Positions 1 through 61,644 of a stretch of 61,644 bases of DNA are shown in pieces. The first letter of the stretch is position 1, and every line of letters begins with the position of its first letter. Location of the stretch: positions 1 through 61,644 of the forward strand of contig JAJPGU010000031.1 in assembly GCA_021325615.1 (NCBI GenBank), given 5' to 3'. The position numbers were made by a program, and so were the translations under genes. Source of the DNA: Nitrososphaerota archaeon. GTDB taxonomy: Archaea > Thermoproteota > Nitrososphaeria > Nitrososphaerales > Nitrosopumilaceae. The notes beneath the pieces are model-generated. The model did not search any database. It saw nothing but the letters and a program-made list of their open reading frames with translations, and was not told the DNA's origin.

Positions 1-107
1 CTCAACCAGTCCAGTCTCAACCAGTCCAGTCTCAACCAGTCCAGTCTCAACCAGTCCAGTCTCAACCAGTCCAGTCTCAACCAGTCCAGTCTCAACCAGT
101 CCAGTCT
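1..107 (+). repeat. 15-bp tandem repeat encoding QPVQS
   Basis: Seven nearly perfect copies of CTCAACCAGTCCAGT run from the first base of the window. In the downstream gene's frame each unit encodes Gln-Pro-Val-Gln-Ser. The window begins inside the array, so its true length is unknown; such arrays commonly break short-read assemblies. Confidence 0.95.
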
Positions 108-620
108 GCTCCTGTTGTGAATCATTTGCCCACTGCATCAAACTACCAAATTCCATCTCATACACTCATTACCAATTCTGCACCGTTTCCGACCACAAAT
201 CAAAATCTTTTGACACAGAATAAATCTCCTCCAACTACTAGTCAGCCATCTCCATCAGTGAACAGCTCTCCCCAAAACTCAACTCCACACTTAGTATTTT
301 CCACATCCCCTTCTCTGTTGTCTAATTCACTAATACAAAATTTAAATTCTAACAATCTTAAAATCAATGAGCCATATTCAATCTTATCACAAACCACGAT
401 GACAAATATTGGGCCAAAGATTAACCTGCCACCGCAGATTCAGCAAGGCCCAGTGCTGAAAGCATGTCCAAGTGGATGCCAGATCGGAACAAGTGGCTAT
501 GGTTTTAATCCTTTCTTATGGGCAATAAATACATCGACTGAGATAGGTCATGGAATCCAATTTCAAAATGAATGGTTTGACAACGTAGGGCCCGGTTCAG
601 TTACTTCTTTAGCACCATGA
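1..620 (+). CDS. Gln/Pro-repeat protein, 3' part of gene
   Basis: The frame is open from base 3 to the TGA at 618-620, with no convincing start inside the window, so only the C-terminal part of the gene is present. It opens with about seven copies of a five-residue unit (QPVQS) and continues as roughly 165 residues rich in Ser, Thr, Asn, Pro and Gln, typical of an extracellular linker or stalk. Near the C-terminus there is a small Cys pair (CPSGC) followed by a more ordered stretch ending SVTSLAP. A GTG at 117 could be read as a start but lies inside the continuous repeat frame. The family is not recognised. The high AT content matches the neighbour at 775. It may be secreted, by analogy with the Gln-rich exported protein at the other contig end; that is inference. 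Confidence 0.6.
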   Translation, partial: QPVQSQPVQSQPVQSQPVQSQPVQSQPVQSQPVQSAPVVNHLPTASNYQIPSHTLITNSAPFPTTNQNLLTQNKSPPTTSQPSPSVNSSPQNSTPHLVFSTSPSLLSNSLIQNLNSNNLKINEPYSILSQTTMTNIGPKINLPPQIQQGPVLKACPSGCQIGTSGYGFNPFLWAINTSTEIGHGIQFQNEWFDNVGPGSVTSLAP

Positions 621-743
621 TGAGTAAACGGCGTTCGAACCTTTCATGAATTGAGAAATTCAACAATGATTCATCCCCGAGTTTATTTCATCTGCGCGTA
701 AAACGAAAATCATTTTTCAAAATCTTAATGTGTAGAAAAGATA

Positions 744-762
744 TTCTTATTTATATTAAGAA
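744..762. promoter_or_regulatory. TATA box inside a palindrome, promoter of the kelch-like gene
   Basis: TTCTTA and TAAGAA arms flank TTTATAT. The TATA-like core is centred about 22 bases before the GTG start at 775, the spacing expected for a leaderless archaeal transcript. The surrounding symmetry could let a repressor cover the TATA box. Regulation is inference. Confidence 0.5.
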
Positions 763-774
763 CACCATGATTAT

Positions 775-2253
775 GTGCGATTTGTCTATCTATGCACATT
801 ATTAATCATCGTAGGAGGGTTGACTCTTTGCCCTGTTTATGGGGTTCAAACTTATCCGACTGGCATATCGGTGATTCTCTTTACTCCTGATACAACTGAG
901 TATACTGAAGGCCAACAAGTGACTCTTGTAGGACAAATAACACAAATGAGTGGCGGTACTGGTACTGGGGAACAAATAACAAATGTACCCTACGCTACAT
1001 ATTCAATAGTTGATGCTGATACAGGTAATGTAATCACAACTGGACAAGCAAATTATCAAGGAGAATTCGAATACGCATGGACAGCAACTAGCTATACCGG
1101 TAAGACCGAAGTTCATCTTGCAGCTGTTTCTGATGGGGTGACAAGCAAACCAATCGACTTGACAATATATCCAGTAGAATCACCACCCAGGACTATGTAC
1201 CAATCATCCCCTTCAACCAACTTATCAGGTCTTGGTCAATGGTATGGTACAACAAATTATCCAGATACAAATGCGTTTAACTGCGTTACTGAATCTGATT
1301 ATGTCTACTGTGTAGGTGGAGGGCTTGGCAGTAGTGCTTACCGATCTTACTATGCACCTTTATCATCTTCTGGTATAGGTCAATGGACCCCAACAACAAC
1401 TTATCCTGATCATATAACTGCCCAAACTTGCGTTGCATACGATAATCATGTATACTGTGTAGGAGGACAAACTTTCCCTAACAGCCCCCCACTACAATCT
1501 TACTATGCACCTTTATCATCTTCTGGTATAGGTCAATGGACCCCAACAACAAACTATCCTGTAAGCATAATCAATCCATCCTGCACTGCGCAATCTGGTT
1601 ACATATATTGCAGCAATAGTGTACCTGGAAGTGCACAAGCAAGTCAATCTTACTATGCACCTTTATCATCTTCTGGTATAGGTCAATGGACTCAAACAAC
1701 AAACTATCCGATCTCAGTATATGGACAAAGTTGTACTACGTATTCAAGTAATATCTTCTGCATTACAGGTACAACCTCATTCATCAATAATGGTGCCAAC
1801 TATGCACCTTTATCATCTTCTGGTATAGGTCAATGGACAACGACAACAAACTATCCGACAAATTATTGGTTGCCTAGCTGTCATGCTGATTCTGGCTACA
1901 TTTATTGTATAGGAGGTAATGCGGGAAACTCTTTAACTAGTGCAGTCTATTATGCACCTTTATCATCTTCTGGTATAGGGCAATGGTCTGCTACCAACTC
2001 TTATCCTCTTAACATCATATTTCCAAGCTGTGTCATATCCTCGAATCATATTTACTGTATAGGTGGCGATTCTGGAACTTTAAACACAGGAAATGCGGTT
2101 AATACTGCCTATTATGCCCAACTTTATCCAACCCAAACTACATCAGCAACTACCGTGCCAGAATTTCCTAATTCTGCTCTCATTCTCTATATGGGATTTG
2201 CTTCATTCCTAATTTTCGGTGTTGCGAAAAATAGGTTTATTCCATTCAAATAA
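775..2253 (+). CDS. Exported six-repeat kelch-like protein with PEF-type C-terminal sorting signal
   Basis: A 492-residue protein with an N-terminal signal peptide (about residues 1-23) and an Ig-like domain (about 28-125). Six repeats of about 50 residues follow (about 150-455), each with GQW...TTNYP, a Cys, then YCxGG about ten residues later, and usually YYAPLSSSGI. Six kelch-like units suggest a six-bladed beta-propeller. The regularly spaced Cys pair in each unit suggests disulfides outside the cell. The C-terminus is VPEFP, a hydrophobic segment and a short basic tail, which matches PEF-type archaeosortase signals. No in-frame ATG exists upstream; GTG at 775 sits at leaderless distance from a TATA box. 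Probably a surface adhesion or ligand-binding protein. Binding partner unknown. Confidence 0.8.
   Translation: MRFVYLCTLLIIVGGLTLCPVYGVQTYPTGISVILFTPDTTEYTEGQQVTLVGQITQMSGGTGTGEQITNVPYATYSIVDADTGNVITTGQANYQGEFEYAWTATSYTGKTEVHLAAVSDGVTSKPIDLTIYPVESPPRTMYQSSPSTNLSGLGQWYGTTNYPDTNAFNCVTESDYVYCVGGGLGSSAYRSYYAPLSSSGIGQWTPTTTYPDHITAQTCVAYDNHVYCVGGQTFPNSPPLQSYYAPLSSSGIGQWTPTTNYPVSIINPSCTAQSGYIYCSNSVPGSAQASQSYYAPLSSSGIGQWTQTTNYPISVYGQSCTTYSSNIFCITGTTSFINNGANYAPLSSSGIGQWTTTTNYPTNYWLPSCHADSGYIYCIGGNAGNSLTSAVYYAPLSSSGIGQWSATNSYPLNIIFPSCVISSNHIYCIGGDSGTLNTGNAVNTAYYAQLYPTQTTSATTVPEFPNSALILYMGFASFLIFGVAKNRFIPFK
1348..1990 (+). repeat. Near-identical 39-bp DNA blocks, period about 150 bp
   Basis: Five almost identical copies of a 39-bp block encoding YYAPLSSSGIGQW start near 1348, 1501, 1651, 1798 and 1948. 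The sequence between blocks has diverged freely. Identity at third codon positions indicates recent duplication or gene conversion rather than protein-level selection alone. Confidence 0.85.
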
Positions 2254-2466
2254 AAAATTGGGAAAAGGAGTTTTGTAACCACTCCAATCATCTTACTGCA
2301 CACTTTGCATCAAAAATTTCTTCACAAAAATTCCGGGTTTCCGTATCGCCTGTGGCCCAGAGAACCCCCGGACCCAACATTCCCCACTCCCTCAAATGAC
2401 CTGCGGCCCAGTTTGACATCAGGACGGGAAACACATTGAAGGCGGATATTCCAAGGTCCCGCCCTT

Positions 2467-2694
2467 CTAGTCTGACGCAAGCGCCACAACCGAGTTTACA
2501 GGCTCCATCTTCTGTATCTTGGATGTTATAAGCCTCTTTATCTCGCTGTCCGAGTCCCCCTCGAGCCTTGCTATGATATCATAGACGCCCACAAGTTTCT
2601 GGACCTCAAGCACGTTCTCAACCCTTGAGAGCTCGTCAACCACCCTGTCCTCGCCCCCTTCCTTGCAGTTGATGAGGACAAACGCCTCCTTCAT
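2467..2694 (-). CDS. Stand-alone Lrp/AsnC ligand-binding (RAM) domain protein
   Basis: A 75-residue protein matching only the C-terminal effector-binding half of Lrp/AsnC regulators (beta-alpha-beta-beta-alpha-beta), with the typical GVYDIIARLEG segment at about residues 36-46. No helix-turn-helix is present, so it cannot bind DNA alone. Such proteins form octamers that bind amino acids or partner with full-length Lrp proteins. It is divergent from a second protein of the same type at 2896, with a 17-bp palindrome between them. ATG start at 2694. The ligand cannot be read from the sequence. Confidence 0.85.
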   Translation of the reverse strand: MKEAFVLINCKEGGEDRVVDELSRVENVLEVQKLVGVYDIIARLEGDSDSEIKRLITSKIQKMEPVNSVVALASD

Positions 2695-2713
2695 GATATA
2701 AATTCACAGGGAT

Positions 2714-2730
2714 GGTATTTTAGAAATACC
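2714..2730. promoter_or_regulatory. 17-bp perfect inverted repeat between divergent RAM genes
   Basis: GGTATTT-TAG-AAATACC, 20 bases before the minus-strand start at 2694. Position and symmetry suit an operator shared by both divergent genes. The AT-rich core may also contribute to a TATA element. Confidence 0.5.
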
Positions 2731-2895
2731 ACGATCGGTTACGTATTGATCTTCTATCTTATATCCAAAATCCGCACCCAAATGGCAGCCAAGGAGCCAA
2801 AGGGGAATCCAGTACATGTAAGGCCCCTCAGTAAGAATTCTACTGCCCGGAATGGTGAGCGCGCCTTATCTTCTGCGCAGGCATCATGGTATGTC

Positions 2896-3129
2896 ATGCC
2901 AACAGCATACGTACTGATGAAATGCGAGGACGGGACGGAGAACAGGATAATGCGCAGCCTTGCAGGCTCGGCAAACATAACGGAGATGCTGCCTACAATA
3001 GGCCACTATGACCTCATTGCCAAGGTATCGTCAAGCACCATCGACGAGATGGACGATATAATACGTAAGATCCACAGGGACGAGAAGGTCCGCGCGGCAA
3101 AGGTGCTTACGATGAACGACTGGGGCTAG
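2896..3129 (+). CDS. Stand-alone Lrp/AsnC ligand-binding (RAM) domain protein
   Basis: Counting from ATG 2896 this is a 77-residue protein beginning MPTAYVLMKCEDG, which aligns with the start of its divergent neighbour (MKEAFVLINCKEG). It contains the matching GHYDLIAKV segment. The frame is open upstream to a TTG at 2746, and an ATG at 2782 is possible, but that extension has no Lrp-like sequence. No DNA-binding domain is present. The 3' end overlaps the convergent regulator gene by 23 bases (3107-3129). Probably an effector-binding partner for a full-length Lrp protein; such proteins occur elsewhere in the window at 12628 and 39038. Confidence 0.8.
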   Translation: MPTAYVLMKCEDGTENRIMRSLAGSANITEMLPTIGHYDLIAKVSSSTIDEMDDIIRKIHRDEKVRAAKVLTMNDWG

Positions 3130-3892
3130 GCCTTACCTTTACCAATTTCATGATGACTTCCATCGATATGCCGGCTGCCACAACAGCAAGGGCTACAACA
3201 AGGGGCCAGAAAAACTCCGGGGTATGCCCGCCTGCAAATATCGGAGTGCCGGAACCCGCATGCGGGTTTGATATCACGGCAGTCACGCGCTCACGCGCAA
3301 GCTTCAGCATCTCCTCAAGCGTGGCACCAGACCCTATACCTCCGTCGCCTGAATACGGGCCGCCTACCGCGTTATAGAACGGGTTGTACGATGTCGACCC
3401 GGCGCCTGGGGGAACCTTTTGCAGCTCGTCGCCTACAGACGGCACGCTGATGCCCTGCATGGATATCGTACCAAACCACGCGGCTACGGCTGCAACGCCA
3501 ACTGCCCCAAGGCGGTATATCGACTGGAACGACCTTGCAAGCGACCTTGACGCCCGGGTCCTTGCAGAGAACCTCGTAGGTACAATGACAATTGCAAACT
3601 TGGTGGCCGAATAATACTTCATGTCGTGTGATTTGGTGTTCTTGCCAATCCTTGATATCTCGATTAAATTTACGTCCTGCATCTTCTTGAGGTGGTACCT
3701 GACAAGCTGCAGGGAATACCCCGTGCGGACGGCAATCTCGTTTGCAGAGAGCGTGTCCTCAAACAATATCTTCAGGATTGCCCTTCCGGGAACCGATACG
3801 AGCGCCTCGCCCAACGCCTGGAGCCTTGCGTCGTCGGTGTCGTAAATGCCCACCCGTTCGGGGACTGCCTGCCTTGTAGGTGCCGGTGCCAT
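3107..3892 (-). CDS. Membrane-anchored winged-helix (ArsR-like) regulator
   Basis: 261 residues. The N-terminal part (about 20-95) is a winged helix: AILKILFEDTLSANEIAVRTGYSLQ..VRYHLKKM is the recognition region. A basic segment then leads to a membrane segment (about 127-146), an extracytoplasmic loop (147-227) and a second membrane segment (about 228-250) with a short basic tail. The loop carries TLEEMLKLARER (191-202) and NPHAGSGTP (209-217), also found in the divergent small membrane protein at 3985. This is a one-component design: outside loop, membrane, cytosolic DNA-binding head. Palindromes lie between the two genes. Signal and target genes are unknown; the divergent neighbour is the obvious candidate target. 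Confidence 0.8.
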   Translation of the reverse strand: MAPAPTRQAVPERVGIYDTDDARLQALGEALVSVPGRAILKILFEDTLSANEIAVRTGYSLQLVRYHLKKMQDVNLIEISRIGKNTKSHDMKYYSATKFAIVIVPTRFSARTRASRSLARSFQSIYRLGAVGVAAVAAWFGTISMQGISVPSVGDELQKVPPGAGSTSYNPFYNAVGGPYSGDGGIGSGATLEEMLKLARERVTAVISNPHAGSGTPIFAGGHTPEFFWPLVVALAVVAAGISMEVIMKLVKVRPSPSRSS

Positions 3893-3902
3893 GGCATGCT
3901 AA

Positions 3903-3941
3903 TATGGGTCCCATACTATGTAAAGGGTTTCATGAAATCCC
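3903..3941. promoter_or_regulatory. Two palindromes between the regulator and its divergent partner
   Basis: TATGGG-T-CCCATA (3903-3915) is a perfect 13-bp palindrome. TTTCATGAAA (3928-3937), flanked by GGG and TCCC, is a second. Both lie in the 92-bp space between divergent starts 3892 and 3985, as expected for operators of the winged-helix protein. Confidence 0.45.
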
Positions 3942-3984
3942 GTTTTCATCAAACGCTAAATCCAAAAAACCACCAAATGGTATC

Positions 3985-4302
3985 ATGGCAAGAAACACAC
4001 TTTGTGCCGCACTTGTCGTGCTTGCTGCAGCAGGCCCGCTTGTGCCGCTTGCCTTTGCGCAGCAGTACCAGGCGCCCGCGACAGGCATGACCCTTGAGGA
4101 CCAGCTCAAGCTGGCCCGTGAAAGGATAGAGCTTGTCAAGGCAAACCCGCACTCGGGCTCGGGCACCCCGTACCTTGACCCAAGCGGGGTCATAGGGGCC
4201 ACCGTGATATCGGGGGCCATATTTGGGGGCATATTTGTCGCCTTTGTTGTCCGCGCAAGGCAGATAGAGAAGAGATTGGCTGCAGCAAGGCTGCACCAAT
4301 GA
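3985..4302 (+). CDS. Small exported membrane protein sharing the regulator's outside motif
   Basis: 105 residues. It has a signal peptide (about 1-25, ending FAQQ), then TLEDQLKLARER (36-47) and NPHSGSGTP (54-62), a membrane segment (about 68-90) and a basic cytosolic tail. The motif block matches the extracytoplasmic loop of the divergent regulator at 3107-3892 nearly residue for residue, and both place it just before a membrane segment. The ATG at 3985 is chosen because the signal peptide begins there; the frame extends to 3880 without plausible protein sequence. Possible roles are ligand-sharing partner, competitor or target of the regulator. No known family recognised. Confidence 0.8.
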   Translation: MARNTLCAALVVLAAAGPLVPLAFAQQYQAPATGMTLEDQLKLARERIELVKANPHSGSGTPYLDPSGVIGATVISGAIFGGIFVAFVVRARQIEKRLAAARLHQ

Positions 4303-5216
4303 CCCTCCCTTTTTTTGAAACAGGGGAAGAAAAATGAAATTCCGATATGTATGATAATTACAAGACATGATTTTGTGAGATCCCGCCCTAGCACATGTGA
4401 GGGACGGCAACCCTGAAGACCGATACATAATGCAGGTCCAGTACAATCCCACCCCAACCTTATATGTCATCCGGGTGAAGTGATACCGAGTCAGCAGACT
4501 CTAACCTAGAAAATACGAACGAATACGCGCAATGCACGCCATCGACATGGCACCACACGAAAAGTGATGCAATTTACATTACACGAAAGATTCCCCATGT
4601 GGAACCCCAAGCCCTGACCCCAAGGTCCCCCAAAACCCAGACGATGAACTAGAAACATGCCACGGTATAGCAGGAATTCCTGCAGGGGAACAAAGCCTGA
4701 AAAACCTCCAAAACAAAACCCCATAACAAACCACGTAAACAGGACGCCATTACAAACTATAACAACAAGGTTCCATGACATGCCACCGAAACAAGATGCC
4801 ATGACATACAACGGAAACAGTATCCCATGATATGCCATCATAACAAGGTGTCATGAAACCGCAGAAACAGCAAGCCGTTAAAAACTACAGAAACGAAATC
4901 CAGTGACAAACTCCCTGGAAAATTTTCCATGACGTCAATACCGAAGATGGGCCAAAAGGCGGCACACCGACTGGTATTGCCGGGCCAAAAATTGCAGGGA
5001 ATATCTTTAGGACCTCCCCATATTATTTACTCCCCCCTATAGCTTTTTTTTCGAAAATTTTTTTTAGACAGTCTAACTTTGCCTATATCCAACACTAAAC
5101 CTTGAGACGATTCCATCCCGGTTTTTCCAAAAAAATCCACACCGGATATAGTGTGACACTAGCCTAAAGCTGGGAAAACCTTGCCTCGGGTAATCCCCAA
5201 TCCAAATGCCTGACCT
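4303..5216. other. Gene-poor spacer with hairpin, repeat array and T-tracts
   Basis: No convincing protein gene in 900 bases. It holds a hairpin (CCG-CCCT / AGGG-A-CGG, 4383-4407), the 26-bp degenerate repeat array (4697-4904), and two T-rich runs near 5044-5068 that could end transcription from either side. Minus-strand open frames here follow the repeat and show no protein-like composition. Confidence 0.6.
4697..4904. repeat. Degenerate 26-bp tandem repeat array
   Basis: Eight consecutive units of exactly 26 bp begin at 4697, 4723, 4749, 4775, 4801, 4827, 4853 and 4879. The shared pattern is ATGACAnnCCAnnnnAACA followed by AGnTnCC, with ATGACATGCCACCGAAACAA the clearest first part of a unit (4775). 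Weaker traces extend to about 4671 and 4928. There are no spacers, so this is not CRISPR. The 26-bp period is not a multiple of three, so the array does not encode a repeated peptide. Confidence 0.7.
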
Positions 5217-5372
5217 TTACCTGCGCCTTTTCCTGTACTTTGCCAGCAGCTTCTCCATGAAGACGCTGTTGTCGACTGCAGGGTCGGACTTTTTTGCCTG
5301 TCGGCATGCCCTTAGGAACTTGGAAAATGTCTCCTCCTTTACCGTGATTGTCTTGTATTCTTTTCTTGGCAT
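5217..5372 (-). CDS. Small ribbon-helix-helix-like DNA-binding protein
   Basis: A 51-residue gene, shorter than usual detection limits: ATG at 5372, TAA at 5217-5219. It begins MPRKEYKTITVKEETFSKFL, a basic start with an alternating beta strand (KTITV) and an amphipathic helix, and continues through DNSVFMEKLLAKY to a very basic end. This is the layout of RHH (CopG/Arc) proteins, which bind short repeats as dimers of dimers. It lies between two tandem-repeat arrays, with the 29-bp array 91 bases before its start. It may bind either array. No toxin gene is adjacent, so an antitoxin role is not supported. Confidence 0.65.
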   Translation of the reverse strand: MPRKEYKTITVKEETFSKFLRACRQAKKSDPAVDNSVFMEKLLAKYRKRRR

Positions 5373-5462
5373 CCTAACCCTTTCCTTACCACGCCCATGC
5401 CCTATTTAACCGATCCATTCTGACCGGTACCTCAAGCCCTTCCCCGGAGGCATATCCCCAAG

Positions 5463-5625
5463 GATTCCATGCAGGAAATCATATCCCCCGAGGGTCCATA
5501 CAGGAAATCATACCCCAGAGGGTTCCGTACTGGGAATCATACCCCCGAGGGTTCCGTACAGGAAATCATACCCCCGAGGGTTCCGTACAGGAAATCATAC
5601 CCCCGAGGGTTCCGTACAGGGAAAT
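5463..5625. repeat. 29-bp tandem repeat array
   Basis: Five and a half head-to-tail units start at 5463, 5492, 5521, 5550, 5579 and 5608 (partial). The unit reads GGTTCCGTACAGGAAATCAT followed by ACCCCCGAG. The middle copies are nearly identical and the outer ones diverged. Each unit contains a short symmetry, TTCC-GTACA-GGAA. The array lies between the RHH-like gene and the alcohol dehydrogenase gene. Confidence 0.9.
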
Positions 5626-5743
5626 GATGACTGATATCAAAGTCTGGAAAAATCCCCCTGTCTTTCTTAAATATCCGGCAAGCCCCACAAGAACCATTGA
5701 TGATTTGTATGATATCCATGCCTGAGGCAGGGGAGGAACAGGG

Positions 5744-6796
5744 TTGATACCTGCAAAGGGGTACGCCGCAAAGGGCCCGGGCTCAAGGCTGGAGCCGTAC
5801 TCGTTCCAGAGGCGCGACCCGGGCGACCATGACGTGGTAATAGACATCAAATATTGCGGAATATGCCACACCGACATCCACCAGGTAAGCGACGGCTGGG
5901 GAGGCTCGACATACCCGATGGTGCCGGGCCACGAGATTGCAGGAACCGTATCAAGAGTGGGCCCGAAGGTCACAAGGTTCAGGGAGGGCGACAAGGTAGG
6001 GGTGGGGTGCTTTGTGGATTCGTGCCGCACGTGCGACCCGTGCAAAAAGGGCCTTGAGCAGTACTGCAGGGGCGGGATGGTAACAACATACAACGGCACC
6101 GAAAAGGACGGCAAGACCCCAACCCAGGGCGGCTACTCGGACAGGATTGTAGTCGACGAGAACTATGTCCTGAGCATGCCTGCGAACCTGCCGCTTGACA
6201 GGTCGGCCCCGCTTCTCTGCGCGGGGGTCACGCTCTATTCCCCGCTTGTGCACTGGAAGGCAGGCCCCGGAAAGAAGGTCGGAATAATAGGCCTTGGCGG
6301 CCTTGGCCATGTAGGAGTAAAAATTGCGCACGCGCTGGGTGCCGAGGTGACGGTACTCTCGCACTCGCCTGCAAAAAGGGACGATGCAAAGAGGCTCGGG
6401 GCGGACAAGTTTTATGCGACTGCAGACCCTGCCACGTTTGATTCCCTGAAGGGGTACTTTGACCTTCTCATTAATACCGTATCCTCCGAGACTGACCTCA
6501 ACCAGTTCCTTGACCTTCTGGCCCTTGACGGGACGATGGTCCTAGTCGGGATACCAGAGACGCAGGCAACGGTAGGCGCGTTTTCGCTTGTCGCGGGGCG
6601 GCGCAACCTTGCAGGCTCGCTTATCGGCGGGATAAAGGAGACGCAGGAGATGCTTGACTTTTGCTCCAAAAATGACATATCATGCGACATCGAGCTTATA
6701 CCAATACAGGGGGTAAACGAGGCCTACCAGAGGATCCTAAAAAGCGACGTACGGTACAGGTTTGTGATAGACTCCAAGACCATCGGGCAGGCCTGA
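5744..6796 (+). CDS. Zinc-dependent alcohol dehydrogenase, cinnamyl/YahK-type
   Basis: A 350-residue medium-chain dehydrogenase, full length. It should interconvert alcohols and aldehydes with NADP(H); this subfamily often favours aldehyde reduction. Catalytic zinc ligands are C41 (GICHTD), H63 (PGHE) and C159 (LLCAG). Structural zinc ligands are C94, C97, C100 and C108. The Rossmann motif GLGGLG is at 183-188. The TTG start at 5744 is preceded by GGGGAGG at a workable distance; no in-frame ATG is upstream. It stands alone behind the 29-bp repeat array. Substrate cannot be read from sequence. Confidence 0.9.
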
Positions 6797-6851
6797 GGAT
6801 ATCTCACGGGTGCCTGCCTTTAAAGGAAACCTTGACCACATCGTGTATCAT

Positions 6852-7451
6852 ATGAGATGGGTCTGGCTTGGCCTCGTGCTTGTCCTGGCATCCGTTCCTG
6901 CGGCATGGGGGCAGCTTTACGGAACCGTGCCGCAAAGTACCGGGGGCACGGGCGCGCAGGCAGGCGCGTTTCCAAAGGTCGTGTACACTGCCGACAAGAG
7001 CTACGAGGCCGACCTTACCTGGGAGCCCCACAGGATGCTCACGGACCAGAAGATAATGTTCATCTTCCAGTTTTACAGCTACAATACGGGCGAGCTTGTC
7101 CCGATGGTGGACTATGACTTTGTGGTATCGCAGGACGGGCACGAGCTTGCAAGGATACCGGGGACTACATCCCAGGCGGGAGACTACAAGTACTTTGCCT
7201 TTGACCGCCCGGGCCCTGTCACCATAACGCTTGACAAGATAGGGGACACCGACTCGTCTGCGTCATTTAATGCAACCGTGTACCCCAACCCGCACCCGTC
7301 AGGCCCTGTTACCATAGTCCAGCCTGCCCCGAACATATCAAACAGGCAGAGGGCGATATTTCCCGTTATCGAGGACGTGGCAGTGGGCGGGATAATAGTG
7401 GGGATGCTCTGGCTTGCAAGGGGCCCGATCCTTAGGAAATTACGCGTCTAG
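6852..7451 (+). CDS. Exported single-domain protein with C-terminal membrane anchor
   Basis: 199 residues with signal peptide (about 1-21, ending AAWG), a beta-rich domain (about 45-160) and a membrane segment (about 172-190) before a basic tail. The domain (YEADLTWEPHRMLTDQKIMF...GDYKYFAFDRPG...TVYPNPHPSG) is clearly related to the C-terminal half of the cupredoxin protein at 59739-60749 (YEADLSWEPHIILTNEKVTL...GDYKFYSFSDPG...LVYQNPNATS). Here the copper domain is absent. ATG 6852 begins the signal peptide; the frame extends to 6810. Probably a surface-anchored Ig-like domain; function unknown. Confidence 0.8.
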   Translation: MRWVWLGLVLVLASVPAAWGQLYGTVPQSTGGTGAQAGAFPKVVYTADKSYEADLTWEPHRMLTDQKIMFIFQFYSYNTGELVPMVDYDFVVSQDGHELARIPGTTSQAGDYKYFAFDRPGPVTITLDKIGDTDSSASFNATVYPNPHPSGPVTIVQPAPNISNRQRAIFPVIEDVAVGGIIVGMLWLARGPILRKLRV

Positions 7452-7509
7452 GGATTTTGCCTGGCAGGGAGTGGGAACATGAAACGTGCGGGGCTGCGTT
7501 TTGCCCGGA

Positions 7510-8808
7510 CTAGTATCCGGCGTTAGCCGTTGTGAGCTTGCGAGTCTTCAGGTCCACCGTGCACACATCCGAGGGCGATTTGGACCCAAGGCCTGAGGCA
7601 GTGTCGTGAAATTCTATGCTCATCAGATTGGATGTTACCACTATTCGCAGGTAACCGTAATACTTGTCAAAATATTTTTCAAAGACGTGGTCCCCTTCCT
7701 TTACTGGAGTCCTTATTGCGGAGGCGCCTCCGCTTGTGCGCTTGATGGGGGATACATTATGGCCCCCGTTCCCGGCAATGATGAAGGGAATCTCCTTTCC
7801 CCCTACCAGCCGCGTAAACCTCTGATAGTTGTGCGCGTGCCCTGAAAGAACCGCATGCGGGGCAAAACCCCCGGCATATCTTATGGCATCATCAATGTCT
7901 TTTAGCATTCTTGGGCTTGCACCATGTGTTGTACCGCCTGTAAAGGGTGGATGGTGGACTGCCAGTATGACTGCGCCGTCATAGTTCTCGTCATGAAGCT
8001 GCTTTAGCTGGCTTTTTAGAAAGTCCTTCTGGGCATCACTCACCCCAGCACGCTTGCCGCCCTCGCTTGATATGACCCCCGGGTCCTCAAGGATGTTGCT
8101 GTAGAGTCCAATGATTGTCACGTAGGGGGCGGAGAGTGTAAAGTATACGCCTGGCTGGGTCATTGTCGTCCTTGCAAGCCCTCCGGCATGTGGGGAATGC
8201 TCGGGCGATTCGGAACAAAAGTGCTCTTTGAAAGCTTCAAGGCTTTGCTCCGGATCATCGGTGTAAACAAGACCGTCGTGGTTCCCAGGGATTGCAAAAA
8301 TTGGCGCCATGTAGTTGCGGAAAGGCTCGTAAAACTGGTCATAATAATACTGGTTTTCGCCAAAACTGTATACCACGTCGCCTAGGTGAAAGAGGAACCT
8401 TGGCACATCGGCAGGGTCAGCCTCGGTAAAATCGCCCGCCATCTTGTCGGCAACAGTGTCCTCATTTTTTAGCTTGGCAATCGACTTGGCGTTGGCATAA
8501 TCAACCCCAGTGTCTCCCACCGCGTGGAATACTATCCTGCCTGCCCTTCTTATCTTCTGGATCTCGTCGTCGCTCAAGACATCGTCAAGCAGCATGACGG
8601 GGGGATCAATGCGCGGCTTGGGGACCGGCAAAGGCTTTTTGTCCGCGTCCTTGTAAAATGCCTCGTCGGGACGCTGGTCCTTGAAGCTGATGTCGTCAGG
8701 CTCAAACGAAGGCTCGCCAAAACAGCGGTTTGCGGGGCCGGACATCGGGGGGTTTTGCCGGGGACTGGACGCGGGGCGCGCTTTTTTGGATTTGATTTTC
8801 CTTGCCAT
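7510..8808 (-). CDS. Purple-acid-phosphatase-like metallophosphoesterase
   Basis: 432 residues. All five metal-binding blocks of the calcineurin/purple acid phosphatase fold appear in order: GDTG (about 98-101), GDVVY (143-147), GNHD (175-178), AVHH (about 283-286) and GHAHNYQR (about 323-330). They should hold a two-metal centre that hydrolyses phosphomonoesters or diesters. No signal peptide; the N-terminus is a basic, Pro-rich extension of about 70 residues, so it is probably cytosolic. Divergent from the thioredoxin-fold gene at 8911, with 102 bases between starts. Substrate unknown. Confidence 0.85.
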   Translation of the reverse strand: MARKIKSKKARPASSPRQNPPMSGPANRCFGEPSFEPDDISFKDQRPDEAFYKDADKKPLPVPKPRIDPPVMLLDDVLSDDEIQKIRRAGRIVFHAVGDTGVDYANAKSIAKLKNEDTVADKMAGDFTEADPADVPRFLFHLGDVVYSFGENQYYYDQFYEPFRNYMAPIFAIPGNHDGLVYTDDPEQSLEAFKEHFCSESPEHSPHAGGLARTTMTQPGVYFTLSAPYVTIIGLYSNILEDPGVISSEGGKRAGVSDAQKDFLKSQLKQLHDENYDGAVILAVHHPPFTGGTTHGASPRMLKDIDDAIRYAGGFAPHAVLSGHAHNYQRFTRLVGGKEIPFIIAGNGGHNVSPIKRTSGGASAIRTPVKEGDHVFEKYFDKYYGYLRIVVTSNLMSIEFHDTASGLGSKSPSDVCTVDLKTRKLTTANAGY

Positions 8809-8910
8809 GTTAATGTCTCAACTCTTTTTCATCTGGGGTTTCCGGTCGCCTGAACAAATAATTTTGTGTGGTACAATTTGCATAAATAGTGGGCCTGATT
8901 CTGAAAAGAA

Positions 8911-9489
8911 ATGCCAAACCTGATTCTCCACAAGGGGGGCGGCTGGCTGCTTGATGCGGATTCCGACATAACCCTGGGCCAGGTTCCTCCAAACTGTGAG
9001 GTATACCTGCTGTACGTCCCGGGGTTCAAGGACTTTCCAGATTTGCGCAACGCCCTGACAAGCTGGGGGCAAAAGGCAGGCCAAAACCTGTTTGTAGGGT
9101 TTGTCGACCCAAGTGATCCCAACTACAAGAGGCTGGCCACTGTTTTCAACCTGACCGCCCTGCCGTCCATAGTCATGACTGCAAAGACGGAAATGGCCAC
9201 GATCCAGTCTGCAGACGGCAAGCATGTTACCGCGTTCACAAGGTATGACAGCCCGACAAGCCTTGCCGATACGGGGGGAACGATGGACTGCCTGCAGATC
9301 CTGTTCGGCCTTTTCATCCAGGGAAAGGTGGCAGAGGCGCTCCGCCAGAACAGGGGGCACATCGTAGGAGACAAGATAAGGTCGGCCCTTGAAAAAATCA
9401 ACGCGGAGGCCCTGAAGCTTTTCAAGGAATGGGGGGTTTCAATAGACCTGTTTAACGGAAGCCTGAGGATATCCCCCCCTCAGAACTAG
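8911..9489 (+). CDS. Thioredoxin-fold-like protein without redox cysteines
   Basis: 192 residues, no signal peptide. EVYLLYVPGFKDFP, NLFVGFVDPSD and TALPSIVMTA resemble the first strand, second strand and cis-proline region of a thioredoxin fold. There is no CxxC; the only Cys residues are isolated. The C-terminal third is helical (KVAEALRQNRGHIVGDKIR). ATG start at 8911 follows an AT-rich stretch. A binding role rather than redox catalysis is inferred from the missing motif. Family not identified. Confidence 0.6.
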   Translation: MPNLILHKGGGWLLDADSDITLGQVPPNCEVYLLYVPGFKDFPDLRNALTSWGQKAGQNLFVGFVDPSDPNYKRLATVFNLTALPSIVMTAKTEMATIQSADGKHVTAFTRYDSPTSLADTGGTMDCLQILFGLFIQGKVAEALRQNRGHIVGDKIRSALEKINAEALKLFKEWGVSIDLFNGSLRISPPQN

Positions 9490-9750
9490 CAAGACGCCAA
9501 GGCAGGGTTGGACAAAATTTCTTGCCATGGGGCCATGATGGCATCCGTGGAGCACAAGGCTGCGCCGGCAAGCCCCCATTCGGGGGTTTCAACCGGGGCC
9601 GGGGGAGGACCTTGCCGTCATCAAAAAATTTTTGTTTTGGGAAGATTTGTTGGAAATTTCAAACATCCGGTATAAAACCGGAGATTTTTTCTTAACCCGT
9701 TTTCCTAAAATGGGTAAAATCCTTAAATATTTTCTCGCGATCGAACCTTC
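9490..9750. promoter_or_regulatory. Spacer with hairpins and the parB promoter
   Basis: No gene. It contains CCCCC-ATT-CGGGGG-like pairing near 9576-9591, TCCGGT-ATAAA-ACCGGA (about 9667-9683), an imperfect palindrome ACCCGTTTT/AAAATGGGT (about 9696-9716) and the TATA element CTTAAATATTTT (9722-9733). The TATA is about 24 bases before the ATG at 9751, so parB is probably leaderless. The palindrome just upstream of the TATA could be an operator. Confidence 0.5.
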
Positions 9751-10608
9751 ATGTCTAGGTTGTACGGGACATCGGATTTCATGCCAGGTATCATAGAGGA
9801 TGTCGATGTCTCGCGCCTAAAGCAGCCCGCCAATCCACTGCGCCTTACTTTTGAGGGGATCGAGGACCTTGCAAGTTCCATAAGCCAAAAGGGAATCCTA
9901 AACCCGCTAACGGTGAGGGCCAGGGATTCTGAAACCTTTGAAATTGTCGCCGGAACGAGGAGGTTCCGGGCGTGCAAGATGCTTGGCTGGCGGAAAATCC
10001 CCTGCCACATAGTAAACCTGGACGACAGGGAATCGTTTGTGGTATCCCTCATGGAGAATGTCCAGCGCCACTCCATCAGTGTATTGGAGGAGGGCAAGGC
10101 ATACAAGAGATACATCGATGACTTTGGGTGGGGGGGAATCACGGACCTTGCGGCAAATCTGGGGAAAAGCGTAAGCTATGTTACAAAAAAGGTACAGCTT
10201 TTGGACCTTCCGCAGTCCGTCCTGGACTCCATCAGGGACTCGGCCCTCAAGCCCAGTATAGCCGAAGAACTTTGCTCCGTAAAAGACAGGGAAAACCAGT
10301 CCATGTTGGCAGAAATAATCACAAAAAAGAATCTGTCTTTTAGGGGAAGTAGAACCCTCATAAAATCATACGGGGTGGACATGCAACGCATGAAAACAAA
10401 AAACGAGATCAAGACGGAAAAAATAATCAAAACTCTTGACAAGGGGATCACCGCTCTGCGCATTGCCATGAACAGGATATCGGAACTAATTGAGCGCAAT
10501 GAGGACAACGACTTTATTGTCAGGAAGCTGATGCATCACAAGAACTTGCTCCATGAGCAGATAGATGACATGATGAGGGAAAAAAGAAAAGCCGCCAGGG
10601 ACAGGTAG
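9751..10608 (+). CDS. parB: ParB-like chromosome partition / nucleoid protein
   Basis: 285 residues. The N-terminal ParB/Srx domain (about 15-110) holds the nucleotide-binding motifs GTRRFRA (68-74) and ENVQRHSIS (92-100); in bacterial ParB these bind CTP. A central helix-turn-helix (about 105-170) follows, then a long helical, Lys-rich C-terminus likely to dimerise. No ParA gene is nearby, as for many archaeal ParB-like proteins, so it may act in nucleoid organisation or gene regulation rather than partition. An 18-bp perfect palindrome sits 25 bases beyond its stop codon. Confidence 0.85.
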   Translation: MSRLYGTSDFMPGIIEDVDVSRLKQPANPLRLTFEGIEDLASSISQKGILNPLTVRARDSETFEIVAGTRRFRACKMLGWRKIPCHIVNLDDRESFVVSLMENVQRHSISVLEEGKAYKRYIDDFGWGGITDLAANLGKSVSYVTKKVQLLDLPQSVLDSIRDSALKPSIAEELCSVKDRENQSMLAEIITKKNLSFRGSRTLIKSYGVDMQRMKTKNEIKTEKIIKTLDKGITALRIAMNRISELIERNEDNDFIVRKLMHHKNLLHEQIDDMMREKRKAARDR

Positions 10609-10632
10609 GACTCGCAAATTAATTGCGTACAA

Positions 10633-10650
10633 TTTTTCGGCGCCGAAAAA
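10633..10650. promoter_or_regulatory. 18-bp perfect palindrome after parB
   Basis: TTTTTCGGCGCCGAAAAA, without any spacer. It lies 25 bases past the parB stop and about 180 bases before the protease gene. Its length and position suit a ParB (parS-like) site. It could also act as a hairpin with a T-run. I noticed no second copy in the window. Confidence 0.5.
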
Positions 10651-10802
10651 ACCAAACAATTCAATTTTTCAGGGACCGGTGTTTTACTGGCAGGGAAAAC
10701 CTTGGCGACTGTACGGGATGGCTTTGTTCCATAAAGCAGGAATGTGACCTGCAAAACCGGGAAAGTTCATGCTTGTATTTAGCAGTAACATGTACGGGAC
10801 TT

Positions 10803-10813
10803 CTTAAATATTT
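10803..10813 (+). promoter_or_regulatory. TATA box fixing the protease start
   Basis: CTTAAATATTT is centred about 27 bases before ATG 10834 but only 12 before ATG 10819. The archaeal TATA-to-start distance therefore favours 10834 as the true, leaderless start. Confidence 0.6.
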
Positions 10814-10833
10814 TAAACATGACATCAACAGAC

Positions 10834-11745
10834 ATGGTAATAAAATTTGAAGATATCTCAAAGGCGATAGGAGATAAGAAAGCAAACTGGGTTGCGCAGG
10901 ACCATCCATTTTTGAAGTTGCCTGACAACGAACTTGTAAAACGCTTGGGAGTTAATGTGGACAAGGAGCAGCTCCAAGCCCGGATCAAGACGCCTCCGCC
11001 TGACATGGCAGGCCTCATGAATACCCTGGGAAGGAAGGAATACGAACTTATGATTCCGCCGCACCCATTTCCTTTCCCGCTGCCGCAGATAGTCGACTGG
11101 AGGAACCGGTTGGGAAGAAATAACGTAACATCAATCAAGGACCAGGGTGCATGCGGGTCATGCGTATCCTTCGGGACGACCGCAACACTAGAGTCGATGG
11201 TATCGATTGAGCACGACGCCATCTTCGACCTGTCTGAGGCGGAACTCCTGTTCTGTGGGGGAGGAAGCTGTGGAGGATGGTGGCCAGACTACGCCGTGAC
11301 CTATCTGTTAAACCGCGGCATTTCTCAGGAAAGCTGTTTCCCGTACCACGACCATAATATGGCATGCGCCACATGCAGCGAAAGGGACGGCGAGGCGATA
11401 AAGATAACGCAGCATGTTGTCCTGAACACCATTGCCGACCGGAAGAACTACATCAAGAACGTAGGGCCTGCCGTGTGCGTCTTTGCAGTATACGGGGACT
11501 TCTTCAGCTACCGTACCGGAGTCTACTCGCATGTGACCGGCGGCCTTGCAGGATACCATTGCGTGGAAGTGGTTGGATTCAACGACTTCCTAAAATGCTG
11601 GATATGCAAGAACAGCTGGGGGACCGGATGGGGAGAAAACGGGTTCTTCTGCATAGAATATGGCCAGTGCCAAATTGATCAATCGACTGACCCAAACGGT
11701 TTTCCATTCTGGGGAATCGCCGGAACAAAGTGGTTCAAGCCTTAG
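10834..11745 (+). CDS. Papain-like (C1A) cysteine protease, cytosolic
   Basis: 303 residues. The papain catalytic set is complete: Q104 and C110 (DQGACGSCVSFG), H242 (GYHCVEVVGFND) and N260 (CKNSWGTGWGENG). Residues 1-85 resemble a propeptide, and PQIVDWRNR (84-92) looks like a mature papain N-terminus, so it may be made as a zymogen. No signal peptide is visible. Unusually Cys-rich, with at least eleven Cys. The gene is followed after 68 bases by a chagasin-family inhibitor, the natural antagonist of this protease class, with a hairpin between them. C1 proteases are uncommon in archaea, which suggests acquisition by transfer. Start chosen from the TATA position. Confidence 0.88.
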   Translation: MVIKFEDISKAIGDKKANWVAQDHPFLKLPDNELVKRLGVNVDKEQLQARIKTPPPDMAGLMNTLGRKEYELMIPPHPFPFPLPQIVDWRNRLGRNNVTSIKDQGACGSCVSFGTTATLESMVSIEHDAIFDLSEAELLFCGGGSCGGWWPDYAVTYLLNRGISQESCFPYHDHNMACATCSERDGEAIKITQHVVLNTIADRKNYIKNVGPAVCVFAVYGDFFSYRTGVYSHVTGGLAGYHCVEVVGFNDFLKCWICKNSWGTGWGENGFFCIEYGQCQIDQSTDPNGFPFWGIAGTKWFKP

Positions 11746-11756
11746 GACATACGGGG

Positions 11757-11800
11757 GGAGGGAAATAAAACGAGTAACCAATTACTCGTAAATACCCTCC
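11757..11800. promoter_or_regulatory. Nested hairpin between protease and inhibitor genes
   Basis: Inner arms ACGAGTAA / TTACTCGT (11770-11777, 11782-11789) with loop CCAA, and outer arms GGAGGG / CCCTCC (11757-11762, 11795-11800), form a long interrupted stem. In RNA it could limit read-through from the protease into the inhibitor or stabilise either end. In DNA the inner part could be an operator. Confidence 0.6.
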
Positions 11801-11813
11801 TTACGTATTCCAC

Positions 11814-12119
11814 ATGAGAATCATGAACGAGAAAATCCGCGCGCGGGTTGGCGAGACCTTCAAGATAAAATTGCCGGGAAACCCCACAACGGGGTTTCTC
11901 TGGATTGCCAAGGTTCTCTCGCCCGACAAGATAATTAGTCCACTGGACACGACCTGGGAAAACGAAGTGACACTTGCCGGTCAGCCCAGGACCCAAGTCT
12001 TAAATTTCAAAGCCTTGTCGGCAGGCAAGGCAGACCTAATCATTGAATACAAAAGACCGTGGGAGACGGACAACGTATTGGAAAAAAGGACGTTTACAAT
12101 CCACGTGGATCCAACATGA
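11814..12119 (+). CDS. Chagasin-family (I42) cysteine protease inhibitor
   Basis: 101 residues. It shows the three inhibitory loops of chagasin: NPTTGFLW (about 22-29), the glycine-containing middle loop after the Thr/Gln-rich strand, and YKRPWE (about 78-83). No signal peptide, so it should act in the cytosol like the protease gene before it. The family plugs the active-site cleft of papain-like enzymes. Pairing with a C1A protease gene suggests protection of the host from its own protease. The second ATG at 11823 is an alternative start. Confidence 0.88.
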   Translation: MRIMNEKIRARVGETFKIKLPGNPTTGFLWIAKVLSPDKIISPLDTTWENEVTLAGQPRTQVLNFKALSAGKADLIIEYKRPWETDNVLEKRTFTIHVDPT

Positions 12120-12222
12120 TCATCCAGTGAGAAACCCTTTGGCCTCGGGGGAAAAACTGCGGAGGCCTATTCCCTACAAACAATGCGGGGTTATGTGCCT
12201 GCGAATCCTTGAAGGAATTTTT

Positions 12223-12492
12223 CTAGGCGCAGTTGTAGTCGCCGTACTTGCCCTCAAGGCCGCTTGCGCGCTCTATCTGGGCCCCTGACGGGTCGCTTCT
12301 GAGCACGAGGCTGCAGTTGACGTTGTCTTGCGGGTCCTTGCCAATCTTTTCGACAAGGGAGATTGCTGCATCAGGCGACGACCATGCGGGATGCGGCCTC
12401 TCAAACAGCGAGTGGCCGACAGCCTCGGGCACTGCTATCATAAGTACCACCATTATTGCAAAGGTGTTGACCTTCTTCCACATGGCATCCAT
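12223..12492 (-). CDS. Small exported protein of unknown function
   Basis: 89 residues: signal peptide or N-terminal anchor (about 5-26: KVNTFAIMVVLMIAVPEAVG), then a short soluble part with two Cys (VNCSLVL and YNCA at the very end) that could form a disulfide. ATG at 12492 or 12483. Divergent from the Lrp-GAF regulator, with twin palindromes between them, so it is a likely target of that regulator. No family recognised. Confidence 0.6.
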   Translation of the reverse strand: MDAMWKKVNTFAIMVVLMIAVPEAVGHSLFERPHPAWSSPDAAISLVEKIGKDPQDNVNCSLVLRSDPSGAQIERASGLEGKYGDYNCA

Positions 12493-12542
12493 ATGTCATG
12501 CCGTGCTGATAACGGGGGTGGAAGCATCAAGCCGGAAAGGAT

Positions 12543-12612
12543 TTCCGGCCCGGAAGCGCCGGCCATATGCCGCATGGGGGTGGAATGGGGCGGGATTTCC
12601 GTTCCGGAAATC
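12543..12612. promoter_or_regulatory. Twin TTCCGG/CCGGAA palindromes, probable operators
   Basis: Site 1 is TTCCGG-C-CCGGAA (12543-12555). Site 2 is GATTTCCG-TTC-CGGAAATC (12594-12612). They share the TTCCG...CGGAA half-sites and their centres lie about 54 bp apart, near five helical turns, between the divergent starts. They probably bind the Lrp-GAF regulator itself. Confidence 0.6.
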
Positions 12613-12627
12613 GATATTAGCGCCTGC

Positions 12628-13638
12628 GTGAGATATACCCGTGTGCTTGACCAGATAGACAAGGTCATCCTGTCATGCCTTGGCAAGAACGCGCGCGCCT
12701 CATCGCAGGAGATGGCCTGCATCCTCAAGGGGATGGGTTTCATGATAACCGACAGGGCCGTGCGCCAGCGCCTTGAAAGGCTGCAGAAGAGGAAGGTGAT
12801 ACTTGGGTATGCCGCCGTCCTCAACCCCGACCTTGTATCGGAGAAGGTGAACCGGACAGTCCTGGTCAAGTTCAAGTACTCCAGGGGGCTTGCCGGGGCG
12901 GTAGAGAGGCTAAACAGGTATGCAGCCGAGTCGCCCTTTTGCACCTTTGCGGCAAGGCTTGGGGGAGACTTTGACTGGGTGGGGCACTTTGTGTTCTCCT
13001 CTGCCGAGCAGTACGACCTTGAGACAAACAACTTTCTCAACAGGTTTGCGGACCTTGTGGCTGACTTTAGGTCCTACGAGTCCAAGGCCGTCAAGTCTTC
13101 GCCCTATGTCATGTTTGACGAGTACGAGGACCACGAGAAAAGGGTCCGCGTGCACGCAATACTTAATGCCATAAAAAAGCACGACAACCTAAACGACAGG
13201 CTGCAGGCAATAGTCGAGTCGCTTGTGAAATACTTTGACGCCAGGTTTGCACGGATGTGGTTCTATGACAAAAAGTCGAAACTGCTGGTGCTGCGGTACA
13301 GCGAGGGGAAATACCGCGGGATCCACGGCGAGTTCTCAAGGATTCCGCTCAGCTCGCTCAAGATAGGAGCGATTGCCAAGACGAAAAAGCCGGTAGTGTC
13401 AAACGACATTGCGCACGACCCGAGGATAAAACACCACGACTGGGCAAGGAAGGAGGGGCTGAAATCCTTTGCGGGGTACCCGATACTTTACAGGGGCGAG
13501 GTGGTTGCAGTCCTTGCAATGTTCAGCCGGAAGACCCTGACGCCGGGGGACTTTGAGGTCCTTGGAATCTTCTCAGACCAGGCCTCGCGCGAGCTCTCGG
13601 GCTTCTTTGAGGCAAGGGACTTTCTTGTTACTTCCTAG
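12628..13638 (+). CDS. Lrp/AsnC-type regulator with C-terminal GAF domain
   Basis: From GTG 12628 it is 336 residues: an Lrp-type helix-turn-helix (about 1-55: DQIDKVILSCLGKNARASSQ...TDRAVRQRLERL), a linker and effector region (about 56-165), and a GAF domain (about 180-325: LVKYFDARFARMWFYD...GAIAKTKKPVVSNDIAHDPR...FAGYPILYRGEVVAVLAMFS). GAF domains bind small ligands or cofactors, so this appears to be a one-component sensor. The frame is open to 12328, and ATG 12574 is possible, but that would put the second palindrome inside the gene. Probably autoregulatory and controlling the divergent exported protein. Confidence 0.8.
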   Translation: MRYTRVLDQIDKVILSCLGKNARASSQEMACILKGMGFMITDRAVRQRLERLQKRKVILGYAAVLNPDLVSEKVNRTVLVKFKYSRGLAGAVERLNRYAAESPFCTFAARLGGDFDWVGHFVFSSAEQYDLETNNFLNRFADLVADFRSYESKAVKSSPYVMFDEYEDHEKRVRVHAILNAIKKHDNLNDRLQAIVESLVKYFDARFARMWFYDKKSKLLVLRYSEGKYRGIHGEFSRIPLSSLKIGAIAKTKKPVVSNDIAHDPRIKHHDWARKEGLKSFAGYPILYRGEVVAVLAMFSRKTLTPGDFEVLGIFSDQASRELSGFFEARDFLVTS

Positions 13639-13657
13639 GGCTTGCCTTTGGAAGATG

Positions 13658-13681
13658 CGCGGCATCTGATGCTGTGCCGCG
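13658..13681 (+). terminator. Hairpin after the Lrp-GAF gene
   Basis: CGCGGCA / TGCCGCG arms with a 10-base loop, 20 bases past the stop codon. No T-run follows, so it may protect the mRNA 3' end or be part of the control region of the following Fic gene. Confidence 0.4.
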
Positions 13682-13690
13682 TGCCGGCCT

Positions 13691-13771
13691 GTATCGGGTG
13701 GTTTATCCGATACTGTTTGATATCGGGTGAATTACCCGATATTATTTAATATCGGATAGCCATATCCGATA
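13691..13771. promoter_or_regulatory. Triple phased palindrome covering the fic promoter
   Basis: Three related inverted repeats have centres about 29 bp apart: GTATCGG...CCGATAC (13691-13713), ATATCGGGT-gaatt-ACCCGATAT (13720-13742) and TATCGGATA-gcca-TATCCGATA (13750-13771). A TATA-like element (TTATTTAATA, about 13742-13751) lies between the second and third. The start codon GTG 13774 follows two bases after the last arm. A protein bound here would block TFB/TBP and the leaderless start. Confidence 0.75.
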
Positions 13772-13773
13772 CC

Positions 13774-14763
13774 GTGCGAAGGCTGAACATGCCGTGGGCA
13801 CTCCATGAGCGCATTGTCGAAAAGAAGGCAAGGTACGGGAGGCTGCGGACTGGAATGTCACGAAAGGCCCTGGGAGACCTGATGGGGAGGATGGAGGCGG
13901 AATTTGTCTACAACAGCAACAAGATAGAGGGAAGCACGCTCACGCGGGGGGAGACTGATCTTGTGCTTCAGGGCGTAACGGTGGGGAGACGCCCGCTTTC
14001 AGGCATCATATCAAAGAGCCTTGACGACATCAGGGCTGCTGGAAACCATCCTGGCGCAATGGATCTCATAAGGAGGCTTGCCTTTGACGCCTCGCACAGG
14101 ATATCCGAGAGGGAGATAAGGTCGGTACACGGGCTGCTCATGAGGGGGATTGTCCCCGATGCGGGCGCCTACAGAACGGATGACAGGGCGGTCAGGGGCG
14201 CGGAATTTGTCCCGCCGCCGCCGTACGAGGTAGGACCCATGATGAAAAAACTGGCAGACTTTGTCAACTGCAACCCGGACGAGCTGACGCCTGTCGAGCT
14301 TGCGGCGCAGGCCCATTATGATCTTGCCTGGATACACCCCTTCAGCGACGGCAACGGCAGGACGGCAAGGCTGGTCATGAATTTCATCCTTTTGCGCAAT
14401 GGATATCCGTTTACAATAGTACGGGACGTGGAGAGAAAGACCTACCTCGGCGCGCTGCGCCGCATGGATACCGAAGGCGACATCGAGCCCTTTACCACCT
14501 ATGTAGCAAGGTGCGTCGAGCAGACGCTTGACATGTTCCTCCAGGAAACCGGCAGGCCTGACCTCCTTCCGCTTGGCAGGCTTGCCGGGAACACGCCTTA
14601 CAGCGCAGAATACCTCGGCCTGCTTGCAAGAAAGGGCAGGATTGACGCGGTAAAAAAAGGCAAGACCTGGATGTCTACAAGAAAGATAATTGCAGCCTAT
14701 GTGGCCCAGCAAAAGGGGAGGACGGGGACGCGGCCGGGCCGCGCCAAAACCCGGAGGAGGTAG
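13774..14763 (+). CDS. fic: Fic-domain protein (probable AMP-transferase)
   Basis: 329 residues. The Fic motif HPFSDGNGRTAR starts at H188 and is complete, so it should transfer AMP or another nucleotide-derived group from a cofactor to a hydroxyl side chain. An inhibitory-helix motif SNKIEG (S48-E52) lies N-terminal to the Fic core, as in class II Fic proteins that are autoinhibited. The C-terminal ~70 residues look like a winged-helix region (YSAEYLGLLARKGRIDAVKK) with a very basic tail, as in Fic proteins that regulate themselves. GTG 13774 fits a leaderless start; ATG 13789 is the alternative. It sits directly behind three phased palindromes. Target unknown. Confidence 0.88.
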   Translation: MRRLNMPWALHERIVEKKARYGRLRTGMSRKALGDLMGRMEAEFVYNSNKIEGSTLTRGETDLVLQGVTVGRRPLSGIISKSLDDIRAAGNHPGAMDLIRRLAFDASHRISEREIRSVHGLLMRGIVPDAGAYRTDDRAVRGAEFVPPPPYEVGPMMKKLADFVNCNPDELTPVELAAQAHYDLAWIHPFSDGNGRTARLVMNFILLRNGYPFTIVRDVERKTYLGALRRMDTEGDIEPFTTYVARCVEQTLDMFLQETGRPDLLPLGRLAGNTPYSAEYLGLLARKGRIDAVKKGKTWMSTRKIIAAYVAQQKGRTGTRPGRAKTRRR

Positions 14764-14879
14764 ACTGGGCCGGAAAAAAATCTACATTGTGATACATCCC
14801 GGAGATTTGCCCTTGGGCCGCCAATGTCCTGATTTGAAGGGGTGGATTTGGGGAATTGGTGCTGGGCCGGGATGGCGCA

Positions 14880-17800
14880 TCAGGTAGGCGTGTTTGCTAT
14901 CGGGCCTTTTGCCCAGCCCCTTTCGACCAGGGCTTGCGCAGTCTGGGGCCTCACGCACGCGTGGCTTCCGTCCTCGGCCTTGGTCACCTGGACTAGTCCC
15001 CTGCCGCACTCCAAGTGTCCGGGTCCGCCTGACATTGCCGCAGGCCCGGGCCCGCCCTGGATGCCTGGGTGCGTCTCAACAGGGGCAAGGCGCATTCCGC
15101 TGCTGAAATAAACCGCGGGAGGCACGTGGAAGAACAGGTGCCCTGTAAACGTCCTTCCTCCAATCTTCTCGCCTACGAGGACCGTGGCGTTTGCGCCCTC
15201 TGGCGGGGCCCGTGTCACCGTCTCAACCTTCATGTAAAAGGGCTGGGTTGCATTGAGCGTAAACTGCGACGGCACAAAGTTGACTGCAAGCCACGGCGGC
15301 ATGGAGCCGGTGGTGCCGTTCTGGGAGACGCCCAGCACCGAGAGCGAAACCGGCAGGATGCCGCTTGGCGAGTCGTATACCATGCCGTACGGGTTGGGGG
15401 TGGTGTGGTTGATGTTGATTGTAGGCGAGCCAAACTCCAGAGGCGCCGACCCGTTGACTATGTTTATCGACTCGCTCTTTGTGATAGGGATGAAACTGAC
15501 CGAGCTTCCACCGGTCGAGTTTGCATAAATGCGCGCAGTCTTGACTGAAAGGACGTTTATCTCAAAGGGCTCTATTGCCCCTGCAAGGACCATCGTTGCC
15601 GGGGTTCCCCCCGGCGTTGCATCAACCTGCTGGGGCAGGAACCTTGCGTATGCGCCGTCAGGCAGACCCGATACCCCGAGGGACACGGTCCGGGACGTGG
15701 CAGAGTAGACCGTCAGCGGAAACTCCTCGTACCCGATGAACCCTATGCAGGTGCCGCCCCCGCCGTTGCCGTTTACAAGGGGCTCCCTTGAGCAGAGCGA
15801 GACCGGGTGCATGGTGGGGGTGCCTACCGTGGCATGCGAGTCGGGGACGCCTGTCGAGTTTACACTGACCGTTATCGTCCCTACCTGCTGGCCGTTCTCG
15901 TGCTCTGACAAAATCAGTCCGGGAAACTGCTGGCGCGGCCCTGCAGGCTGGATGGGGTTTCCTATGTTGAATATGGTCCCGTTGAGGAGGTTTGTGACGA
16001 CGCCCTTGCCCTCTATGACAAGCGGCGCGTTTCCAGGCGGGGCGGCCGAGCCTGCGTAGACGTACATTGCAAGCCTTTCAAGCTTGTAATCATACGAATA
16101 GATGGAATACTTGTCAAACCATGCAGTCATCCCTGGGGGCGCGTCAATCCAGAGGCTGATGTTGTGCAGCCTGTAGTTTGGCGAGCTTGGGCCTGCATCT
16201 ACTGCAAACTTGGCCCAGCCGCCCGAGTTTACAATGGAGGACTCGTTTACAAGCCTGAACTGGACAGGAGACGAGGATGAAAAGTTGCCAAGATAGTTGT
16301 TCTGCGCAACCTGGAGCGTGGTGTTTTCAGTTGAAATCACGCCTGACCTGTTTTCAGGGTCGAGAAGCGAGGAAATGATGGTGTAGTTGCCAGGCTCCTG
16401 CGGGGCCCAGTCGATTACGGCCCTAGGCGAGTACCCGCATGTGGCGGTAACGTTTGCAGAGGACTGGAACACTACTTTGCCGCCTGATACCGCCTCTACC
16501 TGGTAGAGCGCCTTGACGGTCATATCATGCACCGTGTGCATCCCGGCAGATAGCTCGGTGTCCCATCCTGCAAGGATGGACTTGGTTGGCTGGCCGTCAA
16601 CCATTACCTGGGGCGTGTCAAGCGTCACCCCGCCCTGCCCTGGCTGGACAAGGGGGCACAGCGTGCTTGCCTCGGAAAGGCCTGTCTTGTTTGCCTGGAA
16701 GGCAAGTATGTTCTGCCCTGCTTGGAGCGAGAGGAAGAGCTGCGGCCCTCCGACCAGGTGGAACCTTCCCGCCTGGTACGCGTCCTCGACTGTCCGTGGT
16801 GGGATCAGTGAGCCCTGTGTTGCCCCGCCCAAGTACTCGTGGAACGAGCCGTCCCTGCCTGTACCGTACCATGCGACATAGGCCGAGTTGCCATAGGGTG
16901 CCGCGCTTGAATCAAGCTCGGTGCCAAGCGCGGTAGTGCCTGCGCTGACCTCTTCGGGCATGTCAAACGTCTTTCCGCCGTCGGTGCTCCGCTCGACATA
17001 AATCGGCTGCGGCTGGAGCCCGTTCTCGTATGCGGTCCAGAACTGGTAGAGGGTGGGGCCTGCAACGACGGGGAAGATCTGGGCCATGTTGGTGCCATAA
17101 GTGGATGTGGCGGTGGAAAAGGTCGAGCCGCCGTCCGTGCTCTGCATGATTACAATCGTGCTGTTCTCAAAGACCGCGTTGTCATACGCCCTCTTGAGCC
17201 CCTCCACGACGAGGTTTCCCTGGGACGCGGAGATCTCGACCGGCACGAGGCCGTCAAGCGGGGCAAGGTGCACTGCAGGGCCGAGGGACCCTGCCCCCAT
17301 GTGCCTCAGGAAAATGTTGGGGCTGCAGTACCCAAACGAGTTCTGGCAGTTTGTCCCGGACGACCACACCACATAGGCGTCCTGGCCTGCCTGGGCCCCG
17401 AACGGGCTCCAGGACTGGAGTGACGGGTCGCTTACATGTTCTGGGTCTGCAAAGGTTGCCCCGCCGTCCGTGCTCTGGGAGAGCATCACCGACTGGGTCC
17501 GGTTTGGGCCAAACATGCCTGTCCAGACAAGCGATACATAGTTTCCAGAGGCAAGGAGCGGGCCAATCCCTGCCTGGATGGCATCACCTGTGCCTATGGT
17601 TACGGGGCTGCCAAAGGTTGCCCCGCCGTCGGCGCTTGACGCGACAAGCATTGAAGGCTTGCCGTCCTGCTCGGACCATGCGACATGGACCATGTTGCCT
17701 GACGCTGCAATCTCGGGGCCTGAGATCCTCGACCCGTTGGCAAGCGTTGTGCTGGACCCAAACGTCTTTCCGCCGTCGGTGCTCCGCTCAAAGTACAGGG

Positions 17801-18017
17801 CGGTGCCGTGTCCGGGAGTCTCGACCGTCCATATGAGGTAGACCGTGCTTCCTGACGCGGCAGTCTTATAGTCCTGCAGGGTGGGGGGCTGGTTCATTGG
17901 CCTTGTGGGCATCATCGGGCCTCCGCCCATTATCTGGGCGTGGACTGGCAGGGGGGAAGTAAGACAAACAAGCGCGATTAGCAATAGCGGTGCCGCGGCA
18001 AGATATGGCTTTGTCAA
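14880..18017 (-). CDS. Very large exported BNR/sialidase-fold protein
   Basis: 1045 residues with signal peptide (about 1-28, ending VHAQ). The N-terminal ~430 residues contain five Asp-box motifs of the type STDGGKTF, which mark beta-propeller (BNR/sialidase-like) blades. Catalytic sialidase residues are not evident, so a binding role is more likely. The middle (about 450-900) is a series of beta-sandwich stretches with many N-glycosylation sequons. The C-terminus carries CGRGLVQVTKAEDGSHACV and VERGWAK, a Cys-paired ending I associate with archaeal exported proteins. No C-terminal membrane segment is visible. TTG start at 18017. Likely an S-layer-associated surface protein. Confidence 0.75.
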   Translation of the reverse strand: MTKPYLAAAPLLLIALVCLTSPLPVHAQIMGGGPMMPTRPMNQPPTLQDYKTAASGSTVYLIWTVETPGHGTALYFERSTDGGKTFGSSTTLANGSRISGPEIAASGNMVHVAWSEQDGKPSMLVASSADGGATFGSPVTIGTGDAIQAGIGPLLASGNYVSLVWTGMFGPNRTQSVMLSQSTDGGATFADPEHVSDPSLQSWSPFGAQAGQDAYVVWSSGTNCQNSFGYCSPNIFLRHMGAGSLGPAVHLAPLDGLVPVEISASQGNLVVEGLKRAYDNAVFENSTIVIMQSTDGGSTFSTATSTYGTNMAQIFPVVAGPTLYQFWTAYENGLQPQPIYVERSTDGGKTFDMPEEVSAGTTALGTELDSSAAPYGNSAYVAWYGTGRDGSFHEYLGGATQGSLIPPRTVEDAYQAGRFHLVGGPQLFLSLQAGQNILAFQANKTGLSEASTLCPLVQPGQGGVTLDTPQVMVDGQPTKSILAGWDTELSAGMHTVHDMTVKALYQVEAVSGGKVVFQSSANVTATCGYSPRAVIDWAPQEPGNYTIISSLLDPENRSGVISTENTTLQVAQNNYLGNFSSSSPVQFRLVNESSIVNSGGWAKFAVDAGPSSPNYRLHNISLWIDAPPGMTAWFDKYSIYSYDYKLERLAMYVYAGSAAPPGNAPLVIEGKGVVTNLLNGTIFNIGNPIQPAGPRQQFPGLILSEHENGQQVGTITVSVNSTGVPDSHATVGTPTMHPVSLCSREPLVNGNGGGGTCIGFIGYEEFPLTVYSATSRTVSLGVSGLPDGAYARFLPQQVDATPGGTPATMVLAGAIEPFEINVLSVKTARIYANSTGGSSVSFIPITKSESINIVNGSAPLEFGSPTININHTTPNPYGMVYDSPSGILPVSLSVLGVSQNGTTGSMPPWLAVNFVPSQFTLNATQPFYMKVETVTRAPPEGANATVLVGEKIGGRTFTGHLFFHVPPAVYFSSGMRLAPVETHPGIQGGPGPAAMSGGPGHLECGRGLVQVTKAEDGSHACVRPQTAQALVERGWAKGPIANTPT

Positions 18018-18467
18018 GGGCTGGTCAGGGTTTCCGTCTTTTGGCTAAAAAGTGTGATGTAACATTGTTCTAGCACCAGGGTGTGAAAATTTCCGCAGCT
18101 TTTTTTCCGTACACTTGAATCAAATCCACTTGTTTTACGGCATACGTCTCTGAAGCGTGCAGCCATGTGATATGCATCAAAAAGGTACGACACTTTAATT
18201 AGACTCGCTGGCCATACTGGGGTTAGACCCGTCAGGGGTGGGACTTGAACCCACGGATCCGAGGTGCACTCGGGCAAGGGTTTTTCAGACTCCCGGCATG
18301 CCTTGCTTGCCGATTCTGGCAGGCTCTGCTTACAAAATCGGGATAAAGGACCGGCAGGTAGATGAATCCATTTTTCCAATCCGTAAAAATTTTGTCCTGG
18401 CAGAAAAGGTTGCAGCCCCTACTTGAAAGTGCCGGTGGTCTGTCCAGGATACATCCCGCTTGCCGCG
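18018..18467. other. Spacer between two giant surface-protein genes
   Basis: About 450 bases with no protein gene on either strand. The recognisable feature is a tRNA-Ser-like 3' fragment on the minus strand (18230-18297). The rest shows AT-rich promoter-like stretches but nothing firm. Confidence 0.6.
18230..18297 (-). pseudogene. tRNA-Ser-like 3' fragment (possible integration scar)
   Basis: Read on the minus strand this contains a T arm GTGGG-TTCAAGT-CCCAC (18238-18254), a 3' acceptor strand CCCTGAC plus discriminator G, a variable-arm hairpin CCGAG-TGCAC-CTCGG, and an anticodon-like region with TGA. The anticodon stem is mispaired in two of five positions and base 33 is C rather than T. 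No 5' acceptor strand (GTCAGGG) exists in the 300 bases upstream. It therefore looks like the 3' part of a type II tRNA without its 5' half. Such fragments can remain where an element integrated. A heavily intron-interrupted tRNA is the alternative. Confidence 0.4.
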
Positions 18468-20981
18468 CTAGTGGCCCGTTCCATGCACATGGTGCCCGGC
18501 ATCATTGTCCAAGGAATGGTGGTCGCCGGGATTGGCGTGCTCTGCAAGTTCCCATGCCTGCGAATAGTCCTGGATGGCGTCTGCAAAGTGACCGTGCGAG
18601 GCATCGGATGCGGCATCTGACATGAATTTCTGTGCATGTGAAATGTCCCTTGGCGAGTCGCCGCCTGGCGGGGCGCCTGACGCGTCGGAAATTGCAGTCT
18701 GGGCAAGGCCCCTGTCCACCCCCACAAGCACGCTGATGGCATCCTGCAGGGAGGCGCCAAACGAGGCCGACTCCTTCCTGTCGCCCATGATATCCTCCAG
18801 GTGTCGCACTGCCTGCTGCTCGTCGTCAAACACCTTGTGGCCGGTCTTTACGACAAGGTGGATTCCGTCGGCCTGCCACAGCGAGGGATCCACGCTGTCC
18901 TGTACTGCCTCGGCTGCCTGGCCAAGGTCATGCCTGTCCTCGTGGTCTGATGCATTAAGCGACTCTAGGCCCTGGACAACTCCCTGCTTTTCGCCAAGCA
19001 GGCTGTAAACCGTGACGGCTACCGGCGCGGAGGTGCTTGCGGTGTAATTTGCATCGCCGGGATAGTATGCGGTGATAGCGTAATGCCCTGTGGAAAGCGT
19101 CTCGTTGACGGCGGCAGTTCCGGAACTGGTCGTTCCCGTGCCTACTACATCTGTTCCGTTGTAGAATGTTACCGTTTCCCCGTCATGCACTGCGGGGCTG
19201 ACTTTGGCTGTAAGCGTTATGGCCTGGCCCATGATGGCGCTGCCTGCAGATGCCGAGAGCGTCGTGGCTGTGGCTATCCTGTCCACTGTCTGGTTTAGTT
19301 CGTTTGAGGTGCTCTGGGCAAAATCCCCGCTTCCTGAGAATTTCGCCGTTACCTGGTACGATCCTGCCGCAAAGGAGGATGTCGTAAGCGTGGCACTGCC
19401 CCCGGATAAGGCCGCAGTGCCAAGTGCCAGGGTACCGTTCTCAAATGTCACGGTGCCGGTTGCAGTTGCGGGGGATACCGTGGCGTTAAACGTGACAGGC
19501 TCGCCCACCGTGGAGGGGTCCTGTGAGGACTGGAGGGCTGTGGAGGTGGGGGCCTGGTCCACCACCTGTTTTAGGATGGCGGACGTGCTTGACTTGTCGT
19601 TTGCGTCACCCGAGTAGGACGCTGTAACATTGTGGGTCCCGACAGAAAGCGAGGAAACCAGAAGGCTTGCATGTCCCGATGATATCGCCGATGAGGGCCC
19701 GGCGCTGCCGTCTATTGTGAATGTCACGGTGCCTCCTGCCCCTGCAGGAGATATCGAGGCCGTGATGTTGACCTGCCCGCCGTATACTGACGGGTTGGGC
19801 GACGACGAAAGGGCCGTGGCAGTAGCAGACATGCAGGCGTTCACTACCTGGTTGCCCGAAAGGGTCCCGCCGCTCTCTGAAAAGGTCGAGCCGCATAGGT
19901 CCGTGATGCTGCCGGGGTTGCTGATTGCCCCTCCCTGGCCGTTGCGTATGGTGCCGCCGTTGTAGTTTGTGACTCCGCCGGGGTTTGTGAACGTGCCATA
20001 GTTGTCAAAACCTGCCGAGTTGCCAAAGGTTCCCGAGTTGGCAATGGTGCCCGTGTTGTTGATTATGCCGTACGCGTAATTGACAAAGTTGGGGCTGTAG
20101 ATGTTGTTGTTGATAAAACCGCCCCTGTCGTTGCTTATGGTCCCGGAGTTGTTTATCGTCCCGCCCTGGTTCTGGATGGCGCCTGTGTTGTCCATGCTGC
20201 CTCCATTGTCAAACATCGCATAGTTTTCAAAAACCGCGTGATTGTAAATTGACGCACCCATGGCGTTGGTGATTGTGCCGTGGTTGCTAATTGAGGTGGA
20301 GTTGTTGTTGATTGTGCCCCCGTAGTTGTTGTTTATGGTGCCTAGGTTGTTTATCGTCCCTTCTTGGGACGTGCTTATCCTGCCTCCGGCATCGTTGTCA
20401 AGCATGCCCGCCTCGATGATTGCCGAGCCCCCCGCGACTTGAATCAAGCCATGGTTGACGTCTGTGCCCGAGACGGTGTAGCTGCCTCCGGAGTTGACGG
20501 TGATGGTGCCGTTGTTGTTGATGGGCCCGCCCCCGCTTAGCTGCCCTCCGGAGTTGATTATGATGGAGCCATAGTTGTTGACTGCGGCTATGGGCCCGAT
20601 GTCGGACAGGCCCCCGCCTGAATACAGGTCTATTGTCCCATTGTTGTCAAGTATTCCGTTGCCCTGGTTTATCATGCCATATCCGATAAAGGCGACGGTA
20701 ACGCCCGAGTCTATCTTGAGCGTTACAAAGTTGAGCATGTTTTGCGCATCTATGTTGCAAGTCTCGGTGCTCTGGACCCATGCTCCGCCAAACTCGTTTT
20801 GGCACACGCCGCCGCTGTTGCTTGTGTCAAGCTCAAACGACGTTGCATGCGCGGCGGGAAGGGACACGGCTGCAAGCAATATGGAAACCAAAAGTGCGGG
20901 AATTTTTACTGGAATCTTCAAACCCAAGGGCCTAAATCCTGCTGAATCCCGTACTATAAAAAAGAGATCATTATAGAGCAT
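18468..20981 (-). CDS. Large adhesin-like exported protein with three Ig-like repeats
   Basis: 837 residues. Signal peptide about 1-46. Residues ~90-370 are a repetitive GTINNxGTI-type region (many NNxGTI, NNYG, NSGT units) expected to fold as a beta-helix. Three homologous Ig-like domains follow (about 380-640), starting TATALSSSPNPSVYGG, TSTALQSSQDPSTVGE and TATTLSASAGSAIMGQ. The last ~180 residues are helical and acidic with a His-rich end. No membrane segment follows. This architecture suits a surface or released adhesin. ATG at 20981. The gene has the same orientation as the BNR protein gene 450 bases beyond it. Confidence 0.75.
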   Translation of the reverse strand: MLYNDLFFIVRDSAGFRPLGLKIPVKIPALLVSILLAAVSLPAAHATSFELDTSNSGGVCQNEFGGAWVQSTETCNIDAQNMLNFVTLKIDSGVTVAFIGYGMINQGNGILDNNGTIDLYSGGGLSDIGPIAAVNNYGSIIINSGGQLSGGGPINNNGTITVNSGGSYTVSGTDVNHGLIQVAGGSAIIEAGMLDNDAGGRISTSQEGTINNLGTINNNYGGTINNNSTSISNHGTITNAMGASIYNHAVFENYAMFDNGGSMDNTGAIQNQGGTINNSGTISNDRGGFINNNIYSPNFVNYAYGIINNTGTIANSGTFGNSAGFDNYGTFTNPGGVTNYNGGTIRNGQGGAISNPGSITDLCGSTFSESGGTLSGNQVVNACMSATATALSSSPNPSVYGGQVNITASISPAGAGGTVTFTIDGSAGPSSAISSGHASLLVSSLSVGTHNVTASYSGDANDKSSTSAILKQVVDQAPTSTALQSSQDPSTVGEPVTFNATVSPATATGTVTFENGTLALGTAALSGGSATLTTSSFAAGSYQVTAKFSGSGDFAQSTSNELNQTVDRIATATTLSASAGSAIMGQAITLTAKVSPAVHDGETVTFYNGTDVVGTGTTSSGTAAVNETLSTGHYAITAYYPGDANYTASTSAPVAVTVYSLLGEKQGVVQGLESLNASDHEDRHDLGQAAEAVQDSVDPSLWQADGIHLVVKTGHKVFDDEQQAVRHLEDIMGDRKESASFGASLQDAISVLVGVDRGLAQTAISDASGAPPGGDSPRDISHAQKFMSDAASDASHGHFADAIQDYSQAWELAEHANPGDHHSLDNDAGHHVHGTGH

Positions 20982-21142
20982 TCTTCTATTTTCTGCGCCG
21001 GAAACTTATCGCAAGGTATGGCATCCGGGTGCAATTTTTTGCAACCTTTCCTTGTCTGTCGTGGGGCAGGGCCTGTCTCAAAAGGATTCTCGTCCATGGC
21101 AGCAAGGAACTTCAAGTGATGCCTGTGGATGGATTCCAGTGC

Positions 21143-21382
21143 CTATTCATAAACGGGCGAGTGCCCCTGCTGGGTCTTTGGGCTTGACCTTGTGGACTTG
21201 AAGCGGGTCTTGGCACCAGTCAGGTCCTTTCTCGTTTTTCTTATGTCGTCCTTCTTTTTTACCTCATTCTTCCGCGGCGGGCCGTCTTTGGGCAGGATGT
21301 CAGCGCCGTGCCTGGTGAAAGTATACTCGACACTTGTTGGTTTTACTATCTTTCCAATCTTCTTTTTCTGTTTCTGGTTCAT
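21143..21382 (-). CDS. Small highly basic protein
   Basis: 79 residues, about a third Lys or Arg, beginning MNQKQKKKIGKIVKPTSVEY and ending in a disordered Ser/Gln-rich tail. It has no membrane segment or Cys. Such proteins usually bind nucleic acid, but there is no recognisable fold. It stands alone between the adhesin-like gene and the MFS gene. Confidence 0.5.
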   Translation of the reverse strand: MNQKQKKKIGKIVKPTSVEYTFTRHGADILPKDGPPRKNEVKKKDDIRKTRKDLTGAKTRFKSTRSSPKTQQGHSPVYE

Positions 21383-21641
21383 CTCTATCTGCCTTGCCAG
21401 GAATTCTCAAAGGACATGCGCTGATTAATCTAGCCAGGTATGAGGGTCACAGCACCACGCGACGAAAAATCTTTTGCATGTGGAAAATATTCCAGTATGT
21501 GCACTGGCAACCGACCTGTTTGATAAAATTTAAGTGTTGTCTGGGCCGTGTTTGACAACCCGGGCCCGCTGATGGATATGTGAGGGGGGCAAATGATGGC
21601 TTTTAATCCGGCAGGCCCGACTGGGAGGTACCTGATACCAA

Positions 21642-22862
21642 ATGGCGGGAAAAGACAACACGGCTTCAAACCGCGGCTGGCTTACAAGGGATGTCGGCCT
21701 CATCTCGTTTTCTGCCTTTTTTGCAGACATGGGGTACCAGGCGGTAACAGCGGTATTCCCGCTGCTTGTTGTAATAAAGATGCACGAGCCGGCCTACGTC
21801 TACGGCCTCCTGCTGGCACTCAGCTACGGGGTTGGCTCTGCAGTATCGCTTGCAGGAGGAAAGCTAGGCGACAAATACGGCAAGAAGAAGATCTCAATTC
21901 TTGGCAATATGTTCATCCCCCTGATGTCGCTTGGGGCACTCTCTGACAACCTCTGGATTATGGGCGCCCTCTTTGTACTGGGGTGGTGGGCAAGATACTT
22001 CCGCTCGCCTGCCAGGAGGGCATGGCTTGTCGATGTCTCCGAGCCGGGCCAGCGCACAAAGGTCTTTGGGTTCCTTCATGCACTGGATGTGGGGGGAGGA
22101 CTTGTGGCAGTGGCATACACGTCGGTGCTTGTCTACCTCCATGTCCCGTTCTCACAGATTCTGCTCCTCACCGTGGCACCGTTGCTGGTATCGACTGCCT
22201 GCCTTGCCGCTGCCGGGTCGGGGCCAAAAGGCAGGACGCCCCACCCAGAGGCCGCCCAAGAGGAGGGGCGTGGAATCTTTTCAGGCGATAACGGGCTTGT
22301 CCTCCGGGCACTGCTCCTGTCTGCGACACTCTTTGGATTCAGCTTTTACGCGCTGGGCTTTCCCATAGTTACCGTTGCCGAGTCCGAGTCAAGCCCCGTG
22401 CTCGGCATTGTAACGTTCGGGCTGTTCCTTGGCTCCTCTGCCATGGCGGGATATCTCCTGGGATTTTTCCACGGGAGGAGGCCCATCAGGACACTGTGGA
22501 CGCTTGGGTACCTCCTTGCGGCGGCCTCCTCCCTTGCCATAGGGCTGTCCTACCTCCTCCACTGGGGGCTCTGGTTCTACTACCTTGCCGCAGCCGGGCT
22601 TGGGTTTGCCACAGGTTCGGTCGAGACGTTCGAGCCAGTCATCGTATCTGTTCTTGTCAAGGCAAGGAAGATGTCAAGCGGGATGGGCTGGCTCAGCTCA
22701 AGCAGGGCCGCAGGACTTTTTGTGTCAAATGCGGCAATGGGGGTCATCTTTGTCTTCAGCCAGTTTGACTCTTACCTCTATGCCGCACTTTCTGCAACAT
22801 CTGCCGCAGTCATACTCTCGGTGGCAGACATCAGGAAGGGACGCAAGGATGCCGGACCATAG
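21642..22862 (+). CDS. MFS transporter
   Basis: 406 residues with about twelve membrane segments. The signature loop between segments 2 and 3 is GGKLGDKYGKKKISI (about 70-84), and a second-half ARKMSSGMGWLSSS loop is visible. A ~35-residue cytosolic loop near 190-225 separates the halves. Subfamily not clear: drug or metabolite efflux is as likely as uptake. ATG at 21642. Two hairpins follow the stop codon. Confidence 0.8.
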   Translation: MAGKDNTASNRGWLTRDVGLISFSAFFADMGYQAVTAVFPLLVVIKMHEPAYVYGLLLALSYGVGSAVSLAGGKLGDKYGKKKISILGNMFIPLMSLGALSDNLWIMGALFVLGWWARYFRSPARRAWLVDVSEPGQRTKVFGFLHALDVGGGLVAVAYTSVLVYLHVPFSQILLLTVAPLLVSTACLAAAGSGPKGRTPHPEAAQEEGRGIFSGDNGLVLRALLLSATLFGFSFYALGFPIVTVAESESSPVLGIVTFGLFLGSSAMAGYLLGFFHGRRPIRTLWTLGYLLAAASSLAIGLSYLLHWGLWFYYLAAAGLGFATGSVETFEPVIVSVLVKARKMSSGMGWLSSSRAAGLFVSNAAMGVIFVFSQFDSYLYAALSATSAAVILSVADIRKGRKDAGP

Positions 22863-22877
22863 GAGAAATCCCCCACC

Positions 22878-22927
22878 GGGAACCTGCATCCCGGGTACCG
22901 TTCCCTTCCTCGCGCCTCTTTCGCGAG
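22878..22927 (+). terminator. Tandem hairpins after the MFS gene
   Basis: GGGAAC...GTTCCC (22878-22905, with CCCGGG inside) and CTCGCG-CCTCTTT-CGCGAG (22909-22927) lie 15-65 bases past the stop codon. They probably mark the transcript end. Immediately beyond them base composition drops to AT-rich. Confidence 0.55.
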
Positions 22928-23160
22928 AAAGTCATGATATTAAGGGAGCCAATAAGTTCGGATAAACTTTGGGGAAGATTATTCTAGATTCTAAAACTGC
23001 TTGTAATAACTCGCGATAAAATGACTAGGAATATGTCCGAGTTTGAATAAAAGACATTCATTTTATAGATAATGCTGGTACTGTATCGAGAAACGCTCTT
23101 CATTGTAAATGTGAGTTTTTATTAACACATTTGATTCCGAGAGGTAAGATGTCGTCTTTT

Positions 23161-23177
23161 TATACAAATTTTGTATA
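23161..23177. promoter_or_regulatory. 17-bp palindrome before the small zinc-binding-like gene
   Basis: TATACAA-ATT-TTGTATA, eight bases before ATG 23186. The left arm includes a TATA-like element at leaderless distance, so a bound protein would block transcription. The preceding 300 bases (22863-23160) hold only hairpins and AT-rich sequence. Confidence 0.5.
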
Positions 23178-23185
23178 AGAAGGTA

Positions 23186-23359
23186 ATGCAAAGCAAACAC
23201 GACTATTTCAAAGAGGATTGCCCAAAGAGCGAGCCTGAGACAGTCGCAACACACTCAAACGGTACAGTCTTCTACAGATGCAAAAACTGTAATTATTTTG
23301 GTACGATAGAATCGTTCACAGAGCCTTTTCATACTTATGAAATATTACAACAGCATTAA
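23186..23359 (+). CDS. Small Cys/His protein, possible zinc ribbon
   Basis: 57 residues from ATG 23186, which is preceded by AAGGTA. It contains C (EDCPKSE), H (ATHS) and CKNCNYFG, which could form one zinc site. The frame opens at TTG 23171. It is AT-rich like its neighbours and overlaps the convergent gene at 23316 by 44 bases. Could be a small nucleic-acid- or protein-binding module. Function not assigned. Confidence 0.5.
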   Translation: MQSKHDYFKEDCPKSEPETVATHSNGTVFYRCKNCNYFGTIESFTEPFHTYEILQQH

Positions 23360-23609
23360 GCATCTCTGATATGGAACCCTCAAGGTGTTTTATGATCTTG
23401 TCATAATCTTGTAGTCTTTCTTTTTCCGCGGTCATGTTTTTTCTCACTTTCATCTCATTGATGGCATCCTGTGCATTTTGTAATGCCTCAAGCGTCATAT
23501 CCAGTGGTTTTACCATGTCCTCTAGTAGTGAGGCTTGTATTTTTCTATTTGGCAAATTGAAACACAAAAGATTGATACACTTTTTTCTATATTCATGTAT
23601 TTTTATCAC
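23316..23609 (-). CDS. Small coiled-coil protein
   Basis: 97 residues, mostly helical with heptad-like spacing (LEALQNAQDAINEMKVRKNM and following). No membrane segment or catalytic motif. The first 30 residues are less regular and internal ATGs (MVKPLD, MTLEAL) are alternative starts. AT-rich, in the accessory patch. Function unknown. Confidence 0.5.
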   Translation of the reverse strand: MIKIHEYRKKCINLLCFNLPNRKIQASLLEDMVKPLDMTLEALQNAQDAINEMKVRKNMTAEKERLQDYDKIIKHLEGSISEMLNAVVIFHKYEKAL

Positions 23610-23724
23610 AAGATTGGAAACCTTTGATGGGTTACGTAACTAGATGCACCGGTTACCACCAAAATGTCTACAGAACAAGGATACACATCTTTTTTAAAAT
23701 CTTTCAGGATCTTATATTCAAAGC

Positions 23725-24621
23725 ATGGACAAAATTTTTGTTATATCTATTTTAGCAAGCACGGCAATATCTCTTTTGGCCTATGCTTGGTTTTTCTACT
23801 ACATCCCCTCAAATGTGCCTCCGTGCCAATCCTGTCCTGTCCAAGCCTCCCAAGTTTCGTTTCCGTCAAATATTGCGAATAAGACTTGGTTCAATTGGGT
23901 TCTAGTGCAGAAAGGGACTCATTTTGCCGGAAGAGGCGGGGAAATCGAACCGCTTGGCTCCTTTGTCTTCAACGATACTGTGAACATTACAGGCAGGATA
24001 ATTTCTTTACAGCCTGCAATCCTATACATCTGCAAATCGGTTATATTGCATCCAAGCAACCAATCAGCCCCGATTTGTACTGGGGAAGGAAATGTGGTGT
24101 CGCAACTTTATGACATTACAAATTTTGGCAAGTGCTGGAACAGGTACAATCCTGATGAGACTATTTGCGTTGGAAATGGCATCACTTTATACCCTGGCAG
24201 ATACCATCTGCTAATCTACACGGCGTATCCTAACGGGATAATGTTCATGACAGACCTAAAGGCAGGCACTAAAATTCCACAGAGAGTTGTGGACGTTGCA
24301 ATACCACCTGCGGCATATAACCAAGATTCGGGCCTGAATTTTGACCCTCAGGATGTCAATCTCACTATAGGAGTAAACAATACAGTGCGGTGGACTAACT
24401 ATGACATTAAATTACACTACATCATGTCGGACAGCCATTCTGATCTGGGGTTTGCAAAAGCAACCTCGTCGGAAATGTATGAAGGTCCTAGCTTCAAGAG
24501 CCCAAACGTCCTAGGACCGGGAGATTCCTTTAACTTTACATTTACAAAACCAGGAACTTTCGGGTACCATTCTGAACCATGGCTACACGGATGGATTCAT
24601 GTATTTGCGCCAACCACCTAG
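23725..24621 (+). CDS. Membrane-anchored cupredoxin-fold protein lacking the Cys copper ligand
   Basis: 298 residues: N-terminal membrane anchor (about 5-28), CQSC motif just outside (33-36), a beta-rich region, then a cupredoxin-like domain (about 190-297). TNYDIKLHYIMSD corresponds to the first His region. The end reads FTKPGTFGYHSEPWLHGWIHV where blue-copper proteins have YxYxCxxHxxMxGxIxV; the Cys position is Ser and the Met position shifted. A normal type I copper site is therefore unlikely. Compare the intact site at 59739-60749. A TATA-like TTTTTAAAAT lies about 28 bases before ATG 23725. Confidence 0.7.
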   Translation: MDKIFVISILASTAISLLAYAWFFYYIPSNVPPCQSCPVQASQVSFPSNIANKTWFNWVLVQKGTHFAGRGGEIEPLGSFVFNDTVNITGRIISLQPAILYICKSVILHPSNQSAPICTGEGNVVSQLYDITNFGKCWNRYNPDETICVGNGITLYPGRYHLLIYTAYPNGIMFMTDLKAGTKIPQRVVDVAIPPAAYNQDSGLNFDPQDVNLTIGVNNTVRWTNYDIKLHYIMSDSHSDLGFAKATSSEMYEGPSFKSPNVLGPGDSFNFTFTKPGTFGYHSEPWLHGWIHVFAPTT

Positions 24622-24635
24622 ACTGCCAACTCGCT

Positions 24636-24855
24636 ATGAACAACCGGCATCTTTCAATAATAATCGGCCTTGTTTTTACTATCCTTGTAATCGCCTTACC
24701 TTTGGTGCCACCTGTACAGTGAGCCTCCAATCGCTCCCCCGCCGTATTCATGGCCAGGGTTCTATGGTTCAATAAGCAACAGCATGTTGCACTGCGGTGT
24801 GGTCGTAAATGGAGTTGGCCAATGGCTTTTCAATTGTGCGTATTGCCGACACTGA
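24636..24855 (+). pseudogene. Small membrane protein gene with probable frameshift
   Basis: ATG 24636 opens a 28-codon frame (MNNRHLSIIIGLVFTILVIA, then LPLVPPVQ and TGA). The +1 frame continues as a plausible sequence (YSEPPIAPPPYSWPGFYG...LHCGVVVNG...FNCAYCRH) to TGA at 24853-24855. Joining the two near 24711-24716 would give a ~72-residue protein with N-terminal membrane segment, Pro-rich linker and three Cys. This is either a mutated gene, an assembly indel, or a real 28-residue peptide. Confidence 0.35.
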
Positions 24856-24881
24856 ACCGAGAGAGGGTTTCAAAAGACGCG

Positions 24882-24986
24882 CTATCTTTTAGCTAATTTA
24901 GCATACAGGTTTTTTCTTTCTTTTAGCAATTCTTCTGCCAATTCTCGAACTTTCTTTTCTGACTGTGCTTTGGTAGATTTTTGCAT
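24882..24986 (-). CDS. 34-residue helical peptide after doc
   Basis: Starts four bases after the doc stop codon (ATG 24986, TAG 24882-24884): MQKSTKAQSEKKVRELAEEL followed by LKERKNLYAKLAKR, a single charged amphipathic helix. Tight spacing makes it likely to be cotranslated with doc. Antitoxins of Doc usually lie upstream and contain a DNA-binding domain, so this would be an atypical partner if it is one. Confidence 0.45.
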   Translation of the reverse strand: MQKSTKAQSEKKVRELAEELLKERKNLYAKLAKR

Positions 24987-24990
24987 GCTC

Positions 24991-25371
24991 TTACCTGATA
25001 TACTGAAGTATCCATTTCCTAATATCTTTTTCCGAGATTTTGCCAGATGCCAAGTCTATCAATTCATACATGAATTCATCATCTGTAACCTCCAGGCGGA
25101 AACCATTGAGGCGTAAAAAAAGCTCCCCTAGGAATGCCGCCGTCCTTTTATTTCCGTCTGCCAAGGGATGACCATTCACTATTTGGAATACCAGATATGC
25201 CGACTTTTCTGCCATCACGTCGGTGTTTAATTCATGGCCAAACTTTGTCCGCAAGCTGTCTAATGTGAATTCGAGATTTGTCCTATTGAGAAATGCGAGC
25301 TTTGTGCCTGTATCACTTAACATTTTATCTACTAAAGGAATGATTTCCTCTTTTTCAAAATATCTTATCAA
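24991..25371 (-). CDS. doc: Doc-type Fic-fold toxin
   Basis: 126 residues, full-length Doc family. The motif HPLADGNKRTA starts at H68 and matches HxFx(D/N)GNK(R/K), the Doc variant that phosphorylates EF-Tu/EF1A in characterised members instead of adding AMP. A Phd-type antitoxin is not recognisable upstream; a 34-residue helical peptide follows immediately. It sits in the AT-rich patch. Toxin activity here is inference from family. Confidence 0.85.
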   Translation of the reverse strand: MIRYFEKEEIIPLVDKMLSDTGTKLAFLNRTNLEFTLDSLRTKFGHELNTDVMAEKSAYLVFQIVNGHPLADGNKRTAAFLGELFLRLNGFRLEVTDDEFMYELIDLASGKISEKDIRKWILQYIR

Positions 25372-25825
25372 ATTGATTTAGTCCTAAAGAACACCTGCTT
25401 TTAGCATTTGTTCAGATCGGTAGATCGTACTTTGAAGTTATAAAAAGTACCGGGGGTGGGTTCGACTGTCGGGATTTGAGACCCAATGAACGAATCTTGG
25501 TAAAATTTTGGTCGATTTTTCTTGAGCGAAAACGTTAAACCGCATATCTGACATCAAATGTCAAACGTAGCTAATAAGACTAGTGATTGTTCAATACGAA
25601 ACTGTTTTCTATAGTCTGCAAATTTGTTTGGTTTTTAATTTGGTGAGAATAATTAACGAAGTAATAGCTGCAAGAAAGACTGGAACGGCAACCAAAACCC
25701 CAGACTGCGTTCCGGCCTTGATTCTGCAGCAAAATACTGGGAGGATTATGTGCTACCCCGGCGCATGCAACGGACGGCCATCCAACCAACTTGTTTTTTA
25801 AAGCATGGCAACCCTAACCCGGTAA
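25372..25825. other. Spacer upstream of doc
   Basis: About 450 bases without a convincing gene. AT-rich near doc, turning GC-richer after about 25670. A small symmetry TGACAT-CAA-ATGTCA lies near 25549-25563. The open frames on both strands have no protein-like composition. Confidence 0.5.
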
Positions 25826-26086
25826 ATGGTTGCCTACAAAAAGCTCCCGCCAGACCTCTACCACATGATAAAGAGGTCGCTTGCCAGGGACTATGTGCTC
25901 TCGCAGTACCCCGCATGCCATGACGCCATGCTTGACTCGTTTGAGATTGTATCCATCGACGGCAACGTGCCAGTGTTCTACTACAAGGACGGCACCCTTG
26001 AGGTCTCGGGCGACGAGTCAAACCGCACCTTCCGGAGGATGGTGAGGCGGCTCAACGGGCTGGTCTCAAAGAAGGACTATATTTGA
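25826..26086 (+). CDS. Small conserved-looking protein of unknown function
   Basis: 86 residues, soluble, mixed alpha/beta (LPPDLYHMIKRSLARDYVL...FEIVSIDGNVPVFYYKDG...TFRRMVRRLNGLV). Basic C-terminal helix. It lies 25 bases before the aldo-keto reductase gene in the same direction, so the two may be cotranscribed. No family recognised. Confidence 0.6.
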   Translation: MVAYKKLPPDLYHMIKRSLARDYVLSQYPACHDAMLDSFEIVSIDGNVPVFYYKDGTLEVSGDESNRTFRRMVRRLNGLVSKKDYI

Positions 26087-26111
26087 TAAGATGAAAAGTG
26101 CACCCTAGGAA

Positions 26112-27125
26112 ATGAGCGGGACAGTCGAGTTTTCACACCTTGCCAAGGACCTGAAAATCTGCAGGATACTGAACGGGATGTGGCAGACGGCAGGGGGCCA
26201 CGGGCAGATAAGGCCCGGCGACGCAATAGGCCAGATGCTGGAATACCACGAGGCGGGGCTTACCACGTGGGACATGGCGGACATTTACGGGCCCGCCGAG
26301 GAGTTTTTTGGCGAGTTTAGGAAGATGCTCAAAAAAACAAGGGGAGAGGCGGAGCTTGCGCACGTGCAGGGCCTCACAAAATTTGTCCCAAACCCGGGCC
26401 CGATGACGCGCACCATTGTAGAGCATCATATAGAAAAGTCGATGAAAAGGATGGACGTCAAAAGGATTGACGCAGTCCAGTTCCACTGGTGGGACTATGG
26501 CGACACGAGATACCTTGACGCGCTGCACCACCTCTCAAAGATGCGCGACGAGGGCAGGATAGGGCATATCGCGCTTACCAACTTTGACACCGAAAGGGTG
26601 GAGACCATAATGGAGAGCGGCTTTAGGCCCGTCTCAAACCAGGTCCAGTACTCGATTATCGACCAGAGGCCGGAGGTGAAGATGGCGCCCTTTTGCCAGA
26701 GGCACAACATGAAGATCCTCTCATACGGGACGCTGCTTGGGGGGTTTCTCTCCGAGAAATACCTCGGCAAGCCCGAGCCTGCGGGGGGAGACCTTTACAC
26801 GCTCTCGCTCCAAAAATACAAGCAGATGATAGACGCATGGGGAGGGTGGGACCTGTTCCAGGAACTGCTCGGGGTCCTTGACATGATAGCAAGGAGGCAC
26901 GAGGCAGGCATTGCAAACGTTGCCACAAGGTACATTCTTGACAGGCCGGCAGTGGGCGGGGTGATAATCGGGGCAAGGCTTGGAATATCGCAGCACATCT
27001 CCGACAACCTCAGGACCTTTGCGGTAAAACTCGACGGCGGGGACCTTGGAGAGATCAGGTCCGTGACGTCGCGGGCTAATGACCTGTACGGTATCATTGG
27101 TGACTGCGGCGGAGAGTACCGCTAG
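26112..27125 (+). CDS. Aldo/keto reductase
   Basis: 337 residues, TIM-barrel oxidoreductase using NADPH to reduce carbonyls. The catalytic tetrad is visible: D54 and Y59 (DMADIYG), K90 (LTKF), H125 (QFHWW). The C-terminal NADP-binding region VGGVIIGARLGIS is present. Its stop codon shares a CTAG palindrome with the convergent PAP2 gene. Substrate unknown. Confidence 0.9.
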   Translation: MSGTVEFSHLAKDLKICRILNGMWQTAGGHGQIRPGDAIGQMLEYHEAGLTTWDMADIYGPAEEFFGEFRKMLKKTRGEAELAHVQGLTKFVPNPGPMTRTIVEHHIEKSMKRMDVKRIDAVQFHWWDYGDTRYLDALHHLSKMRDEGRIGHIALTNFDTERVETIMESGFRPVSNQVQYSIIDQRPEVKMAPFCQRHNMKILSYGTLLGGFLSEKYLGKPEPAGGDLYTLSLQKYKQMIDAWGGWDLFQELLGVLDMIARRHEAGIANVATRYILDRPAVGGVIIGARLGISQHISDNLRTFAVKLDGGDLGEIRSVTSRANDLYGIIGDCGGEYR

Positions 27126-27769
27126 GGCTTTTTCCTGCCGATGAGGTCCAGCCTGAGGAAGAGGGGGTTGAGGTACCGCGAGAACCCGACCACAATCGAG
27201 GCAACGCCCGTCCCAAGCAGCGCGCCCGCAAAGACATCAAGTGGATAGTGCGCACCAACGTATACCCTTGAATATATCACAAGTGCAGCCTCGGCTGCAA
27301 GTACCAAGGCCGCAATTGCCTTCCTGCCCTGGTTGAACCTTGCAAGCATGACAAACGCCCCCGCAGATACAATCACGGCGTGGCCTGACGGAAACGACGA
27401 GTCGTTGTCTGCCTTGACAAGTAGGTTGTCGGGGGCTGCAGGCGTGGGCCTTGGCCTGTCAATCTCGTCCTTGAGGGCAGTCCCCAGCGGTATAAGTATG
27501 ATAAACGATATCACAAGCAGCGCGGCAGTCCTCCTGCCGGAAGGCCCGCCAAGTACAAAGACCGCGGCAGTCGTTGCAATCCAGACCTCCTCCCTTCCGT
27601 ACTTGGTCAGGTCCACCATTACCTGGTTGAGGGCCTTGCCCTGGGGGTTGTTTATCTTTGCAAACGCGGTATAGTCAGACGGGGTTACCTGGGCCCTGTC
27701 ATATGTCACAACTGCCGCAAGAATTCCGAAAAGCGCAAGCAGTATGATGCCGGAAATGTAGTACTTCAT
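27122..27769 (-). CDS. PAP2-family membrane phosphatase
   Basis: 215 residues with about five or six membrane segments. The three acid-phosphatase blocks are complete: K100-x6-R107P, PSGH (127-130) and SR-x5-H-x3-D (S167, R168, H174, D178). It should dephosphorylate a lipid phosphate or isoprenyl diphosphate at the outer membrane face, such as an archaeal lipid precursor or undecaprenyl-like carrier. ATG at 27769. Overlaps the convergent aldo-keto reductase stop by four bases. Confidence 0.88.
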   Translation of the reverse strand: MKYYISGIILLALFGILAAVVTYDRAQVTPSDYTAFAKINNPQGKALNQVMVDLTKYGREEVWIATTAAVFVLGGPSGRRTAALLVISFIILIPLGTALKDEIDRPRPTPAAPDNLLVKADNDSSFPSGHAVIVSAGAFVMLARFNQGRKAIAALVLAAEAALVIYSRVYVGAHYPLDVFAGALLGTGVASIVVGFSRYLNPLFLRLDLIGRKKP

Positions 27770-27832
27770 CTGTTTACCGTCCGGACAGACGATATAAAAT
27801 CCAATTACAGGCAGGTGCCCGTCCCGATGCCG

Positions 27833-28153
27833 TCATTTCGTGCTTGCCTCGCGGACAGCCGTGGCATAGTCGCACTCGGCCCTGAGCCTCATGTAGGGAA
27901 TAAGGCGGTAGTGGATGGAATAGATCTTCTTCTCCTTGTAGAGGATCCCCTTGATGAGAAGCGACACAAACCCACCCGCCACCCTTGACGACGGGATGCC
28001 AAGCTCCCTGCAGACCTCGTCGCGTTTTTTCTTGTACTGCTCAAGGGTGAAGCTTACGCTGTTGATCTCAAGTATGAGGGGCCACATCACCTTCTCCCAG
28101 ACAAGGCGCCTGTTCTGCGTCGCGGACGCATACTTTCCCTTCTCGCCCAACAT
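27833..28153 (-). CDS. Small winged-helix-like protein of unknown function
   Basis: 106 residues from ATG 28153 (TTG 28159 is two codons earlier). The middle (EQYKKKRDEVCRELGIPSSR...GGFVSLLIKGILYKEKKIYS) has the helix-helix-hairpin feel of a winged helix. The rest is basic. Divergent from the YkgJ-like gene with 38 bases between starts, which would let it control that gene. Assignment is tentative. Confidence 0.55.
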   Translation of the reverse strand: MLGEKGKYASATQNRRLVWEKVMWPLILEINSVSFTLEQYKKKRDEVCRELGIPSSRVAGGFVSLLIKGILYKEKKIYSIHYRLIPYMRLRAECDYATAVREASTK

Positions 28154-28191
28154 TGACAACGTTCAAAAGCATTGTCTCAATTTATTGCTTC

Positions 28192-28890
28192 ATGAGCAAG
28201 ATAGAGGAAGCCCTTGCCTCGCTCTCAAGGGACTGGAAGATAGAGCCCGTGATTATGGACTTTCTGCTTGGAAAAAAGGCGGACGTGTCAGACTTTCAGG
28301 TGAAAATAAACGGGGTCGTGTTCCACATACCGTATCTTGCAGGGGACGGGGGGTATGTCCTTTGGAAGTGCTACTGGCCCGACTGCCACAACTGCTGCAA
28401 CAGGCAGGGGAGGCTGCCGCTTACATCGGGCGACCTGATAACGATTTCAAGGGGGTTAAAGTACGGGAAGGTTTCTGACTTTGTAAAAAAGGAGACCAAC
28501 ATAAACACCTGGGAGGAGAAGGGCCCGTCGGGCAACTCGGTGCTTATGACCATGATAAGCCTCAAGCGGAAGGGGGAGGAGAAAGAGTCGGAGGACGGCA
28601 CCCACATCAGGTGCAGGTTCCTTGACGACAAGGGATACTGCGGCCTCCATCCGTCAAGGCCGGGGGTCTGCTACCTCTACCCGTTCTCGTCATGGCTTGA
28701 AAACGAGAAGGGGAGGCCGAGGGTGCACGCAACGTTCCAGTTCACGGGGGACTGCCCCGGGTTTTACTTTGCAAAATCTTCCGACGAGATGAAAGCCGTG
28801 CTTGAGGAATATTCAAAGATAATATACGACTATACGATGGGCTCAAGCAGGACAACCCGCGAAAACCTTGGCGCAGTAAGCTTCGTCTAG
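28192..28890 (+). CDS. YkgJ-family cysteine-cluster protein
   Basis: 232 residues from ATG 28192. Conserved Cys set: CYWPDCHNCC (about 59-68), CRFLDDKGYCGLHPSRPGVC (about 143-162) and a further Cys in GDCPGF. This CxxCxxC plus CGLHxxRPxxC pattern defines the YkgJ (Fe-S or zinc cluster) family, whose biochemical role is unsettled. The frame extends to 28153 without family resemblance. Its stop overlaps the convergent flavoprotein gene by four bases (CTAG). Confidence 0.8.
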   Translation: MSKIEEALASLSRDWKIEPVIMDFLLGKKADVSDFQVKINGVVFHIPYLAGDGGYVLWKCYWPDCHNCCNRQGRLPLTSGDLITISRGLKYGKVSDFVKKETNINTWEEKGPSGNSVLMTMISLKRKGEEKESEDGTHIRCRFLDDKGYCGLHPSRPGVCYLYPFSSWLENEKGRPRVHATFQFTGDCPGFYFAKSSDEMKAVLEEYSKIIYDYTMGSSRTTRENLGAVSFV

Positions 28891-29894
28891 GCCTTGGCTA
28901 CCTTCATCATGTCTGCCATGCGGATCTCCATGCCAAAGCGCCACTCGTTCTTCTTCATGTACCTGTAGATGGATATCAGGTCAGCCATGTTCTTGAGCAT
29001 CCCGAACCTGTGGTCCATCTTGGACCTGACAAAGGAGAGCACCTTCTGGTATATTGCAAACTTTTCAAGCACCTTCTGCCTGTACCTCTCGTTGTTTCCA
29101 AGGTTCTCGATGAATATGTCGGCGCAGGTCATGGATGGTATTATTCCCTCGCCAAGCAGAGGGTAGACCGTACCTATCGACTCGCCTACGCCTACGACCT
29201 TGCCAGAATAGAACGGCTCGCACATGTCTGGTGTCGCAAGCCTTATTGGCCTTCCCACGGTCTTGAGGACCCTGCCGCCGTACTTTTTGAGGAAGGCGTT
29301 TGTCTCCTCGATGTGGTTCCTGTTCTTGTCGCCGGCGCCTATGTGGGCAAGGTTCTTGCCCAGCGGAAAGTACCAGAAATAGCCCGTCATGGCGTGGAAG
29401 GGCTTGAGGTAAAAGTCGTCAAAGGGGACCCCGTTCTCGTACTCTACCTTGTACTGGTAGGTGGGAAGGTGAAAGTCCTTTGGAAGCCTTGGGAGGTATG
29501 ACCTGTGGAAACCTGTTGCGTCCACTATGATGTCAAACTCCGACTCGAGGTCCTCGACCTTCGGGGCCTTGCCGTAGTTTATCTTGCAGCCCTTTGCCAT
29601 GTCCTTGATGAGGCCTATCTTGTTGTAGGTGCACAGGCCCATCAGCTTTATCGTAAACTGGTCCGAACCCATTGAAATGTACATCTTCTTTCCGTCGTGG
29701 ATCAAATAGTCCTTAAAGTCAAGGTCGCACTTTTGCGCAAACTGCTCCATCGGGCCCTTTGTGGTGCCCCACGCGCATATCGAGTCGTGGTTTTCTACAG
29801 TGCTCCTCTCAAAACCCACCACCTCGTGCTCTTTTTTCAGCCGCGCAAGAAGGTATGCTCCCGCGACCCCGATTCCGCATACTGCTATCTTCAA
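28887..29894 (-). CDS. Geranylgeranyl-reductase-family flavoprotein
   Basis: 335 residues. N-terminal FAD-binding Rossmann motif GIGVAGAYLLARL (about 7-19), a middle DATGFHRSYLP and GVGESIGTVYPLLGEGI (about 235-251), the second FAD contact typical of the family. Members saturate the isoprenoid chains of archaeal lipids or of quinones. TTG start at 29894; no ATG fits. Which substrate it reduces cannot be read here. Confidence 0.75.
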   Translation of the reverse strand: MKIAVCGIGVAGAYLLARLKKEHEVVGFERSTVENHDSICAWGTTKGPMEQFAQKCDLDFKDYLIHDGKKMYISMGSDQFTIKLMGLCTYNKIGLIKDMAKGCKINYGKAPKVEDLESEFDIIVDATGFHRSYLPRLPKDFHLPTYQYKVEYENGVPFDDFYLKPFHAMTGYFWYFPLGKNLAHIGAGDKNRNHIEETNAFLKKYGGRVLKTVGRPIRLATPDMCEPFYSGKVVGVGESIGTVYPLLGEGIIPSMTCADIFIENLGNNERYRQKVLEKFAIYQKVLSFVRSKMDHRFGMLKNMADLISIYRYMKKNEWRFGMEIRMADMMKVAKA

Positions 29895-29939
29895 ACGTGC
29901 TTATTCCTAGGCCGACCTAATAAAAAGAAACGCCCGGCC

Positions 29940-32810
29940 CTACTCGATGAGTATTGCAGGCTTGTATGGCCTTGCAGTCCTTGCCTTGTTTTTGGGGTCA
30001 TACTTGGCCTGGTCCGACTCGGAAAATACCTGCACCCCGATTCCATAGTCTGCCTCTACAAGCGTTGATATCTCGGAAAATACCCGGGCCTCGTCGACAA
30101 GGCCCGCCCTGTTCTTCGAGTCCCTATCCCCCTGCGGGTCGGATAGTATGTCGTTGACAGTTTTTTTCACAAAATCCGGGTCCTTCTTTATGTCGGCAGT
30201 CTCGGGGTCGGAAATCAGGGACTTGATGATGTTGCCGATGTTTACCTCCCCTGCGGTGACCTTTGCTAGGATCCTCTGGTATGCCGCTCCCTTCCATGGT
30301 GCCGCGGTGTAAATCGTTATCTTCTTGGGGGTAATCTTTGTGACCTTGACGATGTTCCGGATGTCATCAAGAGTCCTCCTCAAAAGCGACTCGGACTGGA
30401 GCGCAAGCAGGTCCACCTTGGAGTCGTCGGGGGAGGGCCACGACGCCCTGGATGCAAGGCCCGTGTTGCCGAGGTTGTGCCACATCTCCTCTGCGGCATA
30501 TGGCGCAAAGGGCGACAGCATGGCTGCGCGGGCGGTAAGGATGTCATGCATTATTCCTGCGTGGTCCGACCTCTTCTTTGCCGCTGCCCTCTTTGCGTGC
30601 CATTCAAGGTCGGCCTCGAACTCGTACAGGACGTGGTGGAGGGCCTCCCTCAGCCTCATCTTCTGCACTGCAAGGGTGGTCTCCGAGATTACCTGCTGGA
30701 GGCGCGAGTAGATCCACCTGTCCTCCTGCTCGAGTGCCGAGGGCCTGGGCTCCTTGTACTTTGAGGACTCGAGGACAAGGGACTCTAGCTTGCCCTTTAT
30801 GCCGCGGACTGCCTCCTGGTTAAAGTCGGCGTCCTGCAAGAGCTCTGCCGATATCAGTATCGCAAGGCGTATCGAGTCTGCACCGTGGGTCCGGATTGCC
30901 GACCTGAGCGGTATGATGTTCCCCATGGACTTGGACATCTTCTTTCCGTCCATGAGGACAGACCCGTTTACCACGATCTCCTCGGGCCAGTATTTTTTCG
31001 GGAAGATTGCGAGGTGGTTGAAAATGAAGAACGTCAGGTGGTTTGGGACAAGGTCGCGGCCCGAGTGCCTTGCGTTTACGGGATACCAGTACTGGAACTC
31101 TTTTCTTGCATCCTCAAGTGCCTGCGGCGGGACCCCAGAGTCGGACGAAACCTTCTTGGGGTCGCCGATGTCAAGAAACACAAGATCGAAGAACGAGTCC
31201 GTGATCCTGCCAGGGGAGATGGTTCCCGAGTTTACGTATTTTGATATGGTATAGTATGCCATGTAGATTACCGAGTCGGAGAGGCTCTCGATTATCCAGT
31301 TGGGGTCCCATGGAAGCTTGGTGCCAAGGCCGTGCTGCCTTGCGCATGCCCTCTCCTTTAGCCAGTCGACCACGTTGTCAAACTCGTTGCGAATCTCCTC
31401 CGGGAGAATCTTCATCTCCCGTATCCAAGAGTGCACCTTCTCCTTCCACTCGGGGCTTGAATAGTTGAGGAACCACTGGTTGTCAAGCAGCTTGACGACG
31501 CACTCTGCGCCGCACCTGCACCGCACGGGATGCTCGTTGAGCTCGTATATTATGTCGGCGCTTCCGCCCTCGATCATCTGCCTCTTGACCTCCTCCTTTG
31601 CGACCGCGACTGTCTTCTGGTGGAACCTGCCGGTGTTCTGCCGCAGCCTGCCGCCGTAAAACTCCTTGGAATAGATCTCCTTTGTGGCCTCCTCAAGCCC
31701 CGGGTCTGTCTGGGACTTGATTCCCATCTTTTCTATCACGTCCCTTGCAGGGACCTCGCCGTATCCATCCGTCTCGATTATCGATATGGGTGCCAGGGTG
31801 GAAATGTCAAGGCCCGGGATGGGCTTGCCCTTTTTCAAATCCTCAAGCGCCTGGTAGTCAAAGGGGGCATGTGCGGGGACCGACATTACAACCCCGGTAC
31901 CGTTGTCGCTCCTGACAAACGGCGCGGGAAGTATCGGGACCTCGACGTTTCTCTCAGGCACTGTGGCCGTCTTTCCTACAAGGTCGGACCCCACGACGGT
32001 CCCGGTCCTTGCAACCTTCTTGTTCAGGTATGCAAGCTTCTGCGCGCACTCGGGGCTGATTATCCACTCCTCGCCGTCCACCATGCAGGTCTCGTACGTG
32101 ACATCGGGGTTTATCCAGATGTTTGTGACGCCAAAGATTGTCTCAGGCCGCAGCGTGGCAGTCGGAAGTATGAACCTGTCGTACTTGAACTTGATTACCG
32201 TGTATTCTGTAAAACTTGGCTCTACATCCCCAAGCGTGTCGTGCTGCGAGACTGGGTTGTGGTCCCTTGGGCACCATCCCACCGGGTGCGTGCCCTGGAC
32301 CACGAGGCCGTGCTCCTTTAGCTTGCGGAACTGCCACTCGATGAACCTGTTGTAAAAGGGGTCTATCGTGGTAAACTCGCGCCTCCAGTCGATCGAGTAC
32401 CCCATCTCTATCATGCCTGCCTTTATCTCCTCGTGGAAATAGTCCGCAATCTTGACTGGCTCGGAAAAGCCCGCTATCTTGTCCTCGGGGACCTTGTAGA
32501 GCGTCCGGAAGTTCTCAAGGAGTTCCCTGTCGTTTTCCTGCACCCTCCGGGCCATGCCGAGTATCGGCGTGCCGGTATAGTGGAAGCCCATCGGGAAGAG
32601 GACGTTGTATCCCTGCATCCTCATGAACCGCGCGTGGACGTCGGCAAGGGTGTAGGTCCTGCCGTGGCCAATGTGCTGTGGCGAGTTGGGGTACGGGTAT
32701 GCCACTGTGACAAAGAACTTTTTGCGGGGATCGGGGTCGGACTCGAACTGCCTCTCCTCCTGCCACCTTTTCCTCCACTTTTCCTCAATCGCGGTCCAGT
32801 CCACATGCAT
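29940..32810 (-). CDS. leuS: Leucyl-tRNA synthetase, archaeal type
   Basis: About 956 residues. Class I signature HIGHGRTYT (near residue 42, variant of HIGH) and KMSKS (near 650) are present, with the CP1 editing domain between them that hydrolyses mischarged tRNA-Leu (TTLRPETIFG appears here as TATLRPETIFGV). It charges tRNA-Leu in the cytosol. The ATG at 32810 or GTG at 32813 overlaps the alaS stop codon, so the two genes are translationally coupled. Confidence 0.95.
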   Translation of the reverse strand: MHVDWTAIEEKWRKRWQEERQFESDPDPRKKFFVTVAYPYPNSPQHIGHGRTYTLADVHARFMRMQGYNVLFPMGFHYTGTPILGMARRVQENDRELLENFRTLYKVPEDKIAGFSEPVKIADYFHEEIKAGMIEMGYSIDWRREFTTIDPFYNRFIEWQFRKLKEHGLVVQGTHPVGWCPRDHNPVSQHDTLGDVEPSFTEYTVIKFKYDRFILPTATLRPETIFGVTNIWINPDVTYETCMVDGEEWIISPECAQKLAYLNKKVARTGTVVGSDLVGKTATVPERNVEVPILPAPFVRSDNGTGVVMSVPAHAPFDYQALEDLKKGKPIPGLDISTLAPISIIETDGYGEVPARDVIEKMGIKSQTDPGLEEATKEIYSKEFYGGRLRQNTGRFHQKTVAVAKEEVKRQMIEGGSADIIYELNEHPVRCRCGAECVVKLLDNQWFLNYSSPEWKEKVHSWIREMKILPEEIRNEFDNVVDWLKERACARQHGLGTKLPWDPNWIIESLSDSVIYMAYYTISKYVNSGTISPGRITDSFFDLVFLDIGDPKKVSSDSGVPPQALEDARKEFQYWYPVNARHSGRDLVPNHLTFFIFNHLAIFPKKYWPEEIVVNGSVLMDGKKMSKSMGNIIPLRSAIRTHGADSIRLAILISAELLQDADFNQEAVRGIKGKLESLVLESSKYKEPRPSALEQEDRWIYSRLQQVISETTLAVQKMRLREALHHVLYEFEADLEWHAKRAAAKKRSDHAGIMHDILTARAAMLSPFAPYAAEEMWHNLGNTGLASRASWPSPDDSKVDLLALQSESLLRRTLDDIRNIVKVTKITPKKITIYTAAPWKGAAYQRILAKVTAGEVNIGNIIKSLISDPETADIKKDPDFVKKTVNDILSDPQGDRDSKNRAGLVDEARVFSEISTLVEADYGIGVQVFSESDQAKYDPKNKARTARPYKPAILIE

Positions 32811-35515
32811 CACTTTCCAAGTACCGACTGTTCCGCGGCAAGGAGCGCGTCCTTTATCCGTGCCATGTCCTTTCCGCCGCCCTGGCCAAACGAGTCCCTG
32901 CCCCCGCCCGAGCCGCCCAGGACCTTTGCCACGTCCCGTACCAGGTCCCCGGCCTTTTTCGTTTTTACTGCGTCGGGCCCTGAAAACGCGATAATCTTGA
33001 TCGAGCCGTTCTTTACCACGAGGGCGCAGTAGATGAGGGACTTGTCAATCTTCACTGCCTGCTCGCCCACCGCTATGTGGTACTCGTCGTCAAGCTCCTC
33101 CTCGACCACCGAATACAGCTTTACGGGCCCAAGCTGCTTTGCCTCTGCAACGGCATCGCCTGCAGACGACTCGCAGGTCCTCTTGATCACCTGCTTGAGC
33201 TTCTTTTTTGCGTCCTCGCCGTCCCGGACCACGTGGTCAAACGACTCGAGGACCTTCTCCTTGCTTGAGCCAAGAGACCTGACAATCTGGGAAATCTTCC
33301 TGTCCTGGTCCTGGGTGTACTTGAGCGCGGCCTCGCCTGAGACAAACTCGAGCCTTACCACCCCGTCCTGGATCCTCTCAGACTTGGTGATCTTGATGAG
33401 CCCAAGCTCGCCGGTCTTTTTCACGTGGGTGCCCCCGCATGCCTCGACGTCGAGGCCGTCGATGTTGACAATCCTCACAAGCTTGACTGGCACCACGCCT
33501 CCCTGGTATATCCTGAACCCGTACTTTTGCTCTGCATCCCCGCGCTCAAACTCGTTAATTGAAACCGGCATGTCCCTTCGTATCGCACTGTTTGCAAAAT
33601 CCTCTATCCTGGTGATCTCCTCCTCGGTCAGGTTGGAGTGGTGCGTGATGTCAAGCCTGGCGTAGTCCTTCTCCTTGAACGCCGAGTGCTGCCAGATCCA
33701 CGAGCCAAGCGTGTTTCTTGCCGAGGCGTTGATGACGTGCGTGCTTGTGTGGTTGCGCGTTATCCCAAGGCGCCTTGCAACGTCGATTGCGCACTTTACG
33801 GTCTCGCCCTCCCTTGGCGCGCCGCCCCTTGTCTCGTGGACGACGACATTGCCGTGCTTTGTAACATCGACCACGTCAAATCCTGAGATCCTGCCATGGT
33901 CAGGCTCCTGCCCGCCTCCCCTGGGGTAGAACGAGGTCCTGTCAAGCACCACGTACTTTCCGTCCGTCACCCTGAGGACCCTGGCGTCAAACTCGTGCGG
34001 GTCGTCCGAGTAGTACATCAGGTCCGTGTCCGGGGCGTTTCCAAGGTCCAGGTGTACTGCCTTCTCGGCCTTTTCGGACTGGTGCAGGTCTGACAGCCTC
34101 TCGTAAAACGTGGCCGGAATCTCCGTTATAATCGCAGTCTCCTTCAAAAAGTCGGGCGTGATTCCGTCCGACTCGTAGAGCCTTATTAGGTCGTCAACTG
34201 AAAGTTTCTTGTTCTGGCCCTTGATGGTGTTTGCAATGTTTGCCATCCTGACCCTGGACTCCTTGTACCTCTCCTTCTCTATGCCGAGTATTTTCTTGAC
34301 GTCATTTCGAGTCCCCTCAAGTTCCGGATATGTGGACCTGAGGTAGTCGACATGGAGGTCTACCAGGTGGTCAAGGTCAAGGTCCCAGCCGAACCTGTCC
34401 ATGGTTGCAAGAGTCCTTCGCAGTATCATCCTTAGGTTGTATCCGCCGCCGACGTTTGACGGGAGGGCCCCGTCGGATATGGCAAAGACCAGGGTCCTGA
34501 GGTGGTCTGATATCAGGTATATGCCCTCAAGCGGCGAGACTGTCTTTTCCATCCCAGCGTCGTCAATTCCTGCAAGCGAGGCGGCGCGCTTCCTTGCGGC
34601 AGTGAGGTCCTCCGAGTCGGCAAGCGTCCTTGCTATTGCCATGAAATATTTTGATATGGCGTCCGAGCCCGTGTCGATTCCCACCCTGTCTGTCAGGTAT
34701 TTTGTAATCGGCCCAAAGCAGCAGTCATAAGCCGTGGGGGTGCCCATTGTAATCCAAGCAAACCTCTCAAGGCCTGCACCCATGTCTATTATCTTCTGGT
34801 CAAGGACGGTATAGTTTTCAAGCTCGCCCTGGAACTCGGTGAATACAGCATTGCCAAGCTCAAGACCCCTTACGAAATATTCAAGGGAGGAGCCAAATGA
34901 GCCCCCGCCTGCCCACACGTCCTCGACAAACACGACCTCCTCCTTTCTTATTCCGAACCTCTCGGTCAGGAGTTTAAAGTCAAGCTCGACGCACCTGTCC
35001 TTCCAGTACCCCTGCGAGTTTGGTATGCTGTGCTGGCCAATCATGCAGAAGCTTGAAAAGTGCCGTCCGGTAACTCCGACGTTCTCGATGTCCTTGAACC
35101 TGAGGCACGTCTGCGGGACTACAAGGGGGTTTGCGGGAAACTCAAAGACTACCTTTGAGCCCATCACCCTCTGAAAGTCGACAATAGATGCAATCGTAAA
35201 GTAAAGGTCGTCCCTCCACCTGCACACCACCGGATACCGGGAGACTGACTTGTGGCCGTTGCTTGTAAAAAACGACTCGACCTCCTTCCATGACTGGGTG
35301 TAGTCGAACCTTTTTTTTGTCGGCGGGTCGCCGATGAAAGAATAGCTGTTATCGATATGGTCCGGGCAGACGTTTTTTGAATCGTCAAGAACCCAGAAAA
35401 ACCTGCCGCACTTGGAGCAGGACTTTCTCTTGAACCCCTCGCTTTCAAAGAGCGCGACCCTGTAGTACCTGTCGGGCTCGGATGAAAACTTGGCAAGAAT
35501 TTGGTCCTTGTCCAT
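32810..35515 (-). CDS. alaS: Alanyl-tRNA synthetase, archaeal type
   Basis: 901 residues from ATG 35515 (MDKDQILAKF). It has an N-terminal zinc-like Cys cluster (CSKCGRFF...C), class II aminoacylation core, and an editing domain with HTSTH and CGGTH (metal ligands) that clears Ser- and Gly-tRNA-Ala. The C-terminus ends in a Gly-rich linker and short helix. An upstream extension to 35593 in the same frame is not alaS-like and would overlap the divergent gene. First gene of alaS-leuS. Confidence 0.95.
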   Translation of the reverse strand: MDKDQILAKFSSEPDRYYRVALFESEGFKRKSCSKCGRFFWVLDDSKNVCPDHIDNSYSFIGDPPTKKRFDYTQSWKEVESFFTSNGHKSVSRYPVVCRWRDDLYFTIASIVDFQRVMGSKVVFEFPANPLVVPQTCLRFKDIENVGVTGRHFSSFCMIGQHSIPNSQGYWKDRCVELDFKLLTERFGIRKEEVVFVEDVWAGGGSFGSSLEYFVRGLELGNAVFTEFQGELENYTVLDQKIIDMGAGLERFAWITMGTPTAYDCCFGPITKYLTDRVGIDTGSDAISKYFMAIARTLADSEDLTAARKRAASLAGIDDAGMEKTVSPLEGIYLISDHLRTLVFAISDGALPSNVGGGYNLRMILRRTLATMDRFGWDLDLDHLVDLHVDYLRSTYPELEGTRNDVKKILGIEKERYKESRVRMANIANTIKGQNKKLSVDDLIRLYESDGITPDFLKETAIITEIPATFYERLSDLHQSEKAEKAVHLDLGNAPDTDLMYYSDDPHEFDARVLRVTDGKYVVLDRTSFYPRGGGQEPDHGRISGFDVVDVTKHGNVVVHETRGGAPREGETVKCAIDVARRLGITRNHTSTHVINASARNTLGSWIWQHSAFKEKDYARLDITHHSNLTEEEITRIEDFANSAIRRDMPVSINEFERGDAEQKYGFRIYQGGVVPVKLVRIVNIDGLDVEACGGTHVKKTGELGLIKITKSERIQDGVVRLEFVSGEAALKYTQDQDRKISQIVRSLGSSKEKVLESFDHVVRDGEDAKKKLKQVIKRTCESSAGDAVAEAKQLGPVKLYSVVEEELDDEYHIAVGEQAVKIDKSLIYCALVVKNGSIKIIAFSGPDAVKTKKAGDLVRDVAKVLGGSGGGRDSFGQGGGKDMARIKDALLAAEQSVLGK

Positions 35516-35591
35516 TTTCAAAGTTTTTGCTCCGAAGGATATAACGATTCCCAACCAAGCCATTAAATAGGATCTTACGCGAGATTTTCTC

Positions 35592-36104
35592 ATGTTCCTG
35601 TTTGAGAAAAAGGGATGGAAGGAAGGGGACTATGTCTTCACGTCCCAGCAGAACGGCGAGTACAAGGACATGATAATCGGCATGATTACAGGAATCGAGA
35701 ACTCAAAGGTGGGGATTAACGGAATCATCGTCAACCCTGTGGGCCTCAAGAACAAGATAACTGCCGGCAAGGCGGGGCCCCAGTCGGTGGCAACCCTCAA
35801 GAACCCTGATCCAAAGGACCTGGTCTATGCGTTCATCTACAGGGTGGAGTACGACAACTTTACCGGAATATTTGACACTACAAAGGACGAGATAATCAAG
35901 CTCCGAAAGAACACCTACGACATTCTGATGGGCTGGATAAGGGAGTCCATTCCGGAGCTCATCAACAACGTGCTCTCGCTCCCGGAGGGGCCAGACAGGG
36001 ACCAGGCAAAGCGGGTCCTCAAGCAGAGGATGGACACGCTGTACGACAAGGACCTCAAGAGGTACATGTACTCGATCTGCCGAAGTCTTAAGATCCTCAA
36101 CTAA
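35592..36104 (+). CDS. Conserved hypothetical protein
   Basis: 170 residues, soluble. The first half is beta-rich ([20 protein letters not shown]...[15 protein letters not shown]), the second half helical ([20 protein letters not shown], then [10 protein letters not shown]). No catalytic motif or membrane segment. It lies between alaS (divergent, 76 bases) and rpl12 (same strand, 70 bases), suggesting a housekeeping role. No family assigned. Confidence 0.75.
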
Positions 36105-36174
36105 TCGGGTCCGAGAATTTTTCCGCGTCATGCGCCATAGTTTTATATTATGGCTACTTGAAATTCCGTTTACA

Positions 36175-36474
36175 ATGGAATACGTATACGCTGCCCTGCT
36201 TTTGCACAAGCAAAAGAAGGAGATCAACGAGGCAAACATTACAAACGTAATCAAGGCCTCCGGAGCCGCAGTAAACGAGGCTCAGGTAAAGGCACTAGTT
36301 GCAGCACTTGCTGACGTGAACATTGAAGAGGCAATCAAGGCTGCACCAGTCGCAGTAGCCGCCGCTCCAGCAGCAGCACCAGCCGCAGGCGGTGCCAAGG
36401 AAGAGAAGAAGGAAGAGGCACCTGCAAAGACTGAAGAGCAGGCAATGGAAGGCCTTTCAGCACTGTTCGGTTAA
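36175..36474 (+). CDS. rpl12: Ribosomal protein L12 / P1 (stalk)
   Basis: 99 residues from ATG 36175. [20 protein letters not shown] is the conserved dimerising N-terminus; an Ala-rich hinge and the charged tail ending EGLSALFG follow. The tail recruits elongation factors to the ribosome. The frame extends to 36130 but a TATA-like TTTTATATTA near 36140 fits the later start. In many archaea this gene follows rpl10; here it lies on the opposite strand about 0.9 kb away with another gene in between. Confidence 0.93.
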
Positions 36475-36479
36475 ATTCA

Positions 36480-36505
36480 AGTTTTTTCTCTACACTTTTT
36501 TGTTG
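36480..36505 (+). terminator. T-rich terminator after rpl12
   Basis: GTTTTTTCTC...CTTTTTTG: two T-runs within 30 bases of the stop, the usual archaeal termination signal. Confidence 0.6.
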
Positions 36506-36546
36506 CTCCCTAAAGTTATTTACCATATCTCCTAATACCATGTGAT

Positions 36547-37179
36547 TTGCCATTCTCCCTGCCAGTCCAGGATACCATCCTGGTCCTTGATCTTTTCGGG
36601 ACGATGGCCTTTGCGGTGACCGGCGCCTTCAAGGCGATCGAGCACAAGGCAGACATTGTGGGAATCATAATCCTTGCCACAATCACAGGCGTTGCAGGCG
36701 GCACGATAAGGGATGTCATAATGGGGCACTTTCCTCCGCACTCGGTCTCCGACCCGTACTATGTCGGGATGACGGTGGCCACCGCAGTTGCAATCTTCTT
36801 CCTTTATCCGAGGATGCAGAGGCACTGGAACCTCTTCCTGAAGTTTGACGCGATAGGCCTTGGGGTCTTTACTGCAATCGGGGCCACGTTTGCCTATGAG
36901 GCCTACGGGATGAACTTCCTTGCAATAGCCCTTGCAGGCATGATTACTGCCGTTGGGGGAGGGATACTGCGCGACATGTTCGTAAACGAGGTGCCAATAG
37001 TGTTTGTAAAGGAGCTCTACGCCTCGGCAAGTTTTCTGGGCGTGGTGGTGTTCTATGCCGCGCTTTATGCGGGCTCAAACCTGGAGGCTGCGACCTTCGC
37101 GTCAATCGCGGTGGTGACGGCCCTGAGGCTTGTGGCAATGAAATACAACTGGAACCTTCCCCGCGCAAGGGGGCACTAG
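36547..37179 (+). CDS. TRIC/UPF0126-family membrane channel
   Basis: 210 residues, about seven membrane segments in two homologous halves. The paired signature GGTIRDV (first half) and GGGILRDM (second half) identifies prokaryotic TRIC channels, which form K+/Na+-permeable trimers in characterised members. TTG start at 36547; the upstream TATA-like TTATTTACCATA near 36516 gives nearly leaderless spacing. Basic C-terminus. Confidence 0.85.
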   Translation: MPFSLPVQDTILVLDLFGTMAFAVTGAFKAIEHKADIVGIIILATITGVAGGTIRDVIMGHFPPHSVSDPYYVGMTVATAVAIFFLYPRMQRHWNLFLKFDAIGLGVFTAIGATFAYEAYGMNFLAIALAGMITAVGGGILRDMFVNEVPIVFVKELYASASFLGVVVFYAALYAGSNLEAATFASIAVVTALRLVAMKYNWNLPRARGH

Positions 37180-37348
37180 CTGCCTTCCTCGTACTGTGCA
37201 AAAATTCCGGCCCTTGGAAATTCCGCCCTGAAAATTTTGAAAAAACCGTCCTCGACCTTCGGGCCCAAATCTATACGTGGCGCGCTTGAAATGCACGTGA
37301 TTGTGAGAAATTCTGAAATCTCGTTCCCAGGGCGGAATATCGGGGGGC

Positions 37349-38215
37349 CTACTGGGGGGTGTAGTTCTTCATCTTGCCTGCAAGCGCAGATGCCTGGGCG
37401 TTTGCCTTTGCAAGGGTCTGGTCCCTTGTCTCCTCCGTGAGGAATCCTGCCTCGACTGCAAGCGAGCGGGCCTGCTGGGCCGCCCTTGCAAGGATGAGGT
37501 TGACGTTCTCCTTTGTGACGTAGCCTATCTCTATCGATAGCGAGAGGGCCTCCTGGTGGGCCTGTGCAAACGCCTGGCGGTACTTTTCGACGTCTATTAC
37601 AAGCTCTTCCTGGGTGTAGACTGTCTGCTCCTCAAGCGCGGAGTTGAGCACGATTCCTGCCTCTACCGGCTTGACGTCGAGCTTTGAGAGCAGCGTTGCA
37701 AGCTTGGTGGATATGATGTCGCCCTTCTTTGCGACGGTGGAATCCTTTGTAATCCAGACGGTTCCCTGGTCAATCTTTGTGGCAATCCCTGCCTCCTTAA
37801 AGTCTGTAAGGATTGGACCCGGAGTAATGCCGGTGTTTGCGGCCTTGATTGTTACATCGATGCTTGCCTTGTCCCCTCCCCTTGCTGCAAGCATTATCTT
37901 GTTCTTGCCAAGCAGTATGTTGAGCTTGTGCGGGCTCAGGTTTGTGAACATCAGTACACACTGGCCCACGAGCTTCTCGGCAAGCTTGTCAATTGCCGGA
38001 ATCTTGAGGGCGGCGAGCGCCTTTTGCGCAACCTTGTCCTTTACGCTGAAAATCTCGACTTCGTCCTTGAACTTTTTTCGCAGGGGCAAAAGCTGTGACG
38101 ACCTGACCTTCTCCATGCGCACAAGCGCGATTACCTTGTACTTTTTTGGCATCTCCTGCATCTGCTGGTACATCTTGGCCTTTTTGGCTGGGAAGGTCGT
38201 CCTGTTCTGGTGCAT
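37349..38215 (-). CDS. rpl10: Ribosomal protein L10 / P0
   Basis: 288 residues. N-terminal rRNA-binding domain, the archaeal insertion, and helices that carry L12 dimers (EALSLSIEIGYVTKENVNLI). It anchors the ribosomal stalk. The C-terminus ends AGKMKNYTPQ without the GLxxLFG factor-binding tail usual in archaeal P0; the L12 protein keeps it. Follows rpl1 by one base. Confidence 0.92.
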   Translation of the reverse strand: MHQNRTTFPAKKAKMYQQMQEMPKKYKVIALVRMEKVRSSQLLPLRKKFKDEVEIFSVKDKVAQKALAALKIPAIDKLAEKLVGQCVLMFTNLSPHKLNILLGKNKIMLAARGGDKASIDVTIKAANTGITPGPILTDFKEAGIATKIDQGTVWITKDSTVAKKGDIISTKLATLLSKLDVKPVEAGIVLNSALEEQTVYTQEELVIDVEKYRQAFAQAHQEALSLSIEIGYVTKENVNLILARAAQQARSLAVEAGFLTEETRDQTLAKANAQASALAGKMKNYTPQ

Positions 38216-38216
38216 G

Positions 38217-38870
38217 CTACTTTGCCTCTGCCTGGGGCTTGACTACCTTGCCCATCGTTGTCTTTACCATTATCTTCTTGATGTTCTTGTCGCCGCTTGG
38301 AAGTTTCTTCTCGACGGTACTGATGACGGCATTCGCGTTTGCTACAAGGTCGTCGTCGGCCATCGTCTCGTCCCCTATCTTGCATGCCAGGGAGAGCGAG
38401 TTCCTCAGCCTCACCCTGATTGATGATCTGAACCTCTCAAGTATTGAGTCTATTGGCGCGTTGAACGGCACCGGGGTGGGCATCTTGCCCCTCGGGCCCA
38501 TGAACTGTCCAAGGGTCTTGCCTACGTTTGCCATCAGCGTAGTGTCGGCAAGGAAAAAGTCGTACCCGTTTATCAGCTTGCGGGATTCGCGCTTGTTTGT
38601 CCCTATCTGGGCAAGCTGGGCCCCGTCCACTACCATGTCGGCGTTTGCGCCCTTGGCCTTGAGACCAAGGTCTCCGGAGGCGATGACGCACACTGATGCC
38701 GGCTGGTTGAGCTTCTTTGGGAGCTGGACCGTCTCGTTTATCGCAAAACCCTTCTTAACGTCGATATCCTTGAAAACCATGATTAGCTCAAGAGACTGCT
38801 TGAACTTTCTCTCCTTCTGGTCCTTCTTTGCCTCGGTGACCATCTGGGCTATCTGAGACTCGTTGATCAT
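38217..38870 (-). CDS. rpl1: Ribosomal protein L1
   Basis: 217 residues, normal length. Contains the L1 features LGQFMGPRGKMPTPVP and SIRVRLRNSLSLACKIG. It forms the mobile L1 stalk at the E site and in archaea often represses its own operon by binding the mRNA leader. Cotranscribed with rpl10. Unlike many archaea, it is split from rpl11 by an Lrp gene on the other strand. Confidence 0.95.
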   Translation of the reverse strand: MINESQIAQMVTEAKKDQKERKFKQSLELIMVFKDIDVKKGFAINETVQLPKKLNQPASVCVIASGDLGLKAKGANADMVVDGAQLAQIGTNKRESRKLINGYDFFLADTTLMANVGKTLGQFMGPRGKMPTPVPFNAPIDSILERFRSSIRVRLRNSLSLACKIGDETMADDDLVANANAVISTVEKKLPSGDKNIKKIMVKTTMGKVVKPQAEAK

Positions 38871-39037
38871 TACGATGGTGCTTGCTGGGAGCCTATTTTT
38901 AATCCTTTACGAGGAAAACTGGCAGGCAACCGGCGGGATCTAAAAATTTCATCTTATCAGGTTTAAGTTGTAAGAACATCAGGTTTAGACAATAGAACTT
39001 ACATTTATTAAATAGGAACAAAAAGTAGCTCGCAAAC

Positions 39038-39496
39038 TTGCACAAATTTGACGAACTTGACATGAAAATAATCACCGAGCTTACGCGCGACGGCAACATC
39101 TCCGTTCCAAACCTGTCCAAGAAGCTCGGCATAAACACCTCTGTCCTGTACAGCAGGATAAAGAGGCTGATGAAAAAGAAGCTTATCAAAAAGTTCACCA
39201 TACTGGTGGACGAGTCCCTAATCGGGATTGGGGTGCGTGCCACGATGGGCATAAACAGGGATCCAAAGCTCAAGGACCCAATTCACAGGGCGCTCATGAA
39301 GACGCCTGAGGTAATCGAGATCTCGGAGGTAACAGGGAGGTTTGACATCCTGATAACGCTCCGCTCCAAGAACCTCGAGGAGCTGCACACTGTGGCAATC
39401 GAGAAGATTGGAAAGATAGAGGGAATCCAGAACACGGAGACCTTTGTAGAACTGCAGCGTACCGACAAGGATCCGGTCTATACCGTAATAGAATAA
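39038..39496 (+). CDS. Lrp/AsnC-family transcription regulator
   Basis: 152 residues: helix-turn-helix (about 5-55, LDMKIITELTRDGNISVPNL...) and effector-binding domain (about 65-145, EISEVTGRFDILITLRSKN). TTG start; TTTATTAAATAG is centred about 28 bases upstream, so it is probably leaderless. It is inserted between rpl1 and rpl11, two bases from the convergent rpl11 stop. Ligand and regulon unknown; the stand-alone RAM proteins at 2.4-3.1 kb could pair with it. Confidence 0.88.
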   Translation: MHKFDELDMKIITELTRDGNISVPNLSKKLGINTSVLYSRIKRLMKKKLIKKFTILVDESLIGIGVRATMGINRDPKLKDPIHRALMKTPEVIEISEVTGRFDILITLRSKNLEELHTVAIEKIGKIEGIQNTETFVELQRTDKDPVYTVIE

Positions 39497-39498
39497 TC

Positions 39499-39981
39499 TT
39501 ACTTGAACTTGTCGTCCCACTTGCCCGAGTTTATCTCGGCCGTTACTTCCTTGGGGTTCTTGCCGTCAACCTTTATCCCGAGGCAGAGGCATGTGCCGAT
39601 TATCTCCTTGGCAGCCGCCTTGTGGTCGGTAGCATAGGACGAGTCCAGCTTTATCTTTGCAACCTTTACGGCAGAATCAAGGGTTATCTCGCCCACCCAT
39701 GTGGCGCCCGAGGTGCCAGAGCCCTTTTGCAGCCCGGCCTCCTTTAGTATGAGCGCTGCGGCAGACGGAATTCCGACATCGACGGACCACTGCTTGGTCT
39801 TCTTGTCGACGGTTACGGTGACTGGCACCTTCATGCCCTCGAAATCCTTGGTCTTGTCGTTGATTGCGTTTACTATCTGCAGGATGTTCACGCCGAGCGG
39901 CCCGAGTGTAGGACCCAATGGAGGGCCTGCGCTTGCCTGGCCTCCCGTTACCAGCGCGGAAACTGTTTGAACATCTGCCAT
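39499..39981 (-). CDS. rpl11: Ribosomal protein L11
   Basis: 160 residues. N-terminal PPLGPTLGPLGVNI motif and C-terminal rRNA-binding domain. It binds the GTPase-associated centre of 23S rRNA. Third gene after secE and nusG in the classical archaeal order. Confidence 0.95.
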   Translation of the reverse strand: MADVQTVSALVTGGQASAGPPLGPTLGPLGVNILQIVNAINDKTKDFEGMKVPVTVTVDKKTKQWSVDVGIPSAAALILKEAGLQKGSGTSGATWVGEITLDSAVKVAKIKLDSSYATDHKAAAKEIIGTCLCLGIKVDGKNPKEVTAEINSGKWDDKFK

Positions 39982-40018
39982 GATTTCATTAGCCCCTTTT
40001 CTTTAAATTTAATCCTTG

Positions 40019-40474
40019 CTATGCTGTCGAGGGCTTGAGATAGTTTGCGTCGACAGTCACCGGCAGCTGGTATGGCGCGTCAAGCAGGATGACTGTGGCC
40101 TCCTCCTTGTCATGGTCGATCCTTGTGATGGTTGCCTTCATTCCCTTGAACGGGCCTCCTATGATTTCTACCACCTGGTCTACCGAAAGCTCGGACACGG
40201 TGGACTTTTTCACGAGGTATCCCTCGATGTCCTTGAACTGGAGCTCGCCCCTAAGCTGGCCCCTGATGTGCCTCATTCCCTGGAGTGCGTCAAATGCCGC
40301 GTTTGCATCGATTGCCTCAATCACGACGTATCCCTTGAGGTTCTCAAGCAGCAGCACCGACTGGAGGTTGAGCTTCTTCAGCTTTATCCTGTTCTCCAAG
40401 AGTCCAAGGACCACCTTCTCCTGCCCGCCCGTAGTCCTTACGGCAAAAAAGTGTGATTTTACTTCTTGTGTCAA
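40019..40474 (-). CDS. spt5: Transcription elongation factor Spt5 / NusG
   Basis: 151 residues: NGN domain (about 1-90, FFAVRTTGGQEKVVLGLLEN) and KOW domain (about 95-145, VVEIIGGPFKGMKATITRID). It clamps RNA polymerase for processive elongation with Spt4. TTG start, two bases after secE. Confidence 0.93.
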   Translation of the reverse strand: MTQEVKSHFFAVRTTGGQEKVVLGLLENRIKLKKLNLQSVLLLENLKGYVVIEAIDANAAFDALQGMRHIRGQLRGELQFKDIEGYLVKKSTVSELSVDQVVEIIGGPFKGMKATITRIDHDKEEATVILLDAPYQLPVTVDANYLKPSTA

Positions 40475-40476
40475 TC

Positions 40477-40728
40477 CTATCTGTGTCCCAAGTTGATTAC
40501 TGCAAATGTAAACTGAATAATGAAACCGATGCCGCCTACTGTTGCCATTCCGAGCACGACCAGCCTGAGGTGCTGCATATAGTCGTCCTTGTCGGACTTT
40601 CTGGCAAGCTTGATGGTGTTTGCCATGTCCTTTAGCATCTGCCTGGGATTAAACATAAAAAACGATACGCCGGTGGACTTATAATCCTTTTTTAGGGCGC
40701 GTGCGGCCTTTGGGGAATTTTCCGGCAT
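40477..40728 (-). CDS. secE: Preprotein translocase subunit SecE / Sec61 gamma
   Basis: 83 residues, one C-terminal membrane segment (LVVLGMATVGGIGFIIQFTF) preceded by an amphipathic helix (PRQMLKDMANTIKLARKSDK). It clamps SecY. ATG 40728 (or GTG 40731) overlaps the stop of the universal stress protein gene, so translation is coupled. Confidence 0.9.
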   Translation of the reverse strand: MPENSPKAARALKKDYKSTGVSFFMFNPRQMLKDMANTIKLARKSDKDDYMQHLRLVVLGMATVGGIGFIIQFTFAVINLGHR

Positions 40729-41306
40729 CACTTTACCAGAAGGACCGGAGCCGCTGCCCTTTGCGAGACCGCGATTGAGATGCTGCCAAGCATGAGCCTG
40801 TTGTCGCCCCTGCCGCGGGTGCCCATAACTATCAGGTCGATGCCTCCCGAGTTGGCAAATGTCACAAGCGAGTCCGCAACGGAAGACGAGACTATCACCT
40901 CGGTCTTGACCGGGATTGCAAACCTTTTTGAGAGCTCGTCCATCTTGGCAAACTCCTTCTCCATTGCGGCAAGCCTCTCCCTGTCGACAATCTTTGGGCT
41001 GGTCTCAAGCGACTCGGGGGACGTGTCCTCAAAGGAGGAGCCTGTCATCACGGTTCCCACGATAATCGAGGATCCGTACTTTCTTGCCAGGTCGAGCGCA
41101 AACTCAAATGCCCTGTTTGAAAACTTGGAACCGTCATACGGTACAAAGATCTTCCTGACAAGCGAGGCATCTGTCTCCCTGCAGGCAAGATCAGAGCAGA
41201 CTATCTGGGACTGGCGGACGGATACCGGAATCTCGTGTAGATGGCCGCACCTTCCCTCCTTGCACTCCTGCCTTACCCTTTCTATCCTTATGGTGTATCG
41301 TGACAT
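40728..41306 (-). CDS. Universal stress protein with Cys-rich N-terminal extension
   Basis: 192 residues. Residues ~52-192 are a UspA domain, with the ATP-binding pattern GTRGRGDNRLMLGSISI near the end (G2xG9xG[S/T]). The first ~50 residues add a Cys/His cluster, CKEGRCGHLH and CSDLAC, that could bind zinc or sense redox. It is upstream of and overlapping secE, an unusual lead gene for a translation/secretion operon. ATG 41306. Confidence 0.8.
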   Translation of the reverse strand: MSRYTIRIERVRQECKEGRCGHLHEIPVSVRQSQIVCSDLACRETDASLVRKIFVPYDGSKFSNRAFEFALDLARKYGSSIIVGTVMTGSSFEDTSPESLETSPKIVDRERLAAMEKEFAKMDELSKRFAIPVKTEVIVSSSVADSLVTFANSGGIDLIVMGTRGRGDNRLMLGSISIAVSQRAAAPVLLVK

Positions 41307-41439
41307 GCCTGCCGTATGCCATTACTTGGGCCTGACGCGCCATAAGGGTGAGTTTGTCTGAAAAGGGGAAACACCCCTAGGGCGGGGGGATTAAGGTCCC
41401 GTAATAGATTTTAAAACAGCCCCGTCCCCCACCTATCTC

Positions 41440-42219
41440 ATGCAGCTTCTTGTCGCATACGAGTCCGACCCGGCGGGGTTTAACATGGCCTCGCAAATCA
41501 TCAGGGGGATGGGGGAGAGAAGGGACGGGCTCTACCGCGGCAGGAAATTTGACCTGCTTGTAATTCCAACGCCGGCAATCTCTGCCGACTGGCTTGAGGA
41601 AAAATACCACTATGACGGCTATGTATTCCTGTCCAAGCACGCCTCCGAGAGCGGCACGCTTGCGCTGACGTGCCACAGCACGGGAAACTTTGGCGACGCC
41701 AAGTTCGGCGGGCTTGCCCGCCAGGTGGCAGTCCCCCACCCGTACCTCCAAAAGTCATACATGAGGAGCCTCTGGGAAAGGAGGGCCGACTTTGAAAGGT
41801 TTGAGATAACAATAGAGGCGACGCACCACGGCCCGACAGCGCTTTCCAAGCCGGCCCTCTTCATAGAGATTGGCACCACGGAGAAGGAATGGAACGACAA
41901 GGGACTCTGCAGCGAGATTGCAAAAATTGTAGAAAGGGAGTTTGAGGCCGAGCCGCGCAAGAGCAAGGTTGCAATCTGCATAGGCGGCACGCACTATCCT
42001 GAAAAGTTCAACAGGGAACTTATCGAGGGCGAGTTTGCGCTTGGCACTGTCGTGCCAAGGCATGCGCTTGACGGGCTTGACGAGGATCTGTTCCTCCACA
42101 TACTTGAGAGGAACCGGGAGGCCACGCACGCCCTTGTCGAATGGAGGGGCCTTGGAAGGAACAAGCAAAAGATAATTGCAATGCTTGACAATGCGGATCT
42201 GGAGGTAGTAAGGGTTTGA
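41440..42219 (+). CDS. dtdA: D-aminoacyl-tRNA deacylase, archaeal DTD2
   Basis: 259 residues. SKHASESGTLALTCHSTGNF, EATHHGPT and GGTHYPEKF are conserved in the archaeal/plant DTD2 family, a zinc enzyme that removes D-amino acids (and aldehyde adducts) from tRNA. ATG 41440. Overlaps the next gene by four bases. Confidence 0.92.
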   Translation: MQLLVAYESDPAGFNMASQIIRGMGERRDGLYRGRKFDLLVIPTPAISADWLEEKYHYDGYVFLSKHASESGTLALTCHSTGNFGDAKFGGLARQVAVPHPYLQKSYMRSLWERRADFERFEITIEATHHGPTALSKPALFIEIGTTEKEWNDKGLCSEIAKIVEREFEAEPRKSKVAICIGGTHYPEKFNRELIEGEFALGTVVPRHALDGLDEDLFLHILERNREATHALVEWRGLGRNKQKIIAMLDNADLEVVRV

Positions 42220-42512
42220 GGATTGACGCGCTTGTATACAGGAAGCTGCTCGAGGTGCCAAAGGGAAAGGTCACAACATACGGCGAGCTTGCCAAGGCAG
42301 TAGGCCTCAAGAACGGCCAGCGCGCTATTGGGAGGATTATGAACAAGAACCCGTATCCCGTGATTGTGCCGTGCCATCGAGTGATAATGTCCACCGGCAG
42401 GGTGGGTGGATATGCGTGGGGCGAGAAGGTGAAGACAAGGATGCTTGAAAGCGAGGGCGTAAAGATAAGGGACGGCAAGATTGAAGATTCGGCGCTAATC
42501 CACAGGTTCTAA
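42216..42512 (+). CDS. Methylated-DNA-protein cysteine methyltransferase domain protein
   Basis: 98 residues, only the catalytic domain. PCHRV with the acceptor Cys at C53 and a wing-type helix-turn-helix before it. It should take alkyl groups from O6-alkylguanine in a suicide reaction; the reactive Cys marks it as MGMT rather than Trp-containing ATL protein. TTG start inside the dtdA stop (TTGA). Confidence 0.88.
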   Translation: MRIDALVYRKLLEVPKGKVTTYGELAKAVGLKNGQRAIGRIMNKNPYPVIVPCHRVIMSTGRVGGYAWGEKVKTRMLESEGVKIRDGKIEDSALIHRF

Positions 42513-42550
42513 AAATCGCCGCATCCCAAAACTGCCGGGACGCTGTACCG

Positions 42551-43000
42551 CTATTTCTTTGAACGGACTTCTTCTATCAGGGACCTTAGGTGTGCAAGGT
42601 TCCTTACCTGGTTTCCGCTTACCTGCTTGTAGAGATTCCAGTAGGACTCGTTTGTGATCTCCTTCCTTGCCTTGGAAACCTTGAGCTGGTGGCGCATCGC
42701 GCGGATTCTCCTGACATAGACCTGCTTCTTGCCAATCCTTGCGCCCTTCCTTCCCTTCTTTGACCCCTGCTTGGTGCTGCGCTTCCTGCGCTGGGCCTTC
42801 TTGAAGTGGGACCTTCCCTTCGAGGTTCCCTTTATCGGCTTGACCTCGATTACGTTTGCGGTAACAAGGCTGCGGATGTTGCCGCGGGTGATTGCGTCTG
42901 CCACGTCGTCGATGTAGTTGGGATCGAACTTTATCCTGTCCAGCCCCACGCCAAGAACCCTTGACACGAGCTTGCGCTTGGTCTTAAGATTTACTACCAC
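42551..43000 (-). CDS. rpl19e: Ribosomal protein L19e
   Basis: 149 residues, very basic, with the long helix KARKEITNESYWNLYKQVSG. GTG start at 43000, overlapping rpl32e by 17 bases. It binds 23S rRNA of the large subunit. Confidence 0.95.
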   Translation of the reverse strand: MVVNLKTKRKLVSRVLGVGLDRIKFDPNYIDDVADAITRGNIRSLVTANVIEVKPIKGTSKGRSHFKKAQRRKRSTKQGSKKGRKGARIGKKQVYVRRIRAMRHQLKVSKARKEITNESYWNLYKQVSGNQVRNLAHLRSLIEEVRSKK

Positions 43001-43385
43001 TTGTTGACACCCTCGCGTTGAAAACCTTGAAGTTCTTTTCCTTTGCCTTGGCGATTATCTCAAGCCTCTTCTTCCTTCCGACCCCGTGGGCGAACCTGAC
43101 GCCGTCGGTCTTGGGGTTGAGTTTTTCCAAGTCCTTGATGTTGTAAACTAGATTATCTGTATATCCTGACGGGTGGAGGCCCCTTGCAATCCTCGGTCCC
43201 CCGTAGCCTATCTTGACAAGCGAAGGCCAGCCCTTCTTCTGCTTCCTCTGGTGGTTGTCGATACCTTTCGGTTTTCGCCAGTTCGGGGCAAGCCTGGCAT
43301 ATCTCCAGCTTTCCTGCCTTACAAAAGACGGTTTATGTTCTAGAACTTTTTTCCTAAGTTCCAGCGCTTCCTTGTTGATCGGCAT
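42984..43385 (-). CDS. rpl32e: Ribosomal protein L32e
   Basis: 133 residues from ATG 43385 (MPINKEALELRKK). The conserved core WRYARLAPNWRKPKGIDN and GYGGPRIARGLHPSG is present. The frame extends upstream to 43748 into pckA, clearly not coding there. Its stop lies within rpl19e, so the pair is cotranslated. Confidence 0.95.
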   Translation of the reverse strand: MPINKEALELRKKVLEHKPSFVRQESWRYARLAPNWRKPKGIDNHQRKQKKGWPSLVKIGYGGPRIARGLHPSGYTDNLVYNIKDLEKLNPKTDGVRFAHGVGRKKRLEIIAKAKEKNFKVFNARVSTSGSKS

Positions 43386-43484
43386 GTAGCGTCTTTGCCT
43401 GAATTTTACAATAAATACGTTTCTTGGACGCTGAGGAATGATCCGAAGAGATAATAAGGAAAATACGAAGAAACGAGTTATCCG

Positions 43485-45089
43485 ATGATCGAGGATTTGG
43501 AGCAAGCCAGCACACGCCTTCTTGTATCCCAGTTGGACCAAATCGGTATCAAGCCTTCGAAGGTCCGGAGGAACCTGCAGGTCCAGGAACTTGTCGATAT
43601 CATAGTCCAGAAGAACGAGGGCACGCTTACTGCCAACAAGGCAATCTCGGTCAAGACCGGCAAGTATACGGGGAGATCCCCGGACGACAGGTACATAGTT
43701 GACGATGACCTCACCCACGGCACTGTTGACTGGGGAAAGGTAAACCACCCGTTCCCTTCAGACAGGTTTGACAGGCTTTTTGAGAAGATGAAAAGGCACC
43801 TTGAGAAAAGGGAGATCTTTGTCTTTGACGGCTTTGTGGGGGCGGACAAGGAGCACCGGCTTCCAATCAGGATTATAACGGACCACGCGTGGCAGAACCT
43901 CTTCGTAAGGCAGCTCTTCATCAGGCCCACTGCGGAGGAGCTCGAGTCGCACAAGCCCGAGTATACAGTCTTTGCAATAAACGACTTCAAGGCAATCCCG
44001 GAGGATGACGGGACAAGGACGGACGTATTCATAATGCTAAACTACTCAAAGAAAATCGTCCTCATCGGAGGCACGCCCTATGCAGGCGAGATAAAAAAAT
44101 CAATGTTCTCGGTAATGAACTACCAGCTGCCCCAAAAGGGGGTCTTTCCAATGCACTGCTCTGCCAACATCGGCAGGAACGGCGACACCGCGCTCTTCTT
44201 CGGCCTGTCCGGGACAGGCAAGACGACGCTTTCCGCAGACTCTAACAGGATGCTCATAGGCGACGACGAGCACGGCTGGTCCGACAGGGGAGTATTCAAC
44301 TTCGAGGGAGGGTGCTATGCAAAGTGCATAAACCTCAACAGGGATGCCGAGCCGCAAATATGGGACGCGATAAGGTTCGGGACGGTGCTTGAAAACGTTG
44401 TAGTAGACAAGGAAACCATGATGCCCAACTTCAACGACAGCAGCCTCACGGAAAACACAAGGGCGGCATATCCAATCGACTACATTCCAGGCGCGGTAAT
44501 TCCAAGCCTTGGCGGAAACCCAAGCGTCATAATCTTCCTTACCGCCGACGCATTTGGCGTCATGCCGCCGATTGCCAAGCTGACAAAGGAGGGAGCAATG
44601 TACCACTTTATGTCGGGATACACAAGCAAGCTTGCTGGCACCGAGAGGGGAATCACAGAGCCCAAGGCAACGTTCTCTGAATGCTTTGGCGCGCCGTTCA
44701 TGTCAAGGCACGCGTCTGTCTATGCAAAGCTTCTGGGCGAGAAGATAACCAAGCACAACACCACCGTATACCTTGTCAACACGGGGTGGTCGGGAGGCCC
44801 GTACGGGATAGGGAAGAGGATGAACATCAACCACACCAGGAGGATGGTAACGGCGGCGCTCAACGGCGAACTTGCAAAGGTGAGCTACAGGCACGACGCA
44901 GTCTTCAACCTCGATGTGCCAACGGAGTGCAGCGGCGTACCGTCCGAGGTGCTGAACCCGAGGAACACGTGGTCGGAGAAGGATGCATATGACAACTCGG
45001 CAAAGAAGCTTGCGCAGATGTTTGTGGAAAACTTCAAGAAGTTTGGAAGCGTCTCAGGGGAAATAACGGACGCCGGCCCGCGCGCCTAG
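43485..45089 (+). CDS. pckA: Phosphoenolpyruvate carboxykinase (ATP)
   Basis: 534 residues, full length. Kinase P-loop [13 protein letters not shown] (about 242-254), [10 protein letters not shown] substrate loop and downstream DDEHGW metal-site segment. It converts oxaloacetate and ATP to PEP, CO2 and ADP, the entry step of gluconeogenesis, fitting an autotroph that makes oxaloacetate first. ATG at 43485. The stop shares CTAG with the convergent subtilase gene. Confidence 0.95.
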
Positions 45090-47125
45090 TTCCTGCGCCG
45101 GACAAACAGGCCGACCGCGCCAATCACTGATATTATGCCTGCAATTATTGCAACTTCCGTGGGGGGTATGCCGAGTTCTGAAAAGTCAAGGATGCCCCTT
45201 TTTGCAGGCTCGCTCACAACGGCGGTCTGATATGCATTGTCAGTCCCGTTTGGCACCTGTATCTGTGCAAGGATCCAATACTGGCCCCTTTCATATGCCG
45301 CAAGGGAGCCGCTGTCGCCTGGAAGTAGGGAGGTGCTTTTTTTGTTCCCGGTCCCTGCATTGATAAGCGAGATTTTTGCATACGTCCACTTGCCGGGATA
45401 ATCGAGGGAAAAGTACAGCGTTCCGTTCCTCTGGTCTGCCAAAATGGTCCCCCGCGTCTCGTGAACTATCACGGGTATGCGGTAGGTCGTACTTGGGTCA
45501 TGCAGTACCAGGAACCCGTCGTAGTCGCCCGCCTTTTTCCCGGTTGCGGTTATCGTGACGTCGAGGGTGCCGTTTGACTGGGAGTATGAGAACGCAAGGC
45601 TGGGCTCGGCCGAGACAAACGTGGCCCTGATATTCGGCACCGGCTGCCCGGAAAGCGGCCTGAGGTGTACCGTCCTTTCTTCCGACGGCTGGCCGTAGGA
45701 CAGCGTGAATACCAGCTCGTGCGGGGTTGGAACAAGGTCTGCGTCGATTGCGCGGGTGACGTTGAGTCTTCCGCTGCCTATTGCGGAGATTGGGAAGATC
45801 TTGCCGTACGCGTCAGTGACTGGGTCGGTGGTGGTGACAAGGATGGAAGCGACATCGGGCGGGGAGAGTCCGGGATACTTTTGCAGGAGCAGCGCCGCCG
45901 CACCGGCAACATGCGGGGCTGCAAAGCTTGTCCCGCTTGTGACGTTATACTTTCCACCGAGGGTCGTCGAGTTTACAAAGACACCCGGGGCCACAAGGTC
46001 CGGCTTGATGTAGAATGGCGAGACCGGCCCCTCGGAGCTGAAGGGGGCAACAAAGTCTGGGTGGAAGAACACGTCCATCCTTGCGACTGCGCCGCGGCCA
46101 AGCGAGTCATTGAGCGACTTGCCGTCCTCGCCAGACATCGAAAGGACGGGGATGGTGGGGGCAAAACCCGAGGTGCTGTTCGGCTCCACAAGCTCGCCCA
46201 CAAAGATGCCGGTCTCGTTGTTGAAGACCACGAGCGCCCTTGCGCCAAGCCTTGCGGCATTCTGTTCCTTCTCGGCAAAGTAGACCTTCTGACCAGGCAC
46301 GTCGCTTCCCCTCTCCTCAAGCAGTATGGAACCGCGGACATTGACTCCCTTGAGGTCCTGGTCCCTGCCGTAGCCCCCCCAGACAAGTTTTGCAGAAATC
46401 GGCATGTCAAGCTCGCGCGTCCCCACCATGGGAAGCACCTGGTACTGGGTCTTGCCCACCTGGAAGGTTGCGGTGAGGCTTGACGTGAGGTTGTTGTACG
46501 ACGCGCCTACGGTGATTGCGTTCCTGTCCATTCCGGGGCTCCCTATGGTGTCGTTCCTGGGGCCGTTGTTTCCAGCCGCGACCACCACCACCGTGCCCTT
46601 TCTTACGGCCCCGTCAATTGCCCCGTCTATCTGGTCGTTGGTCCTGTTGATGCCGAGGCTTATGTTTACCACCCTGGCCCCGTCCTGTACCGCACGCTGT
46701 ATGGCGCTGACTATGAGGTTGGACGAGACGGATTCGCCGGTGTTTGAAACCTTGTAGGCAAGAAGCCCCGCCTTTGGCGCCATCCCGCTAAAGTTCCCGT
46801 CGGCTGCGATGATGCCTGCAACCTCGGTGCCATGGCCGTTGGTGTCAAGGGGGGGCAGGCCGGGGCTGACAAAGTTGTATCCCCCGACCACCTTTCCTCC
46901 AGACCCGTACCCCCGCAGGTCGGGGTGATCAAAGTCGATTCCCGTGTCGATGACTCCGACCTTTATCCCGCCGCCGTCCAGGCCCTCAAGCCTTGCAGCC
47001 TTTACGCCGACAAGCTCTATTGACTTCTGGAGGCCTGAGGCAAGTTCGGCCCCGCTTGATTGTGAAACTAGCAATACAATGCAGAAAATGCAGACAAGGG
47101 AGAAAACAATGATCCTGCTTGACAC
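45086..47125 (-). CDS. Membrane-anchored subtilisin-like protease with PA domain
   Basis: 679 residues. Signal peptide (about 1-25). Catalytic triad D60 (VIDTGID), H98 (GHGTEVAG), S400 (SGTSFAAP), with oxyanion Asn near 186 (AAGNNGP). A protease-associated insertion (about 205-345) splits the catalytic domain. About 200 residues of beta-sandwich follow, then a C-terminal membrane segment and RRRN tail. It should cleave proteins outside the cell. GTG start. Overlaps pckA stop by four bases. Confidence 0.92.
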
Positions 47126-47200
47126 AACTTATCTCCGGTCTGGCTAGCTAAAATGCCTTTTTTCAAAAGCCATAAATTGCAATGGCAATGTGAGATCTCC

Positions 47201-47824
47201 ATGGCAAAATACGAGCTTCCAAAATTACCGTATGCATATGACGCGTTGGAGCCGCACATTGACGCCAGAACAATGGAAATTCACCACACCAAGCACCACC
47301 AGGCATATACTGACGGCCTGAACAAGGCGCTTGAAGCCCTAGGGTCTGAGTTCCAGAACATGGAAATCACAAAGCTTCTAGCAAGCGTTGAAAAGGTTCC
47401 CGAGGCATCAAGGGGGGCGGTAAACTTCCACGGAGGCGGGTTTGAAAACCATGCCCTGTTTTGGACAAGCATGAGGAGCGGCGGAGGCGGCAAGCCAGGC
47501 GGAAAGCTGGCAGACGCAATCAATGCTACGTTTGGCAGCTTTGACAGCTTCAAGGAAAAATTCACAAAAGACACCATCGCAATTCAGGGAAGCGGTTGGG
47601 GTTGGCTTGTGTATAATCCGCAGAGCAGGAAAGCCGAGTTTACGACGATGCCCAACCAGACAAGTCCAAGGACAAAGGGATTCATCCCACTGCTGGGGCT
47701 TGACGTCTGGGAGCATGCGTACTACCTCAAGTACCAAAACCGCAGGGCGGACTATGTAGGTGCATGGTGGAACGTCATCAACTGGGAAGAAGTAGACTCG
47801 AGACTGTCAAAGGTTTCAGCTTAA
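47201..47824 (+). CDS. sodA: Superoxide dismutase, Fe/Mn family
   Basis: 207 residues from ATG 47201. Metal ligands: H28 region (IHHTKHHQAYTDGLN), NHALFW, and DVWEHAYYLKY. It dismutates superoxide to O2 and H2O2. No signal peptide: cytosolic. A TATA-like CATAAATT lies about 28 bases upstream, so probably leaderless. Which metal is used is not decided by sequence inspection. Confidence 0.95.
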   Translation: MAKYELPKLPYAYDALEPHIDARTMEIHHTKHHQAYTDGLNKALEALGSEFQNMEITKLLASVEKVPEASRGAVNFHGGGFENHALFWTSMRSGGGGKPGGKLADAINATFGSFDSFKEKFTKDTIAIQGSGWGWLVYNPQSRKAEFTTMPNQTSPRTKGFIPLLGLDVWEHAYYLKYQNRRADYVGAWWNVINWEEVDSRLSKVSA

Positions 47825-47825
47825 A

Positions 47826-47845
47826 CCCTTTTTCTTTTTGTTTCC
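47826..47845 (+). terminator. T-rich terminator after sod
   Basis: CCCTTTTTCTTTTTGTTT directly follows the stop codon, the usual archaeal T-run terminator. Confidence 0.6.
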
Positions 47846-47994
47846 GATATTTCGCACCACATGATCCTGCGCCAGGGCAAAAGGCCGGATGCCTGCAACT
47901 GCCCGTCGACGGGCCAGAGGATGCCTCTGGTTGATTTTTTCAGACCGTACCCGTTCAGAATGAATTTATAGGCGGGCAAGACAGTTTTTTGCAA

Positions 47995-48417
47995 ATGAGC
48001 GAAGAGCAGGCCCAGGCCCTCATGCAGCAGATGCAGGCCCTTGAGGGATATCTTTCAGACGTATTGCAGAGGGAAGAATCCGTGATGAGGCTCTTGCACG
48101 AGGCAACGGGGGCAATCGAGTCCATCAAGGCAATCGGTGCCGGAGGGGATGGCGAGACGCTAGTACCTGTGGGCATGGGGGCATACGTCAAGGCAAAGGT
48201 CGAGCCCGACCAGAAAATACTTGTCCATGTCGGCGCAGGTGCCTCGATCGAGCAGGACAGGGATTCGGCAATCAACTATGTCGAGTCAAGGATAAAGGAG
48301 CTGGAAATAGTATTGCAGCAGCTGGCGGCCCAGCGACAGGAGGTCTCCCAGAGGCTTGAGCAAGGCCAGCAGGAAATGAACAGACTTATACAATCAAGCC
48401 GCGGTTCTACGCAATAA
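47995..48417 (+). CDS. pfdA: Prefoldin alpha subunit
   Basis: 140 residues from ATG 47995. Two long coiled-coil helices flank the beta-hairpin core LVPVGMGAYVKAKVEPDQKI, the standard alpha-subunit layout. It holds unfolded proteins for the thermosome. TATA-like AATTTATAG is about 28 bases upstream. It precedes ftsY by 11 bases, a pairing common in archaea. Confidence 0.93.
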   Translation: MSEEQAQALMQQMQALEGYLSDVLQREESVMRLLHEATGAIESIKAIGAGGDGETLVPVGMGAYVKAKVEPDQKILVHVGAGASIEQDRDSAINYVESRIKELEIVLQQLAAQRQEVSQRLEQGQQEMNRLIQSSRGSTQ

Positions 48418-48428
48418 GGAAGTCTGTC

Positions 48429-49874
48429 ATGTTTGAAAAACTACGAAATGCGTTCTCGTCAGCAGTAAAGAGCTTCGGGGAGAAGGAGCTCAAGGAAAAA
48501 GACATCGACGAGGTGCTGTTCGAGCTTGAGATAGCGCTGCTCGAATCGGACGTGGCAACAGAGGTGATAGACATGATAAAGTCAGACCTCAAAAAGCAAC
48601 TCGTCGGCACAACAGTCCAGAAGGACGAGGTGGACGACTTTGTCAGGCAGAGCCTGAGGAGGAGCATCCATGCAATGTTTGACGCCACCCCGAGGATAGA
48701 CATTCTGTCAAACATACAGAAGAAGAAGGAGACGGGAGAGCCCTACATAATCTCGTTCATGGGGATCAACGGCACTGGCAAGACCACCACTATAGCCAAG
48801 TTTGCAAGTATGCTTAGGGAGAACAAGTACTCGGCCGTGATTGCCGCAGCTGATACCTACAGGGCCGGAGCGATCGAGCAGATAAGCGAGCACGGCAAGC
48901 GCCTCAATGTCAGGGTGATAGCCCAGAATTACGGTTCAGACCCTGCCGCGGTGTCGCGGGATGCGGTGCTCTATGCCAAATCCCACAAGATTGACTGCGT
49001 GCTTATTGACACGGCGGGAAGGATGCAGACAAGCAAGAACCTCATGGACCAGATATCGAAGATAAACAAGGTGGTAAACCCGGACCTGAAACTGTTTGTT
49101 GGAGACTCGCTTGCGGGAAACGACACGGTGAGCCAGGCACGTGAATTTTACAATTATACAAAGTTTGACGGAGCTATCCTTACAAAGAGCGACGCAGATG
49201 CAAGGGGAGGAGCCGCGATTTCAATTGTCAAGATTACGTCCACCCCGATTCTCTATCTGGGAATAGGGCAGGAATACAAGGACCTCAAACCGTTTGACAA
49301 GGACGCATTTCTCGAGTCGATATTTGGGGCACAAGAGCCCGCTCCTGAGATCCGGGTAAAACCACCGCAGCAGTCGGACGAAAGGTCCGAGAGGAGGGAC
49401 GAACCTGCACCAATAGCTGCGGAAGTGCCGGAACTAAAACTAGAATCAAAGATAGAATCAAAACCAGAACCAAAGATAGAACCAAAGATAGAACCAAAAC
49501 CAGAACCAAAGATAGAACCAAAACCAGAACCAAAGATAGAGCCCAAGCCGGAGCAAAAGGCCGAGACTACAAGGCCTCCACAAGGTGACCGGGAGGAGGA
49601 GCTTGGCGAGCCCGGGGATCCGTTTGCCGGAATTGCCACCAAGGACATTGAAAAATATTCCGACCTCTATGACGTCCCGCCGCCTGAGACCGACGACGAG
49701 GCAAGGAAGCTTGCGTCAAAGATAAGGAAATGGGTCTCCGAGGGAAGGCCAAAGCCTGGCAAGGAGAAAGAAGTTATTGAGGAGGGAGGGGAAGAGGAGG
49801 AAGCCGGGGAGAAGGAAAAAGAGGATGAAAAGCAAAAGAAAAAGCGCTCCATGTTTGGATGGTTGAAGAAATGA
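48429..49874 (+). CDS. ftsY: SRP receptor FtsY with long charged C-terminal tail
   Basis: 481 residues. The NG GTPase is at the N-terminus: N domain about 1-95, P-loop GINGTGKTTT (112-121), DTAGRMQ (184-190), TKSD (252-255), ending near 300. It docks the signal recognition particle at the membrane. Residues 301-481 are an extra region: Pro/Glu/Lys repeats (KPEPKIEP type, about 340-375), a short helical block (KDIEKYSDLYD...ARKLASKIRKWVSEG), then very acidic and finally KKKRSMFGWLKK. FtsY proteins usually carry their acidic membrane-targeting region before the NG domain, not after it. The last residues could form a membrane-binding amphipathic helix. Confidence 0.93.
   Translation: MFEKLRNAFSSAVKSFGEKELKEKDIDEVLFELEIALLESDVATEVIDMIKSDLKKQLVGTTVQKDEVDDFVRQSLRRSIHAMFDATPRIDILSNIQKKKETGEPYIISFMGINGTGKTTTIAKFASMLRENKYSAVIAAADTYRAGAIEQISEHGKRLNVRVIAQNYGSDPAAVSRDAVLYAKSHKIDCVLIDTAGRMQTSKNLMDQISKINKVVNPDLKLFVGDSLAGNDTVSQAREFYNYTKFDGAILTKSDADARGGAAISIVKITSTPILYLGIGQEYKDLKPFDKDAFLESIFGAQEPAPEIRVKPPQQSDERSERRDEPAPIAAEVPELKLESKIESKPEPKIEPKIEPKPEPKIEPKPEPKIEPKPEQKAETTRPPQGDREEELGEPGDPFAGIATKDIEKYSDLYDVPPPETDDEARKLASKIRKWVSEGRPKPGKEKEVIEEGGEEEEAGEKEKEDEKQKKKRSMFGWLKK
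49440..49558 (+). repeat. Short tandem repeat within ftsY
   Basis: Units of 12-24 bp (AAACCAGAACCAAAGATAGA) encode the Lys-Pro-Glu-Pro-Lys-Ile-Glu-Pro stretch. Nearly identical codons show recent expansion. Length is likely to vary between strains. Confidence 0.85.
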
Positions 49875-50788
49875 GGCTGAAGACAAAGGACCTGCTTACG
49901 CTAAACGAGCTTGACAAGGCCGAGCTGCTCGGACTTGTTGACACGGCAATCAGGATGAAAAAGGAACTGAGGAGGGGCATCTCAAGGCCGCTGCTCAAGA
50001 ACAAGACGCTTGCAATGATATTCCAAAAGCCCTCGACAAGGACGAGGGTGAGCTTCGAGACTGGGGTGTTCCAGCTCGGGGGCCATGCCCTGAACCTTTC
50101 GGCAGATGACCTGCAGCTGAAAAGGGGGGAGACGATAGAGGACACGGCAAAGACTCTCTCCCGCTATGTCGACATCATAATGGCCAGGGTCTACTCCCAC
50201 GAGGAGCTTGAGCTCCTCGCAAGGAACGCAGAGGTCCCGGTGATAAACGGGCTTTCAGACTCGTTCCACCCCTGCCAAATACTTGCCGACCTGATGACCA
50301 TGAAGGAGAGGAAGAAGAAGCTTGCCGGGCTGAAGCTCGCATGGATTGGGGACGGCAACAACGTGTGCAACTCCATGATTTACGGCTGCGCAAAGGCGGG
50401 AATCGAGATGAGGATTGCTACGCCCAAGGGATACGAACCGAACGCCCAGGTCGTAAGGGAGTCGTCCAGACTTGGCGAAATAAGGATTTCAAACAGCCCG
50501 GAGGCCGCGGCAAGGGGCGCCGACGTGGTGGTCACCGACACATTCGTGTCAATCCACCACCAGACGACTGACAGGACAAACGACTTTCTGCCCAAATTCC
50601 AGGTCAACTCGGCACTCATGAAAAAAGCCGACCCGTCCGCGATATTCATGCACTGCCTCCCAGCAAAAAGGGGGCAAGAGGTTACAAGCGACGTGATTGA
50701 CGGACCGCAGTCTGCGGTCTGGGACGAGGCTGAAAACAGGCTGCACGCGCAAAAGGCGCTGATGGCGGCCCTCTTGTCAAAAGCCTAA
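49871..50788 (+). CDS. argF: Ornithine carbamoyltransferase
   Basis: 305 residues from ATG 49871, whose ATGA overlaps the ftsY stop. Carbamoyl-phosphate loop STRTR (55-59), HPCQ (133-136) and ornithine-side HCLP (about 262-265) are all present. It makes citrulline for arginine synthesis. ATG 49859 is a less likely start. The arginine gene sits in a prefoldin-ftsY operon, so coupling is positional rather than functional. Confidence 0.9.
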   Translation: MRLKTKDLLTLNELDKAELLGLVDTAIRMKKELRRGISRPLLKNKTLAMIFQKPSTRTRVSFETGVFQLGGHALNLSADDLQLKRGETIEDTAKTLSRYVDIIMARVYSHEELELLARNAEVPVINGLSDSFHPCQILADLMTMKERKKKLAGLKLAWIGDGNNVCNSMIYGCAKAGIEMRIATPKGYEPNAQVVRESSRLGEIRISNSPEAAARGADVVVTDTFVSIHHQTTDRTNDFLPKFQVNSALMKKADPSAIFMHCLPAKRGQEVTSDVIDGPQSAVWDEAENRLHAQKALMAALLSKA

Positions 50789-52083
50789 GTGGGCCTTGCA
50801 GCCCCGCAGTTTGAGCAGTGGTCCTGGGACTTGAGGGTGTAAAACCCGCACTTGAAGCAGAGCCAGTCAGGCTGTGCGTCCTCCTCGGCCTGGTGCTGCT
50901 TTGCAGCTGCCTCCTCCTGCCTTTGCATAGTTTCGGTGCCGGCGTCGAACTTGTCAGCCCAGTGGGTCCTGGTCTCGTACTGGATGGGACCAGTCTCAAC
51001 TGTGTGGATGGTCTGCTTCATCTTCTTGTTGCTCCATATGAAAATTATCACGGCAATCATTCCAGCGCCCCCTGCCATCCCATATGTTATCATGTTTGAC
51101 ATGCCTCCGGCAGTGGTGTTTGAAACGCCGCCTGCCGCGGTTGCCGTCGTGGTAAACGCCGGAGCGCCCTTGACGTTATAGGCCTGTGCCTGGCCCTGGA
51201 CGCTTACTGTACCGGATGCCGGCTGGTCGATTGTTCGGATGTGGTATGGGGCGTCGACTGTAAAGTCCGAGTCCTGCTGGTTGACGTTCATTGCCCCGGA
51301 TTGGAGGCTGCTTACGCCCGTGGAAAATGTTGTCACCGCCACCTTTGCCCCCTGGTAGTTGAGTACGTTCGCGTCTGACACTATGTATGACGGGTCAAAG
51401 AGGTGGTCCCACTTGTCAAGTCCCTGCTGCTGGTAGAGAACTGAAGGGTTCATGAGGTTCTGCTGCAGGATCTTCTCTGCAGGGGTTCCCTTGATGATGT
51501 CATAGACCGCAGGGAGTTCCTTCTGGAATAGGCTGATTGGATAGTTGATCTCAAGGGTGCCGTACTGGCTGGTGGAAACGTTCACGGGGCTGTTGAGATT
51601 AAAGCCTGCCCATGCGGCGTCAAGTATGAAAGGTGTGCCTCCGCCCGAGATGCCTCCCTGGGTCGTTGCAGTTCCCTGGTACAGGACATAGCTCCCTATC
51701 GTGGGTACAAGGTCAATAAGGTATGTGATTGAGGCCTCCGTAGGCCCTCCGTTTATCTGAGCCTCGTAGTTCAGCCTGTATCCTGTGATGCGTGCCGAGC
51801 TCTCAGTTGCGCTGAGCGCGTTGTTAAGCTCGGTCATCAAGCCAATGTTGGCGGAATCGTTGGAACCTGTCTGGAATGTAATTGTCATGTTCTTCCCGTC
51901 CAGGGCATCCTTTAGCTTCCCTCCCTGGGGGTAGTCTAGGTAGACCACGCGCGTGAACTTGAAATCGGGGGTTATCAGCGCGCCGTTGATTGGTATGAAG
52001 GCGTTAAAGTCTGTGGTGGCCCACGCGTTGGAAAGTGTCCCAAATAGTACAATGCCTCCTAAAACGATGACTAGAGTCTTCAA
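50785..52083 (-). CDS. Exported domain protein with membrane segment and cytosolic zinc ribbon
   Basis: 432 residues. Signal peptide (about 1-23), a large extracytoplasmic beta-rich domain (about 24-325), one membrane segment (about 335-352, ITYGMAGGAGMIAVIIFIW), then a ~80-residue cytosolic tail with a charged helix and a C-terminal zinc ribbon CFKCGFYTLKSQDHCSNCG. The layout, outside domain to inside zinc ribbon, suggests signal transfer or recruitment of a cytosolic partner. TTG start at 52083. Overlaps the convergent argF stop by four bases. No family recognised. Confidence 0.75.
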   Translation of the reverse strand: MKTLVIVLGGIVLFGTLSNAWATTDFNAFIPINGALITPDFKFTRVVYLDYPQGGKLKDALDGKNMTITFQTGSNDSANIGLMTELNNALSATESSARITGYRLNYEAQINGGPTEASITYLIDLVPTIGSYVLYQGTATTQGGISGGGTPFILDAAWAGFNLNSPVNVSTSQYGTLEINYPISLFQKELPAVYDIIKGTPAEKILQQNLMNPSVLYQQQGLDKWDHLFDPSYIVSDANVLNYQGAKVAVTTFSTGVSSLQSGAMNVNQQDSDFTVDAPYHIRTIDQPASGTVSVQGQAQAYNVKGAPAFTTTATAAGGVSNTTAGGMSNMITYGMAGGAGMIAVIIFIWSNKKMKQTIHTVETGPIQYETRTHWADKFDAGTETMQRQEEAAAKQHQAEEDAQPDWLCFKCGFYTLKSQDHCSNCGAARPT

Positions 52084-52435
52084 CCATGATAATATGCGTC
52101 AAGGTCAGTATTATACCCAGAATCGATTCTCATTTTTTGCGAAAGAGATTTCATGACCTTTCCCCTGGCAGGGCGGGCTTGAACGGAAGGCGATCAAGGT
52201 TTACTAATAGATGAGAAACTAGCTCCGGTTTTAACCGATGGTGACACATAGAGAAACGTTCCTACACGGACTGCACATGTAAGTAGGGACACTCCTAGTC
52301 AAAACATGTGCAGCCACCCCTACCACGGCGGGCGCTCCTGCAGGGCGCCCATGACGCCGTTATTAAGGGGAGTTTCTCCAAAGTTACAACGTTTATAAGA
52401 GCTCTATCAAAATTTTTTGTAAATAGGTAGTATAG
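52084..52435. promoter_or_regulatory. Intergenic region with strong inverted repeats and operon promoter
   Basis: 350 bases between divergent genes with no protein gene. It holds two stable inverted repeats, CTGCACATGT / ACATGTGCAG (52271-52313) and ACGGC..GGGCGC-loop-GCGCCC..GCCGT (52325-52360), and the TATA element GTTTATAAGA (52391-52400) of the L18 operon, about 40 bases before ATG 52436. The hairpins could form a structured RNA. They do not match SRP RNA, RNase P RNA or 5S rRNA motifs that I can recognise. Confidence 0.55.
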
Positions 52436-52924
52436 ATGGCATATTCGCAAATATTACGCAGATCACGCGAGGAGAAGACCAACTATGGGAGGAGAAGGAA
52501 CCTGCTCATGGGTAGGCGGGACTTTATCACGGTTCAGATTTCAAACGAGAACACTCTTGTCCAGATCCACAAGCCGGAGATTGCCGGCGACAAGGTGCTC
52601 TCCTCTGCACACTCTAGGTTCCTCATTAAGAAGGGCTGGAAGGGATCGAGAAAAAGCATCCCGGCGGCGTACCTGACCGGATACCTTGCCGGGAAGAAGG
52701 CACTTGCAAGCGGTGTTGATAGCGCGGTGCTCTATGTCGGTACAAGGAGGTACACGCAGAGAATCGCAGCCGCATTGAAAGGAATAATAGATGCAGGTCT
52801 AGAGGTACCAGCAGATGAGGAAACCTTCCCATCTGAGGAAAGGATCACCGGAAAGCACCTCAAGGTCGCAAACGAGATCCAGAAGGTCAAGTCATCCATA
52901 GACAGCGAGGTAAAATCCAAATGA
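52436..52924 (+). CDS. rpl18: Ribosomal protein L18
   Basis: 162 residues. 5S rRNA-binding features: MGRRDFITVQISNENTLVQI, SAHSRFLIKKGWKG and YVGTRRYTQRIAAALKG. First gene of the long operon L18-S5-L30-L15-secY-adkA-cmk-cbf5. Its stop overlaps S5 by four bases (ATGA). Confidence 0.96.
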   Translation: MAYSQILRRSREEKTNYGRRRNLLMGRRDFITVQISNENTLVQIHKPEIAGDKVLSSAHSRFLIKKGWKGSRKSIPAAYLTGYLAGKKALASGVDSAVLYVGTRRYTQRIAAALKGIIDAGLEVPADEETFPSEERITGKHLKVANEIQKVKSSIDSEVKSK

Positions 52925-53550
52925 GCAGGTCAGAGACAAGGCAGAGATCAAGAGAGCCCGAAGTGGTATGGGTGCCAAGGACAACGCTTGGCAAGCTAGT
53001 CGCCACTGAGAAAATTACAACCATGAAGGAAATTTATGAAAACGGTTATCGAATTCAAGAGGCGGGAATAATCAAAAAATTGTTGCCCGGCATCAAGACC
53101 GAGGTCATCGATGTGGGCATTGTGCAAAAGCAGACCACAAACGGCGAATATACGAGGTTCAAGGCGCTTGTGGCAGCAGGCGATGAAAACGGCTGGCTCG
53201 GAATCGGACAGGGCAAGTCAAAGCAGATGAGGATTGCGATTGAAAAGGCTACCAACCAGGCATATCTCAACGTAAGCCCGGTCAAGCTGGGTTGCGGAAG
53301 TTGGGAATGCAAGTGCGACCAGCACCACTCCGTACCGTTCAAGGTGAGGGGGAGGGGAGGAAGCGTTACAGTAGAGATAATTCCGGGTCCCAGGGGACTT
53401 GGGCTTGTTGCGGGAGGAAACATCAGGAACCTCCTGAAGCTTGCAGGCCTGAAGGACGCGTGGACCAAAAGCACCGGTTCAACAAACACAATGACCTCGA
53501 CGTCAAGGGCCGTCCTGAACTGTCTGAGGCAGACATTTAGCCAAGGTTGA
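52921..53550 (+). CDS. rps5: Ribosomal protein S5
   Basis: 209 residues. The double-stranded-RNA-binding-like N-domain (IQEAGIIKKLLPGIKTEVID) and the conserved GQGKSKQMRIAIEKA are present, plus an archaeal Cys set (GCGSWECKCDQHH). It sits at the mRNA entry site of the small subunit. Confidence 0.96.
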   Translation: MSRSETRQRSREPEVVWVPRTTLGKLVATEKITTMKEIYENGYRIQEAGIIKKLLPGIKTEVIDVGIVQKQTTNGEYTRFKALVAAGDENGWLGIGQGKSKQMRIAIEKATNQAYLNVSPVKLGCGSWECKCDQHHSVPFKVRGRGGSVTVEIIPGPRGLGLVAGGNIRNLLKLAGLKDAWTKSTGSTNTMTSTSRAVLNCLRQTFSQG

Positions 53551-53555
53551 GAGAG

Positions 53556-54023
53556 ATGGGCAAAGCTTTCCTGGTAGTCAGAATGAAGGGAACGATAAAT
53601 GTCCCGCACTGGGCAAACACTACACTAGACTTGCTCCACCTTGACAAGAGGTTCAGGGCAACCATAGTGCCCGAGCGCGACAACACCAAGGGAATGCTAA
53701 ACAAGATAAAGCACTATGTATCGTGGCAGGAAATCGACGCGACGACTGCAAAGGAGCTCCTGGAGAAGAAGGCAAGAAAGCAAGGCTACAGGAAGGTTAC
53801 GCCTGAGGACATCTCGAAGCTTGGTTTCAAGACAACGGATGACTTGGCAAAATCAATCGCAGAGGGCTCGGTCGCCCTATCAAAGTTAAAGCCGTTAAAA
53901 CCGTGGTTTGCACTGGCGCCGCCAAGGCATGGTTTCAAGCGAAGCACGAAGAAGATGTACGGCGAGGGCGGAATCCTGGGAAACCACAAGGAACTGCTCG
54001 CACAAGTGAGGCTAATGATGTAA
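53556..54023 (+). CDS. rpl30: Ribosomal protein L30
   Basis: 155 residues from ATG 53556 (MGKAFLVVRMKG), the long archaeal form. TTG 53547, overlapping the S5 stop, is an alternative start. Large-subunit protein near the 5S rRNA region. Confidence 0.94.
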   Translation: MGKAFLVVRMKGTINVPHWANTTLDLLHLDKRFRATIVPERDNTKGMLNKIKHYVSWQEIDATTAKELLEKKARKQGYRKVTPEDISKLGFKTTDDLAKSIAEGSVALSKLKPLKPWFALAPPRHGFKRSTKKMYGEGGILGNHKELLAQVRLMM

Positions 54024-54024
54024 C

Positions 54025-54447
54025 ATGGCAACAAGGCTGAGAAAGACCCGAAAGTACAGGGGAGGGAGAAACCACGGCTGGGGCCAGATTGGGCAGCACA
54101 GGGCCAGCGGGCACAAGGGAGGCCTCGGCAAGTCCGGCATGCACAAGCATCACTTCATCCGTATGCTCCTGACGGATCCAAACCATTTCGGTCATGATTC
54201 GACGCACCCGCCACATCCAAACCTAGTAAGAAAATGGGCAAGCGTGCGAGATCTGGACGACATCTACTCCAAACACGGCAAGCAGGAAGGGGGCAAGAAG
54301 GTCATAGATCTCTCGGAGCTTGGCTATGACAAGTTGTTAGGGGGAGGACAGACAAAGAATGCTTACGTTGTAAAGGTAGGACGATTCTCTGCCTCGGCAG
54401 AGGAAAAACTCAAGAAATCAGGTGGCGAGGTGCTCGCAGCAGCATGA
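54025..54447 (+). CDS. rpl15: Ribosomal protein L15
   Basis: 140 residues, L15 family with Gly/Arg-rich N-terminus (KYRGGRNHGWGQIGQHRASG). Starts one base after L30 and overlaps secY by four bases. Confidence 0.95.
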   Translation: MATRLRKTRKYRGGRNHGWGQIGQHRASGHKGGLGKSGMHKHHFIRMLLTDPNHFGHDSTHPPHPNLVRKWASVRDLDDIYSKHGKQEGGKKVIDLSELGYDKLLGGGQTKNAYVVKVGRFSASAEEKLKKSGGEVLAAA

Positions 54448-55877
54448 GCGAAGAAGGTACATCCACCGGCTTTCTCCGAACAATAATTTCCAAGGCCGAG
54501 ACCTACATACCGCAGGTTCCAAAACCGAAGAAGAAGGTATCGCTCCATGTCAGGCTGATATGGTGCGGAATAGCGCTATTCATCTACATGATAATGGGCC
54601 AGACGCCCCTTTATGGAGCAACCACTCCGGCGTTTGACTTTCTTGCATTTGCACGAGTAATCTTTGCATCACAGCAGGGTACGCTGGTTGAGCTTGGAAT
54701 AGGCCCGATAGTCACGGCAGGACTCCTCATGCAGCTGCTAAAGGGCTCCGAAATCTTCCACCTCGACTTCAAAAAGCCCGAGGACAGGGAACTCTACCAG
54801 ACTGCGACAAAGATAGTTACATACATTGTGATAATCGCCGAGGCCTCGCTTTACGGAATGGCGGTCTACGGCCCGAGGCTTCCAAACCATGAGGTTGCCC
54901 TAGTCCTAATCGGGCAGCTTATCGGAGCATCGATAATAATCATGCTTCTTGACGAGCTGGTCCAGAAGGGCTGGGGAATCGGAAGCGGCATCTCGCTCTT
55001 TATTGCGGCAGGCGTTGCCCAGCAGGTCGTTTGGGCGATGATAAGCCCCATCCCGGCAACTGACGGGGGACCGGTGGGGGTGCTTGCCAACATAGTGCAC
55101 GCGTTCATACACAACGATTTTAGCAACCTGATGTTTAGGGCAAACCAGATCCCAAGCGTCTTTGGCCTGCTCATAACTGCAGGTGTCCTGCTCATACTGA
55201 TTTACACCCAGGGAATAAAGGTGGAAATCCCAATCGTCTCGACAAAGTATAGGGGATTTTCGGCCGTCTATCCAATCAAGCTCATGTACGTGTCAAACAT
55301 CCCCGTCATACTTGCATCCGCACTCACGGCAAATGCCGTATTCATAGGCCAGATAATGTGGGCAAACTTCAACCCGAGCAACGCAAACCCGTTCTTCAAC
55401 TTCCTTGGAATGTTTGACCCTACCTCGCCATCCACGCCTACCGGGGGAATTCTGTACTATGTAACCGCCCCGAGGGGCCTTGATATAGTTGCCCTCGACC
55501 CGGCACGAGCTGTGGCATACATCCTTTTCATGGTGGGGATAGTCGTGCTCTTTGGAAGGCTCTGGATTGAGCTTGGAGGCCTTTCGGCCAAGAGCGCCGC
55601 AAAGAACCTGCTTGACGCAGAGGTCCAGATCCCGGGATTTAGGAGATCAAACCAGCCCGTTGAAAACCTCCTGCAGAAATACATCCCGTCTGTCACGATT
55701 ATAGGCTCCATGATTCTTGGACTCTTGGCCGGGTGCTCCGACGTCCTTGGAACCTTTGGTTCCGGAACCGGAATGCTGCTCACAGTTGACATCTTGATTA
55801 ACTATTACAACTTGCTGGTAAGGGAAAGGGTGGAGGAAGTAATGCCTGCCTTGGGTGCTCTGCTTGGCAGAAAGTAA
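54444..55877 (+). CDS. secY: Preprotein translocase subunit SecY / Sec61 alpha
   Basis: 477 residues with ten membrane segments. Cytosolic loop IKVEIPIVSTKYRGFSAVYP with family residues and ELGIGPIVTAGLLMQLL in segment 2 are evident. It forms the protein-conducting channel with SecE. Overlaps rpl15 and adkA. Confidence 0.95.
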   Translation: MSEEGTSTGFLRTIISKAETYIPQVPKPKKKVSLHVRLIWCGIALFIYMIMGQTPLYGATTPAFDFLAFARVIFASQQGTLVELGIGPIVTAGLLMQLLKGSEIFHLDFKKPEDRELYQTATKIVTYIVIIAEASLYGMAVYGPRLPNHEVALVLIGQLIGASIIIMLLDELVQKGWGIGSGISLFIAAGVAQQVVWAMISPIPATDGGPVGVLANIVHAFIHNDFSNLMFRANQIPSVFGLLITAGVLLILIYTQGIKVEIPIVSTKYRGFSAVYPIKLMYVSNIPVILASALTANAVFIGQIMWANFNPSNANPFFNFLGMFDPTSPSTPTGGILYYVTAPRGLDIVALDPARAVAYILFMVGIVVLFGRLWIELGGLSAKSAAKNLLDAEVQIPGFRRSNQPVENLLQKYIPSVTIIGSMILGLLAGCSDVLGTFGSGTGMLLTVDILINYYNLLVRERVEEVMPALGALLGRK

Positions 55878-56469
55878 GCGGGTAATCATAGTAGGAATCC
55901 CTGGCGTTGGCAAGACCACCGTCGTTTCCAAGGTGGTTGACATACTCAAACAGAAAAACATCAGCGTGAGCGTGTCGATTTTTGGCACGGTAATGTTTGA
56001 CGAGGCAAAAAAGACCAAGGGGATACAGAGCAGGGACGACCTGCGAAAGCTTACAGTAAAGGAACAGAAGGACCTCCAGTCGATGGCGGCAAGGAAGATT
56101 GCCTCGATAACGGACGAGGCGGTAATCGTGGACACCCACGCCTTCATCTCGACAAAGGAGGGGTTCTACCCGGGACTCCCACACAACGTCCTTGAGATAC
56201 TGATGCCGGACAGCTTTATCATGATAACTGCAAGACCCGAGGAGATTTACAACCGGAGAATGAAGGATACGACAAGGGCAAGGGACATTGTATCGATTGA
56301 CGCAATCAAAAAGGAGCTTGATGTTACCAGCGCCATGCTGTCGACATGCTCCATACTTGTAGGATCGCCAATAAAGATGGTACTCAACACGGAAGGAAAG
56401 ATAGAGGATGCTGCCAAGGGAATAGTAAGCGCGATGGGGTTTAACAATGGCACAAACCAGAGCTTCTGA
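55864..56469 (+). CDS. adkA: Adenylate kinase, archaeal type
   Basis: 201 residues from TTG 55864 (GTG 55855 is three codons earlier). P-loop GIPGVGKTTV near residue 11; archaeal AdkA length and DTHAFISTKEGFYPGLP motif. It interconverts ATP, AMP and ADP. Both starts overlap the secY end, giving coupled translation. Confidence 0.92.
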   Translation: MAESKRVIIVGIPGVGKTTVVSKVVDILKQKNISVSVSIFGTVMFDEAKKTKGIQSRDDLRKLTVKEQKDLQSMAARKIASITDEAVIVDTHAFISTKEGFYPGLPHNVLEILMPDSFIMITARPEEIYNRRMKDTTRARDIVSIDAIKKELDVTSAMLSTCSILVGSPIKMVLNTEGKIEDAAKGIVSAMGFNNGTNQSF

Positions 56470-56534
56470 TACGGCAGTCGAGGCGGCAAGGGAATGCTCT
56501 CAACTTCACAAAAACAAAATGGAAGCAATCTGAC

Positions 56535-57119
56535 TTGCTAAGATCAATAATAATTTCCGGTCCTCCAGCCATAGGAAAGACGACAATCGCAAAGGGGCTA
56601 GCGAGGGAGTTTGGGCTCAAATACCTCAGCGGAGGCGACGTCCTCAAGGAGCTCGCAAAGGACGAGGGATTTAGCACCGACAGGGACGACTTTTGGGATA
56701 CCGAGGCCGGGATGAAATTCCTGAACATGAGGAAGACAAACCCGGAGTTTGACAAGATGGTGGACGAAAAATTGAAAAAACTGTACACGACGGAGGACGT
56801 TGTAATAACAAGCTACACCCTTCCGTGGCTTGTCAATGACGGGATTAAGATCTGGCTTGCGGGCTCGCAAGAGATAAGCGCAAAGAGGATGACTACCAGG
56901 GACCACATACCATTCGATGAGGCGGAGGAAATCGTGAAAAAAAGATTCGAGGAGAACAAGATGATTTACAAAAAACTTTACGGCTTTAACTTTGGTGACG
57001 ACCTTTCGGTATTTGACGAGATAATAAACACGGACGGCCTCGGGCCCGCGCAGGTGCTCGAGCGCGCAACAGCGGCGGTGAAAAATCATTATGGTGCTAA
57101 AGCAGCTAGAAAACCTTAG
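56535..57119 (+). CDS. cmk: Cytidylate kinase, archaeal type
   Basis: 194 residues. P-loop GPPAIGKTTIAK (about 9-20), followed by LSGGDVLKELA and later RMTTRDHIPFDEAEEIVKKR, as in archaeal CMP kinases. It phosphorylates CMP/dCMP. TTG start. Overlaps cbf5 by 29 bases. Confidence 0.85.
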   Translation: MLRSIIISGPPAIGKTTIAKGLAREFGLKYLSGGDVLKELAKDEGFSTDRDDFWDTEAGMKFLNMRKTNPEFDKMVDEKLKKLYTTEDVVITSYTLPWLVNDGIKIWLAGSQEISAKRMTTRDHIPFDEAEEIVKKRFEENKMIYKKLYGFNFGDDLSVFDEIINTDGLGPAQVLERATAAVKNHYGAKAARKP

Positions 57120-58119
57120 GGTCATAGACCAGGACATTACAAACGAGTCGTACGGTACCTACTACGACAAGCGTTCGATCGAGCAGCTCCTCAACTACGG
57201 CTTCATACTGCTTGACAAGCCAAACGGCCCCACAAGCCACGAGACGGTGGCATGGGTAAAGAAAATCCTCAACGTCCCAAAGGCAGGGCACAGCGGAACC
57301 CTTGACCCACAAGTATCCGGCCTGCTGCCGATAGGTTTCGGGGAGGCAACAAAGGCCCTCATCGTGCTCCTCCTCGGACCCAAGGAATACCATGCCCTAG
57401 GGAGGCTGCACTCGCTGCCTAGCGCGGAAAACCTTGCGGAAGTCCTGCGGCAGCTGACCGGAAAGATCTACCAAAAGCCGCCCCAGCGCTCCTCAGTGTC
57501 GAGGCAGACAAGGGTAAGGGAGGTGTACGAAATAGATGTGATAGAGCAAAAGGAGCGGCTCATCCTCCTGCGCGTCCTGTGTGAGGCGGGAACCTATATT
57601 AGGAAAATATTCTACGACCTGGGAGAGATCCTGGGACCGGGCGCCACCATGATTGAGCTGAGGAGGACGCGCGTGGGCCAGTTCAACGAGGACTCGAACC
57701 TGGTAAAGATGCACGACCTAGTGGATGCGTATGCAATATGGCGGGAAAAAAACGACGAGTCAAAACTCCGGCGCATATTGATGCCAATCGAGTACTGCCT
57801 CAGCGAGATAAAATCTGTGGTCATAAGGGACTCGGCAGTCGATGCGCTGTGCCACGGCGCGCAGCTTGCCATACCCGGGATACTTGAGATGTCATACGGG
57901 ATGCGAAAGGACGACCTCGTCGGAATCTATACCCAGAAGGGGGAAGTGGTGGCGCTTGCCCAGGCGATCATGTCGGAAGACGAGATAATCGAGAACACCA
58001 AGGGATTTGCATTTCAGATAAAGAGAATCATAATGGCACCAAACACGTATCCCAAGAGCTGGCGCTCCAAGATGGCACTTACAGTTAAAAAGGAACCCGA
58101 CCCACCCTCTGAAAGTTGA
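57091..58119 (+). CDS. cbf5: tRNA/rRNA pseudouridine synthase Cbf5 (dyskerin)
   Basis: 342 residues. Catalytic GHSGTLDP (Asp attacks the uridine), TruB fold, and a C-terminal PUA domain (about 250-330). It is the catalytic subunit of H/ACA guide RNPs and can also act on tRNA position 55. ATG 57091 lies inside cmk. Last clearly core gene of the operon. Confidence 0.95.
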   Translation: MVLKQLENLRVIDQDITNESYGTYYDKRSIEQLLNYGFILLDKPNGPTSHETVAWVKKILNVPKAGHSGTLDPQVSGLLPIGFGEATKALIVLLLGPKEYHALGRLHSLPSAENLAEVLRQLTGKIYQKPPQRSSVSRQTRVREVYEIDVIEQKERLILLRVLCEAGTYIRKIFYDLGEILGPGATMIELRRTRVGQFNEDSNLVKMHDLVDAYAIWREKNDESKLRRILMPIEYCLSEIKSVVIRDSAVDALCHGAQLAIPGILEMSYGMRKDDLVGIYTQKGEVVALAQAIMSEDEIIENTKGFAFQIKRIIMAPNTYPKSWRSKMALTVKKEPDPPSES

Positions 58120-58565
58120 TCCCAAAAGGGGCTACGATATGCTTTGTAATAGGCGTGGTAAGCGCGGGGGTACTTGGCGCGTTTCTGTTCCAGGTTTCAA
58201 GCCAGGCCCCAAAACTCGTCTACCAGGAGGGAAGGTCGCTTTCAATCATCCCAGACAGGATAAACTACCACATGGGCCAGGAGGTAAAAATCAGGATAAT
58301 AAACTCGGGCACGGATCCACTCACATTTGCCGATCCGTCGCTTGGACTTAAGATAAGGGGCCTTGACGGCACCATCATATACTCGCCCCCTACGGCAGGG
58401 CAATCCTACACCCTCATGCCGCACCAAGAAAAGATCTTTGACTGGAACCAGACAAGGACAGGCGGAGGGAAGGTCTTTGAAGGAAGGTACGACATAGAAT
58501 CTAACACGTCACCTGAAGCCGGAAGCATCCTAAAGAAATCCGTCACGATAAACATCTTCCAGTAG
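58116..58565 (+). CDS. Membrane-anchored Ig-like domain protein
   Basis: 149 residues: N-terminal anchor (about 5-25), then one beta-sandwich (about 35-149) with INYHMGQEVKIRIINSGTDP and LMPHQEKIFDWNQ, resembling BsuPI-type (intracellular proteinase inhibitor) domains. The TTG start overlaps the cbf5 stop (TTGA), so it is tied to the operon although its role outside the membrane is unrelated to translation. Confidence 0.7.
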   Translation: MIPKGATICFVIGVVSAGVLGAFLFQVSSQAPKLVYQEGRSLSIIPDRINYHMGQEVKIRIINSGTDPLTFADPSLGLKIRGLDGTIIYSPPTAGQSYTLMPHQEKIFDWNQTRTGGGKVFEGRYDIESNTSPEAGSILKKSVTINIFQ

Positions 58566-58641
58566 GGGAGCCGAATACAACAAAGGCAAGTAACGTAATA
58601 TATGGTCGAATTTTAAAGCGAGATTGAATCGGCGAACTTAT

Positions 58642-58738
58642 GCCGGGGTCGCCTAGCCTGGTAGGGCGCGCGCCTGGAAATGCAAACCATAAAGCGCGTA
58701 CTCGCAAGGGTTCGAGAGTTCAAATCTCTCTCCCGGCG
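58642..58738 (+). tRNA. tRNA-Ser(GGA) with short intron
   Basis: Acceptor GCCGGGG / TCCCGGC with discriminator G, D arm GCCTAGCCTGGTAGGGC, anticodon stem CGCGC / GCGCG, loop CTGGAAA with anticodon GGA (58676-58678), T arm GAGAG-TTCAAAT-CTCTC. About 13 extra bases (roughly 58680-58692) after position 37 break the loop and can pair TGG with CCA, a relaxed bulge-helix-bulge, so they are read as an intron. Removing them gives 84 bases with a short variable arm, normal for tRNA-Ser. Confidence 0.88.
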
Positions 58739-58761
58739 CTTCAAATCTCCCCCTCTGCGCT
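58719..58761 (+). repeat. Direct repeat of the tRNA-Ser 3' end (possible att scar)
   Basis: The last 22 bases from the tRNA T arm to just past its end (58719-58740) are followed at once by a similar 22-base copy (58740-58761), matching in 18 of 22 positions. Sequence becomes AT-rich straight after it. This suits past integrase-type recombination into the tRNA 3' end. Confidence 0.5.
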
Positions 58762-58848
58762 ATTACCATGATCAAGTCTCACTATGAACGGCTTTACCTC
58801 ACAGATCCACGTTCAACATTTATAAATTTCAAGGATGAATCTCATTCT

Positions 58849-58986
58849 ATGGATGAAAAAGATCTTGTACTGAAAGGAAAGGATGCGAAGAAGTTTCTAG
58901 AATCATTTTCAAAACCATTATCTGTAAAAGAGAAAAGAAAGATAGAAGAAGCAGAGGCATTATATGGAAAACACTGTGTTCTCTAG
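58849..58986 (+). CDS. Antitoxin-like small protein
   Basis: 45 residues from ATG 58849 (MDEKDLVLKGKDAKKFLESF...). TTTATAAATTT (58819-58829) is centred about 26 bases upstream, so a leaderless start here is favoured over the longer frame from 58768. Charged, with a short strand and helices as in small RHH-type antitoxins of GNAT toxins. It lies 11 bases before the broken GNAT gene, the normal antitoxin-first order. Confidence 0.6.
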   Translation: MDEKDLVLKGKDAKKFLESFSKPLSVKEKRKIEEAEALYGKHCVL

Positions 58987-58997
58987 CTCGAAGTTAA

Positions 58998-59522
58998 TTG
59001 AGCAAGATTTCATTAAGTGAATTGTCGTTTGGTGTATTGCAACCATCTGATGGTATCGAAAACATTGATTGCACTGAATTGAATAATAGTGATCCTCTTC
59101 TAGTAGATGATTTTGTACATAATCATGCAAGACTATCACATGATTCCAAGTTGACTACAGTTTATGTTGTACGATATAAGAAAAAGATAGTTGGATGCTT
59201 TAGTGTTTCCATGTTTGTGATAAAAGCTAAAAAACTAGAGGACAAAGAACGGATTAGTAATTCTCCAATAAAGTCATACCCTGCATTATTATTGGGGTAG
59301 ATGTGTGTCGACAAAGACTTTCGAAGTGGTAACATCGGAGTACATATGTGCACTTTTGCTTTGGGGATTGCAAGTTTGGTAAGCAAGCGCGTTGGTTGTA
59401 CATGTGTTGTATTGCATACTGATGAAAAGAAAATGTCATTTTACAGGGACAAATGTGGTTTTACCAAAGCCAAAGAAGAACCTATGGATAAAATGATATG
59501 GATGTACAGGCGTATCGTGTAA
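58998..59522 (+). pseudogene. GNAT acetyltransferase toxin-like gene broken by in-frame TAG
   Basis: One frame from TTG 58998 to 59522 with a single TAG at 59298-59300. Before it: VYVVRYKKKIVGCFSVSMFV and YPALLLG. After it: MCVDKDFRSGNIGVHMCTFA (acetyl-CoA loop RxxxxG/A) and SFYRDKCGFTKAKEE. Joined, these form a full GNAT domain of about 174 residues like TacT-type toxins that acetylate charged tRNA. The stop falls right before the CoA-binding loop, so either half is inactive. AAG to TAG is a single change that would explain it. Confidence 0.75.
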
Positions 59523-59738
59523 TTCAGCATTGAAGATTTGGCAAAATTTTATTCATTGCGATACTGCAAAATGTTTATTTGCACTCCCGGCGCCTTTGAT
59601 CTTACCATTTAAGTTTCCAACCTAAATTTTTGGAATTGAAAAAAATACGCAGGGCACCAAACTATCTTGGCTTTGCAGCATAACCGTCAGTTGTTGCAAT
59701 GCCCTGCCACGATTGTAAGATAAAGATTCATGTAAGAA

Positions 59739-60749
59739 TCACATGGGGGAACGTTTACCTTGGTCCTGCGAGGTCTTGTCCTTCTTGCGTGAGAAGACAC
59801 CCTTTGCGGATAATATCATTGCCGCTATAATTACGATAGGAGGTCCGATTAGGACTATTATCAATTCCTGTCCAAATACAATATTTCTTGCAGGCTCTAT
59901 TATAGGAATGTGAGTGCTGGTTGCATTTGGATTCTGGTAAACCAGCGTGGAAAACTCCATAAAAGAATTCCCACCTCCGATATTTATGAACCGGAAGGTC
60001 GTCAAACCTGGATCGCTAAAGGAATAAAATTTGTAATCTCCCCCAACCTGAGTTGCTCCATCAGTTCTGAAGATCTCTTTGCCATTTTGTGCAATTACAA
60101 GAGTATATGGAACCCCGCTTTCAATCAGTCTGCCTGTTATGCCATTGTAAAAATTGAAGACAAGGGTAACCTTTTCATTTGTAAGAATAATATGCGGCTC
60201 CCAAGAAAGATCGGCCTCATACAAATCATCTAGTGTTTTAATCTCTATGGGCCACTTAATGATTGGCTGCCCTGTGGCATCGGTGGCTACTTTAGGAACT
60301 TGCTGATTTACTACTATGGCTCCGTTCATCCAAGGATGGATGGAGCAGAAGTAGTGGTATATTCCAGGTTTTGTAAACGTGTACGACCAGGCCTGGCCGG
60401 GTTTGAACGAGCCACTTGAGAACAGTCCGTCAGGCGTACCTATATCGCTGGTCGTGGCAAATTGAATCCTAGTGATTCCTTTCCCGCTGGTGATATTGTG
60501 AATTTCCTTGTCTTTGTTGACCCATGTTACGGTATCACCAGCCTGTATTGTTAAAACGCTTGGGGAAAACCAGTCTGTCGTAGGTGTATCAAAATTTGGA
60601 TTGGCTGCTCCGAATGGAATTGTCACAGTTTCATTCTCTGCAAGCGCGGGATGATCTATCTCCCCCACGCCAAATAGCACGAAAAATGAAACGCCAGCAA
60701 TCCAAATTCTTTTGTTATCACATCGCAAAGAGGCGAATAGGTTGGGCAC
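59739..60749 (-). CDS. Membrane-anchored cupredoxin (blue copper) protein
   Basis: 336 residues. Signal peptide (about 1-38), cupredoxin domain (about 40-150) with complete type I copper ligands: His in EIHNITS, then Cys, His and Met in YHYFCSIHPWMNG. A second beta-domain (about 170-285) is homologous to the protein at 6852-7451. A C-terminal membrane segment (about 294-318) and a basic tail follow. It probably carries electrons on the outer membrane face, as expected for the copper-based respiratory chain of ammonia-oxidising archaea; the partner is unknown. Confidence 0.88.
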   Translation of the reverse strand: MPNLFASLRCDNKRIWIAGVSFFVLFGVGEIDHPALAENETVTIPFGAANPNFDTPTTDWFSPSVLTIQAGDTVTWVNKDKEIHNITSGKGITRIQFATTSDIGTPDGLFSSGSFKPGQAWSYTFTKPGIYHYFCSIHPWMNGAIVVNQQVPKVATDATGQPIIKWPIEIKTLDDLYEADLSWEPHIILTNEKVTLVFNFYNGITGRLIESGVPYTLVIAQNGKEIFRTDGATQVGGDYKFYSFSDPGLTTFRFINIGGGNSFMEFSTLVYQNPNATSTHIPIIEPARNIVFGQELIIVLIGPPIVIIAAMILSAKGVFSRKKDKTSQDQGKRSPM

Positions 60750-60864
60750 ATTTATTATGCTTTTTCTTAATAATTAATTCTAGCTACTGTTTAAGGGTTC
60801 TAACGTAATGTTATACCTAGGTTCTGATGTATTTTGTATTAATTGCCATAATGGAATGAGCAAA

Positions 60865-60880
60865 CTGGAATTTTTTCCAG
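60865..60880. promoter_or_regulatory. Palindrome before the poly-Gln gene
   Basis: CTGGAA-TTTT-TTCCAG lies 34 bases before ATG 60914 in the AT-rich space between divergent genes. Operator or hairpin; no direct evidence for either. Confidence 0.35.
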
Positions 60881-60913
60881 CGTGATTATTATTCAATATC
60901 GCTCTATACGCTT

Positions 60914-61644
60914 ATGGTAAACGGATTACTGAAGATAGCAATAGTTTCCAGTCTAATCATTATGGCATCCATTATAATAGTTGAACATGATTCTTCCAAT
61001 GCCTATGCCGTATCGCAAGGGAGTGAAGCCCAGCACCAAAAACAGTTCGCGCAGAAGAAACAATATCTGCAAAGCCAAGTACAACAACCGGTCAATGAAC
61101 AACAGCAGTCAGTGCAACAAAATTCATGGCAGAATCAACAGCAGGTACAGATACAACAGCAACAACAGGTTCAACAGCAAAATCAAATTCAACAGCAGGT
61201 ACGACAACAACAGCGGGTTCAACAACAGCTGCAAATTCAACAACAATTTCAACAGATAACACAACAGCAGATTCAGCAAGTAATGCAACATCAGAATCAG
61301 CAGGTCCAGCAACAGCAACAACAACAGGTCCAGCAACAACAACAGGTCCAGCAACAGCAACAACAACAGGTCCAGCAACAGCAACAACAACAGGTCCAGC
61401 AACAGCAACAACAACAGGTCCAGCAACAGCAACAGGTCCAGCAACAGCAACAGCAACAGGTCCAGCAACAGCAACAACAACAGGTCCAGCAACAGCAACA
61501 ACAGCAGCAGGTCCAGCAACAGCAACAACAGCAGCAGGTCCAGCAACAACAACAGGTCCAGCAACAACAACAGGTCCAGCAACAACAACAGGTCCAGCAA
61601 CAGCAGCAGGTCCAGCAACAACAACAGGTCCAGCAACAGCAACA
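60914..61644 (+). CDS. Exported poly-glutamine protein, 5' part of gene
   Basis: ATG 60914 opens a frame that runs off the window. It starts MVNGLLKIAIVSSLIIMASI, a signal peptide ending near NAYA. From about residue 40 it is almost pure Gln with Val, Ile, Phe and Arg at intervals, becoming regular (Q)nVQ units after about residue 130. No stop occurs for at least 243 codons. Gln-rich exported proteins can form extracellular fibres or linkers; that is inference. The minus-strand poly-Leu frame here is a shadow. Confidence 0.8.
   Translation, partial: MVNGLLKIAIVSSLIIMASIIIVEHDSSNAYAVSQGSEAQHQKQFAQKKQYLQSQVQQPVNEQQQSVQQNSWQNQQQVQIQQQQQVQQQNQIQQQVRQQQRVQQQLQIQQQFQQITQQQIQQVMQHQNQQVQQQQQQQVQQQQQVQQQQQQQVQQQQQQQVQQQQQQQVQQQQQVQQQQQQQVQQQQQQQVQQQQQQQQVQQQQQQQQVQQQQQVQQQQQVQQQQQVQQQQQVQQQQQVQQQQ
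61300..61644 (+). repeat. Poly-Gln coding repeat CAGGTCCAGCAACAGCAA
   Basis: Units of 18 or 24 bp (CAGGTCCAGCAACAGCAACA type), encoding QVQQQQ or longer Gln runs, continue to the last base. The true length is unknown because the contig ends here. Confidence 0.95.

What the first reader, a model, noticed from the sequence alone, without database searches (positions are those of the whole stretch)
10834..12119. Intracellular papain-like protease paired with a chagasin-family inhibitor
The protease has all four catalytic residues, and the inhibitor has the NPTTGFLW and RPWE loops. Neither has a signal peptide, so both should act in the cytosol. A self-directed protease with a dedicated inhibitor could work as an immunity, dormancy or toxin-antitoxin-like module. 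This pairing is rarely noted in archaea.
Basis: partly seen in the sequence, partly recalled or inferred. Interest (0 to 1): 0.62.

Follow-up and report, generated by a model that had tools for sequence, protein, structure and literature searches.

The report
Cytosolic cathepsin-like protease with dedicated inhibitor
This archaeon carries side-by-side genes for a cathepsin-like protease that has no export signal and for a chagasin-type inhibitor of such proteases, and this two-gene unit turns out to be conserved across many bacterial and archaeal phyla, which gives a testable answer to what such inhibitors do in microbes.

Summary
Window 10834-11745 encodes a C1A papain-family protease with Gln104, Cys110, His242 and Asn260 intact. 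11814-12119 encodes an I42 (chagasin-family) inhibitor. They are the only C1 and I42 genes in the genome, 68 bp apart on one strand, and neither has a signal peptide. The pair is far from a local curiosity. Of 80 relatives in bacteria and archaea, 70 have an I42 gene within 2.5 kb, 64 of them downstream on the same strand. Most exceptions are contig ends, and one is a secreted form. No other neighbour family recurs widely. In methanogens and their relatives, proteases without a signal peptide are linked to I42 (3/3); secreted relatives are not (0/26). The protease is a zymogen: its N-terminal 80 residues match the cathepsin B propeptide. No congener has the pair, and its nearest relative is in a Nitrosospira bin, so it was acquired. 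Most likely the inhibitor is a cytosolic antidote that keeps a stored protease off until release, as staphostatin does for staphopain. The retained papain disulfide cysteines favour action outside the cytosol. The toxin-antitoxin or dormancy reading is not excluded but has no direct support. Inhibition itself is inferred; one of three inhibitory loops is degenerate.

The parts
10834..11745 (+). C1A papain-family protease (pro-cathepsin-B-like zymogen, no signal peptide); upstream alternative ATG at 10819
   Evidence: PF00112 E=2.8e-45; AF2 pLDDT 92.7; Foldseek best hits procathepsin B zymogens
10834..11073 (+). N-terminal pro-region, about 80 residues, cathepsin B-type propeptide (pattern L..AI....A.W.A..T..S.LS......LG)
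   Evidence: conserved Trp19, Leu38, Gly39 in the family; relative L039 matches PF08127 Propeptide_C1 at E=0.001-0.002, below Pfam's curated cut-off; full-length structural match to procathepsin B
11143..11166 (+). oxyanion Gln104 and catalytic Cys110 followed by Val111 (CGSCV, clade signature; CGSCW in secreted relatives)
11557..11613 (+). catalytic His242 and Asn260 (KNSWG motif)
   Evidence: invariant in 65 of 65
11745..11811 (.). intergenic imperfect inverted repeat folding as one long hairpin; core ACGAGTAA-CCAA-TTACTCGT at 11770-11789
   Evidence: MFE -34 kcal/mol, z -6.4; single copy in the genome and not found in the genus; GC-corrected z -4.1 among window segments
11814..12119 (+). 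I42 chagasin-family inhibitor, no signal peptide; alternative ATG at 11823
   Evidence: PF09394 E=5.6e-20; AF2 pLDDT 92.2; Foldseek best hits EhICP2 and chagasin
11880..11903 (+). inhibitory loop L2, NPTTGFLW
   Evidence: sequence; motif defined in PMC2607524
11979..11990 (+). loop L4, expected GXGG, here GQPR (degenerate)
   Evidence: sequence against the motif in PMC2607524
12054..12065 (+). inhibitory loop L6, RPWE
   Evidence: sequence; PMC2607524

Best explanation
A two-gene zymogen-and-antidote unit. The protease is made in the cytosol as an inactive precursor with a cathepsin B-type propeptide and without a Sec signal. The co-encoded chagasin-type inhibitor binds any copy that matures too early and so protects the producing cell. 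The enzyme becomes harmful only when it parts from the inhibitor, most likely on cell lysis or by a non-Sec route, where it attacks external or competitor proteins. Shown: the two families, their catalytic and two of three inhibitory motifs, the zymogen architecture, absence of signal peptides, conserved linkage, and accessory acquisition. Inferred: binding of this inhibitor to this protease, protection of the cytosol, the release route and the target.
For: 70 of 80 relatives, from more than ten bacterial and archaeal phyla, have I42 within 2.5 kb (64 downstream on the same strand), and no I42 hit lies elsewhere in 883 kb of flanks. Of the 10 without, 7 are cut by a contig end close to the gene, one is secreted, two are real exceptions. 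I42 is the only widely recurrent neighbour. 25 of 27 genomes with the protease have an I42 somewhere. In the Halobacteriota sample, no-signal proteases are linked 3/3 and signal-bearing ones 0/26. Protease and inhibitor distances correlate (Mantel r 0.41, 0 of 2000 permutations). Zymogen fold. The papain disulfide pairs Cys107-Cys146 and Cys141-Cys178 are kept in 64 and 63 of 65, while signal-less xylellain-type proteases of the same class lack them. Relatives carry lectin-like DUF346 or FG-GAP modules. Precedent: staphopains are co-expressed with staphostatins that protect the producer (PMC8443034).
Against: No binding or activity data exist. Loop L4 of the inhibitor is degenerate. The window's inhibitor is only 28% identical to that of the nearest protease relative, whose protease is 57% identical, and does not group with it, so the two genes may have different histories here. 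No export route is identified; no contractile sheath gene was found in this genome. Disulfide cysteines may be an ancestral relic. Loss of the signal peptide is essentially one event on the tree, so the signal-versus-linkage contrast has almost no independent replicates. The window protein lacks the lectin-like module.
Confidence: 0.5

Rival explanations
1. Intracellular self-directed module: the protease acts inside the cell as a stress, dormancy or suicide protease and the inhibitor is its antitoxin.
For: No signal peptide on either protein; accessory, patchily distributed unit; a Deinococcus plasmid carries the unit directly upstream of a caspase-family gene, with a second one further down; DUF6345 proteins, one with caspase-like motifs, lie beside it in two loci.
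Against: No PADLOC match; no recurrent sensor or activator; caspase linkage is an exception; papain disulfides retained; a few linked inhibitors look like lipoproteins, which would be outside the cytosol; rare on viruses (3 loci) and plasmids (4 records).
Confidence: 0.25
2. Ordinary protein turnover: a cytosolic peptidase for peptide recycling with a tuning inhibitor.
For: Cytosolic location of both proteins; widespread small C1A peptidases in prokaryotes (PMC10380794).
Against: Accessory: found in one of 37 genomes of the genus; zymogen architecture and C-terminal lectin-like modules of relatives do not suit housekeeping turnover.
Confidence: 0.15
3. The inhibitor targets foreign (host or predator) cysteine proteases and its place beside the protease is incidental.
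For: Bacterial chagasins were proposed to act on own or host proteases, and tested inhibition was of a host-type cathepsin (PMC2784779).
Against: Linkage in 70 of 80 relatives in otherwise unrelated contexts, and correlated divergence of the two proteins.
Confidence: 0.05

Closest known systems
Staphopain-staphostatin (scpAB, sspBC) of Staphylococcus
   Same: Papain-fold cysteine protease made as a zymogen and co-expressed with an inhibitor that protects the producer (PMC8443034).
   Different: Protease family C47 with a Sec signal peptide and unrelated inhibitor families (I57, I58); restricted to staphylococci (own knowledge).
Chagasin-cruzipain and ICPs of protozoa
   Same: I42 inhibitor regulating an endogenous C1A protease; same fold and two of three inhibitory loops.
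   Different: Genes not linked, protease secreted or lysosomal (own knowledge); window inhibitor has a degenerate L4 loop.
Cathepsin B zymogens
   Same: Propeptide and catalytic domain; procathepsin B structures are the best structural matches.
   Different: No signal peptide; Val instead of Trp after the catalytic Cys; the best sequence match is procathepsin H.
Xylellain-type short C1 peptidases of Nitrososphaeria (GSCTANA motif)
   Same: Signal-less C1 proteases, three of them next to an I42 gene or remnant.
   Different: Distant subfamily without the papain disulfide cysteines; most are not linked to I42.
Bacillus IPI-Isp1
   Same: Intracellular protease with intracellular protein inhibitor (PMC3901451 abstract).
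   Different: Serine protease (subtilisin) and an unrelated inhibitor family.

Membership tests
Peptidase family C1A (papain) | PF00112 domain above curated cut-off | tested here: met
   155.5 bits against 20.7
Peptidase family C1A (papain) | Gln-Cys-His-Asn catalytic set | tested here: met
   Q104, C110, H242, N260; invariant in the family
Peptidase family C1A (papain) | protease activity | not testable with these tools
   needs assay
Cathepsin B-like zymogen | Propeptide_C1-type pro-region | tested here: inconclusive
   window itself has no PF08127 hit; one relative matches at E=0.001-0.002, below cut-off; full-length structural match to procathepsin B
Inhibitor family I42 (chagasin) | PF09394 domain above curated cut-off | tested here: met
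   71.9 bits against 27.2; fold match to EhICP2 and chagasin
Inhibitor family I42 (chagasin) | loops NPTTG, GXGG, RPW/F | tested here: inconclusive
   NPTTG and RPW present, GXGG reads GQPR (sequence; motifs)
Inhibitor family I42 (chagasin) | inhibition of C1 proteases | not testable with these tools
   needs assay
Type II toxin-antitoxin system | toxin harms own cell and is neutralised by the antitoxin | not testable with these tools
   needs expression test
Type II toxin-antitoxin system | frequent carriage on plasmids and phages | tested here: not met
   3 viral contigs, of which one has I42 beside it, and 4 plasmid records
Anti-phage defence system | match to a known defence protein | tested here: not met
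   PADLOC no hit for either protein
Staphopain-staphostatin | inhibitor of staphostatin family and signal peptide on protease | tested here: not met
   inhibitor is I42; no N-terminal hydrophobic stretch on the protease (sequence; family)

The most novel reading that the evidence does not exclude
A previously undescribed, horizontally spreading toxin-antidote class shared by Archaea and Bacteria, in which a cytosol-stored procathepsin-like protease is held by a dedicated chagasin and released to kill or digest competitors, or the cell itself under attack; protozoan chagasins would then descend from the antidotes of such microbial units.
Probability: 0.25. Interest if true: 0.8.

Novelty: new variant of a known kind. 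Interest (0 to 1): 0.56.

Why it matters
The natural target of prokaryotic chagasins has been left open between own and host proteases (PMC2784779). A conserved gene pair across many phyla names a concrete own target that can be tested with two small proteins. It would also show that Archaea and Bacteria keep cathepsin-type enzymes in the cytosol under a dedicated inhibitor, and offer a source for the chagasins of protozoan parasites.

Tried and rejected
Export by an extracellular contractile injection system: sheath family PF04984 absent from this genome and present in 8 of 24 checked genomes; no sheath gene seen among neighbours. Defence-system membership: no PADLOC match. A conserved wider operon: no widely recurrent neighbour beyond I42, apart from a roughly 140-residue ORF between the two genes in many relatives which repeats the protease's C-terminal domain and is absent here. 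Syntenic empty site in congeners: flanking genes are conserved but lie hundreds of kb apart in the two closed congener genomes, so no clean empty site was found. Phylogenetically independent test of signal peptide against linkage: only two changes, no power. Known RNA family for the intergenic hairpin: no match at gathering score. The 2002 paper on chagasin-family conservation (PMC2373688) was not held.

Full report
Observation. The window encodes on the + strand a 303-residue C1A protease (10834-11745; an ATG at 10819 would add five residues) and, 68 bp on, a 101-residue I42 inhibitor (11814-12119). Pfam scores are 155.5 bits for PF00112 and 71.9 bits for PF09394, far above cut-offs. The catalytic Gln104, Cys110, His242 and Asn260 are intact and invariant in the family. 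The inhibitor has NPTTGFLW and RPWE, but the third loop motif GXGG (defined in PMC2607524) reads GQPR. Each gene is the only one of its family in the 1.83 Mb assembly. Neither N-terminus has a hydrophobic signal; this rests on hydropathy and reading, not on a trained signal-peptide predictor.

Structure. The protease model (65-sequence alignment, pLDDT 92.7) matches zymogens of cathepsin B best (5fpw, 7e3e, 4n4z, 4i04, 1pbh), with alignments as long as the whole precursor. Mature cathepsin K covers less (TMq 0.59 against 0.76). The pro-region has the conserved pattern L..AI....A.W.A..T..S.LS......LG, and one relative hits PF08127 Propeptide_C1 weakly (E 0.001-0.002, below cut-off). The inhibitor model (pLDDT 92.2) matches EhICP2 and chagasin. 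So this is a zymogen plus a chagasin-fold inhibitor.

Conservation of the pair. A scan of GTDB representatives gave 80 relatives, most of them full length, including Nitrosospira, Nitrospira, Cyanobacteria, Chitinophaga and other Bacteroidota, Acidobacteria, Planctomycetes, Actinobacteria, Methanoculleus, Methanosaeta, Bathyarchaeota and Thermoplasmata. A home-made I42 profile found an I42 ORF within 2.5 kb in 70 of 80: 64 downstream on the same strand, 3 upstream, 3 on the other strand; no I42 hit lay elsewhere in 883 kb. Of the ten without, seven are cut by a contig end close to the gene and one (L111) carries a signal peptide and a secretion tail; only L055 and L060 are real exceptions. 25 of 27 such genomes have an I42 somewhere; the two without are the secreted case and a Bathyarchaeota bin. 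No other gene family recurs widely next to the pair, apart from an ORF of about 140 residues between the two genes in many relatives that repeats the protease's C-terminal domain. The window lacks it.

A control from within the family. In 247 Halobacteriota genomes (the phylum of Methanoculleus), C1 genes occur in 89 and I42 genes in 109. Three C1 genes without signal peptide and with the CGSCV signature (G318, G498, G543) have I42 just downstream. Of the best-scoring ones, the 26 with a signal peptide have none linked (Fisher P 3e-4). On the tree the signal-less CGSCV proteins form one clade of 68 rows (SH-aLRT 97), so signal loss is essentially one event and the contrast has almost no independent replicates. 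One signal-less protein, L122 (CGSCW, 677 residues), falls in the secreted clade without I42; its start may be mis-set. Protease and inhibitor distances over 70 pairs correlate (Spearman 0.41, 0 of 2000 permutations).

History here. The protease's nearest relative is that of a Nitrosospira bin (66% over the catalytic part), inside a 20-row clade that is otherwise bacterial. None of 36 congeners has the region; flanking genes are present but far apart. The unit was therefore acquired. The window's inhibitor does not group with the Nitrosospira one (28% identity), so joint transfer of both genes is likely but not shown. In the same class three distant xylellain-type C1 genes also lie beside I42 genes (G121 divergent; G182 convergent, the I42 there with an in-frame stop; G253 convergent), an independent sign that C1 proteases kept in the cytosol attract I42 genes.

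Mechanism. Both proteins sit in the cytosol, the enzyme as a zymogen. Propeptides of this type come off by autocatalysis (established knowledge of cathepsins), so a second lock is useful; the inhibitor is that lock. What the enzyme does when unlocked is open. For action outside the cytosol: both papain disulfide pairs (Cys107-Cys146, Cys141-Cys178, by alignment to papain numbering from own knowledge) are kept in 64 and 63 of 65 relatives, whereas signal-less xylellain-type enzymes lack them; relatives carry DUF346 or FG-GAP modules; a few linked inhibitors look like lipoproteins. For action inside: no export route is known, no sheath gene in this genome, and one Deinococcus plasmid puts the unit next to caspase-family genes. 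I give 0.5 to antidote plus release, 0.25 to a self-directed module, 0.15 to ordinary turnover, 0.05 to foreign targets. That the two proteins are enzyme and cognate inhibitor I hold at about 0.9.

Known or new. Families C1A and I42 are known, and staphopain-staphostatin shows the same logic with other families (PMC8443034). The 2023 phylogenomic survey of the papain family notes intracellular prokaryotic C1A and transfer to Archaea but does not mention chagasin (PMC10380794), and the searched library gave no paper on a C1A-I42 operon. That library is open-access only, so priority is not certain. I file it as a new variant of a known kind.

Noticed in passing
window 11745-11811: The whole gap between protease and inhibitor is an imperfect inverted repeat that folds as one long hairpin (-34 kcal/mol, z -6.4); single copy, absent from congeners. 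Could set the ratio of the two products.
   Followed up: partly
window 13704-13758: An even stronger hairpin between the GAF regulator and the Fic gene (25-nt arms).
   Followed up: no
window 7510-8808 (-) and L158 1103-2458 (-): A calcineurin-like phosphoesterase of one family (48% identity) lies near the C1/I42 genes both here and in G121, although the C1 there is of another subfamily.
   Followed up: partly
window 13774-14763: Fic-domain protein similar to SoFic and PDC-S04 models of PADLOC, two genes downstream of the pair.
   Followed up: no
window 9751-10608: ParB/Noc-like protein directly upstream of the protease; only one congener (G218) gave a DNA match.
   Followed up: no
L171 4911-10759: Deinococcus aetherius plasmid: C1 peptidase, small ORF, I42, caspase-family protein, unknown, second caspase-family protein in a row.
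   Followed up: partly
L044 7165-8886, L046 1344-2312: DUF6345 proteins beside the protease; L044's has His and Cys motifs reminiscent of caspase-like peptidases.
   Followed up: no
L058 7573-7767 (-): Free-standing copy of the protease pro-region, possibly a propeptide-type inhibitor.
   Followed up: no
L098 6980-7441, and L063, L052 and others between protease and I42: A roughly 80-residue domain at the protease C-terminus is repeated in a separate ORF before the inhibitor; no Pfam match for the L098 ORF.
   Followed up: partly
L168 967-2089: A viral contig carries a C1 relative overlapping an I42 ORF.
   Followed up: no
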